64,000 nucleotides of DNA from an uncultured Opitutia bacterium (GTDB lineage: Bacteria; Verrucomicrobiota; Verrucomicrobiia; Opitutales; Opitutaceae). A program made the position numbers and the translations under genes. Under the pieces are notes generated by a model, which saw nothing but the letters and a program-made list of their open reading frames with translations, was not told the origin of the DNA and made no database searches. This document shows positions 1 to 64,000 of this stretch, in pieces. The DNA is taken from NCBI GenBank assembly GCA_903859715.1, contig CAIONS010000009.1, forward strand, positions 62,001 through 126,000. The letters are read 5' to 3'. Numbering within the stretch: the first letter of the stretch is position 1; every line of letters starts with the position of its first letter.

Positions 1-1
1 C

Positions 2-328
2 GGCGGGACGGAGGTCATCCCCGGATCCCATCTTTTCGGCCGGCCCTGCCCGACGGATCTCACGGGCACGGGAGTGGAATCCAAGGTGCGCTACAACCTG
101 GGGCCGGCGGGCAGCGTCGTGCTCTTCAACAACCAGGTCTGGCACCGCGGCGGCCCGAACCAGACGGACCGGGTGCGCTATATCACGCAGGTCACGTACG
201 CGCGGCGGATCATCGGCCACAAATATTATCCGTTCATGAACTACCAGATGCCGGAGCACGTGTACCGCGACGCGCCGCCGCGGCTGAAGCGACTGCTCGG
301 GTTTCTCGAGCACGGCGCGTACGGGTGA
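2..328 (+). CDS. Phytanoyl-CoA dioxygenase (PhyH) family protein, C-terminal part
   Basis: The reading frame is open from the window edge, so the N-terminus lies outside; the GTG at 74 is an internal valine, not a start. The visible part begins with a GTEVIPGSH motif, typical of the region between the metal-binding HxD and the distal His of Fe(II)/2-oxoglutarate dioxygenases. It continues with VWHRGGPNQTDRVRY, which carries the likely distal iron ligand His and the Arg that binds 2-oxoglutarate. PhyH-like proteins hydroxylate small or lipid-like substrates; the substrate here cannot be told. The two PhyH paralogues at 59.6-61.3 kb carry the related IVPGSH motif but resemble each other more than this one. 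Confidence 0.8.
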   Translation, partial: GGTEVIPGSHLFGRPCPTDLTGTGVESKVRYNLGPAGSVVLFNNQVWHRGGPNQTDRVRYITQVTYARRIIGHKYYPFMNYQMPEHVYRDAPPRLKRLLGFLEHGAYG

Positions 329-503
329 GACGGAAGGTTGGGCTTTAACCGCAAAGGCCGTCAAGAGCGCGAAGGAAAAGCTGGGGCATGATTTTCTCCC
401 ATTCAGGCCAAGCGTGCATGGTGGCTTTGGGTGCAATGGTCATGAAGCACGGCCCCAGGTTTTTGGTCTGTGCGGACAGCCTTAAAATCGGCTACTGAGA
501 GGT

Positions 504-1100
504 GTGAGCCGGAAATTCCATTTTATCACGCATCCAAACGTGGTCATCAGTCAGGATGTGCCGGTTCCCCGATGGCCGCTCTCCGAAACCGGACGGTGGA
601 GAATGCGCGCCCTGTTGAGCCAACCGTGGATCAGCAGTGTCACTTCCATTTATTGCAGTACGGAACAGAAGGCGATCGATGGTGCCGTGATTCTGGCTGA
701 TCATCTGTCGCTGGAATACACCCGAGTCGAGGCTCTGGGGGAAAATGATCGCACTTCGACCGGATTTCTCCCGCCGGATAAATTTGAGGCAACGGCAGAT
801 GCGTTTTTCGCCAATCCCGATGCTTCGGTGCTTGGCTGGGAACGCGCCATTGATGCACAGGCTCGAATTGTTCGGGCGGTCACTGACATCGCCAAGGCGG
901 ACAAAACCGCGGGCTCAGTCGCCATCGTGTCTCACGGGGCGGTTGGCGCGCTGCTCTATTGTCATCTTACCGGGCAGGCTATTTCGCGCCGTTGGGATCA
1001 GCCCGGAAATGGGGGCGGAAATTATTATACGTTCACCCTGCCGTCAGGTGAGGTCCACTCGGGCTGGAAAGCCGGTGATGTCCCGACTCCGCATGCCTGA
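504..1100 (+). CDS. Histidine phosphatase superfamily protein
   Basis: 198 residues. The N-terminus FHFITHPNVVI stands where canonical members have the RHG active-site motif, so the catalytic His is kept but the preceding Arg is Thr. The second half has SHGAVGALL, matching the second conserved His. A segment CSTEQKAIDGA corresponds to the usual region with a phosphate-binding basic residue. This looks like the divergent branch with a [ST]HP motif, whose substrates are poorly known. The start is GTG at 504, preceded by GAGAGG. The end overlaps the start of the following acetyltransferase gene, suggesting translational coupling. Confidence 0.75.
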   Translation: MSRKFHFITHPNVVISQDVPVPRWPLSETGRWRMRALLSQPWISSVTSIYCSTEQKAIDGAVILADHLSLEYTRVEALGENDRTSTGFLPPDKFEATADAFFANPDASVLGWERAIDAQARIVRAVTDIAKADKTAGSVAIVSHGAVGALLYCHLTGQAISRRWDQPGNGGGNYYTFTLPSGEVHSGWKAGDVPTPHA

Positions 1101-1671
1101 ACGCGCGGATATTGTGTTTCGGACACTGACTCGGGCGGAGTTTCCCGCCCTGCAACGGTGGCTTAATACACCACATGTGTACGAATGGTGGGGTCGGCAG
1201 GCGGGGCGTGGGGCGCTGGGCGGTGCCGGCCCGGATGCGGCGACTAAGGAGCAGGTCGAGGCGAAGTACGGACCGGAGGTTGATGGGCTCGGCGTGACGC
1301 ATCGCTTCATCATCGACTTCGAAGGCGCGCCTATCGGTTTGATTCAATGGTATCGTCTGCGCGATTTTCCAGACTACGCGCGGGCCGTGGGCGAAGATCC
1401 GGCCGCGAGTGCGGGCTTGGATCTCCTGATCGGGGAGCCCTCGGCTTTGGGTCGCGGTTTGGGTTCTGGAGCGCTGGACAAATTTGTGACTGACGTGGTT
1501 TTCGCCGAGAGCAGAGTGACCCGTGTGGTTGCCGGCCCGGCGGCGAGCAATGCACGGTCCATCCGTGTCTTTGAGAAGGCAGGCTTCCGCCGGATCCGAG
1601 ATGCGATGGTGCCGGGTGAACCGGTGCCCGCGGCGGTGATGGTGCGGCTGAAGAACAAACCCAACCTATGA
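1078..1671 (+). CDS. GNAT family N-acetyltransferase, AAC(6')-like
   Basis: 197 residues from the ATG at 1078; a second ATG at 1093 (MPERADIVFRTL) is an equally good start. The protein begins FRTLTRAEFPALQRWLNTPHVYEWW, the pattern of the Acetyltransf_8/aminoglycoside 6'-N-acetyltransferase-like group. The acetyl-CoA binding region is GEPSALGRGLGSGAL, followed by AASNARSIRVFEKAGFRRI, a typical GNAT motif A/B arrangement. It overlaps the upstream phosphatase gene by 23 bp and the convergent membrane-protein gene by 6 bp. Family membership does not prove antibiotic modification; many relatives acetylate siderophores or unknown amines. Confidence 0.85.
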   Translation: MSRLRMPERADIVFRTLTRAEFPALQRWLNTPHVYEWWGRQAGRGALGGAGPDAATKEQVEAKYGPEVDGLGVTHRFIIDFEGAPIGLIQWYRLRDFPDYARAVGEDPAASAGLDLLIGEPSALGRGLGSGALDKFVTDVVFAESRVTRVVAGPAASNARSIRVFEKAGFRRIRDAMVPGEPVPAAVMVRLKNKPNL

Positions 1672-3081
1672 CTTGGTCAATCGGGCGAGGAGCGTGAGGC
1701 GGGCGCCTTCAACCTTCCAGTAGGTTTCGATCATTCTGGTGGGAGGTGAAAACATGAGGCTCGCGAGGTAGCTGCCGACGTAGTTCTTGAAGCGGGGTTG
1801 GGCCAGGTTCTTGAAATAAGTCTGCTGAATCCGGTCGATCCCGGCCAAGTCCCGCCGGGCTGCGGCTTCCTGCACGTTGGCGGTATATTCGCCGATTAGA
1901 TTCATGGTATGCCGGGGGTTGTAGACAAACGGCCCGGTGACGTTGAGTACCAAGCGCAGGATTTTATGTGAACCTTGGAACGGGATAAAATTTCCCAAGG
2001 ATTGATTGTCGCTGGCTCCGAATTCCAAGGTGTATTCGATCATGGCGAGGTGCCGGACTCCGGCTTCGCTGCCGATGCCCATGGTCAGAGCGGCAGTCAG
2101 CCGGCTGCGCATGGCGGGAGACACCGGAGTCGTATCGAGCACAAAGGCGGCGGTTCTCAGGGCGCTCTGCTGCATGACGCGGGCGATCATGGCCCGAACC
2201 AAAGTGCGGGCCGAAGGCTCCAACTTGCGGCTGACCTCGAGCAGCGGCAGCAGGGTGGCGATCGCCTCGTCTCCCCGTCCGTCGAGCGCCTGCAGACCGG
2301 CCATCTCACAGGCATGCTGTGTATAGGAGCGAGGCGCACTGAAGGTCATGATCTCGGCATCATAGCGAGCAGGCATCAAGTCGCCGATGTGGTCGAAGTG
2401 ATTGAGTTCTTCGATCCAAGCCCGCACGGGGGCCAGGTCGGCCCAATCCAGCTCGATGGCCGAGCGGCGACGGCGCAACCAGGCCGCCCAGGCTGCCGGT
2501 TGGTCAACATCGACAAAGCGGTCGGAGCGAGGCGCGTCCTGAAAAAGACGATCGGGCGCACGGAAATTCCGTCCCAGTGGATGGTTTTTCCCGTACCGCA
2601 TGAGTGCCTGATAGCTCGCCTCTGCCTCCGGAAAAGTGGGTGAGAGTTGATCGATTGTGACCGGATAATTGTAAATGGGATCGTCGGCCACGAGGTAAGC
2701 CAGCACCGCAGCCAGCACGAGAGCTCCACCCGCCAGCCGCTGCCACGAGCGAATCCGCCACAGGATGTAGCCCACGATGAAGGGCACGCTGGCCATCAGG
2801 ATGAGGATGAATCCCAGATTGCTGTCCTGACGGTACCGGTATGACTCGGCCATCAGGCTGAAAACATCCGACGAATCATAGGTCATGCCGAGCAAGCCGG
2901 CCAACGAGAGGTCGCCGCTCATCAGGCGGTTGCAGAACTCCAAGGACTGCGGACACAGCGGCAGCAAGATCAGATCGACCACCAATGAAAATCCGATCGT
3001 CAGCCCCAACAGGGTGGCCGAACGCAGCAGCCATGTATCAAGACGGTGGCTCGGTGGGAATGCGAGGGTCGGGCTGCTCAT
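1666..3081 (-). CDS. Membrane protein of unknown function in PadR operon
   Basis: 471 residues from the ATG at 3081, whose ATGA overlaps the stop of the upstream gene. The N-terminal third holds hydrophobic segments (about residues 20-45, 95-115 and 120-140), and the remainder is a soluble domain rich in helices and Arg/Ala. I recognise no catalytic motif. Relatives in Verrucomicrobiota and Acidobacteriota are usually annotated hypothetical. The tight coupling to a PadR regulator and a permease-prefix-like membrane protein suggests that all three form one regulated membrane system. Function unknown. Confidence 0.7.
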   Translation of the reverse strand: MSSPTLAFPPSHRLDTWLLRSATLLGLTIGFSLVVDLILLPLCPQSLEFCNRLMSGDLSLAGLLGMTYDSSDVFSLMAESYRYRQDSNLGFILILMASVPFIVGYILWRIRSWQRLAGGALVLAAVLAYLVADDPIYNYPVTIDQLSPTFPEAEASYQALMRYGKNHPLGRNFRAPDRLFQDAPRSDRFVDVDQPAAWAAWLRRRRSAIELDWADLAPVRAWIEELNHFDHIGDLMPARYDAEIMTFSAPRSYTQHACEMAGLQALDGRGDEAIATLLPLLEVSRKLEPSARTLVRAMIARVMQQSALRTAAFVLDTTPVSPAMRSRLTAALTMGIGSEAGVRHLAMIEYTLEFGASDNQSLGNFIPFQGSHKILRLVLNVTGPFVYNPRHTMNLIGEYTANVQEAAARRDLAGIDRIQQTYFKNLAQPRFKNYVGSYLASLMFSPPTRMIETYWKVEGARLTLLARLTKS

Positions 3082-3671
3082 GGGCTCGGAAGTTCCGGCA
3101 GAGCTCTTCGCCGCATGATGATCGCGGCGAGCACCGCAGCGCCCAAAAAATACGGAAAACCAAGCTCCAGCACGGGCAGGTGAAAATTGAAACAGTAGTT
3201 CCAAACGAGCACGAAGCCCAGACGTCCTGCATAGGCGGCAAGCGTCAGGCTGAGACAGGCGGCCAATTCGCGTCCGCTGGCGCGCCGGGCGACCCACAGG
3301 CCAACTCCAAAAGGGATGAGTAATTTCTCAGCCATCAGCACGAACACCATCGCGACCAGCTTGAAGGCACTCGGGTAATAATAGCCGTTGGGAAAAAGTG
3401 TCTTCACCAGCCACGGCAGACCTATCCCGTTGTAGATGGAATCAATCACTACCACGAAGGCCAATCCGCGCAGGGCGAGAGCGGTGAGGTTCGGAGCGTT
3501 GGTCGTGAATTGTCGCCAGAGAAACGCGAGCGCCGCGCGCACTACGTTGGCCCAGAACCAAAGATCTCCGCGCACCGGCGCGTCTTCCATCAAGTCTCCC
3601 ACGATCGGCGACGCGCGTTCCGGCGTCATCACCAAGGTCAGGATCCGCTCCGCCATGACCGATTTATGCAT
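3078..3671 (-). CDS. Small membrane protein with permease-prefix-like N-terminus
   Basis: 197 residues. The first 45 residues (AERILTLVMTPERASPIVGDLMED, then a Trp-rich segment leading into the first helix) resemble the permease prefix domain found in front of PadR-linked MacB-type ABC permeases: a short helical domain with a GDL[ML]E core. Here it is followed by about four predicted transmembrane helices and no ABC permease domain. The start overlaps the PadR stop by 8 bp and the end shares ATGA with the next gene, so the three are translationally coupled. The similarity is by eye. Confidence 0.65.
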   Translation of the reverse strand: MHKSVMAERILTLVMTPERASPIVGDLMEDAPVRGDLWFWANVVRAALAFLWRQFTTNAPNLTALALRGLAFVVVIDSIYNGIGLPWLVKTLFPNGYYYPSAFKLVAMVFVLMAEKLLIPFGVGLWVARRASGRELAACLSLTLAAYAGRLGFVLVWNYCFNFHLPVLELGFPYFLGAAVLAAIIMRRRALPELPSP

Positions 3672-3999
3672 GAGCGGATCCGGGAAGTTGCAGGCCCTTG
3701 AGCAATTTTTGGAAAGAGCGCTGCGCCCGGCTGATGGCCTCCAGACCCTTGGCCGTGACCTTGACGTAGCGTTTCGAGCGGCCGCCGCGCTCCGGGGTGG
3801 CCTCGCCTAGCTTGGATGTGATCAGGCCCTTGGCCTCCATCCGGTCCAAGGTCGTATAAAGTGCGCCGGGCGTCGGCTCCCGATCCGTCTGGGCGGCGAT
3901 TTCATTCCGGATCGTGACTCCGTAGGCGGTGTCTCCGAGCCGAAGGATGGCCAGAAGCACGACCTGCTCGAATTCACCGAGGAACAGCGGGGTTGGCAT
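3664..3999 (-). CDS. PadR family transcriptional regulator
   Basis: 111 residues, the normal length for short PadR-s proteins without a long C-terminal coiled coil. It shows FLGEFEQVVLLAILRLGDTAYGV, the PTPGALYTTLDRMEAKGLI recognition helix region and the RYVKVTAKGLEAI wing, the classic PadR winged helix. PadR proteins are usually repressors of the operon they head, responding to small molecules or envelope stress. It is first in a three-gene minus-strand operon with two membrane proteins, so autoregulation from the 4000-4060 region is likely. The AT-rich stretch just upstream (about 4000-4022) is the probable promoter/operator area; I cannot identify a clear palindrome. Confidence 0.92.
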   Translation of the reverse strand: MPTPLFLGEFEQVVLLAILRLGDTAYGVTIRNEIAAQTDREPTPGALYTTLDRMEAKGLITSKLGEATPERGGRSKRYVKVTAKGLEAISRAQRSFQKLLKGLQLPGSAHA

Positions 4000-4067
4000 T
4001 AGAACTACATAGTAGTATTAATGCGGATTTCCCGTCAACTAAATCTCATCGCGCGACGCGTCTGCGC

Positions 4068-4097
4068 AAAAAAAGACCCAGCCGCAGGGCTGGGTCT
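4068..4097 (-). terminator. Rho-independent terminator of rng operon
   Basis: Perfect 10-bp stem, AGACCCAGCC at 4074-4083 and its complement at 4088-4097, with a 4-nt loop. On the minus strand it is followed by seven T (the A run 4068-4074). It lies about 75 bp beyond the rng stop. Confidence 0.9.
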
Positions 4098-4126
4098 GGA
4101 AGACAGAATATGGGGCTGAATGAAAA

Positions 4127-4152
4127 GGCGGGGTCAGCGACCCCGCCCTACA
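4127..4152. repeat. 26-bp intergenic repeat, copy 1
   Basis: A hairpin-forming element with GGCGGGGTC and GACCCCGCC arms around AGC, followed by CTACA. An identical 26-bp copy sits at 25111-25136. Both copies lie at the 3' end of a minus-strand gene. Confidence 0.8.
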
Positions 4153-4169
4153 TTGAGATGCAGATCGGA

Positions 4170-5918
4170 TCAGCGGTATTCTTCGCCGGTGACGGCGTTG
4201 ATGATCTTGAAGTTCTCGACGTGGTAGTTGAGGTCGGCGCGGAACGCCAACTTCACCCCGAAGAGTTTCTCGACGCGGACCAGCAGCTCGGCGTCCTCGC
4301 TGCGGAGGCGTTCGAGGATGCTCGGGTGGACGAGCACTCGCAGGCTGTACTCCTTGCCATCGTTGCGCAGCTGGAGGCGGCGGGCGATGGAGGAGAGTTT
4401 GCGCTGCAACTCGACCGACATTGTCGTCGCGCTCTTCACGATGCCGCGACCGCGGCAGTACGGACAGTCGGTGTAGAGATTCGACGAGAGCGATTCCTGC
4501 TGGCGCTGACGCGTCATCTGGAGGATGCCGAGGGTCGAGATGGGCAGGATGTGGTTCTTCGCCTTATCCTGGGACATCTCCTCGACCATCTTCTCGTAGA
4601 CGGCGTTGCGGTGGCGGCGCTCCTTCATGTCGATGAAGTCGATGATGAGCAGGCCGCCGAGATTGCGGAGGCGGATCTGGCGCGCGGCCTCGGTGGCGGC
4701 CTCGAGGTTGACGGCGTAGATGACGTTTTTCTCGTCGCCGCCGCGGGACTTGTGGGAGCCGGTGTTGACGTCGATGGAGATGAGGGCCTCGGTCTCGTCG
4801 ATGACGATTTCGCCGCCGGACGGCAGCGGGACCTTGCGGAGGCCGGTCTGCTCGATCTGGCGCTCGATGTTGAAGCGCTCAAAGATCGGGATGCTGTCGT
4901 TGTAGTAGGCGATCTTGCCGGCGGAGCGCTTGGAGATCTGGGCGACGAGCTTCTGCGTGTGAAGGTGGTCCTCCTTGTTGTCGATGAGGACGCGGTCGAC
5001 CTCCTCGGTGAGGAAATCGCGGACGGTGCGCTCGACGAGATCGGGCTCCTGGTAGAGACAGGCGGGCGCGCGGTCGTTCTGCATCTTCGTAGTGATGTCC
5101 TGCCAGGTCTTCAGGAGGATGTGCAGGTCACGGACGAAGTAGCGGGATTTCTTGCCCTCGCCGGCGGTGCGGACGATGACGCCCATGCCCTCGGGAATGG
5201 TGAGCTCGTTGATGAGGGTCTTGAGGCGCTTGCGCTCCTGGGGATCCTCGATCTTGCGGGAGATGCCGCAGCCGTCGCTGAACGGGGTGAGGATGAGGTA
5301 GCGGCCGGGGATCGAAAGATTCGTCGTGGTGCGCGGGCCCTTGGTGCCGATGGGGCCCTTGGTGACCTGGATGACGATGTCGGTGCCGGGCGGATAGAGG
5401 CTGGGGATGTCCTTGACGGTGGGCTCGACACCGCGGGCGGGGGCGTTCTTCTTTTTGTTCACGCGCACGACCTCGACGGAGGAGTCGGCGGCGGCGGGGA
5501 GCATGTCCCAGTAGTGAAGGAAGGCGTTCTTGGTATAGCCGATGTCGACGAAGGCGGCCTTGAGGCCGGGGTCGAGGTTCTTGATGCGGCCCTTGTAGAT
5601 ACCGCCGACCATGCGGTTGTCGGATTCGCGCTCGATCTCGAATTTCTCGAGGCGGCCGTCGACGAGGAGCGCGACGCGCTTCTCGAGGGGCTCGGAGTTG
5701 ATGATGAGCTCGCGGTACGAGCCCTTCTCCTTCTTGAAGACCGCGAGGATCTTCTGGAGCAGCGGGCGCTGCTGGGAACGCTCGGCGGCGCCCGCCTTCA
5801 GTTCGGCGGCGCTGACGGGCTTGGTATCGGCGGCAGCCGGGGGATTGACGAGCTCGGCGTCATATTTTTGGGCGACGTCCGGCGGGGTGCCGGGCGAGGG
5901 TTGCGATGAATCGCTCAT
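4170..5918 (-). CDS. rng: Ribonuclease E/G family endoribonuclease
   Basis: 582 residues. An N-terminal low-complexity stretch of about 60 residues precedes the RNase G/E core. The S1-like region has [24 protein letters not shown]. The catalytic DNase I-like part has [14 protein letters not shown], then [12 protein letters not shown], supplying the two Mg-binding aspartates. Near the C-terminus CPYCRGRG provides the cysteines of the Zn-link used for dimerisation. Length and the lack of a long disordered tail favour RNase G over RNase E. Expected roles are 5'-end-dependent RNA decay and rRNA maturation. It follows rodA on the same strand, a neighbourhood common in bacteria, and ends at a strong terminator. 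Confidence 0.95.
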
Positions 5919-6014
5919 GGTGGGTGTCGGGTTGGGTTGTCACGGGGCCCCCGGGTGCGTCCGTTGCGGCGCAGGAAATTCCGGCAGAGCGGTCGATAGC
6001 GCGAAGAAGCGATT

Positions 6015-7265
6015 TCATATGAAATCCTTCCTGAAGCGATAGACGCTCTGGACCAGTCCTTGCAGCAAGCAGCAACTGAGCACAAAGGAGCCACCGTAGC
6101 TGATGAAGGGAAGTGGTATGCCCGTGATGGGCACGAGCCCGATGGTCATGGCGATGTTCACGAACACATGCACCACGAACAGCACCGTGACGCCGATGGC
6201 GAGCAGGGTGCCGAACCGGTCCCGGGCGAGACCCGCGATGCGAATGCCGTTGAACAAAACCAGACCAAACAGGCCGAGAACCGTGAGGCTTCCCAGAAAT
6301 CCTTTTTCCTCGGCGATGACCGAGAAGATAAAATCGTTGTGCGCGACGGAACGGGGCAGGTAGCCGAGCTGGGCCTGCGTGCCCTCGGTCCAGCCCTTGC
6401 CGGTGAGGCCGCCGGAACCGACCGAGATGAGCGACTGGGTCCGGTTCCAGCCCACGCCCATGGGGTCGACTTCCTCGGGCCAGACGAAGCCGACGATGCG
6501 GTTGCGCTGATAGTCGTGCAAGGGCACCCAAGACTGCTGGTCGTATTTGCCCTGATCCCGCAGGAAGGAATACCCATGCTCCTTCATGAAGCTCCGATAG
6601 CTGGCCGTATCCCACGCCACGATGCCCAGAATGAGCAAAAATGCCCCCAAGGCCGCCGCGAAAAACCGCGTCGAGAGCTTTGAGACATAGAGCATGGAAA
6701 AGACCATCGGAGGGAGCACGATCGCCGACTTCAAGTCGGGTTGTTTCATGATCAAGAGCATGGGTATACCCACGGCAAGGGCCAATTTCCCGAGGACGCC
6801 CAGGGACTGGCGGACGGTGCCGATTTCCGAGCGGATGAGGAGACTGGCGGTCATCAGGAGGACGGCGATCTTGGCCGTCTCCGAGGGCTGATAGGTCCCG
6901 AGCGGCCCCAGCGGGATCCAGCGGCTGGCGCCCCACGCTTCCGCGGCAGAGCCGCCGACGCCGGGAATCAGCACGATCACGAGGGGAATCAGGCACAGCG
7001 CATAGAACCAGTGCGTCACGCTCAGCCAGAACCGGTAGTCGACGAGCGATACGCCCACATAGACGCCGGTGCCGAGTCCCAGATAAATGAGCTGCTTGAT
7101 CCAGTAGGCCACACCCACCTCATGCACCGAGAACTGCGCGCTGTAGATGAACGCGATGCCAAACAGGCTCAGGCCGGCCAGGGCCAGCGGCGTCAGCAGG
7201 TCCCAGCGACCGCGCGTCGTCGTCTTGAAGACGCTGATGTAGTCGGTGGGCGAGGGAAGATTCAC
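6015..7265 (-). CDS. rodA: Rod shape-determining protein RodA (SEDS glycosyltransferase)
   Basis: 416 residues with about ten hydrophobic helices. SEDS signatures are clear: YQPSETAKIAVLL, the large extracellular loop around DYQRNRIVGFVWPEEVDPMG, and the C-terminal GIPLPFISYGGS. RodA polymerises lipid II into glycan strands for lateral wall growth with a class B penicillin-binding protein, so this organism probably elongates as a rod. The start is GTG at 7265, overlapping the stop of the upstream ligase gene as GTGA. The rodA stop lies inside a 16-bp palindrome (GATTTCATATGAAATC), likely coincidental. Confidence 0.93.
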   Translation of the reverse strand: MNLPSPTDYISVFKTTTRGRWDLLTPLALAGLSLFGIAFIYSAQFSVHEVGVAYWIKQLIYLGLGTGVYVGVSLVDYRFWLSVTHWFYALCLIPLVIVLIPGVGGSAAEAWGASRWIPLGPLGTYQPSETAKIAVLLMTASLLIRSEIGTVRQSLGVLGKLALAVGIPMLLIMKQPDLKSAIVLPPMVFSMLYVSKLSTRFFAAALGAFLLILGIVAWDTASYRSFMKEHGYSFLRDQGKYDQQSWVPLHDYQRNRIVGFVWPEEVDPMGVGWNRTQSLISVGSGGLTGKGWTEGTQAQLGYLPRSVAHNDFIFSVIAEEKGFLGSLTVLGLFGLVLFNGIRIAGLARDRFGTLLAIGVTVLFVVHVFVNIAMTIGLVPITGIPLPFISYGGSFVLSCCLLQGLVQSVYRFRKDFI

Positions 7266-8764
7266 GGCGAGGCCGCGACTTCATCCGCCGGTTCGGCCAG
7301 GTGCAAGTCCGCAGGCGCGGACAACGCGGCATCGCCGGCGATTTCCGGCCCTTCCTCCGCGACGCTGCCCGCATTGGCCAGGCCGAGCACGGTCCAGAAA
7401 ACCACGGCGCCCATGGGGCCCTCGAGGACGATGCCAAAGCAGCCGCTGATCCAGAGCACCCAAGCTACGCTGATCAGGCCCAGGTTGTCCAAATGGCCCT
7501 GACGGAAAATCCGGCGCGTCAAAGCGGCCATGCCGGCAGTCACGGTGAGCCAGAGCAGCAGGCCCAGCAGCCCCATGCGGCCGAGCACGGATACGATCAT
7601 GCTATGCGGGCTGCGCGCCGAGAAATCGTCATCGGCCACCAGGCCATAATCCGCCAGGAACCGGGCTGCCATGTCATGGCCGAAGCCGAGCCCAAAGAGG
7701 GGATTGTCCGCGAGGGTTTCATCGATGACGGCATTCCACCAGACCACCCGGAAACGGTTGTTGTCGCCGGGATCGCCGCTCTCGTGGTTGGTGTAGGTGC
7801 CGGTGCCCTGGATATCGGCGATCGAGACCACATGCTCGTAAGTCGAGTAGGCGGCGGTTTCCCGGAGGTTCTTGTTGCCGAGGACGAAAATGAAAACCGC
7901 CACGGTCACCGCGGCACCGACGATGGCGACCTGCGCGGCGGCAATGCGCCACCGCCGGGCGATCAGCCACATCAGGGTCACGACCGCGAGGGCCACGATG
8001 GCGGCGCGGGGTGACGCCGCGGTGCTGGGCAGGAGCAGGCATGCCGCCGCGGGGATGAGCCACCAAGCATGGCGGCTGGTTTCCCAGCGGGTCCACAGCC
8101 AGAAAAACCCGGCCATGAGCAGGGCGGCCAGAAGATCGCTCTTGTAGAAGATCAGCGGTATGTTGCGGAAGGTCAGGTGGAGAAAGAAATCCGGGGCCGC
8201 ATAATCCACGATGGCAACCACCGGCAGGACGAGGAAGGCGGCCGCGAGCGTTCGCCGCAGCAGGCGGACGGAGGCGGGATGCCCGGCGTAGGCCTGCGCG
8301 ATGAAGAAAAATGCGGCATAGTAAACCATCGCAAAATCGCGCAGCGCGAGAAAGCCATGGGCGCGAAGATCAGCGGGCAGCCGGAACGCGCCGACGAGAA
8401 CCCAGGCCAGCAGGCTCAGGTTCAGCCAGTCCCGCCGCACTGCCACGAGCTGTTTGCGGCCGAGCCGGAGCACGAGGGCGGGGGTCGCCACCAGCAAGGT
8501 GGCCTCCGCAGGCAGCAAAGGCAGATCGGAAGTCACGCTGAGCTGGGCAAAACCCCGGTTGCCGACGATGTAGCCGAACAGCACCGCAGCCAGCACCCAG
8601 ACCTCAGGCAAGGGTCCGCGGGACCATTCAATCATCGCCCAGACGAGTACGCCCACCACCACCACGCTGAGCAGAAGGTGCTCGTTGGCGATGCCGGCAC
8701 CCATGATGATCGCGGCGAGCGCCCCGACCAAAACGATGAACAGGACGCGAAAGGAGGGGTTCAT
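7262..8764 (-). CDS. O-antigen ligase / Wzy-type polymerase family membrane protein
   Basis: 500 residues from the ATG at 8764. It has about a dozen predicted transmembrane helices and the Wzy_C pattern: a periplasmic loop with NNRFRVVWWNAVIDETLADNPLFGLGFG, then SPHSMIVSVLGRMGL. This family includes WaaL ligases and Wzy polymerases, which cannot be separated by eye. It acts in the inner membrane on lipid-linked surface glycan. It lies 4 bp after a GT9 glycosyltransferase and is coupled to rodA by a 4-bp overlap. The C-terminal tail of about 35 residues is acidic and probably cytoplasmic. Confidence 0.85.
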   Translation of the reverse strand: MNPSFRVLFIVLVGALAAIIMGAGIANEHLLLSVVVVGVLVWAMIEWSRGPLPEVWVLAAVLFGYIVGNRGFAQLSVTSDLPLLPAEATLLVATPALVLRLGRKQLVAVRRDWLNLSLLAWVLVGAFRLPADLRAHGFLALRDFAMVYYAAFFFIAQAYAGHPASVRLLRRTLAAAFLVLPVVAIVDYAAPDFFLHLTFRNIPLIFYKSDLLAALLMAGFFWLWTRWETSRHAWWLIPAAACLLLPSTAASPRAAIVALAVVTLMWLIARRWRIAAAQVAIVGAAVTVAVFIFVLGNKNLRETAAYSTYEHVVSIADIQGTGTYTNHESGDPGDNNRFRVVWWNAVIDETLADNPLFGLGFGHDMAARFLADYGLVADDDFSARSPHSMIVSVLGRMGLLGLLLWLTVTAGMAALTRRIFRQGHLDNLGLISVAWVLWISGCFGIVLEGPMGAVVFWTVLGLANAGSVAEEGPEIAGDAALSAPADLHLAEPADEVAASP

Positions 8765-8768
8765 GAAC

Positions 8769-9797
8769 TTAACGATTTCCGGCTCCGTCCGCGAGCGACA
8801 CCAGGCAGGCCGATTCAATGGCCTCGACGGACCAGCGTCGCATGCAGGCCATGGGCTCGGCGGCATTGATGCAGCGGCCGGGTGAGAACGGGCCCTCCTC
8901 GCAGGGCAGGCAGGCGAGGCCGGGCGTCCGTAGCACCTGGACCTGCGCGCGATGCCAGGCCGGATCCCAGGCCCACGCCGAGGGCCCGCTGATGATGACA
9001 CTTGGCGTACCAAGAGCCGAGGCGAGGTGCATGGGACCGGAATTGTTGCCGACGAACAATTGGGCACAAGCCAGCTGCGCGGTCAGCTCGCCCAAGGTGC
9101 GCGTTTCGCATCGTGTCACCCTGGAGGAAAGGCTGGCGCCGCGGGTTTCGGGAGTGTCGATCCAGATTACCTCGAATCGAGGCGACAGCTGCGTGGCGAG
9201 CCGGGCGAAGGAATCTAGGGACCAGCGGGTGTGGATCTGCTTTGATCCAGCATGGATCAGCACCCGCCCGGCCTGCCGCGGGCTGGCAGGGCTGAGATGG
9301 TTGAGGTTGGGGACGGGTGGCGTTGCCGCCCAGTTGTTCGTTTGGTCAAGGGCCGACACGAGAGCCCGCGCGGTCTCCCAATTCCATTGGGCCATGCTCC
9401 ATCCGGGCGCCAGGGCCACCTCGTGCGTCAGGGTGTGGTGCAGGCGGATTCTCAGGCCCGCGGCTCCAACCCGGATCGGGCCGCCGGCCAGGCGCGCCAG
9501 CGCATGAGCCACGCTGCCTTGGTCGTAGCTGACCAACGAAGCGTCGAAGCGACGTCCGGTGAACCGGGCGGCCCATGACATGAGTTCCCACGGACGCTGC
9601 CACGCGTTCTTAAACGCCTCCGGCGTGCTGGTCAGCAGATCTTCGCGGGCGATGTCCGCCTCGTACAACGCTGCGACATGGGGTGCGGTTACTACGGTCA
9701 GCCGCCATTGCGGATACTGGCGGCGCAATGCCTGCACCACCGGCAGGAACACGACGTTGTCGCCGAGGTGGTTGACCTTGAGAATCAGCAGATGCAT
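8769..9797 (-). CDS. Glycosyltransferase family 9 (heptosyltransferase-like)
   Basis: 342 residues from the ATG at 9797 (MHLLILKVNHLGDNVVFLP). The GT-B fold signatures are present: the N-terminal LGDNVVFLPVVQALRRQYP motif, HAGSKQIHTRWSLDSFARL at the domain junction, and LFVGNNSGPMHLASALGTPSV for the nucleotide-sugar site. A Cys-rich stretch near the C-terminus (CLPCEEGPF...C...C) matches the cluster seen in many bacterial heptosyltransferases. It probably adds a sugar to lipopolysaccharide core or a similar glycan. The start is 13 bp after the stop of the methyltransferase fragment and the end is 4 bp before the O-antigen ligase gene. Confidence 0.88.
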   Translation of the reverse strand: MHLLILKVNHLGDNVVFLPVVQALRRQYPQWRLTVVTAPHVAALYEADIAREDLLTSTPEAFKNAWQRPWELMSWAARFTGRRFDASLVSYDQGSVAHALARLAGGPIRVGAAGLRIRLHHTLTHEVALAPGWSMAQWNWETARALVSALDQTNNWAATPPVPNLNHLSPASPRQAGRVLIHAGSKQIHTRWSLDSFARLATQLSPRFEVIWIDTPETRGASLSSRVTRCETRTLGELTAQLACAQLFVGNNSGPMHLASALGTPSVIISGPSAWAWDPAWHRAQVQVLRTPGLACLPCEEGPFSPGRCINAAEPMACMRRWSVEAIESACLVSLADGAGNR

Positions 9798-9810
9798 TGC
9801 GGGCCCGGCG

Positions 9811-10227
9811 TCAGAGTTTCGTAACCACGGCTTGGGTGAACCACAGGGGAACGACGGTCTCGGGCTTATCGGCAAAGAACTCGTCGAACGCGCGTTTGAC
9901 GCCCGGGACAGTCGTGTCGCCGTAGTCATGGGTGATGATCAGGCCGCCGCGCACCATACGCGGATAAAACCACTCCAGTGCGCTCCGCGTGGAGGCGAGC
10001 AGATCCACGTCGAGATGAACGAACTTGAAGCGCAGGGCCATGTCCTGCTCCAGCGGCTTGGCTGACTCCGGGAAGAACCCGGAATGAAAATGCACGGCGG
10101 GAAACCCCGCCAGATAGGCCCGGACCTGTTCGACGCTCGTGTCGCCCGACTCGCCCTCGTAAAAGGCGCCATCAGTCAGCGGATCGACGGGAGGCATGCC
10201 GGCGAATGTGTCGAAGAGGAGCAGGTC
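9811..10227 (-). pseudogene. TylF/macrocin O-methyltransferase family, C-terminal part (split by inversion)
   Basis: 138 residues of a class I SAM-dependent methyltransferase: DLLLFDTFAGMPPVD, then KFVHLDVDLLASTRSALEWFYPRM and GGLIITHDYGDTTVPGVKRAFDEFF. These are the middle and end of TylF-like proteins, including the metal-binding HDYGD. The SAM-binding N-terminus is missing. It lies on the opposite strand at 11434-11721. The frame stays open to an ATG at 10242, but those first codons come from antisense flippase sequence and are not native. Joining the two halves across the GGCC at 10228-10231 gives a 234-residue protein of normal length. Confidence 0.85.
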
Positions 10228-10231
10228 GGCC

Positions 10232-11431
10232 ATGGCGCTCACGGCGCTCGTCGGCCTCTCGCAGTTCGCCGATCTCGGAGTTGCGATGGCGCTGCAGCAA
10301 AAACTCTCTGAAGCCTGGGCCCGCGGCGACCAAGCCGGACTGCGCAGAACCTATGCCAGCGGTCAGCGCCTCCTGCTTGGCCTTGGCTTGGGGTGGCTTG
10401 TCGTCCTGGCTCCCGCAGCGTGGTGGCTTGGCCGCCACGCGCTCACTGCCCCGCAGGGTGCCGGCGAACTCCTGTCCCCACTCTCATGGCTGATCGTCGC
10501 TATCGCCGTCGCCGCGGGAATACCGCTTTCAGCTGGGCCACGACTGGCGGCGGCAATCCAACTCGGCTGGATTCATGCCGGCTGGACCGCGGTCGCCAAT
10601 CTGGGGACGCTCCTCGCCGTCTGGGCCTTGGCCCGGACGGGCAACACGGGGACCGTGACGATAATTTCATTGCTGTGCGCCAGCCAGGTCATCCCCGGTT
10701 GGATCACGGCCTTCTCTCTTTCACGGCGACTCCGCTGGCAGGGTCATGCCCGTGCCGAGACAGCCTCGGTTTGGCAACTATGGCATGCGGGCCGGAAATT
10801 CGCGGCGCCCAACCTTGCCGGTGCCCTTCTCACGGCCGCCGCCCCTGCGGCGGTCGCGCGTTTTGGCGGCTATGCCGCCAGTGCCGCCTTCACGGCTCTT
10901 CAACGGCTTTTCGGCACCGCCCAGCAGGCGCATGCCATGGTCTTGGCCCCCCTGTGGCCCGCCTGGGCCGAGGCGGCGGGCCATGGCGAAGCGGCCTGGG
11001 TCAGGCACTCACTGCGGCTTGCGCTCGGCTTCACCGCGATGGTCTGTATTGCCCTTGGGGTCGCGGCGGCGGCCTGGCCTGGCATCATCCATCTCTGGCT
11101 CGGGGCCGGCGCCCCCGTGCCTCCGGCAACCTATGCCTGGCTCATGGCTGTTTGGATCAGCGCCACCATGTTTGGCCAGACCTTGAGCTATTTTCTGCTG
11201 AGCCTCGGCCGGCTCGAGCGCATCACCCTCCATGTGGCGGCAGCCCACGTGCTCACTTTGGCGGGCGTCGGTTTGCTCGGATTTTTCATCGGCGGCACCG
11301 GGGTCGTGACGGCCCTCGCCGCTGGCGCCGCGCTGGGGACCTTGCCCCTGTTTGTGAGCGAAAGCGCGACGGCTTGGCGCGAATTGCCCCGGAAGAATTC
11401 GACGGACGACACGTCCGTGGTCATGTCTTGA
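10232..11431 (+). pseudogene. Polysaccharide flippase (Wzx/MATE-like), body without N-terminus
   Basis: 399 residues with about eleven hydrophobic helices, starting ALTALVGLSQFADLGVAMALQQKL. That is the segment that normally follows the first helix in Wzx/polysaccharide biosynthesis proteins. GLSQFADLGVA is a recognisable family motif after helix 1. The first roughly 60 residues are missing here and lie on the minus strand at 11718-11900. The rebuilt protein is 460 residues, normal for a lipid-linked oligosaccharide flippase. The stop is 2 bp before the ATG of the TylF N-terminal half, so the two genes were adjacent in one operon. Translation could begin at the in-frame ATG at 10232, but helix 1 would be absent. 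Confidence 0.85.
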
Positions 11432-11433
11432 AC

Positions 11434-11721
11434 ATGCTCGACCGGGTCCGCCTTCATTTCATCGCGTGGCTGCTGGAGCGGTATCCGCAGGCGTATTTCC
11501 GCTGGAAGAAGATTGGCAAGCACCGTCTCTGTACAGACCGTGACTTCCTTGCCCTGCATGCACAAAGCCTGCGTGATGGGGAAGGACTGCAAGTCTTGGA
11601 GGAGCGATACAACCTCTGGGTGCTCACCCGCAGCGTGGCCCGGTTGCCCGGAGTCTTGGCAGAGGTGGGCGTTTATCGTGGCGGCAGCGCCAGGCTGATT
11701 GCCGCAGCCAAGGGCGGGGCC
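11434..11721 (+). pseudogene. TylF/macrocin O-methyltransferase family, N-terminal part (split by inversion)
   Basis: 96 residues, MLDRVRLHFIAWLLERYP through LTRSVARLPGVLAEVGVYRGGSARLIAAAKGGA. The EVGVYRGGSARL segment is the SAM-binding motif I of TylF-type methyltransferases. After GCC at 11719-11721 the homology stops and the frame runs into antisense flippase sequence until a stop at about 11850. The remainder of the gene is at 9811-10227 on the other strand. The intact enzyme would methylate a sugar hydroxyl, consistent with decoration of surface polysaccharide. Confidence 0.85.
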
Positions 11722-11900
11722 CAGCCAAAAGTCTCTGTGCCAAGCACCCGGAGTAATAACGGAACCAGCGCGAGCTGGCACAACCCCGACACCACCCGCG
11801 CCGCCGCCAGCGCCCCGGCATTCTGCCCCACGCGGCGCCAGCGCCGGTGAGCGCCATGGGTGGCGTGAGTTACTGAGGTTGGAGGTGCGGCGTTGCTCAT
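11718..11900 (-). pseudogene. Polysaccharide flippase, N-terminal 61 residues (split by inversion)
   Basis: The ATG at 11900 opens MSNAAPPTSVTHATHG, then RVGQNAGALAAARVVSGL and LALVPLLLRVLGTETFGW. This is the first cytoplasmic stretch and helix 1 of a Wzx-like flippase, with the typical LLxRVLGxExFGxWAL signature cut after GW. Beyond 11718 the frame continues in antisense of the methyltransferase and has no homology. The start is 94 bp downstream of the GT9 stop at 11995. Confidence 0.8.
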
Positions 11901-11994
11901 GGAATACTGGCGGGTATTGCTGCGCGGACTGGCCATGGTGGCCAGCCTTTCATGCGTGCCATCGTCCACCGGGAAAGTTTGCGCCCGGTTGGAC

Positions 11995-12936
11995 TCAATG
12001 GGCGCTGAGCCACGACTGGACGCGGGACCAGACCTCATCGGTCGAAAGATCCAGCAGGCAGTTAGGTGTGGGGAAGCGGCAGGCGTCGAAGCAGGGCTTG
12101 TAGGGGCAAGGCGCGCCCTCGATCCAAGCGGCTTGCGGATGTTGCGGAGCGAACAGTTCAGGGAGCTGCGGGCCGAAAATCGTGAAGGTCGGCACGCCGA
12201 GCAGAGCGGCGAGATGGCCGGGGCCGGAGTCGTTGCCGATGAAACGGCCGGCTGTGGCCAGGATATCGAGCAGCTGGCCGAGATCGCGCAGGGAGTCGTC
12301 GAGCATCACGACTTCCCAGCCGACGGCGCGGAGCCGGCGAGCAACTTCATTGAACCGTTCGACGGGCCACTTGCGGACGGGATGGCCCGCCCCGGTGTGA
12401 ATCACGAGGCGGCGGACGGCAGAGGCGGAAGGCGAGATGCGAGTGGCGAGTGGGGGCAGATCCCAGCTGAGGGTGGAGGCCAGGGCGCGCCAGTGGTCGG
12501 CGCGATGCGGCCGCACTGGATGTGGCAAGGACTGCGTCAGCAAAAGGCGTGAGCCCGCGCGGGGAAATCCGAGCCGGCGGCGGGCTCCGGCGAGGGTCAG
12601 CAGTAAGTGATCGCGGGGATCCGGTCGCACGGAAAGGCCGAGATCGAACTGCCGGGCGCGCAGTTCCGACCGTACGCGGGCCAGTTCGCGCCAAGGCCAG
12701 CGGTGCAGGCGGTATTTTCCGGAGAACGCGGTCCACGGTGCGGTCAGCGACACCAGTTCGACCGCGGGAGCAAAGCGAGCGAGCAGCGGTGCGGCGTGGG
12801 GTTTGGCCAGCAGGGTGACTGTGGCGTGTTGCGTGGCGGTCTGCAGGAACGGCAGGGCCAGGGCCAGATCGCCGAGGCCCCACAGCTCGGTCACGAGCAG
12901 GCGCGGCGGCAGGGAGGCGTGCGAAGGTTTTGCCAA
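11995..12936 (-). CDS. Glycosyltransferase family 9 (heptosyltransferase-like)
   Basis: 313 residues. It has LLVTELWGLGDLALALPFLQ at the N-terminus, HTGAGHPVRKWPVERFNEVA in the middle and RFIGNDSGPGHLAALLGVPTF near the C-terminus, the standard GT9 pattern. As in the paralogue at 8769-9797, the C-terminus has a Cys-rich stretch (CPYKPCFDACRF...NC). It is the first gene of the minus-strand glycan operon and starts only 24 bp from the divergent exosortase gene, so the two promoters must overlap each other or the coding ends. It probably builds lipopolysaccharide core or another surface glycan. Confidence 0.87.
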   Translation of the reverse strand: MAKPSHASLPPRLLVTELWGLGDLALALPFLQTATQHATVTLLAKPHAAPLLARFAPAVELVSLTAPWTAFSGKYRLHRWPWRELARVRSELRARQFDLGLSVRPDPRDHLLLTLAGARRRLGFPRAGSRLLLTQSLPHPVRPHRADHWRALASTLSWDLPPLATRISPSASAVRRLVIHTGAGHPVRKWPVERFNEVARRLRAVGWEVVMLDDSLRDLGQLLDILATAGRFIGNDSGPGHLAALLGVPTFTIFGPQLPELFAPQHPQAAWIEGAPCPYKPCFDACRFPTPNCLLDLSTDEVWSRVQSWLSAH

Positions 12937-12960
12937 GCGTGCGGAGTTAAGTTCTGAATC

Positions 12961-14625
12961 ATGGGCATGACAAGCAGCCTGCGGCGGGGAGGGAAATTTT
13001 TATGGCCCGGGCTGGCCTGTGCACTGGCGGGAGCGGCGATGTTTCAGTTTTTCGGGAACGCCACGCGCGGGTACATCGATTCGGCTTCGTTGTTTTATTG
13101 GTGGGGCTTTCAATGGGTGAATCCCGGCTCGGAGACGGAACACGGGCTGCTGATCCTGCCGCTGGCGGTGTGGCTGCTCCTGCGCAATTTGCGCAGGACG
13201 GAGATGGGAGAGGGGAGTTGGGAGTTGGAGGACCGGGTGTGGCCGGGGGCGGTGGCGATGTGGGCGGGGCTGGTGCTGCATGCGCTGGGGTTTGCGGCCC
13301 AGCAGACGCGGGTGTCGATTGTGGCGCTGCTCATATTCACGTGGGGCGTGATGCGGTTCGTGGGTGGCCGGCGATGGGGACGCGCGGCGCTTTTCCCGCT
13401 CGGGTTCCTGGTGTTTGCGATCCCGTTCAATGCGCTGGATTCGGCGGGGTTCTGGCTGCGGCTGTGGGTCATCCGGGCGAGTGCGGGGCTGGCGCATGCG
13501 GCGGGCATCGGGGTGCTGGAGAGCGGCACCCAGCTCGTGGCTCCGGACGGCCGCTACCAATATGATGTCGCGGCCGCATGCTCGGGCGTGCGTTCGCTGA
13601 TGGCGTTGCTCGCGCTGTCCTTGCTCGCGGGCTATCTTAATTTCCGTTCGTGGTGGCGGCGGGGCGCCCTGCTGCTGCTGTGCTTTCCCTTGATCTATGT
13701 CGGCAATGTGGCGCGGATTTCGTCCATCATCTTCGTGGCGCAATGGCGCGGCCAGGTGTGGGGCGAACGCGCCCACGATGTGATGGGCTACGGCGTGTTC
13801 GTGATCGTGCTTGGCGGCATGCTGCTGGCGGCGCGACTGATCGAGCGGTGGTGGCCCGAGGCGGCGTCGCCGCCGCTGGAGAAAGGAGAAGGGAGAAAGG
13901 AGAAGGGGGCTGAACCTGCGCGGTTCGGATGGGTGAGTGCGGCGGTGATTGTGGGGCTGGCGGTCGTGGAGATGGCTTTTCTGGCGCACTTGGCGGCGTT
14001 GCCGCCGCGCGGGAAAGTAGGCGTCCGGCTGATGGCGGATGGGGTGAATCCGGTCGAGCTGCCGGTGTTTCTGGGTACGGAGTGGATTGGCCGGCGGGCG
14101 GAGGTGAGCGCAATCGAGCGGGAAATCCTGCCGCCGGACACCGGGTTTTCGCGGAAGGATTACGTTGAGCTTTCCGATTCGGCGCAGCGCGTATTTTTGT
14201 CGGTGGTGCTGAGTGGGCGCGACCGCACCTCCATTCACCGGCCGGAACTTTGCCTCGTGGGCCAGGGCTGGACGATTGGCGCCACGAGCGGGCATCGTTT
14301 TTCCTATCCGGGAAGTCCGACGGAAAACTTTCCCGCGACCGTGCTGCACGTACAGCGGGAAGTGCGGACGCCGCGGGGAACCGTGGCGGTGCCACAACTG
14401 GTCGTTTACTGGTTCATTGGCGGCGACACGGTGGTGGCCACGCATTGGGAGCGGCTGGCGGTCGATGCCTGGAACCGCGTGATGCATGCGCGGGCAGACC
14501 GTTGGGCCTATGTGCTGATGCAGACCGATGCGCGCGACGGCGAAGCCGCGGCGTTGGGCCGGATGCAGGCGGTGCTGAACCAGACGCTGCCGGTCTATGC
14601 GGAGCCGCCGCAGGGCGGCAAGTGA
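12961..14625 (+). CDS. Exosortase fused to EpsI domain
   Basis: 554 residues in two parts. Residues 1-290 are a polytopic exosortase with the transpeptidase-like triad in its usual contexts: Cys207 in [16 protein letters not shown], Arg252 in [13 protein letters not shown] and His272 in [12 protein letters not shown] charged linker ([10 protein letters not shown], encoded by a GA-rich repeat around 13880-13905) leads to one helix, then an EpsI/DUF3485 domain with [17 protein letters not shown] and VVYWFIGGD. Exosortases cleave C-terminal sorting tags (PEP-CTERM and relatives) of exported proteins, usually together with exopolysaccharide systems. The adjacent glycan operon fits that. No tagged substrate is visible in the window. 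Confidence 0.9.
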
Positions 14626-14720
14626 CATGTGGCATGTGACGAGTGACAAGAAGTCGACGCCGGTGGCTGGATTCCTGTTACTTGATCCTTGTCACTTGTG
14701 ACTTTCCGCGCGGCCACGCG
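14626..14720. repeat. GTGAC-rich intergenic repeat cluster
   Basis: Short direct and inverted units based on GTGAC/GTCAC with 3-5 nt spacers: GACATGTGGCATGTGACGAG at 14624-14643, then TTGTCACTTGTGAC near 14690. Related clusters occur at about 16363-16395, 16498-16531 and 17028-17060, all between genes. Confidence 0.6.
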
Positions 14721-14779
14721 CGGAATGACCTGAAGAAAGATTGAACTTTCAGCCGGGCGCCCGTTAGCGTCCGCGTCCT

Positions 14780-16360
14780 TTGATATCCGCCCATGCCACG
14801 TATTTTTCCCTGCTGCTCGCCGACGGCGAGCCGGGTGACTGGTCATTGCCGGTCGCGCTCGTGGTTGGGGGAGGCATCGGGTTTCTGGTCGTCTGGGCGC
14901 TGACCCGCCATACGCGCCGCGTGGCGCACGAGCAGGCGGCGGAGCTGGCCGAGGTGGCGCGCCGCGAGGCGGCCGTCGCGGCCGAGGAGATGAAGCAGAA
15001 GGCCGAGGCGGAAATTCAGGAAAAGCGCGCCGAGGCCAACCGCGAATTTGACCGGCGCGAGATCGAGGCGGACGTGCGGCTCCGCGAAATCCGGGCCCAC
15101 GAGGAATCGCTGGCGCTGCTCGACTATCAGTTCGAGCAGAAGCAGGAGCGCCTCAACCGGGAAAACGCCGCGGTGAGGCAGGCGCGGGACGCGATGCGCG
15201 CTCTCTCGAAAAGCGTGCGCAAGCGGCTCGAGGGCGTTTCGCAGATGGACGCCGAGGAAATCCGTCTCGCGCTGCGCGAGGAGGTCCAGCTCGAGTGCCA
15301 GGACGAGTTGCGCGTGCTGCGCCGGGAGACGCTGGAGAAATCCGAGCAGGAACTGCAGACCGACGCGCGCCGCATCCTGGTCGCCTCGATGCAACGGCTG
15401 TCGAGTAAGCCCAACAACGATCTGACCTCCACGCTGGTTTCACTGCCGAGCGAGGAAATGAAGGGCCGCATCATCGGTCGTGAGGGCCGCAACATCAAGG
15501 CGTTCGAGGCCGCCACGGGCGTCACCGTGCTGATCGATGAATCGCCGCAGATGGTGATGCTGTCGTCGTTCGACCCGATGCGCCGCGAGATTGCGCGGGT
15601 CGCTTTGGAAGCCCTGGTCAAGGACGGGCGCATCCACCCGGCGACCATCGAGGAATTCGTGAAACGGGCGCAGGAGGAGATCGAGTTCACGACGACGCAG
15701 GCGGGTGAGGAGGCGGTCGCGAAGCTCAACATCAACGGCCTGCACCACGAGATCATCAAGCTGCTCGGCCGGTTGAAATTCCGTTTTTCCTACAACCAGA
15801 ACGTGCTGGACCATTCCATCGAGACGGCGTTCCTCGCCTCGATGCTGGCCAGCGAGGTCGGCCTCGATCCCAACCTCGCGAAGCGGGCGGGACTGCTCCA
15901 CGACATCGGCAAGGCGGCGAATGGGGAACTCGAGGGCAGCCACGCGCACATCGGCGGTGAATTCATCAAGCGCTACGGTGAAACGCCGATCGTCGTCAAT
16001 GCGGTGGCGGCGCATCACGAGGAAATAAAGCCCGAGACGGTTTACGCGGGCCTCGTGATCCTGGCCGATACCATTTCCGCGGTGCGGCCCGGCGCGCGGG
16101 CCGAGTCGATGGCGCTGTACGCGCAGCGACTGGAACGGCTCGAGAAACTCGCCCTCAGCCTGGACGGCGTGCAGCAGGCCTTCGCCATCCAGGCGGGCCG
16201 CGAGATCCGCGTGGTGGTGTCCCCGCAAACCGTGACGGACGACCGGGCGCGGGAGCTGGCGAAGGAGCTGCGCGCGAAGATCGAGGCGGAGCTGCAATAT
16301 CCGAGCGCGATCAAGATCACGGTGATCCGGGAGCAGCGGTTTACCGAAACCGCGACATAG
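14780..16360 (+). CDS. rny: Ribonuclease Y
   Basis: 526 residues. The order is one N-terminal transmembrane helix (LPVALVVGGGIGFLVVWAL), a charged coiled coil to about residue 200, a KH domain with GRIIGREGRNIKAFEAATGV, then an HD domain with GLLHDIGKA and a downstream AHHEE. This is the full RNase Y architecture at normal length: a membrane-anchored endoribonuclease that starts mRNA decay. The start is uncertain. The only in-frame candidate that keeps the helix is TTG at 14780, without a clear ribosome binding site. An ATG at 14793 is out of frame, and one extra base there would give MPTYFSLLLA, so a 1-bp indel near 14797 is possible. Confidence 0.93.
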   Translation: MISAHATYFSLLLADGEPGDWSLPVALVVGGGIGFLVVWALTRHTRRVAHEQAAELAEVARREAAVAAEEMKQKAEAEIQEKRAEANREFDRREIEADVRLREIRAHEESLALLDYQFEQKQERLNRENAAVRQARDAMRALSKSVRKRLEGVSQMDAEEIRLALREEVQLECQDELRVLRRETLEKSEQELQTDARRILVASMQRLSSKPNNDLTSTLVSLPSEEMKGRIIGREGRNIKAFEAATGVTVLIDESPQMVMLSSFDPMRREIARVALEALVKDGRIHPATIEEFVKRAQEEIEFTTTQAGEEAVAKLNINGLHHEIIKLLGRLKFRFSYNQNVLDHSIETAFLASMLASEVGLDPNLAKRAGLLHDIGKAANGELEGSHAHIGGEFIKRYGETPIVVNAVAAHHEEIKPETVYAGLVILADTISAVRPGARAESMALYAQRLERLEKLALSLDGVQQAFAIQAGREIRVVVSPQTVTDDRARELAKELRAKIEAELQYPSAIKITVIREQRFTETAT

Positions 16361-16536
16361 AAAAGTGACGAGTGACGAGGGACATGTGACGAGCTGCTAA
16401 CGCGCGGGCCGGTTTGATTGATCGGTGGCGGGGCGGTTGTGGATAGATAGGCTGCCTTCTCGTGGGCGTTTCACTTGCTCAATCCTGACAGATTTCTGAA
16501 CTCGTCACACGTCACACGTCACATTTCACTTTCCCC

Positions 16537-16893
16537 ATGTCCGACCCGAAACTCCTCGAAACCTTCCCGAATCCCGCGCCGCAGCGCGACTATGTGATCG
16601 AGCACACGCATCACGAGTTCACGTCGCTGTGCCCGATGACCGGACATCCGGACTTCGCCGACATCCTGGTGCGCTATGTGCCGGACAAGAAGTGCGTCGA
16701 GCTGAAGTCGCTGAAGCTTTATTTCCACGCGTTCCGCAACGAGGGCATCTTCTTCGAGGCGGCAACGAACAAGATCTGCGACGATCTCGGCGCCGCGCTT
16801 CAGCCGCGCGAACTCACAATCGTCGCCGATTGGAAGGCGCGGGGGGGGTTCACATCGCGCGTGACGGCAGGGTGGAAACGGAAACGAAAGTAA
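16537..16893 (+). CDS. queF: NADPH-dependent 7-cyano-7-deazaguanine reductase QueF, type I
   Basis: 118 residues, the short unimodular form. The catalytic Cys32 lies in TSLCPMTGHPDFADI, with Asp39 as general acid. The family motif ELKSLKLYFHAFRNEGIFFE follows at residues 55-74 and binds NADPH and substrate. QueF reduces the nitrile of preQ0 to the amine of preQ1, a step in queuosine tRNA modification. It stands alone between GTGAC repeat clusters, with no other que gene in the window. The start is ATG at 16537. Confidence 0.95.
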   Translation: MSDPKLLETFPNPAPQRDYVIEHTHHEFTSLCPMTGHPDFADILVRYVPDKKCVELKSLKLYFHAFRNEGIFFEAATNKICDDLGAALQPRELTIVADWKARGGFTSRVTAGWKRKRK

Positions 16894-16961
16894 CAAATTC
16901 CAAGGGACAAGTGGCAAAGGAGGGTCTGGAATTTGAAACGGGCGGTTTGAAAACCGTCAGA

Positions 16962-16985
16962 CAGCCTCCTTACGTCGGCTGCTAC
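16962..16985. repeat. 24-bp dispersed repeat, copy 1
   Basis: CAGCCTCCTTACGTCGGCTG followed by CTAC. A copy with one mismatch (C for T after CCT) lies at 59558-59581. Both are in intergenic DNA just after a plus-strand gene. Confidence 0.75.
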
Positions 16986-17080
16986 TAGCTCATAGGCAGT
17001 TGCCGGCGTGAGCGGGCCGGACATCTTCTTGGCACTTGTGACTTGTCCCTTGTCACTTTCGCGGCGACGAAGCCGCAGCG

Positions 17081-17845
17081 CTACGGATTCAACGCCGCGA
17101 TCACCGAAGCATGCAGCGCCGGGCTGGCGGCGACCATGGACTTAGCGTTGACCGGGTCTTTTCCCTGCCAGTCGGTAATGACGCCGCCGGCGCCGCGGAT
17201 CACGGGGATCAGCGCGGCGATGTCCCACTGATTCATGATCGGGTCGCACATCACGTCGGCCCAGCCGCTGGCGACGAGCAGGTAGCCGTAGCAATCGCCC
17301 CACGTGCGGAACAGTTTGGCGCGGGCCGCGAGGGCGTTGAAGGCGGGGCCGTTCTGGTGGCGGGCGGGCGAGTGGACGTTGGTAGTGAGCAGCGTGGCGT
17401 CCTCGATTCTGGCCATCGGACGCACCCGAACGGCGCGGCCGTTGAGCGTGGTCGTGGTGCCGTCGCCCAGCATGAGTTGGTGCAGGATGGGCTGGTGGAT
17501 CGCGCCCAGCACTGGCTGGCCCTGATACAGAAGGGCGATCAGGGTGCCGAAGAGCGGGCAGGCGGAGGCGAAGGATTTGGTGCCGTCGATCGGATCCAGC
17601 ACCCAGACAAACTCGGCGTCGGCGCGTTCGCTGCCGAGTTCCTCGCCGACAAGGCCGTGGGTGGGAAATCTTTGACTGATCAGCCGGCGCATCAGCTCCT
17701 CGGCGCCGCGGTCGGCGAGGGTCACGGGGGTGGCATCGCTCTTGGTTTCAACGACCAAGTCGGGATTCCCGAAATAGGGCCGGATGAAATCGCCGCTCTT
17801 TTCGGCGAGCTCGGTCATGAACGTGCGGTAGGGCGTGAGATCCAC
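17081..17845 (-). CDS. Inositol monophosphatase family protein (histidinol-phosphatase-like)
   Basis: 254 residues from the GTG at 17845 (VDLTPYRTFMTELAEKSGDF); an ATG at 17818 would lose nine residues that fit the family N-terminus. Metal-binding motifs are GLVGEELG, WVLDPIDGTKSFASACPLFG and, near the C-terminus, MNQWDIAALIPVIRGAGG. The KSF sequence after DGT is typical of HisN-type histidinol-phosphate phosphatases rather than canonical SuhB (usually TNF). No his genes are nearby, so the substrate stays open. It is divergent from the exonuclease gene across an inverted repeat. Confidence 0.88.
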   Translation of the reverse strand: MDLTPYRTFMTELAEKSGDFIRPYFGNPDLVVETKSDATPVTLADRGAEELMRRLISQRFPTHGLVGEELGSERADAEFVWVLDPIDGTKSFASACPLFGTLIALLYQGQPVLGAIHQPILHQLMLGDGTTTTLNGRAVRVRPMARIEDATLLTTNVHSPARHQNGPAFNALAARAKLFRTWGDCYGYLLVASGWADVMCDPIMNQWDIAALIPVIRGAGGVITDWQGKDPVNAKSMVAASPALHASVIAALNP

Positions 17846-17857
17846 TCGGTCTTTGAA

Positions 17858-17933
17858 ACCACGAAATACACGAAACACACTAAAAATTCTCCGAGGTGGT
17901 TCTGGATTTCGTGTCGTTCGTGTATTTCGTGGT
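17858..17933. repeat. Inverted repeat in divergent intergenic region
   Basis: Two perfect 17-bp arms, ACCACGAAATACACGAA at 17858-17874 and its reverse complement at 17917-17933, separated by 42 bp. The right arm ends 5 bp before the exonuclease ATG. Similar CGAA-rich inverted repeats occur at 54349-54434 and 58521-58588. Confidence 0.85.
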
Positions 17934-17938
17934 GACCA

Positions 17939-18604
17939 ATGTCCTGGGTCGATCAGTCCATTTACTTCGTCGATTTCGAAGGCAGTCGCACGTCTGGCAT
18001 TCTGGAGTATGGCGTGGTGGAGGTCTTGGGCGGGAAAATCATCGAGACGAACACCCGGCTGTGCCGGGCGATCGGCCGGGTGCGGGCGGAGGATATCGCC
18101 GTGCATGGACTGGAGGAAAAGGCCTTGGCCGGGCACGCGCCGTTTGCGGATGAATGGGACTATTTTGCGGGCCTGCGTGAGCGCGGTCCGCTGGCGGCAC
18201 ATTATGCCGGCGTGGAAAACGGGCTGCTCAAGTCGGTGTGGCCCTACCCGCGGAACTCGCCGGATTTCGCCCGGCCGGGTGAAAGCGTGATCGAGTGGGG
18301 ACCATGGATCGACTCGGCCCGGCTCTACGCGCAGTTTTATCCGCAGCTCGATTCCGGGAGGCTGGAGTCACTTGTGAGCATGTGCGGCCTGCAGGCGGAG
18401 CTCGATGGGCTGGCGCAGGCGCATTGTCCGCCGGAGCGCCGCTGCTACCACGCGGCACTGTACGATGCGCTGGCGGGCGCGCTGCTGCTGGCCTCGCTGG
18501 CGCGGGAGCCACGGCTGGCGGAGCTGACGGTGATGCAGCTGCTCGCGTTCAGCACGCTCGACGGGGAAAAGCGCGACGCGCTGCAGCAGCGGAACCTGTT
18601 TTGA
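17939..18604 (+). CDS. DnaQ-like 3'-5' exonuclease (DEDD superfamily)
   Basis: 221 residues. The ExoI motif is YFVDFEGS (Asp and Glu metal ligands) at residues 9-16. The ExoIII motif is CYHAALYDALAGALLLA, with the His and Asp of the DEDDh class. A middle segment with HYAGVENGLLKS is the likely ExoII region. It lacks polymerase or helicase domains, so it is a stand-alone exonuclease, possibly acting in repair or RNA trimming. The C-terminal 40 residues (LAELTVMQLLAFSTLDGEKR) fit no motif I know. Confidence 0.8.
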   Translation: MSWVDQSIYFVDFEGSRTSGILEYGVVEVLGGKIIETNTRLCRAIGRVRAEDIAVHGLEEKALAGHAPFADEWDYFAGLRERGPLAAHYAGVENGLLKSVWPYPRNSPDFARPGESVIEWGPWIDSARLYAQFYPQLDSGRLESLVSMCGLQAELDGLAQAHCPPERRCYHAALYDALAGALLLASLAREPRLAELTVMQLLAFSTLDGEKRDALQQRNLF

Positions 18605-18643
18605 TCGCGGGAACGCGGAGGGGCGGAAAAGCAAGGAGATCGA

Positions 18644-18724
18644 GGGTAGGGCGGGACCGCTGGGCCCGCCGTCGGCGCGGTCTGCTCGAAAAACCCGGCG
18701 CGCCCAGCGGTCGCGCCCTACCCC
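18644..18724. repeat. Intergenic inverted repeat with GTAGGGCG ends
   Basis: Arms of about 27 bp, starting GGGTAGGGCGGGACCGCTGG at 18644 and ending with its near-complement at 18697-18723 (about 25 of 27 pairs), around a 26-bp spacer. The CGCCCTAC end is shared with the repeat at 4127 and 25111. Confidence 0.8.
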
Positions 18725-18761
18725 GGAAGCGTGAACGAATTCAGGAATCCGATTCCGTGTC

Positions 18762-19538
18762 TCAGTTCTTCCGCGTTTCCGCGATCTCCAAGGGGTATTT
18801 TTTCAAGCCGAGGCGCTGGGCGGCGATCCGGAGCACGAAGAGCGGATTGGTCTTGAGGTAGCGCGGGCCGAGCCGGCGCGGTTCGGTGCAGAGCCGGAAG
18901 AACCACTCCAGCCCGGTGCGCTGCATCCAGCGCGGCGCCTGAGGCACGCGGCCCGAATGAAAATCGAAGGCGGCGCCGACGCCGATAAGCAGCCCGGCAT
19001 CGAGGGTCGGCGCGTACTCCGCCATGAAGCGTTCCTGTTTGGGCGTGCCGAGGCCGACCCAGATGATGTCGGGTTTGACGCGGGCGACATCCGCGCGAAA
19101 CGAGGCCGCTTCATCGGCGTGGAGCGGGCGGTAGGGCGGCGTGAAGGTGCCGGCGATCTCGAGCCCGGGAAACCGGGCGCAGAGTTTATCGCGCAGCAGT
19201 TCCGCCGCGCCGGGGGCGCCGCCGTAGAGATAATGCTTCAGCCCGATGGCCCGGCCGGAGTCACAGACGGCGAGCATGAGATCGGGCCCATACACGCGTT
19301 CGACGCCTGGCGGCCCGAGCCAGACGAGCGGCATGCCGTCGGGCGTGGTCAGAAAGGATTGATTGAGAATCTGGCGGAACGCGGGATCGCTGCAGGCCTC
19401 GCTCACAGCATGGACGGGCGTGATGCACACGTAGCCGAGCCGGTGCGCGCCGCGCGCACCGAGTACGAGGTCGCGGGCCTGAGCTAGGGTGAGGGCGGAC
19501 ACGCCGACGCCGAGGACGTTGTAGCGGGGAACCGACAT
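18762..19538 (-). CDS. WecG/TagA/CpsF family glycosyltransferase (GT26)
   Basis: 258 residues from the ATG at 19538 (MSVPRYNVLGVGVSALTL). Family signatures are TTPDGMPLVWLGPPGVERVYGPDLM, LYGGAPGAAELL, PDIIWVGLGTPKQERFM and GVGAAFDFHSGRVPQAPRWMQ. The last, with GLEWFFRLCTEPRRLGPRYL, is the C-terminal region thought to bind the membrane. These enzymes transfer a sugar such as N-acetylmannosaminuronate or ManNAc to undecaprenyl-linked intermediates. It is monocistronic here, divergent from uup, and about 6 kb from the flippase operon. Confidence 0.92.
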   Translation of the reverse strand: MSVPRYNVLGVGVSALTLAQARDLVLGARGAHRLGYVCITPVHAVSEACSDPAFRQILNQSFLTTPDGMPLVWLGPPGVERVYGPDLMLAVCDSGRAIGLKHYLYGGAPGAAELLRDKLCARFPGLEIAGTFTPPYRPLHADEAASFRADVARVKPDIIWVGLGTPKQERFMAEYAPTLDAGLLIGVGAAFDFHSGRVPQAPRWMQRTGLEWFFRLCTEPRRLGPRYLKTNPLFVLRIAAQRLGLKKYPLEIAETRKN

Positions 19539-19591
19539 TGGGTTGAAACGATAGCAAGGGCGGTGAGGAGCCCAAGGAGGAAACGGCCTGA

Positions 19592-19629
19592 ACTTCGAAC
19601 ATTGAACGCTGAACATCCAACATCGAACA
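19592..19629. repeat. GAAC-based short tandem repeat
   Basis: Five imperfect units of about 7-8 bp of the type GAACATT/GAACGCT/GAACATC/CAACATC/GAAC between the GT26 and uup genes. Such arrays recur between genes of related bacteria. Confidence 0.55.
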
Positions 19630-19731
19630 AACGCAGAAGGAGCCCCAATGCGCCTAGTGTGAGCGATTACGTGATGGGCGTTTACTTTTCTTGCGCTGAC
19701 GAGTGGTGGGGCTCCAATCTGTCCGGTTCCC

Positions 19732-21528
19732 ATGGCCATTGTCAGTCTTCTTGATGTCAGCCTGAGCTTCGGTGGTGCGCCGTTGCTCGACCGGGTCAAT
19801 CTCCAGATTGACCGCGGCGAACGCGTGGCCCTTGTCGGCCGCAACGGTGCCGGCAAGTCCACGCTGATGAAGGTCATCGCGGGCGAGCTGAAGCCGGATG
19901 ACGGACAGGTCTTCCGCCAGCCCGGCGCGGTGTTCTCGACGCTGCGGCAGGAAGTGCCGAGCGGCCTGGCCGGCACGGTGCGCACGGTGGTCGAGGGCGA
20001 AGGCGGTGCCTACGAGGAGCACAACGACTGGGAGCGGCACGACCGCGTGGAGCGACTGCTGGAGCAAATGGGGCTGCCGGTGGACCAGGAGTTCGCCTCG
20101 CTGTCCGCCGGTCAAAAACGCCGCGTGCTGCTGGCGCGCGGGCTGGTCGAGGCACCGCAGCTGCTGCTGCTCGACGAGCCGACCAACCATCTCGACCTGG
20201 CTTCGATCCAGTGGCTCGAGGAATTTTTGCTGGAATGGGGCGGGGCGCTGCTGTTCGTGACGCACGACCGGACGTTTCTCCGGAAGCTGTCCACCCGCAT
20301 CGTCGAGGTCGACCGCGGCAAGCTCATCGGCTGGGCCTGCGACTACGACACGTTCCTCCAGCGCAAAGAGGCGGTGCTGGAGGCCGAGGAGGTGGAGCGC
20401 GCGCAATTCGACAAGAAGCTGGCACAGGAAGAAGTGTGGATCCGGCGCGGGGTGAAGGCCCAGCGGTCACGGGCGAACAACCGCATCCACGCCCTGGAAA
20501 AAATGCGCGCCGAGCGGATCTCCCGCCGCGACCGCACCGGCACGGCGAAGATGACGGCGCAGGAGGCGGACCGCAGCGGCTTCAAGGTCATCGCGTGCGA
20601 AGGCGCGGGCTTCAAGTACGACAACCGCTGGATCATCCGCGACCTTACCGTGCGGATCGAGCGCGGGGACAAGATCGGCATTGTCGGGCCGAACGGCGCG
20701 GGCAAGACGACGCTGCTGCGGCTGCTGCTCGGCCAGTTGGCGCCGACGGCGGGCACCGTGGAGCAAGGGACCAAATTGGAAGTTGTCTACTTCGACCAGC
20801 TCCGGGCGCAGCTCGACGAGACGATGCGCGTGCAGGATGCGGTGGCGGACGGCAACGCGACGGTGACGATTAACGGGAAGACGCGGCACGTGATCTCGTA
20901 CCTGGAAGATTTTCTGTTTGAGCCGCAGCGGGCGCGGACACCGATCAAGGCGCTGTCGGGCGGCGAGCGAAACCGGCTGCTGCTGGCGCGGCTGTTCACC
21001 AAGCCGTGCAACGTGCTGGTGTTGGACGAGCCGACGAACGACCTCGACGCGGAGACGCTGGACCTGCTGGAGGACCTGCTGGTGGAGTTTGGCGGCACGT
21101 TGCTGCTGGTGAGCCACGACCGGGCGTTCCTGAACGAAGTCTGCACGAGCCTGCTGGTGTTCGAGGGCGAAGGGAAAATCGCCGAGTACCTGGGCGGCTA
21201 CGACGACTGGCAGCGGGAGCGCGCAGCGAAGGCTGCGGCCGCGCTGGCGGCCGCGGAAGCGGCGAAGCGTAGTGCGAAAGACGCAGCCGGATCCGGTCCG
21301 GACAAGAAGGCGCGCAAGCTGACGAACAAGGAGCGCGCGGAGCTGGAGGCTCTCCCGAAAACCATTGAGAAATTAGAGACGGAGCAGGCGACGCTAACCG
21401 AGACGCTCGGCGATCCGTTGTTTTTCAAGAAGCCAGCCACGGAAGTCGCGCGAGCGACGGCCCGGCTGCACGAGATCGAAGCAGAACTTGCGGCGGCTTA
21501 TGCGCGGTGGTCGGAGCTGGGTGGATAA
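19732..21528 (+). CDS. uup: ABC-F family ATPase, Uup type
   Basis: 598 residues with two ABC domains and no membrane part. Walker A motifs are GRNGAGKST (domain 1) and GPNGAGKTT (domain 2). Signature motifs are SLSAGQKRRVLLARGL, a variant with Ala for the first Gly, and ALSGGERNRLLLARLF. Walker B motifs are LLLLDEPTNHLD and VLVLDEPTNDLD. The roughly 80-residue linker between domains is the ABC-F P-site tRNA interaction motif. The C-terminal 90 residues, rich in Ala/Lys with KKARKLTNKERAELEALP, form the coiled coil typical of Uup. These proteins act on ribosomes or branched DNA, not in transport. Confidence 0.94.
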   Translation: MAIVSLLDVSLSFGGAPLLDRVNLQIDRGERVALVGRNGAGKSTLMKVIAGELKPDDGQVFRQPGAVFSTLRQEVPSGLAGTVRTVVEGEGGAYEEHNDWERHDRVERLLEQMGLPVDQEFASLSAGQKRRVLLARGLVEAPQLLLLDEPTNHLDLASIQWLEEFLLEWGGALLFVTHDRTFLRKLSTRIVEVDRGKLIGWACDYDTFLQRKEAVLEAEEVERAQFDKKLAQEEVWIRRGVKAQRSRANNRIHALEKMRAERISRRDRTGTAKMTAQEADRSGFKVIACEGAGFKYDNRWIIRDLTVRIERGDKIGIVGPNGAGKTTLLRLLLGQLAPTAGTVEQGTKLEVVYFDQLRAQLDETMRVQDAVADGNATVTINGKTRHVISYLEDFLFEPQRARTPIKALSGGERNRLLLARLFTKPCNVLVLDEPTNDLDAETLDLLEDLLVEFGGTLLLVSHDRAFLNEVCTSLLVFEGEGKIAEYLGGYDDWQRERAAKAAAALAAAEAAKRSAKDAAGSGPDKKARKLTNKERAELEALPKTIEKLETEQATLTETLGDPLFFKKPATEVARATARLHEIEAELAAAYARWSELGG

Positions 21529-21542
21529 GCGACGGCGCGAGG

Positions 21543-22205
21543 TCAGTCGCTGAGACTGTCCGCCGGGCCGAACAGATCACGGCGCATTTTTTCAAGTTCT
21601 TGGAGACGGGGATCGATCCGCTTTTTCCCGGCATCCCGGGCGTCGCGCCAGACCAACCATAAGCCAGCGACCACAATGGCGACAGTGAGATAGATGAAGA
21701 TGGCGGAGCGAGGCGTCGTGAGTAGGTCGACCAGTAATCCTGGCGGCGGCTTGATTCTCAGCCGATGAACCACCGTAGCAGAGATGAGCACACCCGCGGC
21801 AAGATAAGGCAGAAAGTACCAGAGCCCGATGTGGCGCAGGAGCCGGCGCTGATGATGCAGCTCCGCGATCTCGGCATCGAGCTTGGTGAGCAGCGTGGCC
21901 TCCGGCCCGACCTGATGACGACGACGGCGCTGGTGATCGCGCACGAAGACCCAGGAGACGCCCAAGATCAGGGCTGCACCGATCGCAATGGGCCAGCCCG
22001 CGCGCCCGATCCACCACGCGTAACCCAGGAAGCCCAGTGCAGTCAGCACGCCGAGTACGCCGTCGGTGATATACCGGACCCGGAGCGTGGATTCGAGTTT
22101 GCGGCGCTTGAGCTCAAAGGTCGCGCGGATGTCCGCCAGATCAGCGGCGGCCCCGATCGGCAGCTTCTGGCGTTTCCAAACGGCTTCATAGTCATTCCAG
22201 TTCAT
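21543..22205 (-). CDS. Membrane protein paired with ECF sigma factor
   Basis: 220 residues beginning MNWNDYEAVWKRQKLPIG, a start often seen in hypothetical proteins following ECF sigma genes in this phylum. The N-terminal 45 residues are soluble, then come four hydrophobic segments (about residues 48-66, 70-88, 128-146 and 166-184) around a charged loop. The start overlaps the sigma factor gene by 14 bp, implying coupling. By position it is a candidate membrane-bound anti-sigma partner, but I see no zinc-binding anti-sigma HxxxCxxC motif, so the role is inferred from context only. Confidence 0.7.
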   Translation of the reverse strand: MNWNDYEAVWKRQKLPIGAAADLADIRATFELKRRKLESTLRVRYITDGVLGVLTALGFLGYAWWIGRAGWPIAIGAALILGVSWVFVRDHQRRRRHQVGPEATLLTKLDAEIAELHHQRRLLRHIGLWYFLPYLAAGVLISATVVHRLRIKPPPGLLVDLLTTPRSAIFIYLTVAIVVAGLWLVWRDARDAGKKRIDPRLQELEKMRRDLFGPADSLSD

Positions 22206-22722
22206 CAGTTACTCCTTTTAAGCGGTCGGCGAGGCGTTTGCGCGCACGCGTTAACGCCACGCCGACGTGATTTTCGGTCAGGCCGGTGATCTCGGCGATC
22301 TCGCGGTAGGCGAGCCCGTCGAGCATGAGCAATACCAGGGCCCGGTCGGATTCGGGCATGGCATGGATCGCGGCGTAGAGTTTTTCGAGCAGTTCCCGTT
22401 CATCGGCGCTGTCGGCTGGCGAGGCGGTGTGGGCCGCAATGGCGGCGAGGTCGCGGTCGGGTTCGATCCGGCGCTCGCGGCGCGTTGTGCCGTGGTGCCA
22501 CGTCAGCGCCGTGTTAAGGCAGACCCGGTAAATCCACGTCGAGGGTTTCGCCTGGCCGGCATAGGAGGGCACCGAGAGCCAGAGCTGCAGCAGGAGTTCC
22601 TGTTCCAGGTCGGCGGCATCGGCGGCCGCGAAAGCATAGGAGCGCGTGACCTTGACGACAATTCCACGATGCTCCTCCAGCCAGGCATGAAACAGGGATT
22701 CGTGGGCGGGACTAAGACTCAT
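22192..22722 (-). CDS. RNA polymerase sigma factor, ECF subfamily
   Basis: 176 residues. Region 2 is visible as AAADAADLEQELLLQLWLSVPSYAGQAKPSTWIYRVCLNTALTW, with the DLEQE helix and STWIYRV motif. Region 4 is AIHAMPESDRALVLLMLDGLAYREIAEITGLTENHVGVALTRARKRLADRL, a standard helix-turn-helix. It directs RNA polymerase to a small regulon in response to an envelope or starvation signal. The following gene overlaps by 14 bp and encodes a membrane protein that may restrain it. A 35-bp palindrome lies 73 bp upstream of the start and could be part of the control region. Confidence 0.92.
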   Translation of the reverse strand: MSLSPAHESLFHAWLEEHRGIVVKVTRSYAFAAADAADLEQELLLQLWLSVPSYAGQAKPSTWIYRVCLNTALTWHHGTTRRERRIEPDRDLAAIAAHTASPADSADERELLEKLYAAIHAMPESDRALVLLMLDGLAYREIAEITGLTENHVGVALTRARKRLADRLKGVTDELE

Positions 22723-22794
22723 CTGACCAATTAGTCGCCGCTGGACGAAAATCCTTACAGGTTTTTCTGCAATCTCAGCCCGCCTGCCGGCCCC

Positions 22795-22829
22795 AACCAG
22801 TTTGTCACCTATTAGGTGACAAACTGGTT
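22795..22829. promoter_or_regulatory. Long near-perfect palindrome upstream of ECF sigma gene
   Basis: Two perfect 17-bp arms, AACCAGTTTGTCACCTA and its complement, separated by a single T. It lies between the stop of the HAD gene (62 bp away) and the start of the sigma gene (65-73 bp away). It could be an operator for a dimeric regulator or a strong transcriptional stop after the HAD gene; a T tract is lacking on the minus strand. Confidence 0.6.
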
Positions 22830-22890
22830 TTGCGACGTGGATGGGAGTGAGTAGGCCGGCAATGTCCTCGGCGGTCCTGGCGGTCCGGCC

Positions 22891-23538
22891 CTACCGCTGA
22901 AACTGTTGGATGAGTGAATCCAGAGTCACGTCGGCGAGTGATTTCACGCGAAGACTGACGTGGGCGAAATCGTGGTGCGCGGTCGAGGGGTTGGGTGCGG
23001 CCACGGTCCAGAGGTTGGCGCGGCGGGCGGCGAGACTGCCGGTGTGGGAGTCCTCGAAGGCGATGGCTTCGTGGCCGCGCAAGCCGAGGTGGGTCAGCAC
23101 GAGTTTGTAGAGGTCGGGCGCGGGTTTGGGCAACGACACGTCTTCGCGGCAGGCGAGAAATTCGAACCGGTCCAGGAGCCCGATCCGGATGAGATGGCGC
23201 TCGCAGTGGGCGTGTGGAGAATTGGAGGCGAGGGCGACGTGCAGAGGCCGGGTTTGCGCGGCGTCCAGCAGGGCAGTGACGCCGGGCAGCACGGGCAGGT
23301 GCAGGTCGCGCTCGCGGTTGAAGCCGCGGCGCTGCTCCTCGAGCGCGGCGCGGTCGGAGCGCTTCTCGAAGGCGTGCCAGGGATCGAAGGCATAGTCGGC
23401 ATGGCCGACCGAGCGCATAAATAAGTCGTGATCGAACGGCACGCCATGGGCGGAGTGCACATCCGCATAGGCGCCGATGAGCGACGACTCGGTGTCGAGA
23501 ATCAGGCCGTCGAAATCGAAGACCAGGGCGCGGATCAT
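22891..23538 (-). CDS. HAD superfamily phosphatase (beta-phosphoglucomutase-like)
   Basis: 215 residues. Motif I is ALVFDFDGLILDTE at residues 4-17 with the nucleophile Asp8. Motif II is ALASNSPHAH. Motif III/IV is LPKPAPDLYKLVLTHLG followed by IAFEDSHTGSLAA. The cap sits between motifs I and II, as in the beta-phosphoglucomutase/phosphoglycolate phosphatase group. The substrate is likely a small sugar phosphate. Single gene on the minus strand; 66 bp separate its start from the peptidase end. Confidence 0.9.
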   Translation of the reverse strand: MIRALVFDFDGLILDTESSLIGAYADVHSAHGVPFDHDLFMRSVGHADYAFDPWHAFEKRSDRAALEEQRRGFNRERDLHLPVLPGVTALLDAAQTRPLHVALASNSPHAHCERHLIRIGLLDRFEFLACREDVSLPKPAPDLYKLVLTHLGLRGHEAIAFEDSHTGSLAARRANLWTVAAPNPSTAHHDFAHVSLRVKSLADVTLDSLIQQFQR

Positions 23539-23604
23539 GGCTGAAGGAGGATAGGACGTAGGGGAGGGAGAGGACTTATGGGCTCCATAGCGGGCTGCGC
23601 CCGC

Positions 23605-25008
23605 TTATAGCCCCTGCGTATCCACGAGCCAGATGAGCGCGGCCATGGCGGCGGCGCCGAGATGGAGTTCGCGCGGGTTGACCTTGTCGATCGTGTCGAT
23701 GGCCGTGTGGTGATAATCGAAGTAGCGCTGCGAATCCGGCGTGAGGCCGGCGACGGTCACGCCCTGCAGCAGCAGCGGGGCGACATCGGCGCCTCCACTG
23801 CCTTTCGAGAAATGCCAGACGCCCCACGGTTCGAACAGGGTCCGCCAGCGCTCGGCCCGCAGGTGCGCATTGCCCTGGGTGCTGCCGAGATTGAAGCCGG
23901 TGGGGGCAAAGCCGCCATTATCGGTTTCAACGGCGAAGATATGCCGTCCGGGTGCGGCCTGCGCGAGTTCGGCGTAACGCTCGGCGCCGGCGCCGCCGTT
24001 CTCCTCGTTGACGAAGAGCACGCAGCGGATCGTATGGCGCGGCTTGAGGCCGAGGGCGCGGAAAAGACGGAGCACCTCGATCGATTGCACGATGCCGGCG
24101 CCGTCATCGTGCGCACCGGGAGCGATGTCCCAGGAATCGAGATGACCGCCCACGAGGATGATCTGGTCGGGAAATTCCGACCCGCGGATTTCACCGATGA
24201 CGTTGTGGGAAGGCGCATCGGGGAAGGTTTGGCCGTGAATCTGCATGGACACCCGGGTGTGCGGGTCGGCGGCGAGCGCGGCGGAGAGGCGGTCGGCGGC
24301 GACGAGGCTCAACGCCGCCGCGGGAATCTTCGGAAAGCCCGGCAGGTAGGTCGTGGTCCCGGTGTGGGGGACATCGTCGTGGGCGAGGGTAAGGGAGCGC
24401 GTGAGCACGCCGGCGGCGCCGAACTTTGAGGCGACACCCGGGCCGCGGTTGCGCTGGTCGCCGGCCTCAGCGTAGGCCTGCGCGGTGCGGGCCAGGGCGG
24501 CGTTCATCGGGCGGTTGTAGAACACGATTTTGCCGGTGAGGTGGGCGCGTCCAAGTTTTTCGACCTCGTCGAGTGACTGGACCTCGATGACCTCGGCAGT
24601 GAGGCCACCGGTAGGAGTGGAAGGAGAATAGCCGAGGGCGGTCGCGGTGAGCGACTGGGCGCCGCGGGCGGTGAGCAGCTGCACGGACTCTGGTGCGCCA
24701 CGCTCCCAGTGAGGAACACTGACGTCCTGAGTATAGACGTGATCGAGATTCATCGCACTGAGAACCTGTTGGCCCCAGCGGACGGCGCCCTCGAGCGATT
24801 TTGAACCGGCGAGCCGGCCGGGATACTGGGTCGTCAGATCGCGGAGGTGGTCATAGGCCTGACCGTGCTCGAGCGCTTCGACGAAGAACCGGTTGACGGC
24901 TTCGGCCGTGGCGTCGGTGGATGACGGGGCGGGAGTGATCGGTGCCGATTGCGCTCCTGTGACGGTGCCGAGACTGAGGAGAGCGCAAAAAAGCAGGCAA
25001 TGGCGCAT
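23605..25008 (-). CDS. Secreted M28 family zinc aminopeptidase
   Basis: 467 residues from the ATG at 25008 (MRHCLLFCALLSLGTVTGAQSA), which gives a clean signal peptide; a TTG two codons upstream is less likely. The M28 zinc ligands appear in order: GGHLDSWD near residue 289, GAHDDGAG near 301, VNEENGGAG near 335, and a distal His in DYHHTAIDTIDKV. The stretch between about residues 120 and 260 is a likely protease-associated (PA) domain. It should hydrolyse peptides in the periplasm or outside. A hairpin of AGCGGGC/GCCCGCT overlaps the stop codon region at 23589-23605. Confidence 0.9.
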   Translation of the reverse strand: MRHCLLFCALLSLGTVTGAQSAPITPAPSSTDATAEAVNRFFVEALEHGQAYDHLRDLTTQYPGRLAGSKSLEGAVRWGQQVLSAMNLDHVYTQDVSVPHWERGAPESVQLLTARGAQSLTATALGYSPSTPTGGLTAEVIEVQSLDEVEKLGRAHLTGKIVFYNRPMNAALARTAQAYAEAGDQRNRGPGVASKFGAAGVLTRSLTLAHDDVPHTGTTTYLPGFPKIPAAALSLVAADRLSAALAADPHTRVSMQIHGQTFPDAPSHNVIGEIRGSEFPDQIILVGGHLDSWDIAPGAHDDGAGIVQSIEVLRLFRALGLKPRHTIRCVLFVNEENGGAGAERYAELAQAAPGRHIFAVETDNGGFAPTGFNLGSTQGNAHLRAERWRTLFEPWGVWHFSKGSGGADVAPLLLQGVTVAGLTPDSQRYFDYHHTAIDTIDKVNPRELHLGAAAMAALIWLVDTQGL

Positions 25009-25110
25009 GGCCAAGCGTTTCGCTGCGAGCGACGTGAGACAAGCGGGGAATCGTGAGAACGGGCCGTGCGGTTCGGCTCATCCGGAGGATTCGCCCTGCG
25101 TTCCAAATCA

Positions 25111-25136
25111 GGCGGGGTCAGCGACCCCGCCCTACA
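25111..25136. repeat. 26-bp intergenic repeat, copy 2
   Basis: Identical over 26 bp to 4127-4152. Its last bases overlap the stop codon of the PTS EIIA gene (TAG at 25132-25134 on the minus strand), so the element may serve as a transcript end. Confidence 0.8.
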
Positions 25137-25602
25137 ATCCGAGCCTAGTCTCTACGGTGGTAATTGCGGTGATGAAGGACTCGGGAGTGGCGGCGGCAAA
25201 AAACGTGGCGCGGTCGGAGGGGTCGCGGAGGATTTTGCAGAGGGCGCTGACGACGGCGAGGTAGTCGCCGGGCTTGGACTTCGGGGTGCCCAGCACGAAG
25301 AAGAGCTTCACGATCTCGCCGTTGGCGTCGAACGGGATGCCGGTGTCGCTGCGGCCGACGGCGAGGACCATTTGTTTCACATGGCCGGTGCGGGCGTGCG
25401 GAAGGGCGACCGCGTTGCCGAGGCAGGTGGTGTCGAGCCGGTCGCGCGCGAGGAGTTCATCGTAAAAAACGGCAAAGTTCGTGATGTCGGGATGCCCGTC
25501 GAGCAGGTGGGCGACCTCCTGGAGGGCCGCGGTGCGTTCGGTCGCCTGCACGTGGAGCGTGACGCGGGCAGGACTGAGGAGAGAGGTGATTTTTCCGGGC
25601 AT
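25132..25602 (-). CDS. PTS EIIA type-2 (fructose/mannitol or PtsN-like) domain protein
   Basis: 156 residues from the ATG at 25602 (MPGKITSLLSPARVTLHVQ). The phosphorylated histidine is in CLGNAVALPHARTGHVKQ, the hallmark of EIIA type 2. VKLFFVLGTPKSKPGDYLAVVSALCKIL is the second conserved block. No EIIB/EIIC permease is nearby, so a regulatory PtsN-type role in a nitrogen-type PTS is more likely than sugar uptake. Stand-alone EIIA proteins of this kind are common in Verrucomicrobiota. Confidence 0.9.
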   Translation of the reverse strand: MPGKITSLLSPARVTLHVQATERTAALQEVAHLLDGHPDITNFAVFYDELLARDRLDTTCLGNAVALPHARTGHVKQMVLAVGRSDTGIPFDANGEIVKLFFVLGTPKSKPGDYLAVVSALCKILRDPSDRATFFAAATPESFITAITTVETRLGL

Positions 25603-25698
25603 GCGAAAGGGTGAAGGAAAACGACAGGGCGGCCCCGGACCGTTAGCAAGGGCGGAAATGGTGTTGCGCGCACGGTTGGGGCGCGCTGCATTCGCGGG

Positions 25699-26259
25699 AT
25701 GAAACACTGGCTCGCAACCGGACTGATGGGAATGTTGGTCGCGCTGACCACGGTGCGCGCCGAGGAGGCTTTCTCGAAAGCCATCCGGCCCGAGGATTTC
25801 GCGGCGGCGGAACTGGAAAAGCTCTCGCCCGAAGCCCTGGCACGGCTGGATGCGCTGGTGCAGGCCTACAAGAGCGGGGCGGTCGCGAAGGCCCGGGCTG
25901 AAGCCCAAGCCGAGGCCGCCAAGGCCGCCGCGGCCGTGGCGGCAGTCGCGGAGAAAGAAAAGGCGAAGGAACAGGCATCCCCCGGATTCTTTGCCAGGGC
26001 GAAGGTGTTGCTGACGCCCGGGACCAAGATTGAGTATAGCACCATTGAAAGCCGGCTGGTGGGCGACTTCACGGGTTGGGAGGGCCGCAAGGTTTTTACG
26101 CTCGAAAACGGCCAGCACTGGCAGGTGGCAAATGGCGGAGAATATTTCTCTCCTCCAGTGCCGAGTCCGAAGGTGACGGTGTCTCCGGCCGCGCTCGGAG
26201 GATTCTGGCTGACCTTTGAAGGCACCGGCGTCCGGGTGCGGGTCAAGTCGATGGACTGA
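25699..26259 (+). CDS. Secreted protein of unknown function
   Basis: 186 residues. MKHWLATGLMGMLVALTTVRAEE is a signal peptide with a likely cleavage after VRA. Residues 25-95 are an Ala/Lys/Glu-rich helix, probably a coiled coil. The C-terminal 90 residues form a beta-rich domain (IEYSTIESRLVGDFTGWEG, KVFTLENGQHWQVANGGEY) that resembles a small SH3-like or barrel fold seen in other proteobacterial and verrucomicrobial secreted proteins. Function unknown. It is divergent from the PTS EIIA gene. Confidence 0.75.
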   Translation: MKHWLATGLMGMLVALTTVRAEEAFSKAIRPEDFAAAELEKLSPEALARLDALVQAYKSGAVAKARAEAQAEAAKAAAAVAAVAEKEKAKEQASPGFFARAKVLLTPGTKIEYSTIESRLVGDFTGWEGRKVFTLENGQHWQVANGGEYFSPPVPSPKVTVSPAALGGFWLTFEGTGVRVRVKSMD

Positions 26260-26294
26260 GCGTAAGTCTGCAGCTTGCCTTGGCCAAAGGAGTG

Positions 26295-26400
26295 GGCAGG
26301 CACGTCCCTGTGCCTGCATGGATTTGCTCACGGGTCCAGGATCGCGGCGTGAAGCGGTCGGTATGCGACGCCAAGGAATGCAGGCACCGGACGTGCCTGC
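26295..26400. repeat. Inverted repeat with GCAGGCACG arms
   Basis: GGCAGGCACGTCCCTGTGCC at 26295-26314 (itself a short hairpin) and ATGCAGGCACCGGACGTGCC from 26378. They face each other across about 60 bp in the gap between the secreted protein gene and gyrA. Confidence 0.75.
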
Positions 26401-26445
26401 ATTCCTGCTGAAGCCTGCGCCGGATTCTTCGGGTGACCAGTAGCC

Positions 26446-28932
26446 TCAGCTGGCTGGAGCGTCGCTGGCGGGCGTCTCGGCCTCCTCGCCGATCTGTTCT
26501 TCCTCGGTCTCGATGATGCGCGCGATGCTGAGGAGCTTGTCGCCCTCGGCGAGGGTCACGAGCTTCACGCCCTTGGCGCCGCGGCCGGTCTCGCGGATTT
26601 CCTTCACGCGGGTGCGGATGCTCTGGCCCTTGGCGGTGAGCAGCATGACCTCGTCGGTGTCGTGGACGCTGAGGGCACCCGCGACATTGACAGAGGCATC
26701 GTCGGGGAGATCGATGGCGATAACGCCGGAGCCGCCGCGGCTGGTGAGTCGGTAGTCCTCGAAAGGCGTGCGCTTGCCGATGCCGTCCTCGCGGGCGACG
26801 AGCAGGCGGGCGGCGGGATCGCAGACCTCGATGGCCTTCACGAAGTCGCCGTCGTATTTGAAGCGCATGCCCGTGACGCCCATGGTGCCGCGGCCCTGGT
26901 CGCGGAGATCGCTCTCGTTGAAGCGGACGGCCTGGCCCTTGTGGCTGATAAGGATGATTTCGTTTTCGCCGTTGGTCAGCACGCAGCCGACGAGGGCGTC
27001 GCCAGCCTCGAGGTTGATGCCGATGAGGCCGCCCTCGCGGGTGGTATTGGCGTAGTCGGTGAGGCTGGTCTTCTTGGTGATGCCCTGGCGCGTGACCATC
27101 ACGAGGAACTTGCCGGGCTCGAAATCCTTCACGCACAGCATGGCGGCGATCTTCTCGCCCTCGCCGAGGCGGAGGAAGGAGGAGACGGACTTGCCCTTGG
27201 AGGTGCGGGTGCCCTCGGGGGTGTCGTAGACCTTCTTCGCATGGCACTGGCCGGTGCTGGTGAGAAAAAGGATGTAGTCGTGGGTGGAGGCGGTGAAGAG
27301 GTTCTCGACGAAATCCTCCTCGTACGTCTCGGCGCCGATGACGCCCTTGCCGCCGCGTTTCTGCGAGCGGTAGTCGGCGACGCGGGTGCGCTTGATGAAG
27401 CCGAGATGAGAGACGGTGATGACGCAGCCCTCGTTCGGGACGACGTCCTCCATGCGGAATTCATCGGCGGCGGCCACAATCTCGGTGCGGCGGGGCGAGG
27501 TGTACTTCGCCTTCATCTCGGCGAGCTCCTTCTTGATCAACGCGAGGAGCTTGGCCTCGGACTCGAGGATGCCGCGGAGTTCGAGGATGAGCGCCTCGAG
27601 GGCGAGATACTCGGCCTCGATCTTGCCGCGTTCCAGGCCGGTGAGCTGGTAAAGGCGGAGCTCGAGGATGGCGTCGGTCTGGCGCTCGGAGAGCGGGTAC
27701 TTCGCCATCAGCTTCACCTTGGCCTCGTCGCGATTGGAGGAGGCGCGGATGATCTTCACGAAGTCATCGAGGTTATCGAGGGCGATGATGTAGCCCTCGA
27801 GGATGTGGGCGCGGTCCTCGGCCTCCTTGAGGCGGAACTTGGTGCGGCGGGTGACGACATCGCGGCGGTGCTCGATGTAGCACTCGATGAGCTCCTTGAT
27901 GTTCATCTGCTTCGGCCGCTTCTTGTCGAGGGCGAGCAGGGTGACGCCGAAGGAGGACTCGAGCGCGGTCTTCTGGAAGAGCTGGTTGATGACGACCTTG
28001 GCCTGTTCGCCGCGCTTCAGCTCGATAACGATGCGGGTGTTTTCATCGGACTCGTCGCGGAGGTCGCGGATGCCGTCGAGCTGCTTCTCGCCGACGAGCT
28101 CGGCAATGCGGGTGACGAGCGTGGCGCGGTTCACGTTATACGGGATCTCCGTGATGACGATCTGCTCCATGCCGCCCTTGAGCTCCTCGGTGTGGGCCTT
28201 ACCACGGGTGCGGACGATGCCCTTGCCGGTCTTCAGGTAGCTGAGGATGCCCTCGCGGCCGGAGATGACGCCGCCGGTCGGAAAATCGGGGCCTTTCACG
28301 ATGGTGCAGAGGTCGTCGACGGAGATGCGTGGGTTGTCGATGATGGCGACGGTGGCGTCGATGATCTCGTCGAGATTATGCGGCGGGATGTTCGTCGTCA
28401 TGCCGACGGCGATGCCAGTCGAGCCGTTCATCAGCAGGTTCGGCAGGGCGGCGGGGAGAACGGTGGGCTCGGTGGTGGACTCCTTGTAGTTGGGCACGAA
28501 GTCGACGGTGTCTTCTTCAATGTCCTTCAACATGTCTTCGGCGATGTCCTTCAGGCGCGCCTCGGTGTAACGATAGGCCGCGGGCGGATCGCCGTCGACG
28601 GAGCCGAAGTTGCCCTGTGGATCGATGAGCGGGTAGCGCATGACCCACGGCTGCGCCATGCGCACGAGGGTGTCGTAGACGGAGGAGTCGCCGTGCGGGT
28701 GGTAGTTCTTGAGCACCTCACCGACGACGCCGGCGCACTTGTCGAAGGCGCGGTTGTGCACGAGGCCCTCGCGGAGCATGGCGTAGAGCACGCGGCGCTG
28801 CACGGGCTTCAGGCCATCGCGGGCGTCGGGCAGGGCGCGCGAGATGATGACGGACATCGAGTACTCGATGTAGGCCGTCTGCATGATGTCGGTGATGTTG
28901 GCGGTGGAGAGCTTTTCGTTGGCAGTGTACAC
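26446..28932 (-). CDS. gyrA: DNA gyrase subunit A
   Basis: 828 residues. The breakage-reunion domain starts [20 protein letters not shown]. The active-site tyrosine is Tyr122 in [10 protein letters not shown], the same number as in E. coli. In the quinolone region [19 protein letters not shown], positions 83 and 87 are Ser and Asp, the drug-sensitive residues. The C-terminal domain has GyrA-box-like QKRGGKGV and six beta-pinwheel repeats. An acidic tail ([10 protein letters not shown]) ends the protein. The start is GTG at 28932 ([20 protein letters not shown]). It lies downstream of gyrB on the same strand, separated by a 155-bp repeat-bearing gap. Confidence 0.97.
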
Positions 28933-28956
28933 GTGGACGGGAAAGGGATTTGGATC

Positions 28957-29080
28957 TTACAGGAGGTAACGGAGGGAACGAAGAGGGCTGAATTCAGAAG
29001 CCAGGAAACCGAATCGCTAGATCGCGGGCTTTCTGGTTTCTGGATCAACTCTGTTTGCTCCGTTTCCTCCTGTGAAAAAT
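28957..29080. repeat. Inverted repeat between gyrB and gyrA
   Basis: ACAGGAGGTAACGGAGGGAA at 28959 faces CTCCGTTTCCTCCTGT at 29058-29073 (18 of 21 pairs over the full arm). Inner CAGAAGCCAGGAAACC and GGTTTCTGG segments also pair partly. A gyrBA transcript must read through this 120-bp hairpin-forming region. Confidence 0.75.
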
Positions 29081-29087
29081 TCAGAGT

Positions 29088-31712
<2,625 letters not shown>

Positions 31713-31805
31713 TTAAGGAAAAATGGGCCCGGAAACCGCCTTCTTTTGGCCTATAAGCGAGAGTTTCATTTGACCGGGGTGGGGGTACCGGCAAAGTGGC
31801 CGGCC

Positions 31806-32519
31806 ATGCTCGCTCCCGTGCTCGAAAAGCTGCTGATTTTACAGGATCGCGATGCCAAACGACTGGGTTTGGAGGCCCAATTGAAGGCGGTGCCGAGGGA
31901 TATTGCCGCCGTGGAGCAGAAAATTGCCTCGGAAAGGGCTGCGATCGAGACGGCCAAGCATGAGCTGATGGGACTGGAATCGAAGAAAAAGCTCCTGGAG
32001 ACCGAAATCGGCTCGGCGGAGGACAAATTGGCCAAATACCGCACGCAGCAGTCCCAAGTGCGCAAGAACGAGGAATATCAGGCCCTGGGCCACGAAATCG
32101 AGACCGCGACGGGTGCGATTGGCGGCTTGGAGGAGCAGGAGTTGCAGATCATGTATGGGATCGACGAGGCGAAGAAGAAATTCGCCGCCGCCGAGGCCGA
32201 GTTGAAGGCGAACATCACCGGTCACGAGACCCGCATCCGCGCGCTGCGGGAACGCGAGGCCAGCCTCGGGGTGGAACTGAAAGCCGCCCAAACCGAGCTG
32301 GCTGTGGCGCGCAGCCCGCTGGGCGAACCGGAACTGAAGCTTTACGATCGCATCGCCGCGCGCGGACTGCCCGCCTGTGTCGGCATTCGCGGCGGCAAAT
32401 GCGGCGGCTGCCACCTGAAGGTTTCCAACGAAGTCGAGTCCGCGGCGCGCGGGAAAACCAGCGACGGCAAGCTGGCCACGTGCGACCAGTGCGGCCGGCT
32501 GGTTTATTGGGAATCCTAA
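31806..32519 (+). CDS. CdsZ-like coiled-coil zinc-ribbon protein (C4-type, DUF164 family)
   Basis: 237 residues from the ATG at 31806; an upstream open frame lacks homology. The first 175 residues are a long antiparallel coiled coil (LILQDRDAKRLGLEAQL). The C-terminus is a zinc ribbon with CGGC in GGKCGGCHLKVSN and CDQC in ATCDQCGRLVYW. This is the zf-RING_7/CT398 family; the chlamydial member interacts with flagellar/type III and sigma-54 components, elsewhere the role is unclear. It is convergent with the gene fragment at 32544-32816. Confidence 0.85.
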   Translation: MLAPVLEKLLILQDRDAKRLGLEAQLKAVPRDIAAVEQKIASERAAIETAKHELMGLESKKKLLETEIGSAEDKLAKYRTQQSQVRKNEEYQALGHEIETATGAIGGLEEQELQIMYGIDEAKKKFAAAEAELKANITGHETRIRALREREASLGVELKAAQTELAVARSPLGEPELKLYDRIAARGLPACVGIRGGKCGGCHLKVSNEVESAARGKTSDGKLATCDQCGRLVYWES

Positions 32520-32543
32520 GTGCCCGGAGAGACGGGCTCAGTC

Positions 32544-32816
32544 CTAGGCGGCGAGGATGACTGGAACCGCTGCGCGGGATTCGACCGTTTCGGTAGCCGG
32601 CGATGAACCTGTTTCGCGGCCAACATGGATGAATTGGGCCAGCTTGCCGTCCATGACGGCTGCGGCGGAACCGCCCGGTGCCAGCGATGCGGCGGCGTGC
32701 CGCAGCACGGGCCGGAGCGCGGCCAGCAGTGCGTAGCGGCGCTCATGGGCCTTGCGCCGGCTGGGCTTGAGTTCCTCGCGCGTGCGCGTGCGCAGCTGCA
32801 GCGGAAGTTCCCAACT
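32544..32816 (-). pseudogene. C-terminal fragment of an unrecognised gene
   Basis: An open frame of about 90 codons ending at TAG (32544-32546) reads WELPLQLRTRTREELK, then KAHERRYALLAALRPVLRHA, and ends ESRAAVPVILAA. The third codon positions are strongly GC and the peptide looks like real coding sequence, yet there is no start: only an internal Met in VMDGKLAQF. The frame turns into antisense of the histidine-kinase fragment at about 32816-32825. I do not recognise the family. It lies 24 bp beyond the convergent CdsZ-like gene. Confidence 0.5.
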
Positions 32817-32821
32817 GCCAC

Positions 32822-33772
32822 CGCCTGGGAGGCGACGGCATCGCCTTCCTGCAGGAGGCGTTGAAAGTGGACCCTTTTCTGGTGGGCATCGTGATGACCG
32901 GCCATGCGTCCATCCCGACGGCAGTCGAGGCGATGCGCACGGGTGCGATCGATTATGTGGTCAAGCCGTTCAAGCTGAGCCTGCTGCTGCCGGTGCTGGA
33001 ACGCGCCCTCACGGTGCGCGGCCTGCGCTTGAAAAATGTCGAATTGGAAAAGCAAGTCGGACAGCGCACCGCGGAGTTGGAGCAATTGAACAAGGATCTG
33101 GATGCATTCTGCTACTCGGTCTCGCACGATTTGCAGACGCCGTTGCGCACCATTTCCGGGTTCAGCGAGATTTTAAGCGGTCATCACGGCAAGTCGCTTT
33201 CGCCGGAAGCGCTTCGTCTGCTCGGCCTCATCCAGCGGGGTGCGGCGGAAATGAGGCAGTTGATCAACGATCTGCTGGAGTTCTCGCGGCTCGGCCGCCA
33301 GGCGATCACCCGGCAGAAAGTGGATGTGGGCCGCCTGTGCCGCGATGTATTCGATGAACTGGCGGGTGAACGCAGCGGCCGGCGGGTGGAGTTGCGCCTG
33401 CAGTCCCTGCCGCGGGCCGAGGCGGACCCGGCTTTGCTCCGGCTGGTGCTCGTCAACCTGCTCTCGAACGCGATCAAGTATACCCGTCCGCGCGAACGGG
33501 CCCTGATCGAGGTCGGGGTCGCCGGACCCGGGGCCGAGCCAGGACCGGTTTATTTTGTGCGGGACAACGGAGTCGGCTTCGACCTGCAGCATGCCGCGAA
33601 GCTCTTTGATGTTTTTCAACGACTCCATCATGCCCATGAATTTGAAGGCACCGGCGTGGGTTTGGCCACCGCGCGGCGGATTATCGAGCGTCACGGCGGC
33701 CGAATCTGGGCCGAGGCCGCGCAAGACTCCGGCGCCACCTTCTTTTTTACGCTGCCGCCTGCCGCTGGGTAG
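32822..33772 (+). pseudogene. Response-regulator/histidine-kinase hybrid, N-terminus missing
   Basis: The frame starts within a receiver domain: GGDGIAFLQEALKVDP, FLVGIVMTGHASIPTAVEAM and AIDYVVKPFKLS carry the Thr and Lys of a receiver, but the phosphoacceptor Asp and the first half are absent. A coiled coil follows, then an HisKA domain with FCYSVSHDLQTPLRTISGFSE (phosphorylated His in SHDLQTP). The HATPase_c has LVNLLSNAIKYT, VRDNGVGFD and GTGVGLATARRIIERHGG. Together this is a bacteriophytochrome-like hybrid kinase. A TTG at 32861 could still allow a kinase lacking most of the receiver. The truncation point is at about 32820. Confidence 0.8.
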
Positions 33773-33851
33773 GCGGCTTCGCGAGGTGGCGGAATCGAAG
33801 TCAAAGCGCGGGAGCATCCGGAAGTACGGCAGCGCCGGATGGAGCCCATCC

Positions 33852-33879
33852 TTGCCTTTGCCCGGGGAATTTTTACGTT
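33852..33879 (+). promoter_or_regulatory. Candidate sigma-70 promoter of rnpB
   Basis: TTGCCT (33852-33857), 16 bp, then TACGTT (33874-33879). The expected start point, about 7 bp further, coincides with the first base of the P1 helix of rnpB at 33887. Confidence 0.4.
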
Positions 33880-33886
33880 CTTCCCC

Positions 33887-34336
33887 TTAGCTTTGGGGCT
33901 TGGTCGTTGCTCCGAGTTCTTTGATCCCAAGGCGCGGGTAACGCCGCGCCCGATAACCTCGGAGAGGAAAGTCCGGACACCACAGGGCAGGACGCTGCGC
34001 CAGCTGCAAGGCGAGCGCAGGCGCCGCGTTTCAAGGCGCGGCGACGGACAGTGTCACAGAAAACAAACCGCCCGATCCGAACCGCCGCAAGGTGGCTCGG
34101 TTGGGGTAAGGGTGAAAAGGTGGGGTAAGAGCCCACCGCGCCAGCGGCGACGCTGGTGGCAGGAAAAACCCCGTCTGGTGCAAGGCAAAATAGGCGGCTG
34201 GGCGGCCCGTCCCATAGCCGCGGGTATGCCGCATGGCGCGCAAGCGCCACGGCCGTGCAAGCGACCGAGAGAAATGACGACCGAACCCCGGCTTGCCGGG
34301 GGGAACAGAATCCGGCTTACCGGCCCCAAAGCTAAA
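33887..34336 (+). ncRNA. rnpB: RNase P RNA, bacterial type A
   Basis: Catalytic RNA of RNase P, which removes 5' leaders of tRNA precursors. Conserved blocks occur in order: GAGGAAAGTCCGGAC at about 33961, ACAGTGTCACAGAAAACAA (CR II/III area) at about 34049, GGTGGGGTAAGAGCCCACCG (P10-12), GGCAGGAAAAACCCC, then AGAGAAATGACGACC and ACAGAATCCGGCTTAC near the 3' end. The P1 stem is 13 bp: TTAGCTTTGGGGC at 33887-33899 with its complement at 34323-34335. The length of about 450 nt is slightly above normal. It lies downstream of the kinase fragment and upstream of rpsT. Confidence 0.95.
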
Positions 34337-34352
34337 ATTTTCATCTGATCGC

Positions 34353-34372
34353 CCCGCTCCCGCGGGAGCGGG
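34353..34372. terminator. Perfect 20-bp palindrome after rnpB
   Basis: CCCGCTCCCG directly followed by its complement. It lies 17 bp after the P1 3' strand and may help end or process the rnpB transcript, though no T tract follows. Confidence 0.4.
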
Positions 34373-34612
34373 CGGCGACCTTGCCGCATTGTCACGCACC
34401 GGTCGCGAAATTGCCACCGAGGCCGGGCAGGCTGGCCGGCGTTTGCTAAAGGAATGCGTCCCCGCCGGTCCTGCTTGGTGTTGTGGGCCGGGCCGGCCGG
34501 CACGCGATTTCTCTTGGGGAATCCCGGCGCGCCAGGGGTGGTGCGCCGGGAATTGCCCTTGACTCTCCGGGGCGCGTTTGGGTTTCTGTCCGGCTCAAAA
34601 CACCATCCATCC

Positions 34613-34873
34613 ATGGCCAACACCAAATCAGCCATCAAAGCCGCGCGTAAATCCGCCCGCTTTACCGTTCGCAACCAGGCCGTCAAAACCCGCCTCAAGA
34701 CGCTGCACAAGAAGCTCGACGCCGCCATCAAGGCCGGCGAAGCCGCCGCCACGAAGGCCGCCGCCAGCGCCTATGCCTCTGCGATGGACAAGGCTGTGAA
34801 GTCAGGCGTCGTCCACCGGAACGCCGCCTCCCGCGCCAAGGCGCACGCCGCGAAGTACGTCTTCGCAAAGTAA
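34613..34873 (+). CDS. rpsT: 30S ribosomal protein S20
   Basis: 86 residues from the ATG at 34613 (MANTKSAIKAARKSARFTVR). The Lys/Ala-rich three-helix pattern, KTRLKTLHKKLDAAIKAGEA and the C-terminal HRNAASRAKAHAAKYV, is that of S20, which binds 16S rRNA early in 30S assembly. A possible -35 (TTGACT) lies at 34559-34564. The gene is monocistronic, with its own terminator 27 bp after the stop. Confidence 0.97.
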   Translation: MANTKSAIKAARKSARFTVRNQAVKTRLKTLHKKLDAAIKAGEAAATKAAASAYASAMDKAVKSGVVHRNAASRAKAHAAKYVFAK

Positions 34874-34900
34874 TCCGCGCTTCTGCGCGCTCTCTTTTTA

Positions 34901-34930
34901 AACCCCGCGGCCAGGGCCGCGGGGTTTTTG
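34901..34930 (+). terminator. Rho-independent terminator of rpsT
   Basis: A 12-bp stem AACCCCGCGGCC (34901-34912) with its complement at 34915-34926, ending in a T run and then GCTTTTGC. Confidence 0.92.
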
Positions 34931-35023
34931 CTTTTGCCCGCCGAGGGAAAAGGAAATCCCCGCGATAGGATTTGAGCTGCACCCGCTGATGCGCGTTGAT
35001 TCGTTTGGCCTGCGGCAAAACGA

Positions 35024-37807
35024 ATGATCCCCCATCGCCATTTTCTTCCCTGGGATCGTTCGCTGTTGCCGCAGGCAGTGGCGTGGCTGGCTGGCCGCTG
35101 GGCCGGCGGCGCGCCCCTCGATCTTTCCCGGGTCCTGGTTGTGGTGCCCACGCGCCAGTCGGGCCGCCGGTTGCGCGAGGCGATTGCCGCCCATGCCTCG
35201 GCCCACGGGCAGGCGGCCTTTCCGCCACGCGTGTTCTCGCCCGAGGCGCTCGTGGCGCCCGGACCGGTGGCGGACATGGCCTCGCGCCTGGAGTCGCAGC
35301 TCGCCTGGGTGGATGTTTTCCGCGGCCTCGACCTTGCGGCATTTCGCGGGGTGTTTCCCGTCGATCCGCCGGCCCGCTCGTTTGCCTGGGCCCTGCGGCT
35401 CGCGCAGGATTTTTCGCGCCTGCAAGGCACCCTGGCCGAGGTCGGGCTGCGGCTGGCCGATATCACGGCGAAGGCGGGGGCTGATTTTTCCGAGGTGGAG
35501 CGCTGGCGCCAGCTGGCGGAACTGGAGCAACAGCACGGGGCAAAACTGGCCGCACTGGGCTGGCGTGATGGACAGGCGGTCAAGATCGAGCGGGCTTCCG
35601 CGCCGGGTTTGCCCGATGGTATTGAGCGCATCGTGGTGATCGGCACGCCCGATCCGCTGCCGCTCGCCCTGCAGGCGCTCGCGGTCCACGCGCAAACGGT
35701 GCCTGTGGAGGTGGTCGTGTTCGCCCCGAAGACCGCCGCCGCGGACTTCGACGCCTGGGGCCGACCGCTGGCCGCTGCCTGGGCCGGCCACGTGTTCGAC
35801 CTGCCGGATTTTGAACGACGGGTGCAGCTGTGCGCCAGTCCCGCTGCGCAGGCGGAGCGCATCGTGGCGATGACTGCGGGCTATGGTGCGGCCGAAGGCG
35901 TGCTCGGCATTGGCGTGGCTGACTCCGAGGTGCTCCCGCTATTGGAAACGGGCCTCCGGCATGCCGGCCTGACGGGATTCAATCCCGAGGGCCGCGCGCG
36001 GTACGGCGACCGGCTCTTTCAACTGCTCGCCGCGCTGGCAGGCCTGGTGCGCGAGGATTCGTTCGCGGCGGTCGCCGCGCTTGCGCGTTGCCCGGATTTC
36101 CTGGACTTCGCCCAGGCGCGCCATGGTCCGGGATTTTCGGTCGCGGGATTCCTCGGGGCGCTCGATGAATTGCACGCGCATCATCTTCCGCCGGACCTGG
36201 CGGAAGCGCGCCGGCAAGCGCCGGAAATTGCGGAGCTGACGGCGATCGCGGAAGTGCGCGCGACCCTGACGGCCGGGACATTTCCCGAAAACGCGGCCGC
36301 CGCGCTGGGCCTGATTTTCTCCTCGCGCCGTTTCGACCTCGCCCGGCCCGCGGATGTGCTCGCCGCCGAGGCGGCCGAAGCTTGGACCGAAGTAATGCGC
36401 GAAGTCAGGACGGCCGGAAAAAAACTTGAAACCGTGTCGACGGCGGAATGGTGGGAGGTGGCGCTGCAACTTTACGGGGAAGGCGTGCAGACGGATGACA
36501 AACCCGCCGGAGCGATCGAACTGCAAGGCTGGCTGGAACTCCTGTGGGAAGACACGCCGCACCTCATGGTTGCCGGGCTCAACGACGGCTTGGTGCCCTA
36601 TGCCGTGGTGGGTGATCCCTTTTTGCCGGAGTCGCTGCGCGAACGCCTCGGCTTGAAAACCAACGCCGCGCGCTTTGCCCGCGATGCCTACCTGCTGCAG
36701 GCGCTGGCGGTCTGGCGCGAGCCGGCCGGCCGGCTCGATCTGTTGCTCGGAAAAACCTCGGCGGCCGGCGATCCGCTGCGTCCATCGCGACTCCTGCTGC
36801 GCTGCGCGGACGCGGAACTCCCGCGGCGCATCGCCTTTCTTTTCAGTCCGGCGGAGTCGGCCCGGGCGACTCCGCCATGGCGCCGCGCGTGGCAGCTGCA
36901 GCCGCCGCGGGTTTCCGCGCCGTCGCGCGTGGCCGTGACCGCATTGCGCGCCTGGCTCGACTGCCCGTTCCGGTTTTATCTTTCCCGCGTGCTGCACATG
37001 GCCGCGGTGGACCCCGGCAAGACCGAGCTGGATGCGCTGGATTTCGGCACACTTTGCCACGCTGCCCTGGAGGCGATGGGCCATGAACCCGCGTTGCGCG
37101 ACTGCACCGATGCCGGGGTGCTGCGCGAATTTCTCATCGCGGCCCTGACGGCAGAGGCGGCGAAGCGCTTTGGACCGGAATTGACGCTGCCGCTGATCGT
37201 GCAACTCGAGTCCGCGCGTCAGCGGCTATCCCGGGCGGCCGAGGTCCAGGCGCAGACGCGGGCCGAAGGCTGGGTCATCGAAAGCGTGGAGCGAAAATTC
37301 CTCCTCGAGGTCAACGGCCTCGTAGTGAGCGGCAAGATCGACCGGATCGACCGCCATGAGCAGACGGGGGCCATCCGGGTGCTGGATTACAAGACCTCCG
37401 ACGGCCCGGTTCGGCCCCGCGACGCCCATTTGCGCGCGGCGCGGCGCGATGAGATGGCGCCGGAATTCGCCCGCTATTCAACGGAGGGCGAGCGCGAGGA
37501 AGTGTGGCGCGACCTGCAGCTGCCGCTTTATCTCCGGGCGCTGGCGGCGGAGTTTCCCGGCGAGATCACGGGCGGATATTTCAACCTGCCGAAGGCGGCG
37601 ACGGAGACGGGCATTGTGCCGTGGGATGGCTACACGCCGGAATTGGCCGAGGCGGCGTGGCGTTGCGCCGGCGGCGTGGCCGCGGCGATCCGTGCCGGCG
37701 AGTTCTGGCCGCCGAATGAAAATGTCCGTGCCGATTACGACGACTTTGCCGCGCTCTTCCATCACGGGGCGGCGGCAAGCGTGGCGTGGCCGGAGGAAAA
37801 ATCATGA
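35024..37807 (+). CDS. addB: AddB-like subunit, PD-(D/E)XK nuclease family
   Basis: 927 residues. The N-terminal part is helicase-like without a Walker A motif (VLVVVPTRQSGRRLREAI), as in AddB of the alpha-proteobacterial/verrucomicrobial type. A segment LMVAGLNDGLVPYAV matches the inactive helicase core. The C-terminus is a PD-(D/E)XK nuclease: LDCPFRFYLSRVL, then GKIDRIDRHEQTGAIRVLDYKTSD with the Asp, Asp and Lys catalytic residues. With AddA it forms the helicase-nuclease that processes double-strand breaks for RecA. The iron-sulphur cysteines of Bacillus AddB are not evident. The stop overlaps the addA start as ATGA. Confidence 0.85.
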   Translation: MIPHRHFLPWDRSLLPQAVAWLAGRWAGGAPLDLSRVLVVVPTRQSGRRLREAIAAHASAHGQAAFPPRVFSPEALVAPGPVADMASRLESQLAWVDVFRGLDLAAFRGVFPVDPPARSFAWALRLAQDFSRLQGTLAEVGLRLADITAKAGADFSEVERWRQLAELEQQHGAKLAALGWRDGQAVKIERASAPGLPDGIERIVVIGTPDPLPLALQALAVHAQTVPVEVVVFAPKTAAADFDAWGRPLAAAWAGHVFDLPDFERRVQLCASPAAQAERIVAMTAGYGAAEGVLGIGVADSEVLPLLETGLRHAGLTGFNPEGRARYGDRLFQLLAALAGLVREDSFAAVAALARCPDFLDFAQARHGPGFSVAGFLGALDELHAHHLPPDLAEARRQAPEIAELTAIAEVRATLTAGTFPENAAAALGLIFSSRRFDLARPADVLAAEAAEAWTEVMREVRTAGKKLETVSTAEWWEVALQLYGEGVQTDDKPAGAIELQGWLELLWEDTPHLMVAGLNDGLVPYAVVGDPFLPESLRERLGLKTNAARFARDAYLLQALAVWREPAGRLDLLLGKTSAAGDPLRPSRLLLRCADAELPRRIAFLFSPAESARATPPWRRAWQLQPPRVSAPSRVAVTALRAWLDCPFRFYLSRVLHMAAVDPGKTELDALDFGTLCHAALEAMGHEPALRDCTDAGVLREFLIAALTAEAAKRFGPELTLPLIVQLESARQRLSRAAEVQAQTRAEGWVIESVERKFLLEVNGLVVSGKIDRIDRHEQTGAIRVLDYKTSDGPVRPRDAHLRAARRDEMAPEFARYSTEGEREEVWRDLQLPLYLRALAAEFPGEITGGYFNLPKAATETGIVPWDGYTPELAEAAWRCAGGVAAAIRAGEFWPPNENVRADYDDFAALFHHGAAASVAWPEEKS

Positions 37808-40800
37808 AGCCGGTCGGCCACGTGATGATTCTCGCCTCGGCAGGATCGGGCAAAACTTACCAGCTGACAAACCGCTTTGTGCGGCTGCTGGCGCTGGGTG
37901 CGCGGCCGGAGCGCATCGTGGCGCTCACATTTACCCGCAAGGCGGCGGGCGAATTTTTTGACGAGATCCTCAACAAGCTCGCCCGGGCGGCGCGGGAGCC
38001 CGCCTATGCCGCGGAGCTGGCGGAAGAGATCGAGGTCCCCGCGCTGGGGTCCGCGGATTTCCTGAAAATGTTGCGCGCGGTTGCGGACGACATGCACCGG
38101 CTGCGGCTCGGCACGTTCGACGGATTCTTCGCGCGCATCGCCCGTAATTTTCCCCTGGAGCTCGGGCTCGCCGGGGAATTTGAAATCCTCCAGGAGCATG
38201 CGGCCCGGATGGAGCGCGAGCGGGTGCTGCGGCGGATGTTTGAGCGGACGGGCGAACTGCACGACGCCCAGCGGGAATTCATCGAGGCGTTCAAGCGCGC
38301 GACATTTGGCGCGGACGAAAAGCGGCTGGGCGCGCAGCTTGACGGGTTTCTCGACCGGCATCAGGAGATTTTCCTGGATGCGCCCGCGGCGGACCGCTGG
38401 GGCAACCCGCTGCGCATCTGGCCGGACGGCTGCGAATGGTTCGGGGCGGGGGCCGACCTCGCGGCCGTGGTGAAAAATCTGCGGACTTGGATCGACGGTG
38501 CGGGCATCGGGGACAAACAGCGCAGCCGCTGGAACGACTTTTTGACGGCCCTGGCCGAGTGGTCGCCGGGCGTGGCACCGTCGCGCGCCCTGGCCTATGT
38601 GCTCGAAAAATCGCTGGAAGCGTGGACGGCGTTGAAGGCGGGCAATGCGGTGCTGGAGTTTGATCGCAAAAAACAGGAGCTGGACCCGACGGCTTGCGCC
38701 GCACTCGTACAACTCACGCGACAGGTGGTGGGCGCGGAGTTGGCGCGGCGGTTGGAAATCACGCGGGGCATCCACGCGGTGCTCAGCGGCTACGAGGCCG
38801 TGTACCACGATGCGGTGCGCCGGGCCGGCAAGCTGACCTTTGGCGATGTCCAGCGGCTGCTCGCCCCGGGCGGAACCGGCGCGCGGGTGTTGTCCCGCGA
38901 AGCGGCGGACGACAGCCGCCTCTTCATCGATTTCCGGCTCGATGCGGAAATCGACCACTGGCTGCTCGATGAATTTCAGGACACGAGTTTCGGCCAGTGG
39001 TCGGTGCTCGGGAACCTGATCGACGAGGCGGTGCAGGATCCGACGGGAGCGCGCAGTTTCTTCTACGTGGGCGACGTGAAGCAGTCGGTTTTCGCGTGGC
39101 GCGGTGGGGACCCGCGGCTGTTCCGCGAGATCTTTGACCACTATAACCACGCTCGGCCGGGCACCATCGCGGAGGAGCACTTGGTGAAATCATTCCGGTC
39201 CGGTCCGCCGGTAATCGCCATGGTCAACGCGGTGTTTGGCGCCGCGGATGCCATCACGGGGTTGTTTCCCGGCGAGGCGGCGCGAGCCTGGAACCATGAA
39301 TGGCGGAATCACGAGTCGGCGAAGCCACAACTCGGCGGACAGGTGGCGTTGCTGGAGGCGGAGGATGAGGCGGGACGTTTCGCGACGGCGCTGCAGCTGC
39401 TGCACGAGATCGAGCCGCTGGAGCGCGGGCTGTCCTGCGCGCTGCTCGTGCAGGACAATGACACGGCGGCGCGACTGGCCGACTATCTCCGTCGGGAAGG
39501 CGGGTTGCCGGCGGTGGCGGAGTCCGACCTGCATGTGTGCGTGGACAATCCGCTCGGATCCGCGCTCCTCGCGCTGGTCAAGACGGCGGCGCATCCGGGC
39601 GACACGCTCGCGCAGCAGCATCTCGCGATGACGCCCCTGGGTGCATGTCTCGCGGCGGAAGGGTTGGGGGAACCCGAGGCGCTGACGCGCCGGGTGCTGG
39701 GGCAGATTCATGCGGAGGGATTTGAGCGCACTCTAGACACGTGGTTGTCCCGGCTGGAGCCGCAGCTGGCGGCCGACGATGATTTCAGCCGTGAACGGGG
39801 GCGGCAGTTCACGGCGGCGGCGGGGCGATTCGATCTTACGGGCAGTCGCGAGGTGGCGGAATTCATCCTGTTCATGGAGCGACATACGGTCCGCGAGGCG
39901 GACTCGGCGGCGGTGGTGCGCGTGATGACGGTGCACAAGGCCAAGGGCCTGGGCTTTGATATGGTGATCCTGCCGGACCTGGAAGGGACGAGGCTCGATG
40001 GGCGCCGCGAAGGGCTCGCGGTACAACGGGCCGCAGATCGGTCGGTCGACTGGATCCTCGATTTGCCGGGCAAGCTTTTTGCCGGGCATGATGCAGTTTT
40101 AGCTGCGCATGTGCGCTCGGCGGAGGCTGCGGCCTGTTACGAAAGCCTGTCGCTGCTTTATGTCGCCATGACACGGGCCAAGCGGGCGATGTACCTCATC
40201 GTGAAGCCACCGGGCAAATCGACCTCGCGCAATTTCCCGAAACTCCTGGCCGAGACGCTGGGCGAAGAAAGTGTCCCGGTGAACATAGGAAAGCTCCAGT
40301 TGCCCGGGACGTTTGCCCAAGGCGACCCCGACTGGTACCTGGGTGTGGCGGCGGCGACCCAGGCAGCTGAGGCTGCGCCGGAGGTGGAGCGGCTCGATCC
40401 GGCAGCCGTCCTGAAGTCGCGACGATTGGTCTCACGCCGGCCGTCGGCCGGAAAAACCGGGGTGCTGAATGGGATCCAGGTGTTTTCCATCGAAGGACAC
40501 GGCGGGGCGGATTTCGGCACGGCGGTGCATGCATTGCTGGCGGAAGTGGAGTGGCTGGACGAGGCTGGGTTGAAGCGGTTTGAAGCCGCTTGGGCGAAGG
40601 CTGGCGTGGCGGGCGCGGAGGCGCTGGCCTGTCTGCAGGCGGCGGAGCTTGCGCGGGTGTGGAAACGACCGGTGGCAGCGCAAGCGGAAGTCTGGCGGGA
40701 GCGGGCGTTCGAGGTGGTCTTGGACGGCGTGTGGGTGACAGGCGTCTTTGACCGGGTGGTAGTGGTGCGGGATATCGCCGGGCGCGCGCTGCGTGCGAGC

Positions 40801-40995
40801 GTGTTTGATTTCAAGACCGACTACCTCGCGGGTGAATCGGAACTTGCGGGAGTTGTAGCGCGGCACATGGCCCAACTGGAGCTGTACCGCCGGGTCGTCG
40901 CCGTGCTGGCAGGACTGGATGTTTCGGCGGTGGAATGTGAGTTGGTCATCACGCGGTTGCGGCGGTCCGTCGCGGTGCCACGGGAGGTAAAATGA
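37804..40995 (+). CDS. addA: AddA-like UvrD-family helicase-nuclease
   Basis: 1063 residues from the ATG at 37804, chosen because GGAGGAAAAATC lies directly before it and because it overlaps the addB stop. Helicase motifs are ILASAGSGKTYQL (Walker A), RIVALTFTRKAAGEF, WLLDEFQDTSFGQW (DEFQD box), FYVGDVKQSVFAWRGG, VMTVHKAKGLGFDMVILPDL and LLYVAMTRAKRAMYLIV. The C-terminal nuclease has WVTGVFDRVVVV and SVFDFKTDYLAG. It unwinds and degrades broken DNA ends with AddB. Two ATP-independent gaps in homology around residues 480-560 are normal for the group. Confidence 0.92.
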   Translation: MKPVGHVMILASAGSGKTYQLTNRFVRLLALGARPERIVALTFTRKAAGEFFDEILNKLARAAREPAYAAELAEEIEVPALGSADFLKMLRAVADDMHRLRLGTFDGFFARIARNFPLELGLAGEFEILQEHAARMERERVLRRMFERTGELHDAQREFIEAFKRATFGADEKRLGAQLDGFLDRHQEIFLDAPAADRWGNPLRIWPDGCEWFGAGADLAAVVKNLRTWIDGAGIGDKQRSRWNDFLTALAEWSPGVAPSRALAYVLEKSLEAWTALKAGNAVLEFDRKKQELDPTACAALVQLTRQVVGAELARRLEITRGIHAVLSGYEAVYHDAVRRAGKLTFGDVQRLLAPGGTGARVLSREAADDSRLFIDFRLDAEIDHWLLDEFQDTSFGQWSVLGNLIDEAVQDPTGARSFFYVGDVKQSVFAWRGGDPRLFREIFDHYNHARPGTIAEEHLVKSFRSGPPVIAMVNAVFGAADAITGLFPGEAARAWNHEWRNHESAKPQLGGQVALLEAEDEAGRFATALQLLHEIEPLERGLSCALLVQDNDTAARLADYLRREGGLPAVAESDLHVCVDNPLGSALLALVKTAAHPGDTLAQQHLAMTPLGACLAAEGLGEPEALTRRVLGQIHAEGFERTLDTWLSRLEPQLAADDDFSRERGRQFTAAAGRFDLTGSREVAEFILFMERHTVREADSAAVVRVMTVHKAKGLGFDMVILPDLEGTRLDGRREGLAVQRAADRSVDWILDLPGKLFAGHDAVLAAHVRSAEAAACYESLSLLYVAMTRAKRAMYLIVKPPGKSTSRNFPKLLAETLGEESVPVNIGKLQLPGTFAQGDPDWYLGVAAATQAAEAAPEVERLDPAAVLKSRRLVSRRPSAGKTGVLNGIQVFSIEGHGGADFGTAVHALLAEVEWLDEAGLKRFEAAWAKAGVAGAEALACLQAAELARVWKRPVAAQAEVWRERAFEVVLDGVWVTGVFDRVVVVRDIAGRALRASVFDFKTDYLAGESELAGVVARHMAQLELYRRVVAVLAGLDVSAVECELVITRLRRSVAVPREVK

Positions 40996-41049
40996 GCTTT
41001 ACAGCCCGGGGCGGGCCTCGCACGGTGCGCTCTTTAATTCTCTTACACC

Positions 41050-41151
41050 ATGGGTAATCTCAAAAAGAAACGTCGGCTGAAAATGTCGAAGCACAAGCGC
41101 CGGAAACGCCTCAAGGCCAACCGTCACAAAAAGCGCACGTGGCAGAAGTAA
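41050..41151 (+). CDS. Small basic ribosome-associated protein, AURKAIP1/COX24 domain (mS38/bS22-like)
   Basis: 33 residues: [19 protein letters not shown] then [14 protein letters not shown]. The KKxRxKMxKHKxRKRxKxxR pattern is the AURKAIP1/COX24 motif, known from mitochondrial mS38 and small bacterial ribosomal proteins of Bacteroidota and Verrucomicrobiota. It binds the 30S decoding region near helix 44. It is too short for usual gene callers but is followed at once by a strong terminator, supporting a real gene. The spacing to addA (54 bp) suggests a separate promoter. Confidence 0.85.
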
Positions 41152-41190
41152 GCCCTGCGCGATTCTGAGATACCGCGTCAGATTTGGTTT

Positions 41191-41226
41191 AAACCCGCTG
41201 CATATTGCGGCGGGTTTTGCTTTTTT
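41191..41226 (+). terminator. Rho-independent terminator after the AURKAIP1-like gene
   Basis: An 8-bp stem AAACCCGC / GCGGGTTT with an 11-nt loop that can add GCA/TGC pairs, then TTTTGCTTTTTT. Confidence 0.88.
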
Positions 41227-41465
41227 GGATGTGTGGGCGAGGAGCTGTGACGGAAGCTTCGTGGTTCAAAAGCTGGACCAAGAGGCAGTCGCACTTTTTG
41301 AAATTTCCAAGGACCGGCCTGAAGTTGGTTTATGGGGTCTCAGCGGGGGCGGTTAAGAAAAGGGTAAATGGCTGGCAGACAGCGATTGGGGTGGGGAAAT
41401 AGGCTTGTCATGAGGCTGATTTATAAAGAGTTTTCGGGGCTAGTTTGCGCTTTGGCGCATTGTTT

Positions 41466-41494
41466 TTGATCCAGCACAGCCATTTTTCTAGAGT
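41466..41494 (+). promoter_or_regulatory. Candidate promoter of the pil cluster
   Basis: TTGATC at 41466-41471, 17 bp, TAGAGT at 41489-41494, about 50 bp before the pilM ATG. The remaining gap 41227-41465 has lower GC than its surroundings and no gene I can support. Confidence 0.35.
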
Positions 41495-41545
41495 GTTAAC
41501 CCCAGTCCCAAAGCCCGTGTCCCTGACCGCCGCGCACTAAGACGC

Positions 41546-42601
41546 ATGTTTTTTTCCTCCAAAACCAAAGGCTACTTCGTCGAGCAGACGGACCACACGA
41601 TGCTGTTGGCGCGCACCTCATCCCCGGTGGCGCCCATGGTCATTGAAGAGCTGCGGCAGTGTCCCAACGGTGACGCGGATGCCTTGGCGGAAGCGATGCA
41701 TGGGATTCAACCCAAGAGCAGCCCGAGCGGTTACATGAATGCCTGCTGCGCGGTCTACCCGTCCAAGCGGCTTGTTCGCCGGGCCACGCTGGAGATCAAG
41801 CGGCTCAAGGAGCCGGCTTATTTCTCCGAACTCTTTTCCAGCCAGTTCCGGATCGATCCGGACAAGTACACGGTCCATGTCATCAACGCGACCGACGGCA
41901 TCGATTACGATATGGCCAAGGCGACGTAAAAGGACGTGTTGTTCTGCGGCCTGCCCTCGGACGACATTGTGACGGTGCAGGATGGGCTTTTGGCGGCGGG
42001 TTTTTATCCGGATCAGCTTGAACTTGGCACGGTGTCGACGCTGGGCGCATTGGTCGATTATTTCGCCTTTACCAAGTCAAAGACGCCCACGCTGGTGCTT
42101 GAGATCGGCACCGACACGACCCATTCGTATATCGTCTCGGCAACCGGCGTGGAGGCGTCCCGGCCGATTTCGCAGGGTCTCGATGCGATGGTGCCGATTG
42201 TGCAAAAAGAATTGGGCCTCAAAGACGAGGAATCGGCCAAAAAGCTGTTTTATTCGAACACCTTTGATTTTACCGGCATGGGTCCGCTGCTAGTGAAAAA
42301 ATTGCTGAAGGAGTTGCAGTCATCCATCGGATTTTACGAGGTACAGACCGGTCAGTCCGTCGGGCAGGTTCTCTGCACCATGCTGCCGGCCAAGCTTACC
42401 TGGTTGGATGGAGCCATTGCGACCGCGCTTGCTGTCTCCACCACGAAACTGGATCTGGCTCCCTGGCTGCAATCCCGTCAGGTCACGATCCCGGATGGCG
42501 TTGCTCCGGGTGGGGTCGATATCCGCTGGCTGGGCCTGCTCAGCCTCATGGCCAACAAACCACCGCAATCTCATGCTGCCGTTCCTGAAAAAAAAGACTG
42601 A
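41546..42601 (+). pseudogene. pilM: PilM-like type IV pilus/fimbrial ATPase with in-frame stop
   Basis: The frame would encode about 351 residues but is broken by TAA at 41927-41929, between DYDMAKAT and KDVLFCGLPSDDI. Both sides stay in the same frame and homology continues across it. A single change to GAA would restore a Glu. The protein has the actin-like ATPase layout: FVEQTDHTMLL near the start, LVLEIGTDTTHSYIV (phosphate-2-like DxGxxxT region), and LLKELQSSIGFYEVQT followed by AIATALAVST. PilM binds PilN inside the inner membrane. A start at 41936 (ATG/TTG region) could yield the C-terminal half only. pilN overlaps its end by 29 bp. Confidence 0.8.
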
Positions 42602-43214
42602 GGCAGCCGGTAATGTTTCGGAGATGCCTCCCTGGCATCCGAACCTGCGCAATGTTGCGCGGCTACCGGATACCAAGGTGGTTCGCACGTCGTTCTTCGT
42701 CAACGGCGCAGCGATTTTCGTCACGATCGGGCTGTTGCTGTGGTTTTCCTACCAGGAATATCAGCTGCACAACCTGAATCGCCAGATTGCCTACTGGCAG
42801 ACGCAGATTGACCGGGATAAAAAGGAAAGCGACCGGTTCATCGCGTTGTACGCCAAGTTTCAGGCCGAGGATGTGCGAATCCGCGAGGTCAATGGGTTCG
42901 TGCACTCCAAGCCGGCGGTTTCCGGACTGTTGATGCACTTGGGCGAGACCTTGCCCGCGGAGGTCGCCCTCGATTCCTTTGATGAGCAGGCCACGGGCGT
43001 TACCCTGCGCGGCACGGTGCGAGGCTCGCCTGACGAAGCCAGCGGCTACGCCACGGCTTATCTTGACCAGCTCCGGGCGGACAAGTTTCTAGCGGTATAT
43101 TTCGGCGAAATCGCCTTTTCCGGCACGGGCGTGGCCCGCAATTCCCAGACGGGCCGGCTTTCGCTCCAGTTGTTTCTCAAGTTTGGACCCAGTACGAAAG
43201 GAGCCAAGAAATGA
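42573..43214 (+). CDS. pilN: PilN-like inner-membrane pilus assembly protein
   Basis: 213 residues from the ATG at 42573. A cytoplasmic N-terminus of about 45 residues, with LPFLKKKTEAAGNVSEMPPW and then HPNLRNVARLP, resembles the PilM-binding tail. One transmembrane helix (residues about 47-65) is followed by a coiled coil (YQLHNLNRQIAYWQTQIDRD) and a ferredoxin-like periplasmic domain (LPAEVALDSFDEQATGVTL). This is the PilN/GspL-C layout. Sequence identity to textbook PilN is low, so the name rests on architecture and neighbours. It starts within the end of pilM and its stop overlaps the next ATG by 4 bp. Confidence 0.7.
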   Translation: MLPFLKKKTEAAGNVSEMPPWHPNLRNVARLPDTKVVRTSFFVNGAAIFVTIGLLLWFSYQEYQLHNLNRQIAYWQTQIDRDKKESDRFIALYAKFQAEDVRIREVNGFVHSKPAVSGLLMHLGETLPAEVALDSFDEQATGVTLRGTVRGSPDEASGYATAYLDQLRADKFLAVYFGEIAFSGTGVARNSQTGRLSLQLFLKFGPSTKGAKK

Positions 43215-43414
43215 TGACGAACGAGCAACTGGTCGCCTTCCTCAAGGCCCAACCGATCAGCGTGGGTTGCGCCGCGCTTTCGCTGCTGCTTGGCTTGGGG
43301 ATCTATTTCCGTGGCGATCTCGTTCCTGAGGCGGAAGAGCTTTTGGATCAAACGGCTACTTTGGGTGAGCGAATTGACGCCAACCTCAAGAATGGCGTGC
43401 AGCTGCCGGAACAA
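43211..43414 (+). pseudogene. pilO: PilO-like protein, N-terminal fragment
   Basis: About 67 codons. MMTNEQLVAFLKAQPISV is followed by one hydrophobic helix (GCAALSLLLGLGIYF) and the start of a coiled coil (EAEELLDQTATLGERIDANL). That is the expected layout of a PilO-like inner-membrane protein. At about 43405-43414 homology jumps, in a different frame, to a secretin. The original frame runs on to a stop at 43450 with meaningless sequence. The rest of pilO, any pilP and the N-terminal part of the secretin are absent. Confidence 0.65.
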
Positions 43415-44105
43415 CCCGACCATCGTGGCGATCAATGGCAGCAAGTCTGAGATCAAGATCGGTCGCGAACTGCAGCTGGTCACGATCACCACCGTGACTT
43501 CCGGCAGTTCACCCGTGACCACGGCCACGGCGGGCGACGTCAAGTTTGTCGGCATCAGCCTCGAGGTGACGCCCCAGATCACGGGCAGCAAGCTGATCGC
43601 GCTGAAAGTAAAGCCGGTGAAAAGCAGCATTTTCCAGAAGAACACGATTTCCGGAAACACCTTCTACGACATCGACAAACGCGAGGGTGATTTGAACATC
43701 ATCCTGCGGGACGGCCAGACTGCGGCGATCGGCGGCCTCGTGGATACCTCGGTGAACAAGAGCACGACCAAGGTTCCGCTGCTGGGAGACATTCCCCTGC
43801 TGGGCAATCTGTTCAAAACCACCTCGGACGTGAAGAGCGAGACCAACCTGATCATCTTCATCACCGCCACGGTGCTCGAACCCTCCAAGATGAAATATGA
43901 CAACGTGGTGGGCCAGGATCAGATCAACGATCTGGAACTCACCCAGCGTGATATTCTTGGCAGAAACTACACGAAGTCTGACGAGGAAAACGCCCTGCAG
44001 GAACAAGTCGGAGTCGTTCGCCAGAAGAAGCAGGACGCCGAAGCCATCAAAACGCTCGCGGCCGAGGCTGCGATCGCGGCTGGGACAAAGAAGAAGCCCG
44101 ACTAA
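43410..44105 (+). pseudogene. pilQ: Secretin (PilQ/GspD family), C-terminal fragment
   Basis: About 231 residues beginning NNPTIVAINGSKSEIKIGRE. The secretin domain is clear: VGISLEVTPQITGSKLIALKV, then REGDLNIILRDGQTAAIGGLVD and the signature VPLLGDIPLLGNLFK, ending LIIFITATVLEPSKM. The tail after that is a Lys/Glu/Ala-rich extension. The N domains, the signal peptide and the first half of the secretin domain are missing. It has no start of its own in frame and is fused out of frame to the pilO-like fragment. A terminator follows 32 bp after the stop. Confidence 0.82.
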
Positions 44106-44136
44106 AAAACACCCGGCAACCGCTCCGGAGAAATTT

Positions 44137-44168
44137 GCCGCCGATCCCTCGGGATCGGCGGCATTTTT
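44137..44168 (+). terminator. Rho-independent terminator of the pil cluster
   Basis: A 12-bp perfect stem GCCGCCGATCCC (44137-44148) with its complement at 44151-44162 around TC, then ATTTTTG. Confidence 0.92.
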
Positions 44169-44209
44169 GTGGGTACTCAACGCACCTTTTGCTCCGGATT
44201 CGGCCGGGC

Positions 44210-44237
44210 TTGCACACGCGTTAATCACGCCTAGTTT
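44210..44237 (+). promoter_or_regulatory. Candidate promoter of polyprenyl synthase gene
   Basis: TTGCAC at 44210-44215, 16 bp, TAGTTT at 44232-44237, only 10 bp before the ATG, so the transcript would have a very short leader. Confidence 0.3.
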
Positions 44238-44247
44238 GGCCTTTCCC

Positions 44248-45282
44248 ATGAGCGCTCCCGGCCCTGCCGATACCGACCGATCCACGGCCCATGCCTTTTC
44301 CAACGGGTTGGCCCTGTTGGCCCCGCACATGCTGGAGCTTGACCGCTTTTTGCACGGTCAGCTGGCGGCGTTTGAACCGGAGATCCGCGCGATGGCGGAT
44401 TATTGCATCGATACTTCCGGCAAGCGCATTCGCCCGGCGCTCGTTTTCCTCAGTGGCTGGCGTGGCCCCGGCCAAATTTCGACCGATCTGGTTCGCGTAG
44501 CCGCGGTGGTTGAACTCGTGCACCTCGCCACGCTGGTGCATGACGACATCATGGACCGGGCCGAGGTCCGCCGCAATCGCCGCACGGCGGTGCGCGAGTA
44601 TGGCGCGACGGCGGCGGTGCTATTGGGCGATGCGCTCTTCGCCCATGCGCTCAACCTGGCGACACAGTTTCCGACCACGGAAATTTGCTCTGCGGTCTCC
44701 GAGTCCACGCGCCGGGTTTGCGCCGGTGAGATCATGCAGACGTTGCGGCGCGGCTCGACGAACATCACGCGCGCGGATTATCAGCGCATCATCGATCTGA
44801 AAACAGCGGAGCTTTTTCGTGTATCTTGTTTTCTGGGGGCGCGCCTGGCCGGCTTCGGCCCGGACTATGTCGAGGCGGTCAGCCGTTTCGGCCGGCACCT
44901 CGGCATCGCCTATCAGATCTATGATGATCTCGCGGATTTTTTTGGAGAAGAGAAGCGCGTCGGCAAGACCTTGGGCACAGATCTTGCCAGTGGGAAGCTG
45001 ACGCTTCCGCTGCTCCTCCTGATGGAGCGTTTGACGCCCGCTGAGCGGGATGAATTGACGGCGGAAATTTTGGGACAACACCCGGTTCAATCCGGCCTGC
45101 ATCTTCAACAGATGCGGTCGCTGGGGATTTTTGGTGCCGTGGCCGAAGCGGTGACCATCGAAATAAACACTGCAACCGCGGCCTTGCAAGAGACAGCTGA
45201 AGAGGCACCTACGCCACTTTTGCTCGGCTTATGTGATGTGCTGCGCGGGCAAGTTCTGGCGCTGCAACCGGCGGTGGTCTAA
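44248..45282 (+). CDS. Polyprenyl diphosphate synthase (IspB-like)
   Basis: 344 residues. The first Asp-rich motif is LVHDDIMDRAEVRR (DDIMD at residues 99-103) and the second YQIYDDLADFFG. SGKRIRPALVFLS and the GKTLGTDLASGKLTLPLLLL block are also typical. It condenses isopentenyl diphosphate onto an allylic primer to give the side chain of quinones. The residue pattern before the first motif fits the long-chain (C35-C45) type rather than farnesyl synthase, but chain length cannot be stated. Confidence 0.92.
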   Translation: MSAPGPADTDRSTAHAFSNGLALLAPHMLELDRFLHGQLAAFEPEIRAMADYCIDTSGKRIRPALVFLSGWRGPGQISTDLVRVAAVVELVHLATLVHDDIMDRAEVRRNRRTAVREYGATAAVLLGDALFAHALNLATQFPTTEICSAVSESTRRVCAGEIMQTLRRGSTNITRADYQRIIDLKTAELFRVSCFLGARLAGFGPDYVEAVSRFGRHLGIAYQIYDDLADFFGEEKRVGKTLGTDLASGKLTLPLLLLMERLTPAERDELTAEILGQHPVQSGLHLQQMRSLGIFGAVAEAVTIEINTATAALQETAEEAPTPLLLGLCDVLRGQVLALQPAVV

Positions 45283-45340
45283 GCACGAAAACAAGATTCC
45301 GTTTGCGCCTTTGGCTCCGAGTGGATTTCCTCCGGCTGTC

Positions 45341-45976
45341 ATGGATGCGGTCAAGACATTCGGAAAGACTCTCGTGGCCTCCCCGGAGCGCCAGGTTGAA
45401 GCGGATTCCGACATGGACATCGTTCGCCGGGTGCAAGGAGGCGACGTCGCGGCGTTTGACCAGCTGGTCGTCAAGTATCGCGGCCGGGTTTACTCGGTTG
45501 TCTACAATTTAACCTCTAATCGCGAGGATGCCGCGGACCTGACCCAGGACGCCTTCATCAAGTCGTTTCAGTCTATCAATCGCTTTCAAGGGCAGTCATC
45601 GTTTTTCACCTGGCTCTACCGCATCGCGGTGAACTCGACGCTGACCCATTTGCGCAAAAACCGGCTCAGGACCTTCTTTAGCTTCGAAAAGATCAACGAG
45701 GACGACAAAGTTTCCGCCGAAGTCATTGCAGCCCTGACAGATGACACCGGGGCGGACCATGAGACCTTTGCCCATGAACTTCAGGAAAAATTGAACGAGG
45801 CGATGCAGAAATTGTCTATCCCCCATCGCACCGTGATCACGCTTTTTGAAATTGATGCCCTCAGCCATCAGGAGATTGCCGAGATTATGAACTGCTCAGT
45901 GGGTACGGTGCGGTCGCGGTTGCATTACGCGAAGCAGCTGCTCCAGGCAGAATTGCAGCCCTATATTCGCCGATGA
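45341..45976 (+). CDS. RNA polymerase sigma factor, ECF subfamily (RpoE/SigW-like)
   Basis: 211 residues from the ATG at 45341. Region 2 is DIVRRVQGGDVAAFDQLVVKYRGRVYSVVYNLTSNREDAADLTQDAFIKSFQSINRFQGQSSFFTWLYRIAVN, a strong match to the classic ECF pattern. Region 4 is LSIPHRTVITLFEIDALSHQEIAEIMNCSVGTVRSRLHYAKQLL. The linker between them (about 40 residues, FFSFEKINEDDKV) is longer than average. The stop overlaps the next gene as ATGA, so the downstream membrane protein is co-translated. Expected role: envelope stress response. Confidence 0.95.
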   Translation: MDAVKTFGKTLVASPERQVEADSDMDIVRRVQGGDVAAFDQLVVKYRGRVYSVVYNLTSNREDAADLTQDAFIKSFQSINRFQGQSSFFTWLYRIAVNSTLTHLRKNRLRTFFSFEKINEDDKVSAEVIAALTDDTGADHETFAHELQEKLNEAMQKLSIPHRTVITLFEIDALSHQEIAEIMNCSVGTVRSRLHYAKQLLQAELQPYIRR

Positions 45977-46776
45977 AAGAATCCCCCCGCAAGACCACGG
46001 TCACCCTCGAAGATTTGCTCCGGTTCAAGCGGGCGGAACAGCCGCCCGCGGAATTTTGGGACCAATTTGAGCGCGGCCTGCGCACGAAGCAGCTCGCAGC
46101 CATTGTGGAGCCGCGTCCGTGGTGGGCGCCGTTCATTCGGGTGGGCACGCGGCTTTCGCGCTATCAGCTGCCGGTCGGTGCCACCGCCGTTCTCGCGATC
46201 ACTTTTCTTACCGTTCGCGAATACCGTACGGCTGACGTTGTCCAAGTTTACGAACCCGCGGGCATCGAGGTCACCAGTGTTGCGCCGTCCGTGATTGAAG
46301 TGCGCAAGGCGGCCAACGCAGGTTCGCTCAGTGCACCCGCGGTTTCCAGTGCGCCAATGGTTCTGGCGGATGCGCCGGCCCGACCTGCGGCAAGCGCCGA
46401 ACCACGGCCCGATCAGATTTCACGGACTGCGACTGTGGTCGGCAGCGTGTCCCATGTGGCGCCGGTCTCTTCCGAGCTCCTGATGGCGACTTATATTGCC
46501 GAGAATATGGCGAAGAACAAACTGCCCGAGCTGGACCAAATGCTCGGCAGCCAGGTGCGCAAGGAACCGCTCTCCAATGTTAATATGCCGGGCGAATCCC
46601 GCGGTTCCCGTTTGCTCGTGGGCGCCGTCTGGCAGGCCTCGGCCGGGTCATCGAATGATTCCGCGCTCCGGACCAACGATCAGGCCACCCGGCATCTGAC
46701 GGAGCGCCGCCTGACCGAATCAGACGTCATCAGCCGGCTTGATGTCGGCGGTGATCATTTGGGCGTTAAATTCTAA
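45973..46776 (+). CDS. Membrane protein, putative partner of the ECF sigma factor
   Basis: 267 residues. The N-terminal 65 residues (TLEDLLRFKRAEQPPAEFWDQFERGLR) are soluble and may hold the sigma. One hydrophobic segment follows (LPVGATAVLAITFLTV, residues about 66-82). The rest is an Ala/Pro/Ser-rich extracytoplasmic part without a known domain. A FERGLR...KQLAAIVE motif before the helix is common in similar verrucomicrobial proteins. Zinc-finger anti-sigma cysteines are absent. It is coupled to the sigma gene by ATGA and ends before a terminator. Confidence 0.7.
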   Translation: MKESPRKTTVTLEDLLRFKRAEQPPAEFWDQFERGLRTKQLAAIVEPRPWWAPFIRVGTRLSRYQLPVGATAVLAITFLTVREYRTADVVQVYEPAGIEVTSVAPSVIEVRKAANAGSLSAPAVSSAPMVLADAPARPAASAEPRPDQISRTATVVGSVSHVAPVSSELLMATYIAENMAKNKLPELDQMLGSQVRKEPLSNVNMPGESRGSRLLVGAVWQASAGSSNDSALRTNDQATRHLTERRLTESDVISRLDVGGDHLGVKF

Positions 46777-46809
46777 ATGCCCGGCTCCGTCCGGCGCGTA
46801 ACAGTTTTT

Positions 46810-46834
46810 GGCCCGCCTCTCCGGCGGGCCTTTT
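46810..46834 (+). terminator. Rho-independent terminator of the sigma operon
   Basis: An 8-bp stem GGCCCGCC (46810-46817) and GGCGGGCC (46823-46830) with a 5-nt loop, then TTTTCGTTTTTG. Confidence 0.9.
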
Positions 46835-46873
46835 CGTTTTTGTCTTTCGGGCAGCCGTGTTTAAGGTGGTTGC

Positions 46874-48274
46874 ATGAGAATCGAACGTGATTCGATGGGC
46901 GAGATGTCGGTGCCGGATGACGCGCTGTATGGTGCCTCGACGCAGCGGGCCGTGCTGAACTTCCCGATCAGCGGCCGGCCGTTGCCGGCGGCGTTCATTC
47001 ACGGGCTGGGTCTGGTCAAACTTGCCTGCGCCCGGGCGAATGAGGAACTCGGCCGGCTGCCACCCGAAAAGAGCCGGCTGATCGAACAGGCCGCCCGCGA
47101 GATCGCCGAGGGCAAGCTCACGGCGCATTTCCCCGTCGATGTTTTCCAAACGGGTTCGGCCACCTCGACGAACACCAATGCCAACGAAGTCATTGCGAAT
47201 CGCTGCAGCCAGCTCGCCGGCCAGCCGGTTGGATCCAAGCGGCCTGTGCATCCGAATGACGACGTGAATCTCGGACAGTCGTCGAATGACGTCATCCCGA
47301 CCACCCTGCATGTCAGCGTGGCGCTGGCCCTGCACGCGCGCCTGGTGCCAGCTCTTGATCTGCTGGCCACGGCGCTGGAGAAAAAGTCCGCCGAGTTTTC
47401 CGGCGTCGTGAAGATTGGTCGCACCCACCTGATGGATGCCACGCCGCTCACACTTGGGCAGGAGTTTTCCGGTTACGCGGCGCAGGCCCGGAAGTCCGGC
47501 GCGCGGGTGCAACGCGCGGTGGCGGCGCTGGGGGAGCTGGCGATTGGCGGCACGGCCGTCGGTACCGGTCTGAATGCCCATCCTGAGTTTGCCGGCCGGG
47601 TTTGCCGCATTCTCAGTGCTGAGACGAGTCTCTCGTTCCGCGAGGCGGCCAATCACTTCGAGGCGCAGGGCGCACGGGACGACTGTGTTGAGGTGGCGGG
47701 CCAGCTCGCGACGATCGCGGCGAGCCTGACCAAAATCGCCAACGATCTCCGCTGGCTGGGCTCCGGCCCGCGCGCCGGCCTCGGCGAGCTGCGGCTCCCG
47801 GCGACCCAGCCGGGCTCCTCTATCATGCCCGGCAAGGTCAACCCGGTGATGAGCGAAATGCTCGTGCAGGCATGTCTCTATGCGCAGGGTCTCGCGCAAA
47901 CGGTCGTGCAATGCGGCCGGGATGGGCACTTCGAGCTTAACGTCACGCTGCCGCTGATGGCGCACTGTCTGCACGAGGCGATCCATGTTTTGTCCAACGG
48001 CGCCCGGATTTTTGCCGAGCGCTGTGTCGCCGGCTTGGAGGCCGACGCTGTCCGCTGCCGCGAACTGGTGGACCGCTCGCTCATGCTGGTGACCGCGCTC
48101 AATCCCTACATTGGTTACGATCAGGCGGCGGCGGTGGCCAAGGAGGCGTTTGCCACGGGCCGGACGCTTCGCGAAATCGTCCTCGCGAAAAAACTCATGG
48201 ATGCCGCCACGCTGGACCGTGCGCTTGATCACTTGGCCATGACCCAACCCGGGGCCAGTGCGCCGGGCGAGTAG
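46874..48274 (+). CDS. fumC: Class II fumarate hydratase
   Basis: 466 residues. The superfamily signature is GSSIMPGKVNPVMSE. Other active-site blocks are GSATSTNTNANEVIANR, HPNDDVNLGQSSNDVIPT and IGRTHLMDATPLTLGQEFSGY. The HPNDDVNxGQSSND form is specific to fumarases rather than aspartase or argininosuccinate lyase. It hydrates fumarate to malate in the citric acid cycle without an iron-sulphur cluster. An AAGGTGG ribosome binding site precedes the ATG. It is convergent with the class I fumarase gene, with only 21 bp between the stops. Confidence 0.95.
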   Translation: MRIERDSMGEMSVPDDALYGASTQRAVLNFPISGRPLPAAFIHGLGLVKLACARANEELGRLPPEKSRLIEQAAREIAEGKLTAHFPVDVFQTGSATSTNTNANEVIANRCSQLAGQPVGSKRPVHPNDDVNLGQSSNDVIPTTLHVSVALALHARLVPALDLLATALEKKSAEFSGVVKIGRTHLMDATPLTLGQEFSGYAAQARKSGARVQRAVAALGELAIGGTAVGTGLNAHPEFAGRVCRILSAETSLSFREAANHFEAQGARDDCVEVAGQLATIAASLTKIANDLRWLGSGPRAGLGELRLPATQPGSSIMPGKVNPVMSEMLVQACLYAQGLAQTVVQCGRDGHFELNVTLPLMAHCLHEAIHVLSNGARIFAERCVAGLEADAVRCRELVDRSLMLVTALNPYIGYDQAAAVAKEAFATGRTLREIVLAKKLMDAATLDRALDHLAMTQPGASAPGE

Positions 48275-48295
48275 GCCTTTCCGTGGCGGGAAGGA

Positions 48296-49939
48296 TTATT
48301 TCTTCGCCGGCAGGCAGGCGCCGCAGCCGTTCACGAAGAAGTCATTGCCCTTGTCGTCGACGAGGATGAACGCCGGAAAATCCTGCACTTCGATTTTCCA
48401 CACGGCTTCCATGCCGAGTTCGGGATATTCCAGCACTTCGACTTTCTTGATGTTCTCCTTGGCGAGGATCGCGGCCGGGCCACCAATGCTGCCGAGGTAA
48501 AAACCGCCGTGCTGCTTGCAGGCATTCGTCACCTGCGGGCTGCGATTGCCCTTCGCGAGCATGATCATCGAACCGCCGAGGGCCTGAAACTGATCGACGT
48601 AACTGTCCATGCGGCCGGCGGTGGTCGGCCCAAACGAACCCGAGGCATAGCCCTTGGGCGTCTTGGCCGGGCCGGCGTAATAAACCGGATGATCCTTGAA
48701 ATACTGCGGTAGCCCTTGGCCGGCATCGACGCGCTCTTTCAGTTTCGCATGGGCGATATCGCGGGCGACGATCATCGGGCCGCTCAAAGAGAGCCGCGTG
48801 GTAACCGGATATTTTGCCAGCTCGGCCCGGATCTCTGTCATCGGGCGGTTGAGGTCGAGCTTGACGATGTTGTCGTCCTTGAGAGTCCGTTGCGCCGCCG
48901 GGATGAACCGGCCGGGATTCGTTTCAAGCTTCTCCAGGAAGATCCCGTCCTTCGTGATCTTTGCCTTGATGTTGCGGTCGGCGGAACATGAGACGCCGAG
49001 CCCCACCGGACAGCTGGCACCGTGGCGTGGCAACCGGACGACCCGGACATCGAGGGCGAAATATTTCCCACCAAATTGCGCGCCGATGCCGCTCTGTTGG
49101 GCGATGGCCAGGATTTTTTGCTCCATTGCCGGGTCGCGGAACGCGCGGCCGTGGGCATTGCCAGTGGTGGGCAGCGCGTCGAGATATTTGGTCGAGGCAA
49201 TCTTGACCGTCTTCAGGCAGGCCTCGGCGCTGGTGCCACCGATTACGAAGACGAGATGATAGGGCGGGCAGGCTGCCGTGCCGAGGTAGGAGAGCTTGTC
49301 GGTAACAAATTTCTCAAAGCTCTTCGGATTCAGGAGTGCCTTGGTCTCCTGAAAGAGAAAGGTCTTGTTCGCCGAGCCTCCGCCCTTGGCGACAAAGAGG
49401 AATTCATACTTCGCCCCTTCGGTGGCATAGAGATCGATCTGGGCGGGCAGATTGGTGCCGGTGTTGGTCTCCTGCCAGAGGTCGAGTGGCGCGGTCTGCG
49501 AATAGCGGAGGTTTTCCCTGGTGTAGCACTCGTAGATGCCGCGCGAGATTGCCTCGGCATCGTTGGCGCCGGTCCAGACCTGCTGGCCCTTCTTGCCCAT
49601 GACGATCGCCGTTCCCGTGTCCTGACAAAAAGGCAGGATGCCCTCGGCGGCGATCTCGGCATTTTTCAACAGCGTGAGGGCGACATAGCGATCGTTGGTC
49701 GAGGCTTCGGGATCGTCGAAAATGGCGGCGACCTGCTGGAGATGCCGGGTGCGGAGCAGGAACGAGCAGTCGCGCATGGCCTGCTGCGCGAGAAAAGCGA
49801 GTGCCTCGGGCTCGACCTTCAGGATGTCCCTGCCTTCAAAGGTCGTGGTGCTGACGCCTTCCTTGGAAAGCAGGCGGTATTCGGTCTCGTCGGCCCCAAG
49901 GGGAAACGGATCCTGATAGACAAAGGGCGGAACGGGCAT
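48296..49939 (-). CDS. fumA: Class I fumarate hydratase, iron-sulphur dependent
   Basis: 547 residues, the single-chain bacterial form with alpha and beta halves fused. The N-terminal half has [20 protein letters not shown] and cysteines in [19 protein letters not shown] and [17 protein letters not shown], likely ligands of the [4Fe-4S] cluster. The C-terminal half has [17 protein letters not shown] and ends with FVNGCGACL. The enzyme does the same reaction as FumC but is oxygen sensitive. Side-by-side class I and class II genes would allow a swap with oxygen or iron supply. The start is ATG at 49939. Confidence 0.94.
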
Positions 49940-49987
49940 GGCCGGGAAAATTGCGCGGGTTTCCGTGCAAGTAAAGGTGCTGCCGCG

Positions 49988-51238
49988 CTATTTCCCGGCC
50001 ATGGTCCGCACGATGCCGCGGAAGCGGGGCAGGTCGGCGGGCGTCACCACTTCCCCCGGTTCGCGCGCCCATCCGGTCGAGCCCGGCCAGGTGCCGCGGA
50101 CCAGGAAATTTTCCTGGGCGGCCTGCATGCCGGCGACGTTGATGTAGTCCTTCTGCTCCTTTTCGTCGCGCACGTGGGTCACCAATGGCGCGGGAAACGC
50201 TGAAATGCGTCCGCTGGAAACATGCGCGAGGTCGTTCAGCGCGACAAACGGCCGGGTGTCCGTCAGCAGGGTGGCGGGCCGCTCACTTTCGCCACGCAGG
50301 TAGCGGTAGTAGTCGAGATGGTTTTCCGCCAGGCCGTCGAATTCGCCGAGCGGGATGCGCTCGATGCGTCCGTCGGTCCAGCGGATCTCGGCGTGCTGGC
50401 CGACGATGTAGCGCAGCGTGGCCTTGTCGCAGATGATGGTTTCGGCATGTGTGCTTGCCCCGGTGCACGCGTGGGACAGCGCAAACCGCATGGTCACGCC
50501 CGACGTGGTGTCGGCCTCCACAAAGAACGTGTCCGCACCCTCAATGGCGTGCGCCCGATAAAGTTCGGCGCGCACGGCGGCGGGCTGGGCCCAACTGTAC
50601 AGCTCGGAGCCGCCGACCCAGAACAGCAGATTGTGCACAAAGTGCGCGTTGGCGTTGCCGAAGCAGGAGTCGAGCACGACACGGTCGTCCATCATGAGCC
50701 GGCCCGCCCAGCTGTTGCGGCGGAAATAGTCGGCCGGACGGGGCCAGAGGGCCATGAGCGTGGCGCCGCGCACCGGGCCGAATTCCCCCGCGAGCAGGCG
50801 CTGCTTCAGCGCCAGCCGCGGCTTCTCGATGATGAAATTGAAACCGACGAGGGACGATTTCCGGGCCAGCCGGTCGCGTGTGATCATCTCCTCCAGCTCG
50901 ACGTGATCGAGGGTGGGGGGTTTCTCAAGATAGACCGGCAGGCCGAGTTCGACGCCGGCGCGGTGCATCTCGGCATGAAGCTGGATCGGCGTGGGCACGA
51001 CAAGCAGGTCGAGCTGCGCATGGCAGGCGGCGAGCATCGTCCGGTAGTCCGGAAACACGCTCACGCCGCGCGCGGGGAATTTCCATGTCGCCTGCTGCGC
51101 GGCAAAATCCGCGGCCTGCGGGTCGCAGGTGCAGATGAGCCGGGCCTGCCCGCGCTCTTCCAGCCGGGCCACCGTGCTGTGGTGCCAGCCGGCGAATCCG
51201 CCCATGCCGACGATGCCGATGCGGATGGGGGGCTTCAC
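49988..51238 (-). CDS. Gfo/Idh/MocA family oxidoreductase
   Basis: 416 residues. The Rossmann part starts RIGIVGMGGFAGWHHSTV (GxGxxG-type) and includes LLVVPTPIQLHAEMHRAGVELGLPVYLEKPP, the EKP motif of the family. The C-terminal domain is the usual beta-sheet with SCFGNANAHFVHNLLFWVGG, where DSCF.N.H replaces the common DxxxH. These enzymes oxidise or reduce sugars or sugar derivatives with NAD(P). The start is GTG at 51238, overlapping the stop of the kdsD-like gene as GTGA, so the two are co-translated. Confidence 0.88.
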   Translation of the reverse strand: MKPPIRIGIVGMGGFAGWHHSTVARLEERGQARLICTCDPQAADFAAQQATWKFPARGVSVFPDYRTMLAACHAQLDLLVVPTPIQLHAEMHRAGVELGLPVYLEKPPTLDHVELEEMITRDRLARKSSLVGFNFIIEKPRLALKQRLLAGEFGPVRGATLMALWPRPADYFRRNSWAGRLMMDDRVVLDSCFGNANAHFVHNLLFWVGGSELYSWAQPAAVRAELYRAHAIEGADTFFVEADTTSGVTMRFALSHACTGASTHAETIICDKATLRYIVGQHAEIRWTDGRIERIPLGEFDGLAENHLDYYRYLRGESERPATLLTDTRPFVALNDLAHVSSGRISAFPAPLVTHVRDEKEQKDYINVAGMQAAQENFLVRGTWPGSTGWAREPGEVVTPADLPRFRGIVRTMAGK

Positions 51239-52221
51239 ACGATTTTCAATTTGGGTAGATCCTGGCCGTCGATCAATCCGACCGGCTGACCGCGTGGGTT
51301 GACGACAATCAGGTCGTCGATCTTATAGGCCTCGAACAGGCGGAGCGCATCCACGCCGAGCGCATCGTCCCGGACGGTCTTCGGGCTGCGCGTCATGAAG
51401 GTGGCGACGGGCTGGCGTAGAAAGTCCGGCCCGGTGAGTGCGCTGCGACGGAAATCGCCGTCGGTCAGGATGCCGGTGAGTTTGCCGGTCTTGGGGCTCA
51501 CCAGGGCGATGCTGCCGGACTTGGCGCGGGTCATCTCCAGGATGGCCTCCTGCGTGGTGACCGTGTCGGGCGCGACCGGGAGGCGGTCGGCAGTGCGCAT
51601 GATGTCCCGGACCTTGAGAAGCAGCGCGCCAATGTTTCCCGCCGGATGGTACTTCGCGAAATCGTCCCGCGTCAGGCCCCGTGCCTGAAGGAGCACCATG
51701 GCGAGCGCGTCGCCGAGGGCGAGGGCGGCGGTTGTGCTCGAGGTCGGTGCCAGCTCCAGTGGGCAGGCTTCACGGGGAACGCGGTAGAGCAGGTGGAAGT
51801 CGGCGTTCCTGGCGAGGTCGGAGTCGGCGTGGCTGGTGAAGGCGACCAGCTTGACGCCGAAGCGCTTCAGCACGGGCACCAGCCGGACGATTTCCTCGGT
51901 CTGGCCGCTGTTGCTGAGCAGGATGGCCAGGTCGCCCTCGGCACATAGGCCGAGATCGCCGTGCAGTGCCTGCGTGGCATCGAGGAAACACGAGGAGACG
52001 CCCGTACTGTTGAATGTGCCGGTGAGCTTTTCGGCGATGTGGGCGGACTTGCCGACGCCGGAGAAGATGAGCTTGTGGCCGCCCTGCACGACGGCCTCGA
52101 TCGCCCGGGCAGTGGCCACAAACTCGGCACCCAGGCTCTTCGCCGTGTCAGCGAGCGCCGCGGATTCGATCCGGATGCACGCGCGGGCACGGGCGAGGGC
52201 GGATTTCGATTGCAGGGCCAT
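51235..52221 (-). CDS. kdsD: KpsF/GutQ/KdsD family arabinose-5-phosphate isomerase
   Basis: 328 residues. The SIS domain has FSGVGKSAHIAEKLTGTFNSTGVSSCFLDATQALHGDLG and LSNSGQTEEIVRLVPVLKRFG. Two CBS domains follow (about residues 205-325), the last with KIDDLIVVNPRGQPVGLIDGQDLPKL. The enzyme converts ribulose 5-phosphate to arabinose 5-phosphate, the precursor of the lipopolysaccharide sugar Kdo. The Gfo/Idh/MocA gene is coupled to its end. No kdsA or kdsB is seen in the window. Confidence 0.93.
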   Translation of the reverse strand: MALQSKSALARARACIRIESAALADTAKSLGAEFVATARAIEAVVQGGHKLIFSGVGKSAHIAEKLTGTFNSTGVSSCFLDATQALHGDLGLCAEGDLAILLSNSGQTEEIVRLVPVLKRFGVKLVAFTSHADSDLARNADFHLLYRVPREACPLELAPTSSTTAALALGDALAMVLLQARGLTRDDFAKYHPAGNIGALLLKVRDIMRTADRLPVAPDTVTTQEAILEMTRAKSGSIALVSPKTGKLTGILTDGDFRRSALTGPDFLRQPVATFMTRSPKTVRDDALGVDALRLFEAYKIDDLIVVNPRGQPVGLIDGQDLPKLKIV

Positions 52222-52298
52222 TTAGAGTTTGAGTCGCAGGGACAGAGTGCGGAATTTATGGTGAACTATTTCACGTTCAATCCCATTCCCCGCCTGAG

Positions 52299-53183
52299 AT
52301 GCGAAAACGCCTGAACATTCCCGCCCTGTTTGCGCTGGGGGCGCTCCTGCTGGCGGCAGGCTGCGAGCGGGGCGAGAGCCTGACGTTTTCCTCGGAGACC
52401 GATGAAGCCGACTACCGCCAGGGGCAGCAGCTGTCGAAACAGGGGCGGAACCAGGAGGCGCTCAACGCCTATCTCAAAGTCATCGCCAAGCGCGACGAGA
52501 CGGCGCCCGAGTCCCACCTGGAGGCGGGTCTCATCCTGCTGCGTCACGTCAAGGACCCCATCGCGGCGATCTATCATTTTCGCAAGTACCTCGAGCTGCA
52601 GCCGAACTCCCGGCAGGCGGTCTATGTGCTCGGGCTGATTGATACCGCGAAGCGCGAGTTCGCTCGCACCCTGCCGGCGGCGCCCTTGGAAAGCCAGGCG
52701 GAGCGGCTGGAGACCCAGGACCAGATTGACCGGCTCCTGCGCGAAAACGACCAACTCAAGGCCGAACTGACCGCCGTTCATGCCGGCGTGGCGGCGGCGC
52801 CGGTTCGTACCCGGGCCGCGGTGGATCCGGCCGGTTCGTCGGACACTCCGATGATCTCGATCACGCCGTCCACGCCCGATCCGGTGCCGGCACCGGCGGC
52901 CGACGACTCGCCCATCACCTATGCGCCGGTGGAAGCCGCTCCGGTGGAGGCACCCCCGACGACGCAGCGCGCGACCTTGTCATCCGCCACGCGTTCGGCG
53001 CCGACCAAACCTTCCGCCGGTGCGGGCCGCCGGCATACCGTGACCAAGGGCGACACGCTTTTCAGCCTGGCGCAGAAATACTATGGCAGCCGCTCCAAGT
53101 GGCGCGATATTTTTGAGGCAAATCGCGATGTGCTGCCGAGCCAGAACTCGCTCCGGCTGGGCATGGAACTGAGGATTCCCTGA
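52299..53183 (+). CDS. Lipoprotein with TPR-like and LysM domains
   Basis: 294 residues. The lipobox is LLLAAGC with Cys22. Residues 33-125 are TPR-like (ADYRQGQQLSKQGRNQEALNAYLKV). A coiled coil (EAERLETQDQ region) and a Pro/Ala-rich linker follow. The C-terminal LysM domain (RHTVTKGDTLFSLAQKYYGSRSKWRDIFEANRD) binds peptidoglycan or chitin. It should sit on the periplasmic face of a membrane and reach the wall. It is followed by the aminotransferase gene after 3 bp, and is divergent from kdsD. Confidence 0.88.
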   Translation: MRKRLNIPALFALGALLLAAGCERGESLTFSSETDEADYRQGQQLSKQGRNQEALNAYLKVIAKRDETAPESHLEAGLILLRHVKDPIAAIYHFRKYLELQPNSRQAVYVLGLIDTAKREFARTLPAAPLESQAERLETQDQIDRLLRENDQLKAELTAVHAGVAAAPVRTRAAVDPAGSSDTPMISITPSTPDPVPAPAADDSPITYAPVEAAPVEAPPTTQRATLSSATRSAPTKPSAGAGRRHTVTKGDTLFSLAQKYYGSRSKWRDIFEANRDVLPSQNSLRLGMELRIP

Positions 53184-53186
53184 GTC

Positions 53187-54341
53187 ATGCCGCGGACCTC
53201 GAAGCGCACCGCCATCTTCACCGAGTCGCTGATCCGTGAAATGTCACGCGTCGCGCAGCAGCACGGCGCCATCAACCTCGCCCAGGGATTTCCGGACTGG
53301 GATCCGCCTGCAGCGCTCATCCAGGCGGCCAAGGATGCGATGGATGCCGGCCGTCACCAGTATGCCGTCACGTGGGGCGCGCCGGAACTTCGGGCCGCTC
53401 TGGGGAGCAAGCTCACGCGTTTCATGGCCGTGCCGGTGGACGCGGACCGTGAACTCGTCGTCACCTGCGGTGCCACGGAGGCGATGATGGTGGCCATGAT
53501 GACCGTGTGTGATCCGGGCGACCGGGTCGGGCTGTTCACGCCCTTCTACGAGAACTACAATGCCGATGCCATCCTGACGGGCGCGCAGGCGGTGCACGTG
53601 CCGTTGCATCCGCCGCATTACAAATTCGATCCGGCCGAGTTGCGCCGGGTATTTGCCAGCGGGCTGAAGGCCTTTGTGCTCTGCAACCCGTCGAATCCTT
53701 GCGGCCGGGTGTTCACGCGGGAGGAACTGCTCCAGATCGCGGCGCTGGCGGAGGAGTTTGATGTGTTCGTGCTGACCGACGAGGTCTATGAGCACATTGT
53801 TTTTGCGCCGCACCGACACACCTATTTTTCGACGCTGCCGGGCATGGCGAAACGGACCCTGATGTGTTCGTCACTCTCCAAGACGTTTTCGATCACGGGC
53901 TGGCGGCTTGGCTACGTGCACGCCGCGCCGGAGATCATCGCACAGGCGCGGAAGGTCCACGATTTCCTCACCGTCGGCGCGGCTGCGCCGCTGCAGCACG
54001 CAGTGGTGACGGCGCTCAATTTCCCCGTGAGCTACTATGGCGAACTCGCCGCCAAGTACGCGCACTCCCGCGATATTCTGCTCAGCTACCTCGACCGCAC
54101 CGGGCTCAGCTACACGCGGCCGGAAGGGGCTTACTTTGTCATGGTCGACATTTCCGGCTTTGGCTTTGCGAGCGACGTGGAGTTTGCGCACTGGATGGCG
54201 AAGGAGATCGGGGTCGCGCCGGTGCCCGGCTCGAGTTTTTTTGCGCCCGGCGAAAACCGTTATATGCGGCTGAACTTTGCCAAGCGCCCGGAGACGCTGC
54301 ATGCGGCCGGTGAGCGGCTGCTCAAGTTGAAGCGCGGATAG
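53187..54341 (+). CDS. Class I/II pyridoxal-phosphate aminotransferase
   Basis: 384 residues. The fold-type I signature is CSSLSKTFSITGWRLGY, with Lys in SLSKTF binding PLP. INLAQGFPDWDPP at the N-terminus, NPSNPCGRVF and the C-terminal RLNFAKRPETL (substrate Arg in the RxNF type) are present. The INLAQGFPD form is typical of kynurenine/methionine aminotransferases (YbdL/KAT group). It moves amino groups from methionine or aromatic amino acids to 2-oxo acids. It begins 3 bp after the LysM lipoprotein stop. Confidence 0.9.
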   Translation: MPRTSKRTAIFTESLIREMSRVAQQHGAINLAQGFPDWDPPAALIQAAKDAMDAGRHQYAVTWGAPELRAALGSKLTRFMAVPVDADRELVVTCGATEAMMVAMMTVCDPGDRVGLFTPFYENYNADAILTGAQAVHVPLHPPHYKFDPAELRRVFASGLKAFVLCNPSNPCGRVFTREELLQIAALAEEFDVFVLTDEVYEHIVFAPHRHTYFSTLPGMAKRTLMCSSLSKTFSITGWRLGYVHAAPEIIAQARKVHDFLTVGAAAPLQHAVVTALNFPVSYYGELAAKYAHSRDILLSYLDRTGLSYTRPEGAYFVMVDISGFGFASDVEFAHWMAKEIGVAPVPGSSFFAPGENRYMRLNFAKRPETLHAAGERLLKLKRG

Positions 54342-54348
54342 TCGGCGG

Positions 54349-54434
54349 TTAAACGCGAAGAGGCGAAGGCCGATCGCGAAGAAAACCCGTTCTAATTTTG
54401 CGCGACCTCAGCAACTTCGCGTCTTCGCGCTTAA
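54349..54434. repeat. Inverted repeat with CGCGAAG arms
   Basis: TTAAACGCGAAGAGGCGAAG at 54349-54368 faces CTTCGCGTCTTCGCGCTTAA at 54415-54434 (18 of 20 pairs) across 46 bp, just after the aminotransferase stop. It belongs to the same style of elements as 17858 and 58521. Confidence 0.85.
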
Positions 54435-54443
54435 TCCGCTGGA

Positions 54444-54584
54444 TCAGCGGCTCAAGGCAGCCCGAAGTTCCCGGGCCTCAACCAGCAACTCTTGTGCTGC
54501 GGCCAGGGCATCACCTGCAGGTAATGCGGCAGTAACCGGAGCATCATGCGCCAGGAAGAGCAGGATGATGCCGGGGTTGATCAT
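54444..54584 (-). CDS. Possible 46-residue small protein, or shifted tail of the PH-domain gene
   Basis: The ATG at 54584 opens MINPGIILLFLAHDAPVTAA, then AALPAGDALAAAQELLVEARELRAALSR. The second half is an amphipathic Ala/Leu/Glu helix much like the C-terminal helix of the neighbouring PH-domain protein (ELAAALREVAHELRETRLAW). It overlaps the end of the frameshifted PH gene by 41 bp in another frame. More likely it is the true end of that gene after a second 1-bp shift near 54548, giving a linker HHPALPG-HDAPVTAA. Confidence 0.35.
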   Translation of the reverse strand: MINPGIILLFLAHDAPVTAALPAGDALAAAQELLVEARELRAALSR

Positions 54585-55355
54585 CGGAGTCGCCGAGGCC
54601 GGTCTCGCGGAATTTGCGCAGCCGGTCTAGGATGAGGTCGCGGATCTCGGACGCGTTGTCGACGCTGTGGAAGACGCCGGTATGCAGGGAGTCATGGCCC
54701 TGTTCCCGGGAGCGACTGTCGCTGCCGCCCGCCGACTGGACCCGCAGATCGGCGATGCCGAGCAGGCGCTGGAGCGGGCCCTGCTGGACCTCGACCTGCT
54801 GCAGGTTGGCGAAGCTCATCGTGGATTCCTGCAGACGAAGGAGACCCGTGCGGATGCGTAGGCTGCGGTCCGTGACGATGTACCAGTGCAGTTCGTACTC
54901 GAGCCGTAGCGCGACGAACGTCACGGGCAGCTGCCCCCGAACTCGAACACTTCGATCACGGGAATGGCCCACCACGGGGTATGCTGCGCAACCATCTTTA
55001 GGTCCTGACGGGTCAATCCCGGCGCACGCCGGGATTTGGCCTTGGGTGGGTCCGCCGGAGGACCCATTTTCAGGATGGGAATGGGCAGTGGTGCCACGGG
55101 TGCGGTCGAGGCCGCCGTCCCGGGATCCATCCGGGTGATTTCGATCTCGTGCTTGAACCAGCCCAGAAAGGAGAGGGAAACCGCGATGCCGATGATGGCG
55201 CCGGCCTGGGTCAGTCCCCAGCGCAACAGCCGCAGCCGGTAATAATTTTTTCCGGCGCGGAAAATACGGACGGAGTCCGGCGCGCCGAGCGGCGCCTCGG
55301 GCGCGGGAGGGACCCGCGCATAGTGCAGCACGCGCTGGCGCAGCCACTCAGCCAT
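54544..55355 (-). pseudogene. PH-domain (bPH2/YdbS-like) membrane protein, frameshifted
   Basis: The ATG at 55355 opens MAEWLRQRVLHYARVPPAPE. After a hydrophobic segment (RWGLTQAGAIIGIAVSLSFL) and PVIEVFEFGG, the frame ends at a TGA near 54920. In the next frame the protein continues as QLPVTFVALRLEYELHWYIV, then TDRSLRIRTGLLRLQESTMSFANLQQVEVQQGPLQ, the bacterial PH domain. The break falls in a run of five G at about 54930-54935 (six, or three, would keep the frame). It overlaps the first PH-domain gene by 8 bp, so both were one operon. A second indel near 54548 is likely. Confidence 0.75.
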
Positions 55356-55917
55356 GGGGTGACTCCGGCGCGGCCGGATGGCGGGCTTGCCAGGCGAGCC
55401 GGGTTTCGCGCAGTTCGTGCGCCACTTCGCGCAAGGCGGCCGCGAGTTCAGTGTTCGGCGCGTTGCCGGCCGGAGCCGGGACAGCTGCGGCATGCGCCGG
55501 GTCTTTCACGCCGCGCATCCGCGCGTAGAGAAAATCGCGCACGGCCTCGAATTCCTTCAGGCCCTCCAGCGTCATTTCAGCGCCGGAGCTGCCACTCGCC
55601 GTCTGGATGAGCACCTTGGCCAGGCCCAGCCAACGCTCGACGATATTGGAGCGCAGGTGGATGTCCTGGATGCGTGCGTAGTGGATGATGATCTCGCGAC
55701 GGAACAGGATGCCCCAGCTCATCGAGATGCCCTCGGCCGTGAACTTGTACCGCAGGGTGTGGTACCGAAAATACATCGGCAGCACGAGAAACGGAAACAG
55801 CAGCGGGATGACGAAGCAGTTGAGGAGATAGTAAGTCCAGAGGCTCGAATGCGGCCGCTCGATCGCGAGGATCGCGGCTTCGTCAGGCGGAAGGGCCGGG
55901 GAAAGAGACGAATCCAT
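55348..55917 (-). CDS. PH-domain (bPH2/YdbS-like) membrane protein
   Basis: 189 residues from the ATG at 55917. Two close hydrophobic helices (YYLLNCFVIPLLFPFLVLPMYF) precede the bacterial PH domain (YHTLRYKFTAEGISMSWGILF, then REIIIHYARIQDIHLRSNIVERWLGLAKVLIQTASG). The C-terminal helix ends the protein. YdbS/YdbT-type proteins lie in the membrane and often come in pairs; their function is unknown, with a role in stress or bacteriocin resistance reported in Bacillus. Its partner gene downstream is damaged. The start ATG is 11 bp before the end of the truncated aminotransferase. Confidence 0.82.
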   Translation of the reverse strand: MDSSLSPALPPDEAAILAIERPHSSLWTYYLLNCFVIPLLFPFLVLPMYFRYHTLRYKFTAEGISMSWGILFRREIIIHYARIQDIHLRSNIVERWLGLAKVLIQTASGSSGAEMTLEGLKEFEAVRDFLYARMRGVKDPAHAAAVPAPAGNAPNTELAAALREVAHELRETRLAWQARHPAAPESPHG

Positions 55918-55928
55918 CGCGGATCCTG

Positions 55929-56042
55929 CTAGAGGGCGGCAATGGCCTCGTCGAGAACGGCGAGAAGGAAATCGGCATCGGCCTGCGTGATGTTCATCGG
56001 CGGAGCGAACCGGATTGTCTGGCCCCAGAGGCCGCCCTTGCC
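55929..56042 (-). pseudogene. Class III aminotransferase, last 38 residues
   Basis: Reading the minus strand: GKGGLWGQTIRFAPPMNITQ, then ADADFLLAVLDEAIAAL and TAG at 55929-55931. This is the C-terminus of class III (ornithine/GABA-type) PLP aminotransferases, which end G(K)GG.W.N.IR..PP..I...D...A...L..A. All upstream sequence is lost at about 56042, where a plus-strand amidohydrolase fragment starts. It would be the first member of, or follow directly before, the PH operon on the minus strand (11 bp to the PH ATG). Confidence 0.8.
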
Positions 56043-56599
56043 CCACGCCGATGAACCGGCGCCGGGATGCCTTCCTCGCCGCGGCGCGGATGGGCGAAGA
56101 AATTTACCACATTGCCGGACGCAGTGCGGGCGGAGTTTGCACGATCGGGTCGTGCATAACGAAGCCGGGCATTGTCACGAGCGTCGTGGAAGAGTGCCGG
56201 ATCACCCTCGACCAGCGGCACCTCGATGCCGCGGCGCTGGCGCGGATGCTGCGGGAAGCGAAGGAGGCCAGCGAGCGCCTCGCCAAGGAAGGAAACGTGC
56301 AGGTGGCCTGGGACCGTCTCTGGCAGATCGAGCCGCGGCCGTTCAATCCGGAGCTTATCGCACTGTGCGACGAGGCCATCCGGGAATCAGGCGTGAAGTC
56401 CCACCGGCTGCCATCGGGGCCGCTGCATGACGCCGCCGAGACCTGCGGAGCCGGCGTGCCGACGGTGATGATGTTTGTGCAGAGCCTGCACGGCATCAGT
56501 CACAACAAGATCGAGGACACCCGGGAAGAGCATCTCGAGTTGTGCGTGACGGCTTTCGACAAGCTGGCGGACAAGACGATGCAGTGGATGGCCCGGTAG
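56042..56599 (+). pseudogene. Zn-dependent hydantoinase/carbamoylase (M20 family), C-terminal part
   Basis: About 185 residues, beginning PTPMNRRRDAFLAAARMGEE. PTPMxxRRDAxxAAA is the dimerisation-domain motif of N-carbamoyl-L-amino acid hydrolase and allantoate amidohydrolase. The catalytic part follows with DQRHLDAAALARML, then RLPSGPLHDAAETCG and VPTVMMFVQSLHGISHNKIEDTREEHLELC. The family has GAGHDA in place of GPLHDA. The first half, with most metal ligands, is absent. ATG at 56051 gives an in-frame but unlikely start. Class III aminotransferase and carbamoylase genes are typical partners in pyrimidine or purine catabolism, hinting that the two fragments came from one locus. Confidence 0.8.
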
Positions 56600-56623
56600 C
56601 GCAGGCATCCTGCCTGCGCTGCT

Positions 56624-57850
56624 TCAGCCCACGAAAAACTTCAGCGTCCGGCGCATGGAGGCGACCAGGACGTCGATCTCCTCCGCGGTGTTATAGACGT
56701 AGAAACTCGCGCGCGTCGTACTGGTGAGGCCGAGCTTCCGCATCAGCGGCTGATTGCAGTGGTGACCACCGCGGAGGGCGACGCCGTCCTCGTCGGCGAA
56801 GGTCACGACGTCGTGGGCATGCACATCGGGGAACGCGAAACTCACGAGCCCGCCGCGTTCGCCGGTCGGGCCGAGCAGGCGGATGCCGGGCAGGGTGGAG
56901 AGTTTCTCGTAGGCGAGCCGGGCCAGCGCATGGTCGTGCCGCTCGATGGCGGCGCGGTCGAGCGCGTCGAGGTAATCGCAGGCGACGCCGAGCCCGATCG
57001 CGCCGGCGACGTTGGGGGTGCCGGCTTCAAAGCGCTCGGGCGCGGGTTTCCAGGTGGCGCCCTCGTACGTGACGTTCACCACCATGCCGCCGCCGGTTTC
57101 GTCGGGGGCAAGTTTCTCGAGCAACGCGCGGCGGCCATAGAGCACGCCGATGCCGGTGGGGCCGCACATCTTATGGCCGGAAAACGCGAGGTAGTCGCAG
57201 CCGATCGCCTGCACGTCGAGCGGGGCGTGGCCGACGGACTGGGCCGCGTCGATGACCGTGATCGCGCCCACGGCGCGGGCGCGGCGGCACAGCTCGGCGA
57301 CGGGATTGATCGTGCCGAGCGTGTTGGAGATATGGGTGAACGCGAAGACCTTCACCTGCGGCGTGAGCAGTTGGTCGAGCGCGGCGAGATCGAGTCCGCC
57401 CTCGGCATTGGCGCCGAGCACGGAGACGTAGCGCAACGTGGCGCCGCTGGCCTTCGCGGCCTGCTGCCACGGCACGAGGTTGGAGTGGTGCTCCATCTCG
57501 GTCGTGAGGATGACATCACCGGCCTTCAGGCGGGTGGCAAAACTGCGGGCGACAATATTGATGCTCTCCGTCGTGCCGCGGGTGAAGATGATCTCAGCAG
57601 GATCGGCGGCGTGGAGGAACGTCGCGATCCGGGTCCGGGCGCCCTCGTAGGCATCGGTTGCGCGCATCGAGAGCGCGTGCAGGCCGCGGTGGACGTTGCT
57701 GTTGTCGCGCTCGTAGTAGTGCACAAGCGCGTCGATGACGGCCCGCGGTTTCTGCGACGTGGCTCCGTTGTCGAGGTAGACCAGCGGCTTGCCGTTCACC
57801 TGCTGGTGCAGGATCGGGAAGTCGGCGCGGATGTTGTTCCAAGTGGGCAT
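56624..57850 (-). CDS. sufS: Cysteine desulfurase SufS
   Basis: 408 residues. The N-terminus IRADFPILHQQVNGKPLVYLDNGATSQKP is the SufS/CsdA type. NSNVHRGLHALSMRATDAYEGAR, the PLP lysine in FSGHKMCGPTGIGVLYG and the RGGHHCNQPLMRKLG loop with the catalytic Cys complete the active site. SufS takes sulphur from cysteine and passes it to SufU for iron-sulphur assembly. It follows sufU on the same strand, separated by 138 bp with a repeat. sufBCD are not in the window. Confidence 0.95.
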   Translation of the reverse strand: MPTWNNIRADFPILHQQVNGKPLVYLDNGATSQKPRAVIDALVHYYERDNSNVHRGLHALSMRATDAYEGARTRIATFLHAADPAEIIFTRGTTESINIVARSFATRLKAGDVILTTEMEHHSNLVPWQQAAKASGATLRYVSVLGANAEGGLDLAALDQLLTPQVKVFAFTHISNTLGTINPVAELCRRARAVGAITVIDAAQSVGHAPLDVQAIGCDYLAFSGHKMCGPTGIGVLYGRRALLEKLAPDETGGGMVVNVTYEGATWKPAPERFEAGTPNVAGAIGLGVACDYLDALDRAAIERHDHALARLAYEKLSTLPGIRLLGPTGERGGLVSFAFPDVHAHDVVTFADEDGVALRGGHHCNQPLMRKLGLTSTTRASFYVYNTAEEIDVLVASMRRTLKFFVG

Positions 57851-57852
57851 GC

Positions 57853-57980
57853 TTTGGAGTAGTCGAATGGACGAAGAGTCGGGAAGGCGAAGGTCGAAAA
57901 TCTTATCAGCAGAGCTGTGCCTGAAAGGCGAATTGGCTTCGTCCTTCGATTTTTCGACTCCTCGACGGTTTGACGGTCGG
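57853..57980. repeat. TCGAA-type imperfect inverted repeat
   Basis: GAGTAGTCGAATGGACGAAG at 57855 and CTTCGTCCTTCGATTTTTCG near 57940, with further TCGA-rich units on both sides, fill the sufU-sufS gap. The pairing is patchy. Confidence 0.5.
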
Positions 57981-57988
57981 TCGCATGC

Positions 57989-58444
57989 TCAGTCGGTGTG
58001 GCTCTCGGTGGTGGCGGGCACGGCATCGCCCTTCAGGGCGTTGAGTGCGGCGTGCCAGCCGAGGGTGGCGCACTTGATGCGCGCGGGGAAGGTGTGCACG
58101 CCGGCGAAGGCGGCGATGTCGCTGATCTCCTCCGGCTCCTTGCCGGTGGTGACGATCTCATGAAACTGGTCGTACAGCGCCTGAGCCTGGGCCGACGTCT
58201 TGCCCTTCAGCTGGGTCGTCATGAGTGAGGCGCTGGCCTGGGAAATGGCGCAGCCGGAGCCGTCGAACGAGATCTCGGCGATCCGGTCGCCGTCCAGCCG
58301 CAGGTATACGCTGCACTGGTCGCCGCAGCTGGGATTGTCGCCGTGCGCCACGCGGTTGGCCGTGGGCAGCTTGCCGCGGTTCCGGGGGCGGCGGTTGTGG
58401 TCCAGGATGACCTGCTGGTAAAGTTCGGTGAGATCGGCGGACAT
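57989..58444 (-). CDS. sufU: SufU iron-sulphur cluster assembly protein
   Basis: 151 residues. The zinc and sulphur-accepting cysteines are Cys40 (NPSCGDQC), Cys65 (GSGCAISQASASLM) and Cys125 (RIKCATLGW), with Asp42. The insertion between the second and third Cys (residues about 76-115) marks SufU rather than IscU. SufU receives persulphide from SufS. The start is ATG at 58444; the upstream gap to the AraC gene contains a CGAAG inverted repeat. Confidence 0.95.
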   Translation of the reverse strand: MSADLTELYQQVILDHNRRPRNRGKLPTANRVAHGDNPSCGDQCSVYLRLDGDRIAEISFDGSGCAISQASASLMTTQLKGKTSAQAQALYDQFHEIVTTGKEPEEISDIAAFAGVHTFPARIKCATLGWHAALNALKGDAVPATTESHTD

Positions 58445-58520
58445 GGCGGAAACCCATATTGGTTATCGCTAATCGCCGATTGGCAACTTCGTCGTGGAGA
58501 TAGGTGAGGCTGGACTGAAT

Positions 58521-58588
58521 TATTCACCACGAAGATCACGAAGCGCACGAAGGCCAAGCCTCTCGACTCTGACCTTCGTGGTTAAAAT
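58521..58588. repeat. CACGAAG inverted repeat
   Basis: TTCACCACGAAGATCACGAA starting 58523 with further CACGAAGG units, and ACCTTCGTGGTTAA at 58571-58584 as the opposite arm. It lies between the divergent sufU and AraC genes. Confidence 0.7.
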
Positions 58589-58638
58589 GATTCTCTTAAG
58601 TCGTTGCCTGGGGGCACGGCGGAGCGTATCGCGCTGTC

Positions 58639-59517
58639 GTGTCATTGGCCCGCTTTCTCGGACAGGACCTGGTGGTCGCATTGGGAAAACTCGATGCGGG
58701 GCAGGTGCTGGGCCCGTGGCGCGGGGCGCGGCCGCAGGAGTGCCGGCGAAAAATGCCTTTCGCCCCCGTGCTCTACGGCGAGGATCACGCGCATGGGCAC
58801 GCCGAGCTGTGCCTGTTGCTCGAGGGGCGTTGTCGCTTCAGCTTCGATCATGCGGGCAGCGTGCTGGAGGCCGGCGACCTGGTGATCTGCCCGGCGGGGC
58901 TGGCGCATGCGGAGGCCTACTGCCGGCCCGGTGAAGGTTACCGGCTGGCATGGTGGAATCTCAGCGAGGGCGAACCGCGCCTGCACGTGACCCGTTATGC
59001 GCGGCGCAGCGGGTTCACGATGGAGCACCTGATGAACCTGGCGCTGTTGCCTGCCGACGCTCGGGAAAAACTCTCGGTGCTGCGGGCACTGGCGGCGGCA
59101 GTACGCCGGCCGGAGACCGAGGCGGTGCGCGAGGCCCTGCTGACTCTCACGCTGGCGCTGTATCGCCGGGTGCTGGATGGCGGCGAGGCGCAACTCGACA
59201 CGCGGGCGCAGCTCGTGCGGCGGGCCGCGGAGTTTGTCCGGGCCAACGCCGGCCGCGCCCTCGCGCTGGCGGACGTGGCGCGTGCGGCGCATGTCTCGCC
59301 CAACTACCTGACCGGGCTGTTTCGGGCCGAGACAGGCACGCCGCTCGGCCGTTTCATTCTCGCGGAGCGCGTCGCGCTGGCCCAGCGCCGGCTGCGCGAG
59401 CCCGGGGCGAGTGTGAAGGCGGTGGCGCTGGAGCTGGAGTTTGTGGATCCATTCACCTTTAGCCGCGCCTTCAAGCGGGTGACGGGCCGGTCGCCGAAAG
59501 CGTGGCTGGCCGGCTGA
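58639..59517 (+). CDS. AraC family transcriptional regulator
   Basis: 292 residues from the GTG at 58639. The N-terminal half is a cupin-like sensor (HAHGHAELCLLLEGRCRF, AGDLVICPAGLAHAEAYC). The C-terminal half carries the two AraC helix-turn-helix motifs: LALADVARAAHVSPNYLTGLFRAETGTPLGRFI, then LELEFVDPFTFSRAFKRVTGRSPKAWL. It probably senses a sugar or related molecule and controls neighbouring genes; the tandem PhyH genes converge on it, and the DegT/ceramidase-like genes lie beyond them. Confidence 0.9.
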   Translation: MSLARFLGQDLVVALGKLDAGQVLGPWRGARPQECRRKMPFAPVLYGEDHAHGHAELCLLLEGRCRFSFDHAGSVLEAGDLVICPAGLAHAEAYCRPGEGYRLAWWNLSEGEPRLHVTRYARRSGFTMEHLMNLALLPADAREKLSVLRALAAAVRRPETEAVREALLTLTLALYRRVLDGGEAQLDTRAQLVRRAAEFVRANAGRALALADVARAAHVSPNYLTGLFRAETGTPLGRFILAERVALAQRRLREPGASVKAVALELEFVDPFTFSRAFKRVTGRSPKAWLAG

Positions 59518-59557
59518 ACTTGCGACTGCCGGCACGGAATACCAGTACGCTCGAACC

Positions 59558-59581
59558 CAGCCTCCTCACGTCGGCTGCTAC
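59558..59581. repeat. 24-bp dispersed repeat, copy 2
   Basis: 23 of 24 bases match 16962-16985. It sits between the convergent AraC and PhyH genes. Confidence 0.75.
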
Positions 59582-59595
59582 GGGTGGGAAGCGCT

Positions 59596-60426
59596 TCAGC
59601 CCCACCGCGCTTCCGGCGGGTCGAAGACGAAGCCGTGGAAGAATTTCCGCTGCGCGGGCGAGAGCCGCCGGTTGTAGAAATCGGGAGTGTAGCCCCAGTG
59701 CTCCTGCGATGCGACCATCCACGGGTGCTCGTAACAATAATACAGCATCGTGCGACCGCGCTCGGGACCGGAGTAGGGTGCGGCGGTATGCCAGAGCGCG
59801 TTGTGGAAAAGGATAATCGTGCCGGGCGGAGCACAGACCTGCACGGCACCCGGGAAGAAATCGCGGCGCTGCCGGTCGGCGTGGTCCGGTTCCCGTTTGG
59901 CGTGATGGCTGCCGGGGACGATGGTCAGGTTGCCCTGCCAGGGCGCGGTCATATCGGAGAGATAATAGCCGACCTTGAGCTGGAGCAGCGGGATCGGATG
60001 GCCGAGGTTGCGAAAGCCATTGTCGTGGCCGTCGATGTGCCACTCGCCCTGGCGGTTCATGAAATCGCCGCCGTGCTCGACGATCGCATCGGAGGCGCAG
60101 TGATGCGGCATGGGGTTGAGCAACGCGTGCACATACGGTAGCAGCGCCGGCCAGTCGAGGAGCTCGAGGAACAGCGGATCGTCGTCGAGAATGTAGAAGG
60201 ACCGCGTGCTCTTTTCGCTCTTGGTCTGGGTGAAGCCCGTTTGGGGCTGCCCGGTGCGCATCAGCTCACGCCGGTGGGAGCCGGATCGACCGATGGCAGC
60301 GATCAGGCGCGCCACATGGTCGGGCTTCAGGAAATTCTCGATGACGAGATAGCCGTTGGTGTCGAAGAAGAACCGTTCGGCATCGGACAGGCCGGCGGTG
60401 ACGGGGGAGGCGACGGTGGTGGACAT
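59596..60426 (-). CDS. PhyH family Fe(II)/2-oxoglutarate dioxygenase, paralogue A
   Basis: 276 residues from the ATG at 60426. The metal ligands are in GEWHIDGHDNGFRNLGHP (HxD) and a distal His in ILFHNALWHTAAPYSGPERGR, where the Arg binds 2-oxoglutarate. LTIVPGSHHAKREPDHADR and YEHPWMVASQEHWGYTPDF are shared with paralogue B. About two thirds of positions agree with that protein, so a tandem duplication is clear. The stop is 7 bp downstream of paralogue B. Verrucomicrobial genomes often carry many PhyH proteins near sugar or sulfatase loci; substrate unknown. Confidence 0.9.
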   Translation of the reverse strand: MSTTVASPVTAGLSDAERFFFDTNGYLVIENFLKPDHVARLIAAIGRSGSHRRELMRTGQPQTGFTQTKSEKSTRSFYILDDDPLFLELLDWPALLPYVHALLNPMPHHCASDAIVEHGGDFMNRQGEWHIDGHDNGFRNLGHPIPLLQLKVGYYLSDMTAPWQGNLTIVPGSHHAKREPDHADRQRRDFFPGAVQVCAPPGTIILFHNALWHTAAPYSGPERGRTMLYYCYEHPWMVASQEHWGYTPDFYNRRLSPAQRKFFHGFVFDPPEARWG

Positions 60427-60433
60427 GGCGGGA

Positions 60434-61270
60434 TCAGCCCCAGCGCTGCTCGGGCGGATCAAAGACCCAACCGTGGAAGAGTTTCCGCTGCGCGGGGGAA
60501 AGGCGCTGGTTGTAGAATTCCTTGGTGTAGCCCCAGTGTTCCTGCGAGGCGACCATCCATGGGTGCTCGAAGGCGTAGTAGAGCATCTTGCGGCCGTGCG
60601 CGGGCGAGGCGAAGGGTGCGGCCGTGTGCCAGAGGGCGTTGTGGAAAAGGATCGCGGTGCCGGCGGGCGCGCAGATCTGCAGTTCGCCGGGCATGTGATC
60701 CGGGCGGGACATGTCCGCGAGCGAAGGGGGATTGATGGCCTTGTGGCTGCCGGGAACGATGAGGAGGTTGCCGTTGCCGGGCTGCGTCATGTCACTGAGG
60801 TAGTAGCCGATTTTCAGCTGCAGGTGAGGGATGGGCCAGCCGAGGCCGCGGTAGCCCTCGTCGTGGCCATCGAGGTGCCAGCCGCCATGGCGCGTCATGA
60901 AATCGCGGCCGAAGTCGATGATGCCGTCGGAGCCGTGGTGGTGGGGCTTGGCGTTGAGGAGGCCGTGCACGTAGGGCATCAGCGCTGGCCAGTCGAGGAG
61001 CTCGAGGAAGAGCGGGTCGTCGTCGAGGATGTAGAAATAGCGCGTGCTGTCGCCGGTTACCTGGGTGAAGCCGGTCTGTTTTGCATTGGTCCGCACGGCT
61101 TCGCGGCGGCGCACCGCGGTGCGCTCCAGCGCGGCGACCAGGCGTGCGACATGGTCGGGCGCGAGAAAGTTCGGGAGGACGAGGTAGCCGTTGTTGTCGA
61201 AGAAAATACGATCGGCCGCGGAGTAACCGGTCGTCGCCGCCGGCGCGATGGGAGGAAGGGTACCAGTCAT
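60434..61270 (-). CDS. PhyH family Fe(II)/2-oxoglutarate dioxygenase, paralogue B
   Basis: 278 residues from the ATG at 61270. The HxD pair is in GGWHLDGHDEGYRGLGWP and the distal His/Arg in ILFHNALWHTAAPFASPAHGRK. LLIVPGSHKAINPPSLADM precedes them. It shares with paralogue A the unusual motif SFYILDDDPLFLELLDWPAL (here YFYILDD), which likely helps form the substrate pocket. It is first in a two-gene operon; the start lies 97 bp from the repeat element at 61367. Confidence 0.9.
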   Translation of the reverse strand: MTGTLPPIAPAATTGYSAADRIFFDNNGYLVLPNFLAPDHVARLVAALERTAVRRREAVRTNAKQTGFTQVTGDSTRYFYILDDDPLFLELLDWPALMPYVHGLLNAKPHHHGSDGIIDFGRDFMTRHGGWHLDGHDEGYRGLGWPIPHLQLKIGYYLSDMTQPGNGNLLIVPGSHKAINPPSLADMSRPDHMPGELQICAPAGTAILFHNALWHTAAPFASPAHGRKMLYYAFEHPWMVASQEHWGYTKEFYNQRLSPAQRKLFHGWVFDPPEQRWG

Positions 61271-61366
61271 GTGGGGTGAATGCTGAGGCGGAAAGCTGCG
61301 CGAATCTTTGATGAGGAGGAAGCGGATTATGGCGGTGAGGAGATTTTTATGAACCGTCATGAACCG

Positions 61367-61518
61367 TCATCCTGAGCGAAGCCGAAGGATCTCTGTTATT
61401 ATTTCTCTCAAGCCACCTTCCAGTCACAGACACTCCCACGGCGACGCTCAAGTGTCCGAACTAAACGCGGAATCACCGGCAAGGATAACAGAGATCCTTC
61501 GGCTTTGCTCAGGATGAC
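61367..61518. repeat. 152-bp element with 34-bp terminal inverted repeats (MITE-like)
   Basis: The left arm 61367-61400 starts GTCATCCTGAGCGAAGCCGA. The right arm 61485-61518 is its reverse complement except at one position (33 of 34). The 84-bp centre has no coding sequence. The TCATCCTGAGCGAAG core is a widespread intergenic repeat in several phyla. Before the left arm CCGTCATGAA is directly repeated. It fills most of the 364-bp gap between the divergent PhyH and DegT genes. Confidence 0.85.
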
Positions 61519-61634
61519 GGGTGGGTGGAGGCAGGGTGGACCGGAGCGATCCGCCGGCGGGCCGTAAGATTCGACATGGCTTCGTAAGCGCGGCCATTGC
61601 CGGCGGCGGCGGCGCGTGGTACGCTGACGGCACC

Positions 61635-62963
61635 ATGAGCTCCACCCTTGCCCCCGCTGCAGCCAAACTCGCCCTCCTGGGCGGCACGCCTGTCGGTAAA
61701 ATCACCTATCCGAAATTCCCCACCTTCACCGACCGCGCCATCGAACGCGCGGCCGACATGCTGCGGCAGGGCAAACTCTTCGGGCTGGGCCGCAAACACG
61801 TGCCCGAGATCGGCGAGGCCGAGGGCGTCATCTCGCGCTACCATGGCAACCGCCACATCCTCGCCACCAGCTCCGGCCACGCCGCGCTGCAGTCCGCGCT
61901 GGCCGGTTTGGAAATCTGCTGCGGCGACGAAGTCATCACCACGCCCTACACGTGGGGCGCCTCGATTTCCTGCATCCTCCATCAGAATGCCATTCCGATC
62001 TTCGTCGATATCGAGCGCGAGACCGGCCTGATCGATCCGGCGCAGATCGAGGCGGCCATCACCCCGCGGACGAAGGCGATCCTCGCGGTGCACCTGTTCG
62101 GCCAGCCGGCGAACCTGAAGCGGCTCCGCGCCATTGCGGACAAGCACAAGATCATGCTCATCGAGGACGGTAGCCAGGCTCACGGCGCGGAAATCGGCGG
62201 CGTGCGGGTCGGCACGGTGGGCGATGCGGCCGGCTTTTCCTGCATGGGTGGCAAGGTGCTGGCGACGACCGAGTCCGGCTACATGGTCACGCCGCACGAG
62301 CGCGTTTACTGGAAGGGTGCCATGATCGGCCAGCACATGGGCCGCTCGACGGACGAAGGCATGCCCGACGACCTGAAGCCGTACCTTGATTCGCTCGTCT
62401 ATACTTATCGCGTCGCTCCGTTCAATGCGGTGCTGCTGACGGAGCAGTTTGCCAAGCTCGACGCCGAGCTGGCCGAGCGCCGCCGCCATGCCGACCTGCT
62501 GCGCAGCCATCTCGCGGGCGCCAAGTACCTGAAGCTGCCCAACTATGCGGCGGGCACGAAACCGTCGTATCATTTGATGTCGTTCACTTTCGACTCCGAC
62601 GCCGCGGGCATCTCGCGCGACACGTTTGCCGCCGCGCTGCAGGCGGAGGGTCTGCGCGCCGTCGGTTATGTGCCGTCGGTGATTTCCGACTGGAAGCGCC
62701 TGCACTGGCAGGACTACCGCGGGCCGCGCGTGAACTGGCTGTCGGCACTCGAGGCCGCGAAGGTGGACTACCGCAACCAGGCGCTGCCCAACGCGCGCTG
62801 GCGCGTGGACCATGCGCTCGAGACAGGCTTTGACATGGTCGCGCCCAACGAGCCAATGATTGCCCGCATGGCCGAGATCATTCTCAAGGTGGAAGCGAAC
62901 GTCGACGCGCTCCGTGACCACGAGCGCACGGCGGGACCCGCCGCCCCGGCTGTCCGGAAATGA
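61635..62963 (+). CDS. DegT/DnrJ/EryC1/StrS family aminotransferase
   Basis: 442 residues from the ATG at 61635. The fold-type I pattern is RHILATSSGHAALQSALAGL, then VITTPYTWGASISCILHQ, LIEDGSQAHGAEIGG (Asp and His near PLP) and FSCMGGKVLATTESGYM with the likely PLP Lys. The family makes amino sugars or modifies related keto compounds; the group near AHBA synthase shares the WGAS and GSQAHGA features. The stop overlaps the ceramidase-like ATG, so the two are translated together. Confidence 0.9.
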   Translation: MSSTLAPAAAKLALLGGTPVGKITYPKFPTFTDRAIERAADMLRQGKLFGLGRKHVPEIGEAEGVISRYHGNRHILATSSGHAALQSALAGLEICCGDEVITTPYTWGASISCILHQNAIPIFVDIERETGLIDPAQIEAAITPRTKAILAVHLFGQPANLKRLRAIADKHKIMLIEDGSQAHGAEIGGVRVGTVGDAAGFSCMGGKVLATTESGYMVTPHERVYWKGAMIGQHMGRSTDEGMPDDLKPYLDSLVYTYRVAPFNAVLLTEQFAKLDAELAERRRHADLLRSHLAGAKYLKLPNYAAGTKPSYHLMSFTFDSDAAGISRDTFAAALQAEGLRAVGYVPSVISDWKRLHWQDYRGPRVNWLSALEAAKVDYRNQALPNARWRVDHALETGFDMVAPNEPMIARMAEIILKVEANVDALRDHERTAGPAAPAVRK

Positions 62964-64000
62964 ACGCAGGGTTCGCCCAGGCCGACATCACCCCGCGCCT
63001 GGGCGTCCAACTGGTCGGCTACGGCCCGTACCGGAATCGCGCCGCGCAGAAAGTCCTCGCCCCGCTCGCTGCGCGGGCGATGGCGGTGACCGAAGGCTGG
63101 CGCCGCGCGCTCTTGGTGAACCTGGAACTGTGCGGCACGCCGCGCGACCTCGCGATCCGGATTCGCGAGGCGGTGGCCCGGCGCACGGGATTTAAGCCGG
63201 ACGAGGTCTTCGTGACCTCTACGCACACCCACAGCGGGCCGGCGATCGGCGGGATGCTGGGCTGGGGCGAGCCGGACGCGATTTATGTCGAGACGCTGCC
63301 TTCGCGCGTGGCGGAAGCCGCGGAAAAGGCGGTCAAGGCGCTGGCGCCCGTGGAGTGGCGCTATGCCGAGGTGCCGTGCGAGGGCATCGCGATCAATCGC
63401 GAGACTGACCGGGGCGGCTGGATGTTTGATCCGATCGGGGTGCGACTCGATCCGCAGTGGCGACCGGCGCGTCCGCAGGACACCGATCCGACACTGCGGC
63501 TGCTGGCCGCCTATGCCGGCGGAAACCTGGTTGGTCTGCTGCATCACTTTGGCTGCCATGCGGTGGTGGGCAGCGAGCAGACCTTCGACGTGCACGGGGA
63601 TTTTGCCGGGCTGGCCTCGCAGGAGATTGAGCGTGCGCATCCCGGCGCGACGGCAATTTTCCTGCCGGGGGCGATGGGTGACATCAATCCGCCGGTCTGC
63701 CATCGGGCGGAGAAGGAGACGCATCGGGCGCTGCGCGTGCTCTCGAGGAAATATGCGTCCGTGATCAGGCGCGGACTTCGCGCGGCGCAGCCGATGACGG
63801 CAGGCGCGCTGAAATCCGTGCGGCGCGACGTGAGCTTTTCCCGCAAGCCATGGATGCGCGCCTTTGTGCAGCGGCGCATCCGCGAGCTGGAGAAGATTTT
63901 TGCCGCGCCGGGTGTCACGGATATCACGACGGTCGGCCAGCCTCCACTGCAGACGAACGGCCTGCACATGGTACGCCTGCAGGGATTCAGGGCTTTGCTG
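62960..64000 (+). CDS. Neutral/alkaline ceramidase-like protein, cut by the window end
   Basis: 347 codons are visible with no stop before the window ends. The N-terminus AGFAQADITPRLGVQLVGYG and the block FVTSTHTHSGPAIGGMLG are typical of the neutral ceramidase superfamily; two His of the zinc site lie in THTHSGP. LLHHFGCHAVVGSEQTFDVHGDFAGLASQEI and FLPGAMGDINPP are further family blocks. No signal peptide is seen, unlike secreted ceramidases, so a cytoplasmic amidase acting on a sugar or lipid derivative is plausible. It starts at ATG 62960, overlapping the DegT stop by 4 bp. Confidence 0.88.
   Translation, partial: MNAGFAQADITPRLGVQLVGYGPYRNRAAQKVLAPLAARAMAVTEGWRRALLVNLELCGTPRDLAIRIREAVARRTGFKPDEVFVTSTHTHSGPAIGGMLGWGEPDAIYVETLPSRVAEAAEKAVKALAPVEWRYAEVPCEGIAINRETDRGGWMFDPIGVRLDPQWRPARPQDTDPTLRLLAAYAGGNLVGLLHHFGCHAVVGSEQTFDVHGDFAGLASQEIERAHPGATAIFLPGAMGDINPPVCHRAEKETHRALRVLSRKYASVIRRGLRAAQPMTAGALKSVRRDVSFSRKPWMRAFVQRRIRELEKIFAAPGVTDITTVGQPPLQTNGLHMVRLQGFRALL

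What the first reader, a model, noticed from the sequence alone, without database searches (positions are those of the whole stretch)
10228..11721. 1.5-kb inversion at two GGCC sites splits a flippase and a methyltransferase; re-inversion repairs both in frame
The flippase N-terminus (minus, 11718-11900) and body (plus, 10232-11431), and the TylF N-terminus (plus, 11434-11721) and C-terminus (minus, 9811-10227), are separated. Inverting 10228-11721 joins all four pieces into two intact proteins (460 and 234 residues) with no lost or added base. It also re-forms one minus-strand operon (GT9, flippase, TylF, GT9, ligase, rodA, rng) with gaps of 2, 13 and 4 bp plus a 4-bp overlap. Such exact restoration by chance is very unlikely. 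The only shared border sequence is the palindrome GGCC. This could be on/off switching of a surface glycan, a recent rearrangement, or an assembly/library artefact.
Basis: seen in the sequence. Interest (0 to 1): 0.82.

Follow-up and report, generated by a model that had tools for sequence, protein, structure and literature searches.

The report
Recent private inversion breaking two genes
In this draft bacterial genome a 1.5-kb piece of a sugar-coat gene cluster lies flipped end to end, breaking a probable flippase gene and a methyltransferase gene that close relatives keep whole; it looks like a recent one-off mutation (or an assembly slip) rather than a built-in switch.

Summary
Re-inverting 10228-11721 yields a 460-aa flippase-like protein and a 234-aa TylF-type methyltransferase. 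Genus relatives carry the re-inverted order; around the segment, the window aligns to two of them in three blocks with strand switches at the stated borders, the re-inverted sequence in one. Among 252 family genomes, 11 of 11 others with a TylF at 50% identity or more keep it whole. Some 39.7 kb of the rest of the window, in blocks, is collinear with relative G011. A programmed switch is poorly supported: the border repeat is only GGCC (four or more bases match at 2.3% of random breakpoint pairs); no relative read has GGCC at the aligned bases, though G011 has one 3 bases off at the TylF junction; no hit of two recombinase families lies on the 287-kb contig. The pieces show no decay, so the event is recent, reversible or false. 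Best reading: a recent illegitimate micro-inversion disabling both genes. Artefact is the main rival, because no reads could be examined. An ordinary kind of mutation, cleanly mapped.

The parts
10228..11721 (.). inverted segment, 1494 bp
   Evidence: strand switch against L117 and L118 at these borders; re-inverted sequence aligns as one block
10228..10231 (.). GGCC at left border
11718..11721 (.). GGCC at right border
11718..11900 (-). flippase N-terminal part (61 codons)
   Evidence: 63-71% identical to the start of single flippases in G007, G008, G011
10232..11431 (+). flippase body, inverted (399 codons plus stop)
   Evidence: 70-71% identical to the G007 and G008 flippases; no Pfam match alone; the re-joined protein matches Polysacc_synt PF01943 at E 1.5e-5, 25 bits, under the 28.2 cut-off
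11434..11721 (+). TylF-type methyltransferase N-terminal part, inverted (96 codons)
   Evidence: 84-86% identical to G007, G008, G001; no Pfam match alone
9811..10227 (-). TylF-type methyltransferase C-terminal part
   Evidence: Pfam TylF PF05711 E 4.5e-12 alone; 63.6 bits when joined; 81-82% identical to G007, G008, G001
8769..9797 (-). glycosyltransferase family 9 (GT9a)
   Evidence: PF01075
7262..8764 (-). O-antigen ligase family protein (Wzy_C)
   Evidence: PF04932, 46 bits
6015..7265 (-). rodA/ftsW family
   Evidence: PF01098
4170..5918 (-). ribonuclease E/G
   Evidence: PF10150
11995..12936 (-). glycosyltransferase family 9 (GT9b), upstream of the flippase
   Evidence: PF01075; 88% identical in G011

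Best explanation
A recent, one-off, base-exact inversion of 1494 bp in the sampled population, arising by illegitimate recombination or end joining that used a 4-bp GGCC match, inside a minus-strand cell-surface glycan operon. It cut a Wzx-like flippase after about residue 61 and a TylF-type methyltransferase after about residue 96 and swapped their ends, so both are probably non-functional in this state, while the neighbouring glycosyltransferase, ligase, rodA and rng genes stay whole. Shown: the inversion relative to close relatives, its borders, its absence from the relatives searched, intact frames. Inferred: that the molecule exists in cells (no reads seen), that the proteins are dead, that the event is recent, and the joining mechanism.
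For: Flippase pieces adjacent and TylF pieces adjacent in G007, G008 and G011; G001 the same from flippase residue 160 on, where its contig starts. One-block alignment after re-inversion. Pieces on opposite strands only in G000 among the 252 genomes searched for TylF and for the flippase. GGCC not at the aligned four bases in 6 of 6 relatives read at the TylF junction and 5 of 5 at the flippase junction, so no maintained site is seen. No decay: dN/dS of TylF 0.12 and flippase 0.19 against G007, beside 0.20 for GT9a and 0.33 for the ligase; private amino-acid changes G000 v G007 with G011 as outgroup 30 v 32 of 446 and 9 v 9 of 234. Both junctions are reciprocal with no base lost, which two independent chimeric joins would hardly give (inference); no N in the window.
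Against: No read or second strain was available. The GGCC match is only weakly beyond chance (P 0.023), and a 10-bp inverted repeat between the same two genes was not used. No Ku hit (1 of 14 control genomes rang), so classical end joining is no obvious route; in a Salmonella study the verified inversions implied a repeat of 12 bp or more (passages of PMC3411829). G011 has a GGCC shifted 3 bases at the TylF junction. The private-change test averages over the whole branch, synonymous sites are near saturation, and G011 is no uniform outgroup (ligase 17 v 135 of 493; rng 0 v 15 of 200), so it cannot date the event.
Confidence: 0.58

Rival explanations
1. Assembly, library or amplification artefact: the organism has the ancestral order and the draft contig carries a falsely flipped segment.
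For: Draft of 71 contigs, 97.81% complete; only this one genome shows it; the pieces show no decay; a 4-bp match is not far from what random joins give.
Against: Both junctions are reciprocal with no base lost or added and there is no N; no inverted repeat longer than 4 bp links the two borders, so a graph tangle at a long repeat is not available (inference); about 39.7 kb of the rest of the window, matched to G011 in blocks, shows no second flip.
Confidence: 0.29
2. Reversible on/off switch of a surface glycan (inverton-like) that flips two genes at once through GGCC-centred sites.
For: Surface glycan locus; exact reciprocal borders; intact frames on all four pieces; Verrucomicrobiota are said to hold many invertons, and one controls the Akkermansia cps1 capsule locus (passages of PMC13343947); G011 has a GGCC 3 bases from the TylF junction.
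Against: 4-bp border repeat only, against 10-40 nt stated for invertons (passage of PMC11892184); GGCC not at the aligned bases in relatives; no flipped state in 11 of 11 genomes with a TylF at 50% identity or more; no hit of the resolvase or tyrosine-recombinase family on contig C9, though a distant enzyme or another family is not excluded.
Confidence: 0.1
3. Cut-and-rejoin by a GGCC-cutting restriction enzyme or a topoisomerase with a 4-bp stagger, religating the fragment flipped.
For: The shared 4 bp is a palindrome present at both borders. Joining in vivo at restriction sites is recalled from older work on EcoRI; a search for it gave no such paper.
Against: No RE_HaeIII hit in G000 (1 of 14 controls rang); the RE_NgoPII search was silent but so were all its controls; other nuclease families were not searched. 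The one C5-methylase hit lies on a 3761-bp contig beside a terminase-like frame. GGCC is common, 685 in the window.
Confidence: 0.03

Closest known systems
Spontaneous inversions at short inverted repeats (Salmonella chemostat study, PMC3411829; passages seen)
   Same: inversions in a bacterial chromosome with short matching inverted sequence at the end points
   Different: here 4 bp, there a cut-off of 12 bp or more deduced from the verified inversions; no population frequency known here
Invertons / phase-variable capsule loci, e.g. Akkermansia cps1 (PMC13343947; passages seen)
   Same: DNA inversion at a surface polysaccharide locus; the window's closest relatives are titled Opitutae or Verrucomicrobia, the phylum of Akkermansia
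   Different: Akkermansia has inverted repeats with a motif, sites conserved over the genus, both orientations in reads, and the inverton lies upstream of the locus; here a 4-bp repeat, not conserved, inside two genes, no reads
Intragenic invertons (Chanin et al. 2024; not held; known only as a reference in PMC13343947 and from recall)
   Same: inversion borders within coding sequence
   Different: two genes cut by one inversion and no border repeat beyond GGCC

Membership tests
Inverton (site-specific phase-variation element) | flanking inverted repeats of about 10-40 nt | tested here: not met
   border match is 4 bp; definition from a PMC11892184 passage
Inverton (site-specific phase-variation element) | cognate invertase, often near | tested here: not met
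   the PF00239 hit (1) and PF00589 hits (5, one under the cut-off) in G000 are all on other contigs than C9; nearness only: a distant enzyme or another family is not excluded
Inverton (site-specific phase-variation element) | both orientations present in one population | not testable with these tools
   no reads; no second strain found in the collections searched
Inverton (site-specific phase-variation element) | inversion sites conserved among relatives (as reported for Akkermansia cps1) | tested here: not met
   no GGCC at the aligned four bases in 6 of 6 relatives (TylF junction) and 5 of 5 (flippase junction); G011 has one shifted by 3 bases at the TylF junction
Illegitimate micro-inversion | reciprocal inversion relative to the order in relatives | tested here: met
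Illegitimate micro-inversion | microhomology at the junctions beyond chance | tested here: inconclusive
   4 bp; P(4 or more) 0.023 over 400,000 random breakpoint pairs
Illegitimate micro-inversion | found in raw reads, not only in the assembly | not testable with these tools
   no reads available
TylF-type methyltransferase (PF05711) | match over the curated cut-off for the re-joined protein | tested here: met
   63.6 bits, cut-off 23
Wzx-like flippase (PF01943) | match over the curated cut-off | tested here: not met
   25 bits, cut-off 28.2, E 1.5e-5 over residues 25-304; the flippase role is inferred from this weak match and the operon

The most novel reading that the evidence does not exclude
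A two-gene surface-glycan switch that flips by recombination at bare GGCC palindromes, turning off export (flippase) and methylation (TylF) in one step without the longer inverted repeats of known invertons.
Probability: 0.06. Interest if true: 0.75.

Novelty: new member of a known kind. Interest (0 to 1): 0.3.

Why it matters
If the flip is real, it is a cleanly mapped loss event in a cell-surface glycan locus of a bacterium whose closest relatives here are uncultured Opitutae, possibly selected by phages or grazers (inference). If it is an artefact, it shows that draft genomes can carry base-exact false inversions that split genes and would be read as gene loss. Either way the pattern (four pieces, two strands, relatives whole) is a simple screen for such events.

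Tried and rejected
Switch sites: the longest repeat touching a border is a 13-bp copy of CCATGGCGCTCAC (10230-10242 and, inverted, 11847-11859). In the ancestral order it is a direct repeat, so it cannot drive the inversion; a repeat of 13 or more touches 21 of 600 random breakpoints (3.5%), and the exact 13-mer is not seen at these places in the three relatives printed. Rejected as cause.

Inverton motif CGGATT..AATCCG (from PMC13343947): 41 pairs within 3 kb over the window, none at the borders; uninformative.

GGCC-specific restriction: no RE_HaeIII hit (1 of 14 controls rang); RE_NgoPII silent with all controls silent, so not a test. The C5-methylase hit is on a 3761-bp contig with a terminase-like frame, named by reading the translation, no family search. 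Ku: no hit (1 of 14 controls rang).

Structure prediction was not used, as it would not bear on the question.

Literature: eight searches. Searches gave nothing of use; 35 and 37 were seen as listings only. Of three papers I saw passages. No claim of absence from print is made.

Full report
Observation. GGCC stands at both borders and is the whole of the shared sequence: the borders can be slid by 4 bases inward and 0 outward.

Relatives. The window is part of contig C9 (287,596 bp) of a draft genome of 3.18 Mb in 71 contigs. A scan of named genomes with the re-joined TylF returned 71 loci; the best two, titled Opitutae and Verrucomicrobia, match at 83% over the full length. In G007, G008 and G011 the flippase pieces are adjacent and the TylF pieces are adjacent, on one strand, flippase before TylF before GT9a; G001 starts inside the flippase at a contig end and is otherwise the same. 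L004 and L005 have a whole TylF in another gene order, with a weakly similar flippase-like match (27-29%) on the opposite strand more than 3 kb away; this is not the window's arrangement. G005 and G009 have a TylF in one piece (57% and 52%) but GT9a between flippase and TylF.

Borders by DNA. Around the segment the present window aligns to G007 in three blocks: 4170-10230 minus, 10228-11721 plus, 11720-11846 minus; and to G008 as 4170-10230, 10228-11714 and 11720-11869 with the same switch of strand. The re-inverted sequence aligns as one block to each. At the four bases aligned to GGCC none of 6 relatives (TylF junction) and none of 5 (flippase junction; two of them only about 33% identical) has GGCC. 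Against a clean picture, G011 has GGCC 3 bases off at the TylF junction, and most others have a copy 11-21 bases away.

Private to this genome. In 252 family genomes, 78 have a TylF match including G000. Eleven others have one at 50% identity or more, and 11 of 11 cover at least residues 4-231 in one open stretch; only G000 has the query in two pieces on opposite strands of one contig. The weaker matches, several of them partial and some genomes with two or three, were not judged for wholeness. For the flippase, 32 of 252 genomes match at E 1e-20 including G000, with at most 6 candidates scored per genome; only G000 has pieces on opposite strands of one contig. Results that differ from one whole gene: G227 and G181 each have one in-frame TGA, G073 has two matches on one strand, G174 two on different contigs, G001 is cut by a contig end, G228 is partial. 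Against G011, blocks of 120 bp or more between 5.3 and 56 kb cover 39,659 bases outside the segment, all on one strand per contig and in order; 34.9-41.0 kb has no such block. The two short G011 blocks inside the segment (10231-10362 and 10811-10974) lie on the other strand, as expected.

Age. The pieces show purifying dN/dS and as many private amino-acid changes as the G007 lineage. Synonymous sites are near saturation (pS 0.53-0.70 for G000 against the three relatives in these two genes), so this says only that any loss is recent on that branch, or that the state is reversible or false.

Mechanism. Four or more matching bases occur at 2.3% of random breakpoint pairs in the two genes, weak evidence for microhomology. 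No Ku hit, no HaeIII-type nuclease hit; the NgoPII type was in effect untested. One resolvase-family and five tyrosine-recombinase-family hits all lie on other contigs. The repeat length and site conservation expected of an inverton are not met.

Function. The TylF match is firm when the protein is joined (63.6 bits, cut-off 23); the flippase match to Polysacc_synt is under its curated cut-off (25 against 28.2 bits), so 'flippase' rests on a weak match plus the operon with two GT9 genes and an O-antigen ligase family protein. Loss of both activities in the present state is inferred from the truncation.

Verdict. Observation confirmed; the likely cause is a recent illegitimate micro-inversion (0.58), with artefact (0.29) unresolved and switching unlikely (0.10).

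Noticed in passing
window about 8630-12000: Against G011 the GT9a-TylF-flippase block is strongly diverged (pS 0.60-0.70) while the flanks are close (ligase pS 0.31; 87-90% DNA identity on the two sides), which suggests exchange of a three-gene cassette in the glycan locus. The inverted segment lies inside it.
   Followed up: partly
window 10230-10242 and 11847-11859: 13-bp exact repeat CCATGGCGCTCAC, direct in the ancestral order and inverted now, one copy at the left border; not clearly beyond chance (21 of 600 random breakpoints).
   Followed up: yes
window about 18600-18730 and 25060-25150: Short stretches with many dispersed matches in G011, G007 and G008, as interspersed repeats would give.
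   Followed up: no
window 61379-61505 and 17858-17933: Perfect inverted repeats with arms of 21 and 17 bp, the longest of 41 found at 12 bp or more with 50-3000 bp between the arms.
   Followed up: no
L154 (G000:C2, 3761 bp): Small contig with a C5 cytosine methylase hit (PF00145) beside a frame that reads like a phage terminase; likely phage DNA in the draft (terminase named by reading).
   Followed up: no
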